A stretch of 10,000 nucleotides of DNA from Acropora yongei. Its lineage: Eukaryota; Cnidaria; Anthozoa; Scleractinia; Acroporidae. The translations under genes and the position numbers were made by a program. Location of the stretch: positions 3,662,636-3,672,635 of the forward strand of contig BLFN01000473.1 of NCBI GenBank assembly GCA_014634225.1, given 5' to 3'. Under the pieces are notes generated by a model that worked only from the letters and a program-made list of their open reading frames with translations, was not told where the DNA came from and searched no databases. Of this stretch, positions 1 through 10,000 are shown in pieces (the first letter of the stretch is position 1; each line of letters opens with the position of its first letter).

Positions 1-34
1 TGTGTTTGATTATAAGCAATCATTGTGGTACTAG

Positions 35-118
35 TACTGTTTGTCAAACATCAAAGGGTTGATGGGTGCTGTTCCTGCCTTATTCCCACTGATCTTCTAC
101 ATCAGTGCTAGGAACAAG
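35..118 (+). CDS. Gene 1 exon A: TM6 region of MFSD12-like protein
   Basis: The open frame reads GLMGAVPALFPLIFYISARN, which fits the family block around TM6 (GAVFSLLFHLGTRE in vertebrate MFSD12, from memory). The frame is closed by TAG at 32-34. That TAG also supplies a possible acceptor (ctag, exon start 35, phase 0); a second possible acceptor is AG at 55-56. The best donor is AAG|GTGTAA at 119, which ends the exon in phase 0. A weaker GT at 105 would end it with one extra base. The exact limits are therefore uncertain, but the frame is not, because the other two frames hit stops within the exon. Confidence 0.6.
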
Positions 119-3100
119 GTGTAATCAATGATATTTGCACAAATCTTGCTTTTTGCTGACTGGAAAAATATTTCACTTCCTCCCAACTAGAAATCAGAGT
201 CCAGACTTTGTTGTAATCGATTGATCTTGTATGTAAACTTTGAAACTTTTTAGCCTTGTCAGTCACTTGGTGAATCCAAAACAGCTCTTCAAAAGAAGTG
301 CATTTTATTTTGTGTCACCCTTGAGGGACTTAGCTTCACCGTGAGTCACATGCACTGCAATGCACTTGCCTTTAAAGATGTACTTCCTTCTCTTTTGTAT
401 TGGTGTGTGAAGAGGAGAGCCTAAACACTTAAAATTTATAATACTCTTCCACTAATGGAATGATCTTTTACTGTTTACAGAACAAGGCAAGGCCAAAGCA
501 AAAACTGTGTCACCAGATTCTCTTGAATGCAAGGAGTTGGAAAAGCAAACACTTGAAATAATTGAGCTTCAAAGAGAAGCAACACCTGATGAAAATAAAC
601 ACAAAATGACATGGAAAGAGTGGTTTAAAAATCCAGATTTCTACAAGGTGACAGGCTGTGTGAAACATTTTGTTGTATGCTGTTTTTTAGTAATTAAAGC
701 TAATGCAAAAAAATCACAGTTAATGAATGGCCAAACTTGGCTGCAAACTGCCAACATCTTAAATACAATAATAGCAAATGCTATACATTATGAAATAGCC
801 AGTTCCTATTTTTAAACAAAGTAGGAGCAATTTGCAAATGGTTACCATATATAAACACCTGCAGATAAGCCACACCCTGAATTTAGCTGCTCAAATTGTG
901 GAAACATGGTTTTTTTGATAGAAATTTAAAAAAATCCAAAGTCAAGACTTTGGAAGTCATCTTCACCCACTGTTCATTGAACTATTAACATTGGAACATG
1001 AACAGAAAAATATTAAATATTTCAAAGTCCTATACCCACAATTTTAGCACTTATTGTAATGAACATCGTTTCTACCAGCTTTGACATAATGATTGATCTT
1101 TTTCTGGTATTTGTTGTGAGGAACGTCTTCATTCAACAAAGTTTTTTGATAGCTCTTTGCATTAAAACAAGAACAAAATTTTTTGGGAAAAAAGGTGCAG
1201 CTTATCTGCGGGTGTTTTCGGGAAAAATAGGGGACAATGACTTGTCAAGGAATCATTGGGTAATTTGCAATGTTTGACTGTTTGTATGGCTATCTTGCTT
1301 CTATTTTATCTTGATAATTATAATTTTATGTGTGCACATTTTTCTCCCTCAATTGCAATTTTAGCTTGTATTTATTTACATGGCTACACAAAATATAGTG
1401 AATCTAAGCCAGTCATATTTTCCGATGTACTTGACAGAGACACTTCATTTCCAAAAGGTAATCTTGTTTGTTATCATTTTCTTTATAATATATGTTCTTA
1501 TTTTGTGTTCTTACAAGAGTGTATGATCTGTTAAAATTATTGATGTCCTGGTGGAATATTGCCAATAAACACTCCATTTTCCTCCATCAAGTTGATCTTG
1601 TCCATATAAGCTTGGTGGGTTCTCTTCATAGTATCCTCTACTTGGTATCTGTTTCTAGCACCAAATCTCCTTTTCTGTAATGAAAGATATTGATGGCCAT
1701 AAAAATATAAGAACATGCAGACATTATAGTTGTCCTAGATGATGCAGTCTGCCAGTGGACTTTTATTTTAGCCATGCGCTGCTGTTTCTTGTCTTTAAGC
1801 CCTCTTAATTTGTATGTTCCTGTGGCTGTAAGATTAAGGACTGTTGAAGTTGTTGGCTCATGTGCATGCCACAGTGGTCTCTCATAGTTCCTTCTTTGTA
1901 GAAGCTGAATAAAATGATACCTAACAAATATTACTAATAGGGAGTTATCATTATTTCCTTAACAGGAAGCCATTGCTTACTTTCCTCTTATGATCCTCAT
2001 CAGTGGTATTTTGATGAGTACTGGAATCAAACATTTAAACAGATACTTTTCCAACAAGGTTGGTTTATTACGGTTCCTTAGCTTTTTGTTTGAAATACTG
2101 CAATATTGTTTTGGGGAATCTTTGTTTACAAATTTTGCTATATTAGTATTAGGTCATCATACAGTTCACCGGTTACCCTCAGCACTGAATATTGAAATTG
2201 CATCCTACAATCTTCTATGTCTGAGGGTATACCTGCTAATCCTGGTGCAAGTTTACGTAATTTACGTTCATTTGCAGTTTGGCCATTCACCAGTTTTTGA
2301 TTTGTTGACACCCCACCAATATCAGACCAGGAAGTCTGAAATATGAGATGCCGTTTTAACTTTTGAGGCCATTTTGTGCAATAAGTTAGAAAAACCCATG
2401 TGCTAATGGGGTTAACTGAAAAAATCGAGTTCAGTAAAGATTCCCCCTTTGTTGTGCAAGCAAAGGGTGTAGTTCTTCTTTTAAAGGAAACGTATTGAGC
2501 CTTTCCTTTATCTTCGTCCCAACAATGCGAATGAGAAGGCAATGTCACAAACACAAGCTATTTTTTGCAGGTATTGTTCTGTGCTGGTACAATAATTGTG
2601 GTTGGTTGTTCCGCATGGTTTTATTTTACGCCTCTGTCACATAGAGATATGATTTATGCTCCAACAATAATCATGGGCTGTGGTAACTCCATCATGATAG
2701 TGACGTCATTGGCCATGGTCGCGGATATCATCGGTGATGATAAAGTAGGTGGCATGTTTAGCTGCAGCTGTTGTGTAGGAAGCACTATGTGATTTAGTCA
2801 TAGTAGAGGCTCTTAAATATGTACCTCTAGTATAATATTTTCATTTGGCAACGTTTTTTGAACAACATATTTTAGACCAGTGAACAACACTTAGACCAAA
2901 AGTTCAGTGACATACTAGTAAAATGCAGTAACTACAAACGTGGAAGCCCCCCTTAAACATACTGTACTTGGTACTGAACAGAAAAAAACAAACCAGAAAA
3001 GAATTTGGAGACACAACAGAATAGATTCATTTCTATTTCAACCAATGGAAAGTTCTAAAGCCACTAGGTGGTCACCAGTTAAAACAATGGGTGTGTTTTT

Positions 3101-3968
3101 AACCGCTCTACTGAGCATTAGATTCTGGAAAAACCCACAGCTGTAGGGATTTCACTAATCTAGTTTACTCCTTGTTCTGCAGAAATCCAGTGGTTTTGTT
3201 TATGGTGTGTGTGCGTTGATGGACAAACTATCCCTTGGCTTCATTATTTTAGCATTGCAAGAAAATTACCCACAGCAAGACTCGACAGCTGGGTATGTCA
3301 CACTTTCATAGCTTTATATTTATGGCGGAATACATGAATTTCATTCGCTCTAATATCAGGAAACATGAAAAAAAATCAAGAGAAAACCACGTGATAGTGT
3401 TCTGCTAACTTTTGGAGCCCTTACCCAGCACACTCACAAAATGGTTTATTTTTAGATGTGATTTACGCGCGAAAACAAACTTAAGCAGCACTTAAGCCAA
3501 TCAGGAGAGGCTAAGGCATCTTTCATCACTTCAGTGACTACTTCGGGAGAAATTTCGGAAATTTTTGTCCAGGGTTACCGCATCCAGGCAACTTATTTCA
3601 GCGGTAGTGTCCGAAAAATAGTGTATGTATTGGGAAGCCCACTAAGGCCAGAGGAACGCCCTTGCCTAATTCATTTTGGGAAGTATGCAAGAGTACATCT
3701 GAAAGTATGGACACTTGTGTGCGACAGTAGCTGCGCACCCAGCCTCTAGCGTTCAAGTAATTAGGAATTATCAACGTTAAGTTGCTCATTTAATGTCATC
3801 CGGATTTCGCCTTTTTTCAGACCTTGTGGGGAACCCTGTGCGTTTTATCTCAGGGGCGCTTTTTCTGTGTTTCCTGGTGTAGAGGCTTTGTTAGCTTTCC
3901 TGGTTGTTGTCTTTCTTTATCATCCGGAGAAAAGGAAAGACGTGAAACGAAGAATGACAGGTTGGTAA
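35..3968 (+). CDS. MFSD12-like transporter, 3' half of a split gene (7 exons)
   Basis: The gene encodes a major facilitator superfamily carrier of the MFSD12 type. In vertebrates MFSD12 acts in lysosome and melanosome membranes and is needed for cysteine import; the substrate here is inferred only by family. Exons are 35-118, 481 or 492-647, 1365-1457, 1966-2058, 2571-2744, 3183-3292 and 3821-3968. Joined, they give about 285 residues covering the end of TM6, a charged cytosolic loop, TM7-TM12 and the tail. Blocks that match the family as I remember it are IVNLSQSYFPMYLTETL, VTSLAMVADIIG and the FVYG...DK block. All introns are GT-AG, and phases agree from exon 2 onward. The first half (TM1-TM5) lies upstream of the window. 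No frameshift or stop is seen in the visible exons. Family assignment is strong; orthology to vertebrate MFSD12 rather than a paralogue is not settled. Confidence 0.9.
119..480 (+). other. Gene 1 intron A-B
   Basis: AT-rich sequence with no recognisable gene or repeat. It ends in a pyrimidine-rich tract and cag at 480. Confidence 0.6.
481..647 (+). CDS. Gene 1 exon B: cytosolic loop between TM6 and TM7
   Basis: A good acceptor (ctgtttacag) ends at 480. The frame encodes a lysine/glutamate-rich hydrophilic loop ending in TWKEWFKNPDFYK, the conserved lead-in to TM7 (W..WL..P.FY in vertebrate MFSD12). The donor is AAG|GTGACA and the exon ends in phase 0. If the exon starts at 481, two bases must be completed by the previous exon, which disagrees with the favoured donor at 119. 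Using the downstream AG at 490-491 (exon start 492) restores phase 0. Using the donor at 105 with the acceptor at 480 also keeps the frame. Confidence 0.8.
648..1364 (+). other. Gene 1 intron B-C
   Basis: 717 bp bounded by GTGACA and tttag. I see no exon, RNA gene or clear repeat in it on either strand. The open frames at 1059-1277 and 1256-1534 show no family features, apart from the second overlapping exon C out of frame. Confidence 0.75.
1365..1457 (+). CDS. Gene 1 exon C: TM7 with the family signature
   Basis: The acceptor is preceded by ttgcaattttag and the donor is AAG|GTAATC; the exon is 93 nt, phase 0 at both ends. It encodes 31 residues including IVNLSQSYFPMYLTETL, almost identical to the TM7 block of vertebrate MFSD12 (IVNLSQTYIPMYLTETL, recalled). 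This is the single strongest family marker in the window. It is too short to stand out as an ORF and lacks a useful start codon. Confidence 0.93.
1537..1674 (-). CDS. Antisense gene last exon Z with stop
   Basis: Reading from 1674 down, the exon follows atctttcattacag and encodes KRRFGARNRYQVEDTMKR onward to NIPPGHQ, then TAA at 1539-1537. The acceptor is phase 0 and the composition is clearly protein-like. It lies in the intron between gene 1 exons C and D. Confidence 0.48.
   Translation of the reverse strand, partial: KRRFGARNRYQVEDTMKRTHQAYMDKINLMEENGVFIGNIPPGHQ
1537..2335 (-). CDS. Putative antisense gene, C-terminal part, interleaved with gene 1
   Basis: Three minus-strand segments form a continuous reading frame: 2335-2177 (53 codons), 1904-1761 (48 codons) and 1674-1537 (45 codons plus TAA). 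Each is an exact multiple of three and each acceptor is good (catatttcag, ttttattcag, tttcattacag). The first donor (AGG|GTAACC) is fair; the second (AAA|GTCCAC) is poor. The joined 146 residues are hydrophilic and rich in K, R, E and Q, for example ANERKLRKLAPGLAGIP, then TATGTYKLRGLKDKKQQR, then NRYQVEDTMKRTHQAYMDK, ending FIGNIPPGHQ. I do not recognise the protein. The helical, charged make-up suggests a soluble or cytoskeletal protein. No upstream exon or start codon was found. It could be a real gene, a gene fragment or a pseudogene. Confidence 0.5.
1761..1904 (-). CDS. Antisense gene exon Y
   Basis: Reading from 1904 down, the exon follows attttattcag and encodes 48 residues including RRNYERPLWHAHEPTTSTV and LKDKKQQRMAKIK. 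The donor at 1760 (GTCCAC) is weak. The frame stays open for 32 further codons past it, so the exon end is uncertain. Confidence 0.42.
1966..2058 (+). CDS. Gene 1 exon D: TM8
   Basis: The exon is 93 nt, phase 0 at both ends, bounded by ttccttaacag and AAG|GTTGGT. It encodes a hydrophobic helix (YFPLMILISGILMSTGIKHL) followed by NRYFSNK. It continues exon C exactly where the family has P.V.FLSGF..S. It sits between two putative minus-strand exons (2177-2335 and 1761-1904). Confidence 0.92.
2177..2335 (-). CDS. Antisense gene exon X
   Basis: Reading from 2335 down, the exon follows ctcatatttcag and encodes 53 residues beginning TSWSDIGGVSTNQKLVNGQT and ending DCRMQFQYSVLR, then donor GTAACC. 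It lies within a 417-nt minus-strand open stretch (2554-2138), long for such AT-rich DNA, in the intron between gene 1 exons D and E. Confidence 0.45.
2571..2744 (+). CDS. Gene 1 exon E: TM9 and TM10
   Basis: The exon is 174 nt (58 codons), phase 0 at both ends. The acceptor is ttttttgcag and the donor AAA|GTAGGT. It encodes two hydrophobic helices, the second ending in MIVTSLAMVADIIGDD, a near match to the MFSD12 block VTSLAMTADLIG (recalled). Confidence 0.93.
2745..3182 (+). other. Gene 1 intron E-F
   Basis: 438 bp bounded by GTAGGT and ctgcag. The 68-codon open frame at 2940-3146 shows no protein family features. I searched the minus strand here for upstream exons of the antisense gene and found none convincing. 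Confidence 0.75.
3183..3292 (+). CDS. Gene 1 exon F: TM11
   Basis: The exon is 110 nt, starting in phase 0 after ttgttctgcag and ending with two bases of a glycine codon at GG|GTATGT. It encodes KSSGFVYGVCALMDKLSLGF and onward, matching SG.FVYG....DK in the family, with the conserved aspartate-lysine pair in TM11. Confidence 0.92.
3293..3820 (+). other. Gene 1 intron F-G
   Basis: 528 bp bounded by GTATGT and ttttttcag. It contains a short palindrome-like run, CTTAAGCAGCACTTAAG, near 3480-3496 and a CCAAT pentamer next to it, but no supported gene. The open frames at 3534-3749 (+) and 3598-3789 (-) look like chance. Confidence 0.7.
3821..3968 (+). CDS. Gene 1 last exon G: TM12, tail and stop
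   Basis: The acceptor is cgccttttttcag. The first base completes the glycine codon left open by exon F. The exon encodes a short cysteine-containing loop (PCGEPC), a final hydrophobic helix (ALLAFLVVVFLYH) and a basic tail, EKRKDVKRRMTGW, then TAA at 3966-3968. This matches the family layout of a cysteine-containing loop, TM12 and a short basic cytosolic tail. No AATAAA polyadenylation signal is seen up to about 4300; a CATAAA at 4115-4120 lies inside the foldback element. Confidence 0.9.
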
Positions 3969-4027
3969 TTTGGTAATTTTGGCAAAATACCGCCAGCGAT
4001 GTTATATGGCCGGTATAGACCTGACTC

Positions 4028-4118
4028 TATGCCAATCATCCTCACTAGCCTCTTTTGCACGAACAAAATTTAAAAGAATTTTTGCTCTAAAGTGAGGCTA
4101 GTGAGAATGGTTAGCATA
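4028..4118. mobile_element. Foldback/MITE-like element with TA flanks
   Basis: The left arm 4028-4052 and right arm 4094-4118 are inverted copies, 22 of 25 positions matching, and all three differences are C/T. The similarity continues loosely inward (GAACAAAATT against GAGCAAAAATT in reverse), so almost the whole 91 bp can fold back. Both outer ends are TA, consistent with a TA target-site duplication as made by mariner-type elements. No coding capacity. Confidence 0.65.
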
Positions 4119-4448
4119 AAAGCAAAAGAATATTTCATTAGCTGCCATTTATGAAGATGGTCTATTCTTCTTGATTAGGAAACTGAGTTAACTGTAACAT
4201 ACAGTTTACATTTGTTTCCTGAAAGAAGAGTCTTTGAGGAATTTTTTAATGAGTGTCAAAGTTGTTATTGTTGAAATAGTGAATCAGGTTGGAGCAGCAG
4301 AACGCCACTTCATAGCTTTTCACATCTACTGTATCGAGAGAGAATTGATTCATACGTTGACTGAAGTAGAACGAGAAAGGAAAAAAAATACCTTGGCGCA
4401 AAGGAAGGAAGCGACAGCAAATTTGTCCCCAATAGGCCATTTCTGAAG

Positions 4449-4551
4449 TACCTTTGACCTCGTCTTAAAAGCGAGTCCTTTCATCTGATAGTTAGTTTTA
4501 ATTTGTATGTGATGAGCACCCGGACTCGCTTTGAAAACAAGGCCAAAGGTA
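4449..4551. mobile_element. Short TIR element flanked by TA
   Basis: The inverted arms 4451-4478 and 4522-4549 match at 24 of 28 positions (ends CCTTTG...CAAAGG, core AAAGCGAGTCC). TA dinucleotides abut both ends at 4449-4450 and 4550-4551. The unit is 99 bp plus the duplication, non-coding, and fits a miniature inverted-repeat element mobilised by a mariner/Tc1-type transposase. Confidence 0.65.
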
Positions 4552-4731
4552 ATTCGGAAATAGCGTACTGATTTTGTGTCGTGTTAATAAGATGCATGGC
4601 GACCAAAATAAGACTCACGCAATGTCCTCTTACCCTTCTACACGCAAACAGTAAACCTCATTCTAAACCAAAGAATAACTTCAAAGGACACTTTGTGACG
4701 GTTATAAAGTGAGCGCACGACCCAAGCGAGT

Positions 4732-4962
4732 CCGGGGCGCCCTGTTTCTCGGAATGGCCCGAGAACTTTTCGGGCTGGAAAAGCCAGTTGTCATACTGCA
4801 ATCCACTTGTTTTCAAAAGCTGATCTTTTAGCATGTTTTTAATGTAAAGAAAACGAAAAGGATTGCGATGTATGATGGCTTTGAACCTCGGCGATATGAA
4901 GGGAATTGTGGCACTCGAAATAGGCCCGGAAAGTGTCGGTACTTTTGAGAAACAGGCCCCGG
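4732..4962. mobile_element. 231-bp terminal-inverted-repeat element, copy 1
   Basis: The ends are CCGGGGC at 4732-4738 and GCCCCGG at 4956-4962, followed inward by CTGTTTCTC and its inverse GAGAAACAG. The inner part contains CCCGAGAACTTTTCGGG at 4758-4774, itself nearly palindromic. A related 231-bp copy lies at 9369-9599. It is non-coding; the open frames crossing it are incidental. From memory this resembles a repeat family abundant in stony corals. Confidence 0.7.
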
Positions 4963-5018
4963 TACAGAGCTGGCTTCCCTTTTGGTTTAGTAGTGAGCGG
5001 TCGATTTTGTCTTTGAGA

Positions 5019-5385
5019 CAAAATCTGGACTAATTTCGGCAAAGGAACAAAACAGCAGAATCTCTACTGAACTACGTTTGTCAACCTTTTATCTCAAAGT
5101 TGTTGGCGAAGAAGACGTCGTAGATGATGATACAGACTTTGCAGTATTACCATTTCTGAAATCGACAGAGGTTTAACAGCTCGAATATGCTTTAATCAGC
5201 TGTTTCAAGAGATATGGTGATGATATAAAGAGCGAAGAAGCAGTGTGATTTGTCACCGGTTTAACGTTGCAGTCTTCCAAACCTTACGAAGATCCGCAGA
5301 AGTTCGAACTGAACAATTGATAAAATTTTTATTGGAGCAATGTCAACTCGTTGTTAAAACTAGAGCCGAAGAAATTTTTTCTTAA
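5019..5385 (+). other. Possible decayed coding relic
   Basis: A frame without ATG is open for about 55 codons up to a stop near 5175 (contains KVVGEEDVVDDDTDFAVLPF), then continues in the same frame past stops with protein-like text (ISCFKRYGDDIKSEEAV, FVTGLTLQSSKPYEDPQKF). A second frame is open from about 5230 to 5385 (for example FLLEQCQLVVKTRAEEIF). No family is recognised. It could be a worn-out transposon or gene fragment, or chance. Confidence 0.25.
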
Positions 5386-5971
5386 TGTTTAGCAGCTATT
5401 GTTATTTATCTCGCACCGAAATTAAATGGGCTTGACACTTCCTTGTTTTCAGGGGAGGGAATATTATTAATCAAATTGATTAGTACGAAAATGAAATCTA
5501 CATGGGAATAGTTTAAACCGGGCCTAGTGAGGCTTGTCAATTCTTTAAGTGGTGTATCCGTCGACGTCAACTAAATTAAGTCATTAAATTTTACGATTTA
5601 TGATATAAGTCAATAGAAATTGATGTGGTGTAATATTTGAGTTATTTACTGAAATGAGTACAATAAGCTTTTTCTTTTCCGCCCTGATTCCTAAGGCCTG
5701 TTGTACAAGTTGCAGTTCAAAAATCGCTGTGTTATACCAGTGTGATGTTACTTCTTTTTTCTGTGCCTCAGTGGCGCAAGGGTTTGCAACTTGCACAGAA
5801 CTTTCTGCAACCTGAGTGCGAAAAAACTTTGTTTTCATTACATCTGTGATATTGAAAAGCCATCCTCTATTTTTTCCCTATGATACGTACAAGTGTGTCT
5901 TGCTATGGTGTACGCATAAATTTTGCTAACTTACCCCCCCCCTACAAAGAAAGCTACAATTCGTTCGTTAT
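5386..5971. other. Intergenic stretch without supported genes
   Basis: Contains a minus-strand open frame (5838-5584, 84 codons, with a true ATG) that matches no family I know, and a C9 run at 5934-5942. Nothing else is supportable. Confidence 0.6.
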
Positions 5972-6128
5972 AGAGCGTTTGCATGTGACGTCACGACGGC
6001 CATAAACAAAGGAACAGCAGCCATGTTGGTGGCCCCAATTAATCCTCCAGGAATTGGACTCGGTTCTTAACGTGTTCTTTTGTTCTGGTGAAAAACATAC
6101 TGATTGATCACGTGAGTGAAAACACTAT
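5972..6128. repeat. Probable interspersed repeat with TGACGTCA and CACGTG
   Basis: The segment runs from GAGCGTTTGCATGTGACGTC through a GGCCAT...GCCATGTTGGTG part to TGATCACGTGAGTGAAAACA. The two ends are loosely inverted copies of each other (TGACGTCACATGCAAACGC against TGATCACGTGAGTGAAAACAC). From memory, sequences of this pattern recur widely in coral genomes. It includes a perfect CRE octamer at 5986-5993. No coding potential. Confidence 0.5.
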
Positions 6129-6699
6129 ATGTTTCATTATGATTACGCGAAATACCAGATTACCATTTCTGTCACTTTTCAAAATCTACCCACTTCTCGA
6201 ATATCACGTATTGTGTTCAAACCATTTTTCTTTTTCTACAAGAGCGCTTGCGCAATTGCAGATGTACATCGTACCGAGACACACTCGAAAACAACACATG
6301 GAGAAAATATTCTAGAGCATTGTTTTGTGTTTATAGAAATTGCCACTTATCATACATTGAACTGAGTGGTCAAAAGGATCTGTCACCTGGGGACTATGGG
6401 CCGACATTTATCTCCCTCACTGCCTGGAGACGAGTACTGCCGTCTTGGTATTTTGTTTGCGCATGTGCAGTTTCCTTAGAACTTCTTACCATATTTGCGG
6501 TTACAGGAATCCCTAGAGTTGAGCATATGTATCCCTTGGTTATATTAAACACTACTTGTGACTTTTTTCAAGAAGACACTGAAAGGTGTCGACAAGAGGC
6601 CATTTTTGTCACTTTGAGACTTCCGTTATTTCCCTGATATTTGGTCTTTTATCGAAACTCTTGTTACAAAAAATTAACACTAGATGGTTCTGGAATCCA

Positions 6700-6720
6700 T
6701 AAATACAAATTTTGTATTTA
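6700..6720. repeat. 21-bp perfect palindrome
   Basis: TAAATACAAA, one T, then TTTGTATTTA: ten perfectly paired bases on each side of one central base. No larger element is visible around it. Confidence 0.5.
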
Positions 6721-6875
6721 AGAACGAGTAAGTAGTACCTCTGAACGTCACCGTGTTGTACCATGACGAGTTACCTTGAGATTCTTCGCCCGTGGATAGC
6801 CTTGGCACCAGTCGGCTCTCGACCAATGATGTGGAGGGCTTCCTTGTGTCTTTTTGTCTTTGTGTCGTGTAAGTT

Positions 6876-6887
6876 TGCGCATGCGCA
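6876..6887. promoter_or_regulatory. Perfect NRF1-type palindrome TGCGCATGCGCA
   Basis: The 12-mer exactly fits the animal NRF1 consensus YGCGCAYGCGCR, in otherwise AT-rich DNA about 740 bp upstream of the gene 2 start. A related half-match, TGCGCATGTGCA, occurs near 6458. Binding and promoter activity are inferred only. Confidence 0.4.
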
Positions 6888-7623
6888 TTTGTTGAAGTAC
6901 CGTTATCGTTAGTTTCAATAGGCAAAATAGAAAAAAGCATATCCACCTCACAGTGGTAAATTACAGAGCAATTTTCACTAGCAGTAGCTGTTCAAAATGA
7001 AATTTAGTTTTGAAACGGTCGTTATTAATTAACAAGAGTTCCGGAAGAAAGGTTGGAAACGTTTCAAATACATTTCTTTTACCAAATCACTTTAGGTTCT
7101 AAGATAGAAAACCAAATTGAATGGAATTCTTACAAACAGAATAATAATGATAAGAAAAACATCCGGCGATATTAATATTTGATTAACCACAGAAATTTCG
7201 GCGCTGATTGAATGTTCCCTTAGACCACCGGGGAACCTTCTTACTCCTCACTGTGAATTCTTCAATCTCATGTCAAAATTTGTTTTCTAGCGCAATCCAG
7301 TATCTGCGTCAATTAGGAAAGTTGTTGGTGTGAAATCGAGACGAACTGTTGCATAACAAACCGGAAAACGCCAGTGAAAAGGGAAACATTTCAGAACTTT
7401 TATTTGTGTCGTTTTGTTTTGAATTTGCAAGTGAAGGAAGTTTAATTACAAGAACCGAAAACATTTAAACATTTGAAGAGACTTAACTGAGATTTTAAAA
7501 GTACTTACGTCAAGGACACGAAACAAGAAAAAAAGTTTTCTTCCAGAAATCACTATATTGACCATTTTTACAGAGTAAAAGTGTACTGAAAAGCAAGTTT
7601 GATAGTAAAAGAGGGTAAAAAGT

Positions 7624-8153
7624 ATGGCCAGTTCTCGTGATATCACAGCAGCATCAACTGCAAGTAACAGTGATGTTGAAGACATCAGTGAAAATACCAC
7701 ACAGTCCATAAGGAACCGCATCGCGTGCAGGACTGGTGATGTGCTCAACAACTTGACTTCGAGCGTTTGGTACAGCTATGCACTTCTCTTTCTCCAAAAT
7801 GTAGCTGGACTTTCTCCGACAAGTGTCGGTATCTTATTTTTCATTTCTCAGATTCTCATGGCTGTAACTTTGATCGTTATTTACCTCGGCTACGACAAAC
7901 AATTGTGGACGTTATTCACCGCGTATGGTATTCAAAAGGCTCGCCATGTTGTTAGTTCGGCAGGCATACTTTTCGCTTGGCCATTTGCCTTCACTCCGTG
8001 TTTGATTTGTGGAGATGGTCGATCAAATTTAGCCTTAGGAATGTACTATCTGATTCCGGTGGTTTTACTGTCAGTCTGTTGGGAGCTAGCTGAATTAAGC
8101 TTCTCTTCGCTGAGGAAAGAAATACGAGAAGGAAATGATTCCGAAATATCAAG
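7624..8153 (+). CDS. Second MFSD12-like gene, exon 1 (N-terminus, TM1-TM4)
   Basis: This starts a second carrier of the same family, head-to-tail with gene 1. ATG at 7624 has A at -3 and G at +4 and is preceded by an in-frame TAA at 7606-7608. About 35 polar, serine-rich residues precede NLTSSVWYSYALLFLQNVAG (TM1). VGILFFISQILMAVTLIVIY is TM2, then a loop GYDKQL...YGIQKARH, then HVVSSAGILFAWPFAFTPCL (TM3) and the TM4 segment to LAELSFSSLRKEI. YG..KA.H and F.F.PCL.CG match vertebrate MFSD12 as I remember it. The acidic residue of TM2 and the aspartate-arginine of the GYEADR loop are missing. The donor AAG|GTAAGA leaves two bases. Function as a transporter is likely by family, but substrate handling may differ. 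Confidence 0.88.
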
Positions 8154-9221
8154 GTAAGACAAGTTATTTTGCACACGCTTAGCCACAGTTTTAAATAATT
8201 TCTAATTCCTACAATTTTCTTGGTAATTACTGAGTTTGCTTAACTGACTGAGGGCAACACAACTAAAAACTCTCGGTGGAGATCACAGAGTGCGATCAAA
8301 TCTAACAAGAAACAATAGTTTTTTTCTTGTTTTTCTTTCTCTTTTTTTTTTACCGAAAAAAAAATATATTCCCTTTTAAGAGCACGACCAAACTCTTTCC
8401 ATGCATTTCTGTTTCCTACCATCTCGCCTGTGATCATAATAACCGTTCTGTTAATAGTTTTTGTGGACATAATAAATTGGTTTTGTTGTTGTGCTGAGAA
8501 AAATGGAATTCTTAAATTAGGAACGCAAAGTTTATTTAATTCGTCAATGAGAAACGCAAAGTCTATCGAAATATACGACATAACTGAGAAAATTTCGCAG
8601 TCTCGTGGTTGAACTGTTGAAATGTTTTTAACGAAAAAAACTTCAGTTTCGAGTGCGCCTTTCAGGTTTAAATCGCCAAGATTAATCGGCGAATGTAGTT
8701 TCTAAGGATGAATGATATCCAGAAAAAAAAACTTTACTGGCAAATAAATAAATTATTAAACATTCATAGAATTAATGCAACTCAGGCTTTGCGCTGTTAA
8801 AGGTATTCGTAAGAGCTGACGTTCATGTTGCTTGAATCGTATACGGCAAAGGCGAACTGCATAATCATTTAGACTCAAGAACGACATAATCATGAGAAAA
8901 TGATCGGCCATTGTCTCATGATTATGATTATGTCTGCTGGTGGTTTTAATTTATATCTGTTCCATTGCAGCTGAAACGTGAAAACATAACACTGCGATCA
9001 AAATTAATGAAATTTCATTTTAACTGCGGAATAACACTTTTCACAATAGCGGCTAGCTGTGATTGAATTCCTGTTGTCAATTAGTATTAATTATGACAAT
9101 TATAGTAACAATAATACAAAAGAGATTTATGTATTTTGGCCAATGAAAATCTATTTGCGTTAAGTTCATGACACAGATGTTTTCATTATTAAAGCAGTTA
9201 AGACAATATTTCTGGTTTCGG
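8154..9221 (+). other. Gene 2 intron 1, 5' part
   Basis: AT-rich with a long T/C-rich run at about 8321-8352. It includes an 8883-8934 hairpin but no exon I can support. Open frames at 8430-8612 (+) and 8240-8581 (-) show no family features. Confidence 0.6.
8883..8934. repeat. Imperfect hairpin around TCATGAGA/TCTCATGA
   Basis: GACATAATCATGAGA at 8883-8897 pairs with TCTCATGATTATGATTATGTC at 8914-8934, the right arm carrying a six-base duplication (ATTATG). The loop is 16 bp. It may be a small mobile-element remnant; no target duplication is evident. Confidence 0.35.
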
Positions 9222-9324
9222 AGCCAGTCGCACGAAGCATATGGTTAGCCCTAACCATTGGTTAAGAATAATCAAAATCTATGCGTTGCTATGGTAATTA
9301 TCGCTGGTTCGAGTAACTCTGGTG
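9222..9324. mobile_element. Decayed inverted-repeat element beside the nested MITEs
   Basis: The left part includes a perfect hairpin ATGGTTAG-CC-CTAACCAT (9241-9258) and CGAAGCAT. The right part, TCGCTGGTTCGAGTAACTCTGG, resembles the inverted left end (CCAGTCGCACGAAGC). From memory this matches a coral element with GGTTAGCGCTAACC arms, with part of the right arm missing. Identification rests on memory and weak symmetry. Confidence 0.4.
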
Positions 9325-9327
9325 AAG

Positions 9328-9401
9328 AACCCGTTTCTCAAAGGTCCCGAAACTTCAGTTTCACAACTGGGGCTCGTTTCTCGAAAGTCCCGAGAACTTT
9401 T

Positions 9402-9454
<53 letters not shown>

Positions 9455-9643
9455 CCTTTTCATATGTTGTAAAGGAAATAAAAATAAAAATAACTGCTAA
9501 GTTTCGTGCCTCGAGACGCCTTCGTTTTGAAGATACAACGAGAATTGTGTCACCCGAAATACGACCGAAAAGTTTCGGGACTTTCGAGAAACGGGCTCCT
9601 GGCCCGTAAAGTTCTCGGGACTTTGATTCGAGAAGCAGGCCAC
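9328..9643. mobile_element. Outer TIR element split by an inserted relative
   Basis: AACCCGTTTCTCAAAGGTCC from 9328 and TCTCGGGACTTTGATTCGAG ending in GAAGCAGGCC near 9642 are inverted relatives of each other and of the inner element's ends. Only these two ends remain visible, separated by the inner copy. The right end stops about 13 bp before the acceptor of gene 2 exon 2. Confidence 0.5.
9369..9599. mobile_element. 231-bp terminal-inverted-repeat element, copy 2 (inner)
   Basis: The left end GGGGCTCGTTTCTCGAAAGT and right end ACTTTCGAGAAACGGGCTC are inverted repeats of about 30 bp. CCCGAGAACTTTTCGGG at 9389-9405 is identical to 4758-4774 in copy 1. CTGG occurs at both borders (9367-9370 and 9599-9602), a possible target duplication. 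The body is AT-rich and non-coding. Confidence 0.7.
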
Positions 9644-9656
9644 TGGTTCCTACTAG

Positions 9657-9777
9657 AACAAAAGAAACTACTGTTCACGGTTGTAGTTATGCTCATAAGC
9701 ACGATTATTTTGTCGCTAGCGGTGACCAAGCCTGACTTGTTACCACTTTTTGTAGGTCTATCATTCGTGTGTGTAAG
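9657..9777 (+). CDS. Second MFSD12-like gene, probable exon 2 (TM5-TM6), phase conflict
   Basis: After a possible acceptor (ttcctactag) the frame encodes KKLLFTVVVMLISTIILSL, a TM5 helix that aligns at the right distance from exon 1 with LRYAFTVVANITVY of vertebrate MFSD12 (recalled). It continues with KPDLLPLFVGLSFVC, matching DVPVFRNLSLL. Donors are GTAAGG at 9773 (phase 0) or GTATGC at 9778 (leaving two bases). Exon 1 leaves two bases but this exon begins with two bases before its frame, so the join is off by one. No other AG in reach fixes this without losing TM5. The exon may be real with an indel or sequencing error, or this copy may be a pseudogene. Confidence 0.5.
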
Positions 9778-9830
9778 GTATGCCTGTATATAGTGTTCTG
9801 GTTTTTACTGCAAGAGAGCAAAGAAACTAG

Positions 9831-9861
9831 CATCAATTCAAACATCAAAGAGCAATTTGCG
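9831..9861 (+). CDS. Second MFSD12-like gene, possible micro-exon 3
   Basis: A 31-nt segment between gaaactag and GTGAGT encodes S-INSNIKEQFA when joined to the 9777 end of exon 2, and the frame closes exactly. It shares TCAAACATCAAAG (9838-9850) with gene 1 exon A (44-56), which is also preceded by ctag. That supports common origin, but so short an exon is weak evidence. Confidence 0.25.
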
Positions 9862-10000
9862 GTGAGTGTTACTTAAAGGTTTCCTAAATTTAATATAAAG
9901 ATTGCGCGAGTGCAAAAAAAAATCATTTGAAGCTGACTTTGCTGACTGGTTTTGAATGCTTTCAGCAAAATTTTTTTCTATAGTTTGATTTATTGAGTTA

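Follow-up and report, generated by a model that had tools for sequence, protein, structure and literature searches.

Candidate minus-strand exons interleaved with those of an MFS transporter gene in Acropora yongei, possibly encoding a GCP5-like N-terminal domain

In the stony coral Acropora yongei, the introns near the 3' end of a predicted transporter gene contain several open segments on the opposite strand. The question raised by this locus is whether the exons of two genes alternate there on opposite strands, or whether ordinary intronic DNA has only taken on the appearance of exons. The analysis covers a stretch of 10,000 nucleotides (positions 3,662,636 to 3,672,635 of contig BLFN01000473.1, GenBank assembly GCA_014634225.1), which is referred to here as the window and which comes from an assembly of 405 Mb in 365 contigs. 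Seven plus-strand exons of the window make up the 3' part of a gene for an MFS transporter (Table 1). The last six of these were joined and matched both MFS_1 (E 1.2e-15) and MFS_2 (E 2e-15) of Pfam over the cut-off. We also observed what may be a second MFS-like gene arranged in tandem with the transporter, with a first exon at 7624-8153 of the plus strand that matches MFS_2 below the cut-off (E 0.005). A sequence-only reading of the window had proposed that three minus-strand segments with good acceptors form the 3' end of a gene whose exons interleave with those of the transporter, and it had allowed that this gene might be a decayed fragment.

Table 1. Coordinates of the transporter exons and of the candidate minus-strand features within the window; a slash marks the exon/intron boundary at donors.
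Feature	Positions	Strand	Details
MFS transporter exon	1-118	+	cut by window edge
MFS transporter exon	481-647	+	
MFS transporter exon	1365-1457	+	adjoins antisense segment 3
MFS transporter exon	1966-2058	+	between antisense segments
MFS transporter exon	2571-2744	+	adjoins antisense segment 1
MFS transporter exon	3183-3292	+	
MFS transporter exon	3821-3968	+	
Segment 1, candidate antisense exon	2177..2335	-	53 codons, phase 0; acceptor ATTTCAG, donor AGG/GTAACC
Segment 2 of the sequence-only reading	1761..1904	-	144 nt; acceptor TTATTCAG, donor AAA/GTCCAC poor; codon score ~zero
Segment 3, candidate antisense exon	1537..1674	-	45 codons + TAA; acceptor CATTACAG
Proposed antisense intron, segment 1 to segment 3	1675..2176	-	502 nt; contains transporter exon 1966-2058
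AATAAA, possible poly(A) signal	1371..1376	-	~160 nt past TAA, inside transporter exon 1365-1457
Speculative first exon, MSAHSPQ	6387..6407	-	ATG ... CAG/GTGACA, 7 codons, in phase with segment 1; post hoc

Inspection of the three segments (159, 144, and 138 nt) revealed that all are open and in phase 0, and that together they join to 146 residues followed by a TAA. Their arrangement relative to the transporter is also as had been described. Segment 1 sits within the transporter intron 2059-2570, segments 2 and 3 are both located within the single intron 1458-1965, and one transporter exon falls between segments 1 and 2. The predicted exons consequently alternate by strand without any overlap, the plus-strand exon 1966-2058 lying between 2335-2177 and 1674-1537 of the minus strand, and this alternation would hold under either splice model, with or without segment 2. 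The splice sites were scored with approximate metazoan tables that had not been trained on this species. By these scores, the acceptors of segments 1, 2, and 3 are among the best 4.0, 4.3, and 1.2%, respectively, of the 576 AGs on the minus strand, in agreement with their earlier description as good, and the donor of segment 1 at 2176 is likewise good (top 5.6% of 533 minus-strand GTs). The donor of segment 2 at 1760 had been called poor and indeed is, as 64% of the 533 GTs score at least as high. Segment 3 contains four GTs upstream of its TAA, all of which are poor donors (scores of -9.4 to -1.5). A fair donor, CTT/GTAAGA (0.9 bits), is present at 1514 of the minus strand, ~22 nt past this TAA, and the frame of a related sequence introduced below (P0002) stays open beyond that position. 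The AATAAA hexamer in Table 1 is unremarkable by chance, since the first 2,600 bases contain four of them, and the speculative first exon is one of three first-exon candidates between 2395 and 7600 having a donor of at least 2 bits. The seven residues of this candidate exon show a faint likeness to the N-termini of GCP5, a protein considered below.

Open segments with plausible splice sites can also be assembled from random sequence, and the chain was compared with such assemblies. For this comparison, the best three-segment terminal chain was selected by its splice score plus codon log-odds, both in the window and in 100 dinucleotide shuffles. The reported three-segment chain scored 21.7 bits and the last three exons of the transporter 52.3 bits, while the best chains from the 100 shuffles had a mean of 19.2, a median of 18.6, a 90% point of 24.7, and a maximum of 30.2. 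All six of the other minus-strand chains listed outscored the reported one (22.5 to 27.1 bits), and the 22.5-bit chain among them is segment 1 joined straight to segment 3. As a gene model, the three-segment join has an ordinary score and is not exceptional. Such a chain was found in 0 of 100 dinucleotide shuffles when the cut-offs were just fitted to the find, and these post hoc cut-offs leave the result with little weight. The 139-residue frame around segment 1 extends 74 codons into the supposed intron, and equally long frames occurred in 47 of 200 shuffles.

Codon usage was examined with a table trained only on the seven transporter-type exons. The reported frame was the best of the six in all three segments, conditional on its being stop-free. 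Among stop-free non-coding windows, 8.8, 19, and 4.6% scored as high as segments 1, 2, and 3 singly, and 1.3% of 20,000 random triples equalled the summed score of the three; these percentages flatter the segments, which had been chosen for their protein-like look. The score per codon was +0.029, -0.011, and +0.071 inside segments 1, 2, and 3. In the parts of these open frames that directly precede the respective acceptors, it was -0.217, -0.231, and -0.307. Downstream of the donors, the values were +0.098 (12 codons) and -0.088 (40 codons), and the seven exons used for training themselves range from -0.064 to +0.191. The codon statistics start at the acceptors and in this way moderately back a minus-strand coding origin, which is the likelier interpretation for segments 1 and 3 and is doubtful for segment 2.

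Of 44 candidates from a protein database search, two proved to be relatives: P0001 (E 4.3e-25) and P0002 (E 5.5e-8). Both read straight through intron sequence and were for this reason taken to be frames of genomic contigs, and such read-through frames are no demonstration of splicing. P0001 comes from the same species or one very closely related to it. Leaving out its first residue, which is a start codon, P0001 differs from the window at 0 of 53 residues in segment 1 and at 3 of the remaining 85 of the frame (Fisher p 0.29). In P0002, 1 of 28 residues is changed in the opening part of segment 3, as are 2 of 14 preceding the acceptor. Judging from the protein letters of P0002, one of the latter two changes has turned the CAG at the end of the intron into a Glu codon, and therefore the acceptor would be GAG at best. 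The protein letters likewise imply three indels (5, 1, and 4 nt) that disrupt the frame over the final 17 codons of segment 3, and the frame of P0002 runs on beyond the site of the TAA. Since P0002 breaks the frame three times in this part, the protein end at the TAA is without conservation. The frame breaks and the changed acceptor codon are both pointing to decay. In the protein database, the open frame of segment 2 drew 2 candidates, and a longer model, searched among proteins of ~245-780 residues, drew 160; none of either set scored.

With its poor donor at 1760, segment 2 is probably not an exon, whereas a direct splice from 2176 to 1674 uses a good donor together with the best acceptor. 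This direct join keeps phase 0 and encodes 98 residues. Among 177,635 solved sequences, the 146-residue form had no match at E up to 10, and the 98-residue join had only two, both of them to N-terminal pieces of gamma-tubulin-complex proteins (GCPs): 6l81, which is GCP5 (E 0.32), and 6l82, a spindle pole body component (E 1.2). An E of 0.32 means nothing alone, because the reversed join, which served as a control, had a chance match at E 0.13 among the solved sequences, and a mis-joined 151-residue form matched alpha spectrin at E 0.32. In Smith-Waterman comparisons, the direct join scored 64 against human GCP5 and 57 against 6l82, which are 10 and 9 standard deviations over shuffles and were attained by 0 of 2000 shuffles in either case. 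When segment 2 was restored, these scores dropped to 39 and 43, respectively, and segment 2 alone scored at shuffle level. The alignment with human GCP5 pairs 55 residues of the join with 58, contains 15 identities and one 3-residue gap, and crosses the junction of segments 1 and 3 gap-free, in one register for both references. The gene that had been proposed would keep its interleaved geometry and lose segment 2, which has a poor donor, breaks the GCP5-like alignment when included, and is probably intronic.

The aligned pieces of human GCP5 and 6l82, the two references that match the direct join, had no mutual match by phmmer. When the GCP5-similar positions of the join were kept and the rest shuffled, the 6l82 score was reached in 15 of 5000 trials, and in 0 of 5000 when only the identities were kept. 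In the converse shuffle, with the 6l82-similar positions kept, the GCP5 score was reached in 0 of 5000, and that of Xenopus GCP5 in 248 and 292 of 5000. A profile designated A1, made from the N-terminal domains of two GCP5s and 6l82 without any window sequence, was run over 294 two-exon joins of the window passing modest splice cut-offs. The direct join came first with 23.7 bits, compared to 8.5 for the next join and 14.7 for the best unrelated solved sequence. The profile score of the join is inflated, because both reference sequences were recruited by the query, 6l82 having entered through its match to the query. A profile of vertebrate GCP5s only also placed this join first of the 294, weakly (10.8 bits, with 4.2 for the next and E 0.0054 over the 294 joins). 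The scores of the join against GCP5 orthologues are uneven, with 64 for human, 52 for 9g3z, and 35 for Xenopus, as in chance best hits, unlike the scores of 6l82, which are even (48, 44, and 46). The next, strongly conserved stretch of GCP5 (human 74-120, ..SWKRLTEEFL..SILSLLLCLSDSP..) did not rise above the shuffled level in the window, and no further GCP5 exons are supported within it. Because this continuation of the domain was not found in the window, we did not file the locus as a GCP5 gene. The resemblance is a lead backed by the conditional shuffles rather than proof, and we put its odds of being genuine at somewhat better than even. If it is, the segments would be 5' exons of an N-terminus and not 3' exons of an unnamed protein.

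In Pfam, no family matched the 146-residue join, while P0001, P0002, the direct join, and three of the window's open frames yielded only matches below the curated cut-offs (PP_kinase, HiaBD2, and zf-H2C2_5). Searches of the assembly with the DNA and with the 98-residue join returned only the locus itself, and pieces of human GCP5 and Pfam PF04130 returned nothing (PF04130 also nothing in 14 control genomes); an actin control came back empty as well, which leaves these results uninformative about copies elsewhere. The window has four Rfam matches at E up to 1, none of them in 1400-2600, and none of the listed repeats of at least 25 bases overlaps the segments. Farther along the window, at 4430-4570 and 4028-4118, there are two imperfect inverted repeats (49-nt arms, 82% complementary, and 25-nt arms, 88%), which look like short hairpin transposons and whose similarity to MIR7504 and other microRNA models falls far short of the gathering scores. 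Several copies of related inverted repeats around TTCTCGAAAGTCCCGAGAACTTT, at 4931-4956 and 9327-9599, are a probable dispersed repeat.

There is a substantial possibility, though one we would still call the weaker side of the wager, that the segments are nothing more than intronic DNA, open by accident and with splice-like sites singled out by an observant reader, the GCP5 likeness being a best-hit coincidence. This would account for a chain score that lies between the shuffle median and the 90% point and below the six other same-strand chains listed, for a segment 1 frame that runs 74 codons into the intron as frames of its length do in 47 of 200 shuffles, and for E values of the direct join (0.32 and 1.2) that resemble the chance-type values of the reversed and 151-residue forms (0.13 and 0.32). 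It is also consistent with the 146 residues having no Pfam match and the other forms tried having only matches below the cut-off. However, coincidence does not readily produce a codon signal that begins at the acceptors and is matched by only 1.3% of random triples, nor two references that fail to find each other and yet both align with this one join, in a single register over the junction. The absence of changes from segment 1 in P0001 (0 of 53, compared to 3 of 85 elsewhere) also argues against coincidence, albeit with a Fisher p of 0.29.

All three segments could instead be the decayed fragment of a real gene from some unknown family other than GCP5. The poor donor at 1760, the frame-breaking indels and altered acceptor codon of P0002, and the coding-like codon use of segments 1 and 3 are all in keeping with such a history. 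We nevertheless judge it improbable, since the codon score of segment 2 is close to zero and its open frame drew no relatives from the protein database, and no parent family appeared in Pfam, the protein database, or the solved structures. We regard it as highly unlikely that the segments have a role as antisense RNA without coding function, or as elements in the splicing or regulation of the transporter, with their frames being incidental. Their location in the transporter introns permits such a role and the coding interpretation is without proof, but 0 of the 4 Rfam matches of the window fall in 1400-2600, and codon periodicity would be unexpected for elements of this kind.

The reading we prefer, to which we assign a little less than an even chance (~45%), is that segments 1 and 3 are, or until recently were, coding exons of a gene on the minus strand that winds through the introns of the MFS transporter. 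They would be spliced directly from donor 2176 to acceptor 1674, with segment 2 belonging to the intron, and the stretch they encode would be most like the N-terminal helical domain by which GCP5-type proteins hold MOZART1 (MZT1). If intact, the transcript would begin somewhere right of segment 1, be spliced over transporter exons, and continue past the left edge of the window, and the encoded domain would be predicted to bind MZT1. If the protein ended at the TAA, its product would be the domain without the GRIP1/GRIP2 core. A short interleaved minus-strand gene for a stand-alone GCP5-type N-terminal domain of this sort, ending at the TAA at 1537, seems very unlikely. Because the frame of P0002 is broken and the TAA is not preceded by a good donor, a copy that has decayed or been truncated is at least as likely as a working gene.

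Opposite-strand overlap of genes with separate exons is well known in animals, and a paper on Pou5f1/Tcf19 reportedly describes the sharing of exons and introns in opposite directions. Like other overlapping pairs on opposite strands, the two genes at this locus would share a span and have their coding exons in each other's introns, whereas the antisense partner here is a predicted one. In a study of 13,484 human-mouse orthologue pairs, ~10% of genes overlap, mostly on different strands. Exons overlap across strands in just 51 of 615 such genes in human and 28 of 497 in mouse, and the overlaps are convergent (~50%), embedded (~29%), or divergent, with no separate rate for interleaving among these figures (PMC2335118). 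Interleaving at this locus would be one more case of opposite-strand overlap with the exons kept apart. Among the listed titles of papers on interleaved, nested, or overlapping genes, none names a transporter/GCP pair.

With respect to the candidate protein, the point of similarity with the MZT1-binding N-terminal domain of GCP5 (TUBGCP5; PDB 6l81, and 6l82) is an alignment that spans the segment 1/3 junction. Unlike GCP5, the join shares only the 15 identities with the human protein, and the aligned part is followed in the window by nothing GCP5-like and then by a TAA. In the assembly of the gamma-TuRC, an MZT1-GCP5 module is placed on the outer surface of GCP3(8) by one report (PMC8789826), and a cross-linking report on the human gamma-TuRC gives the MZT1 contacts as the termini of GCP2, GCP3, and GCP6, not GCP5 (PMC7280788). 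The poor donor at 1760 and the frame breaks in P0002 make the locus similar to a fragmentary intron-nested pseudogene as well, although, unlike a processed pseudogene copy, it has kept an intron-like gap with splice signals.

If the candidate exons are decayed or due to chance, the locus illustrates how easily phase-compatible open segments can mimic exons in AT-rich introns. If they are real, this is a gene that annotation may miss, with its exons hidden in the introns of a gene on the opposite strand, and the locus would be a test case for the transcription of two interleaved genes. Should a GCP5 gene have its 5' end here, it would be transcribed across a large part of the transporter gene.
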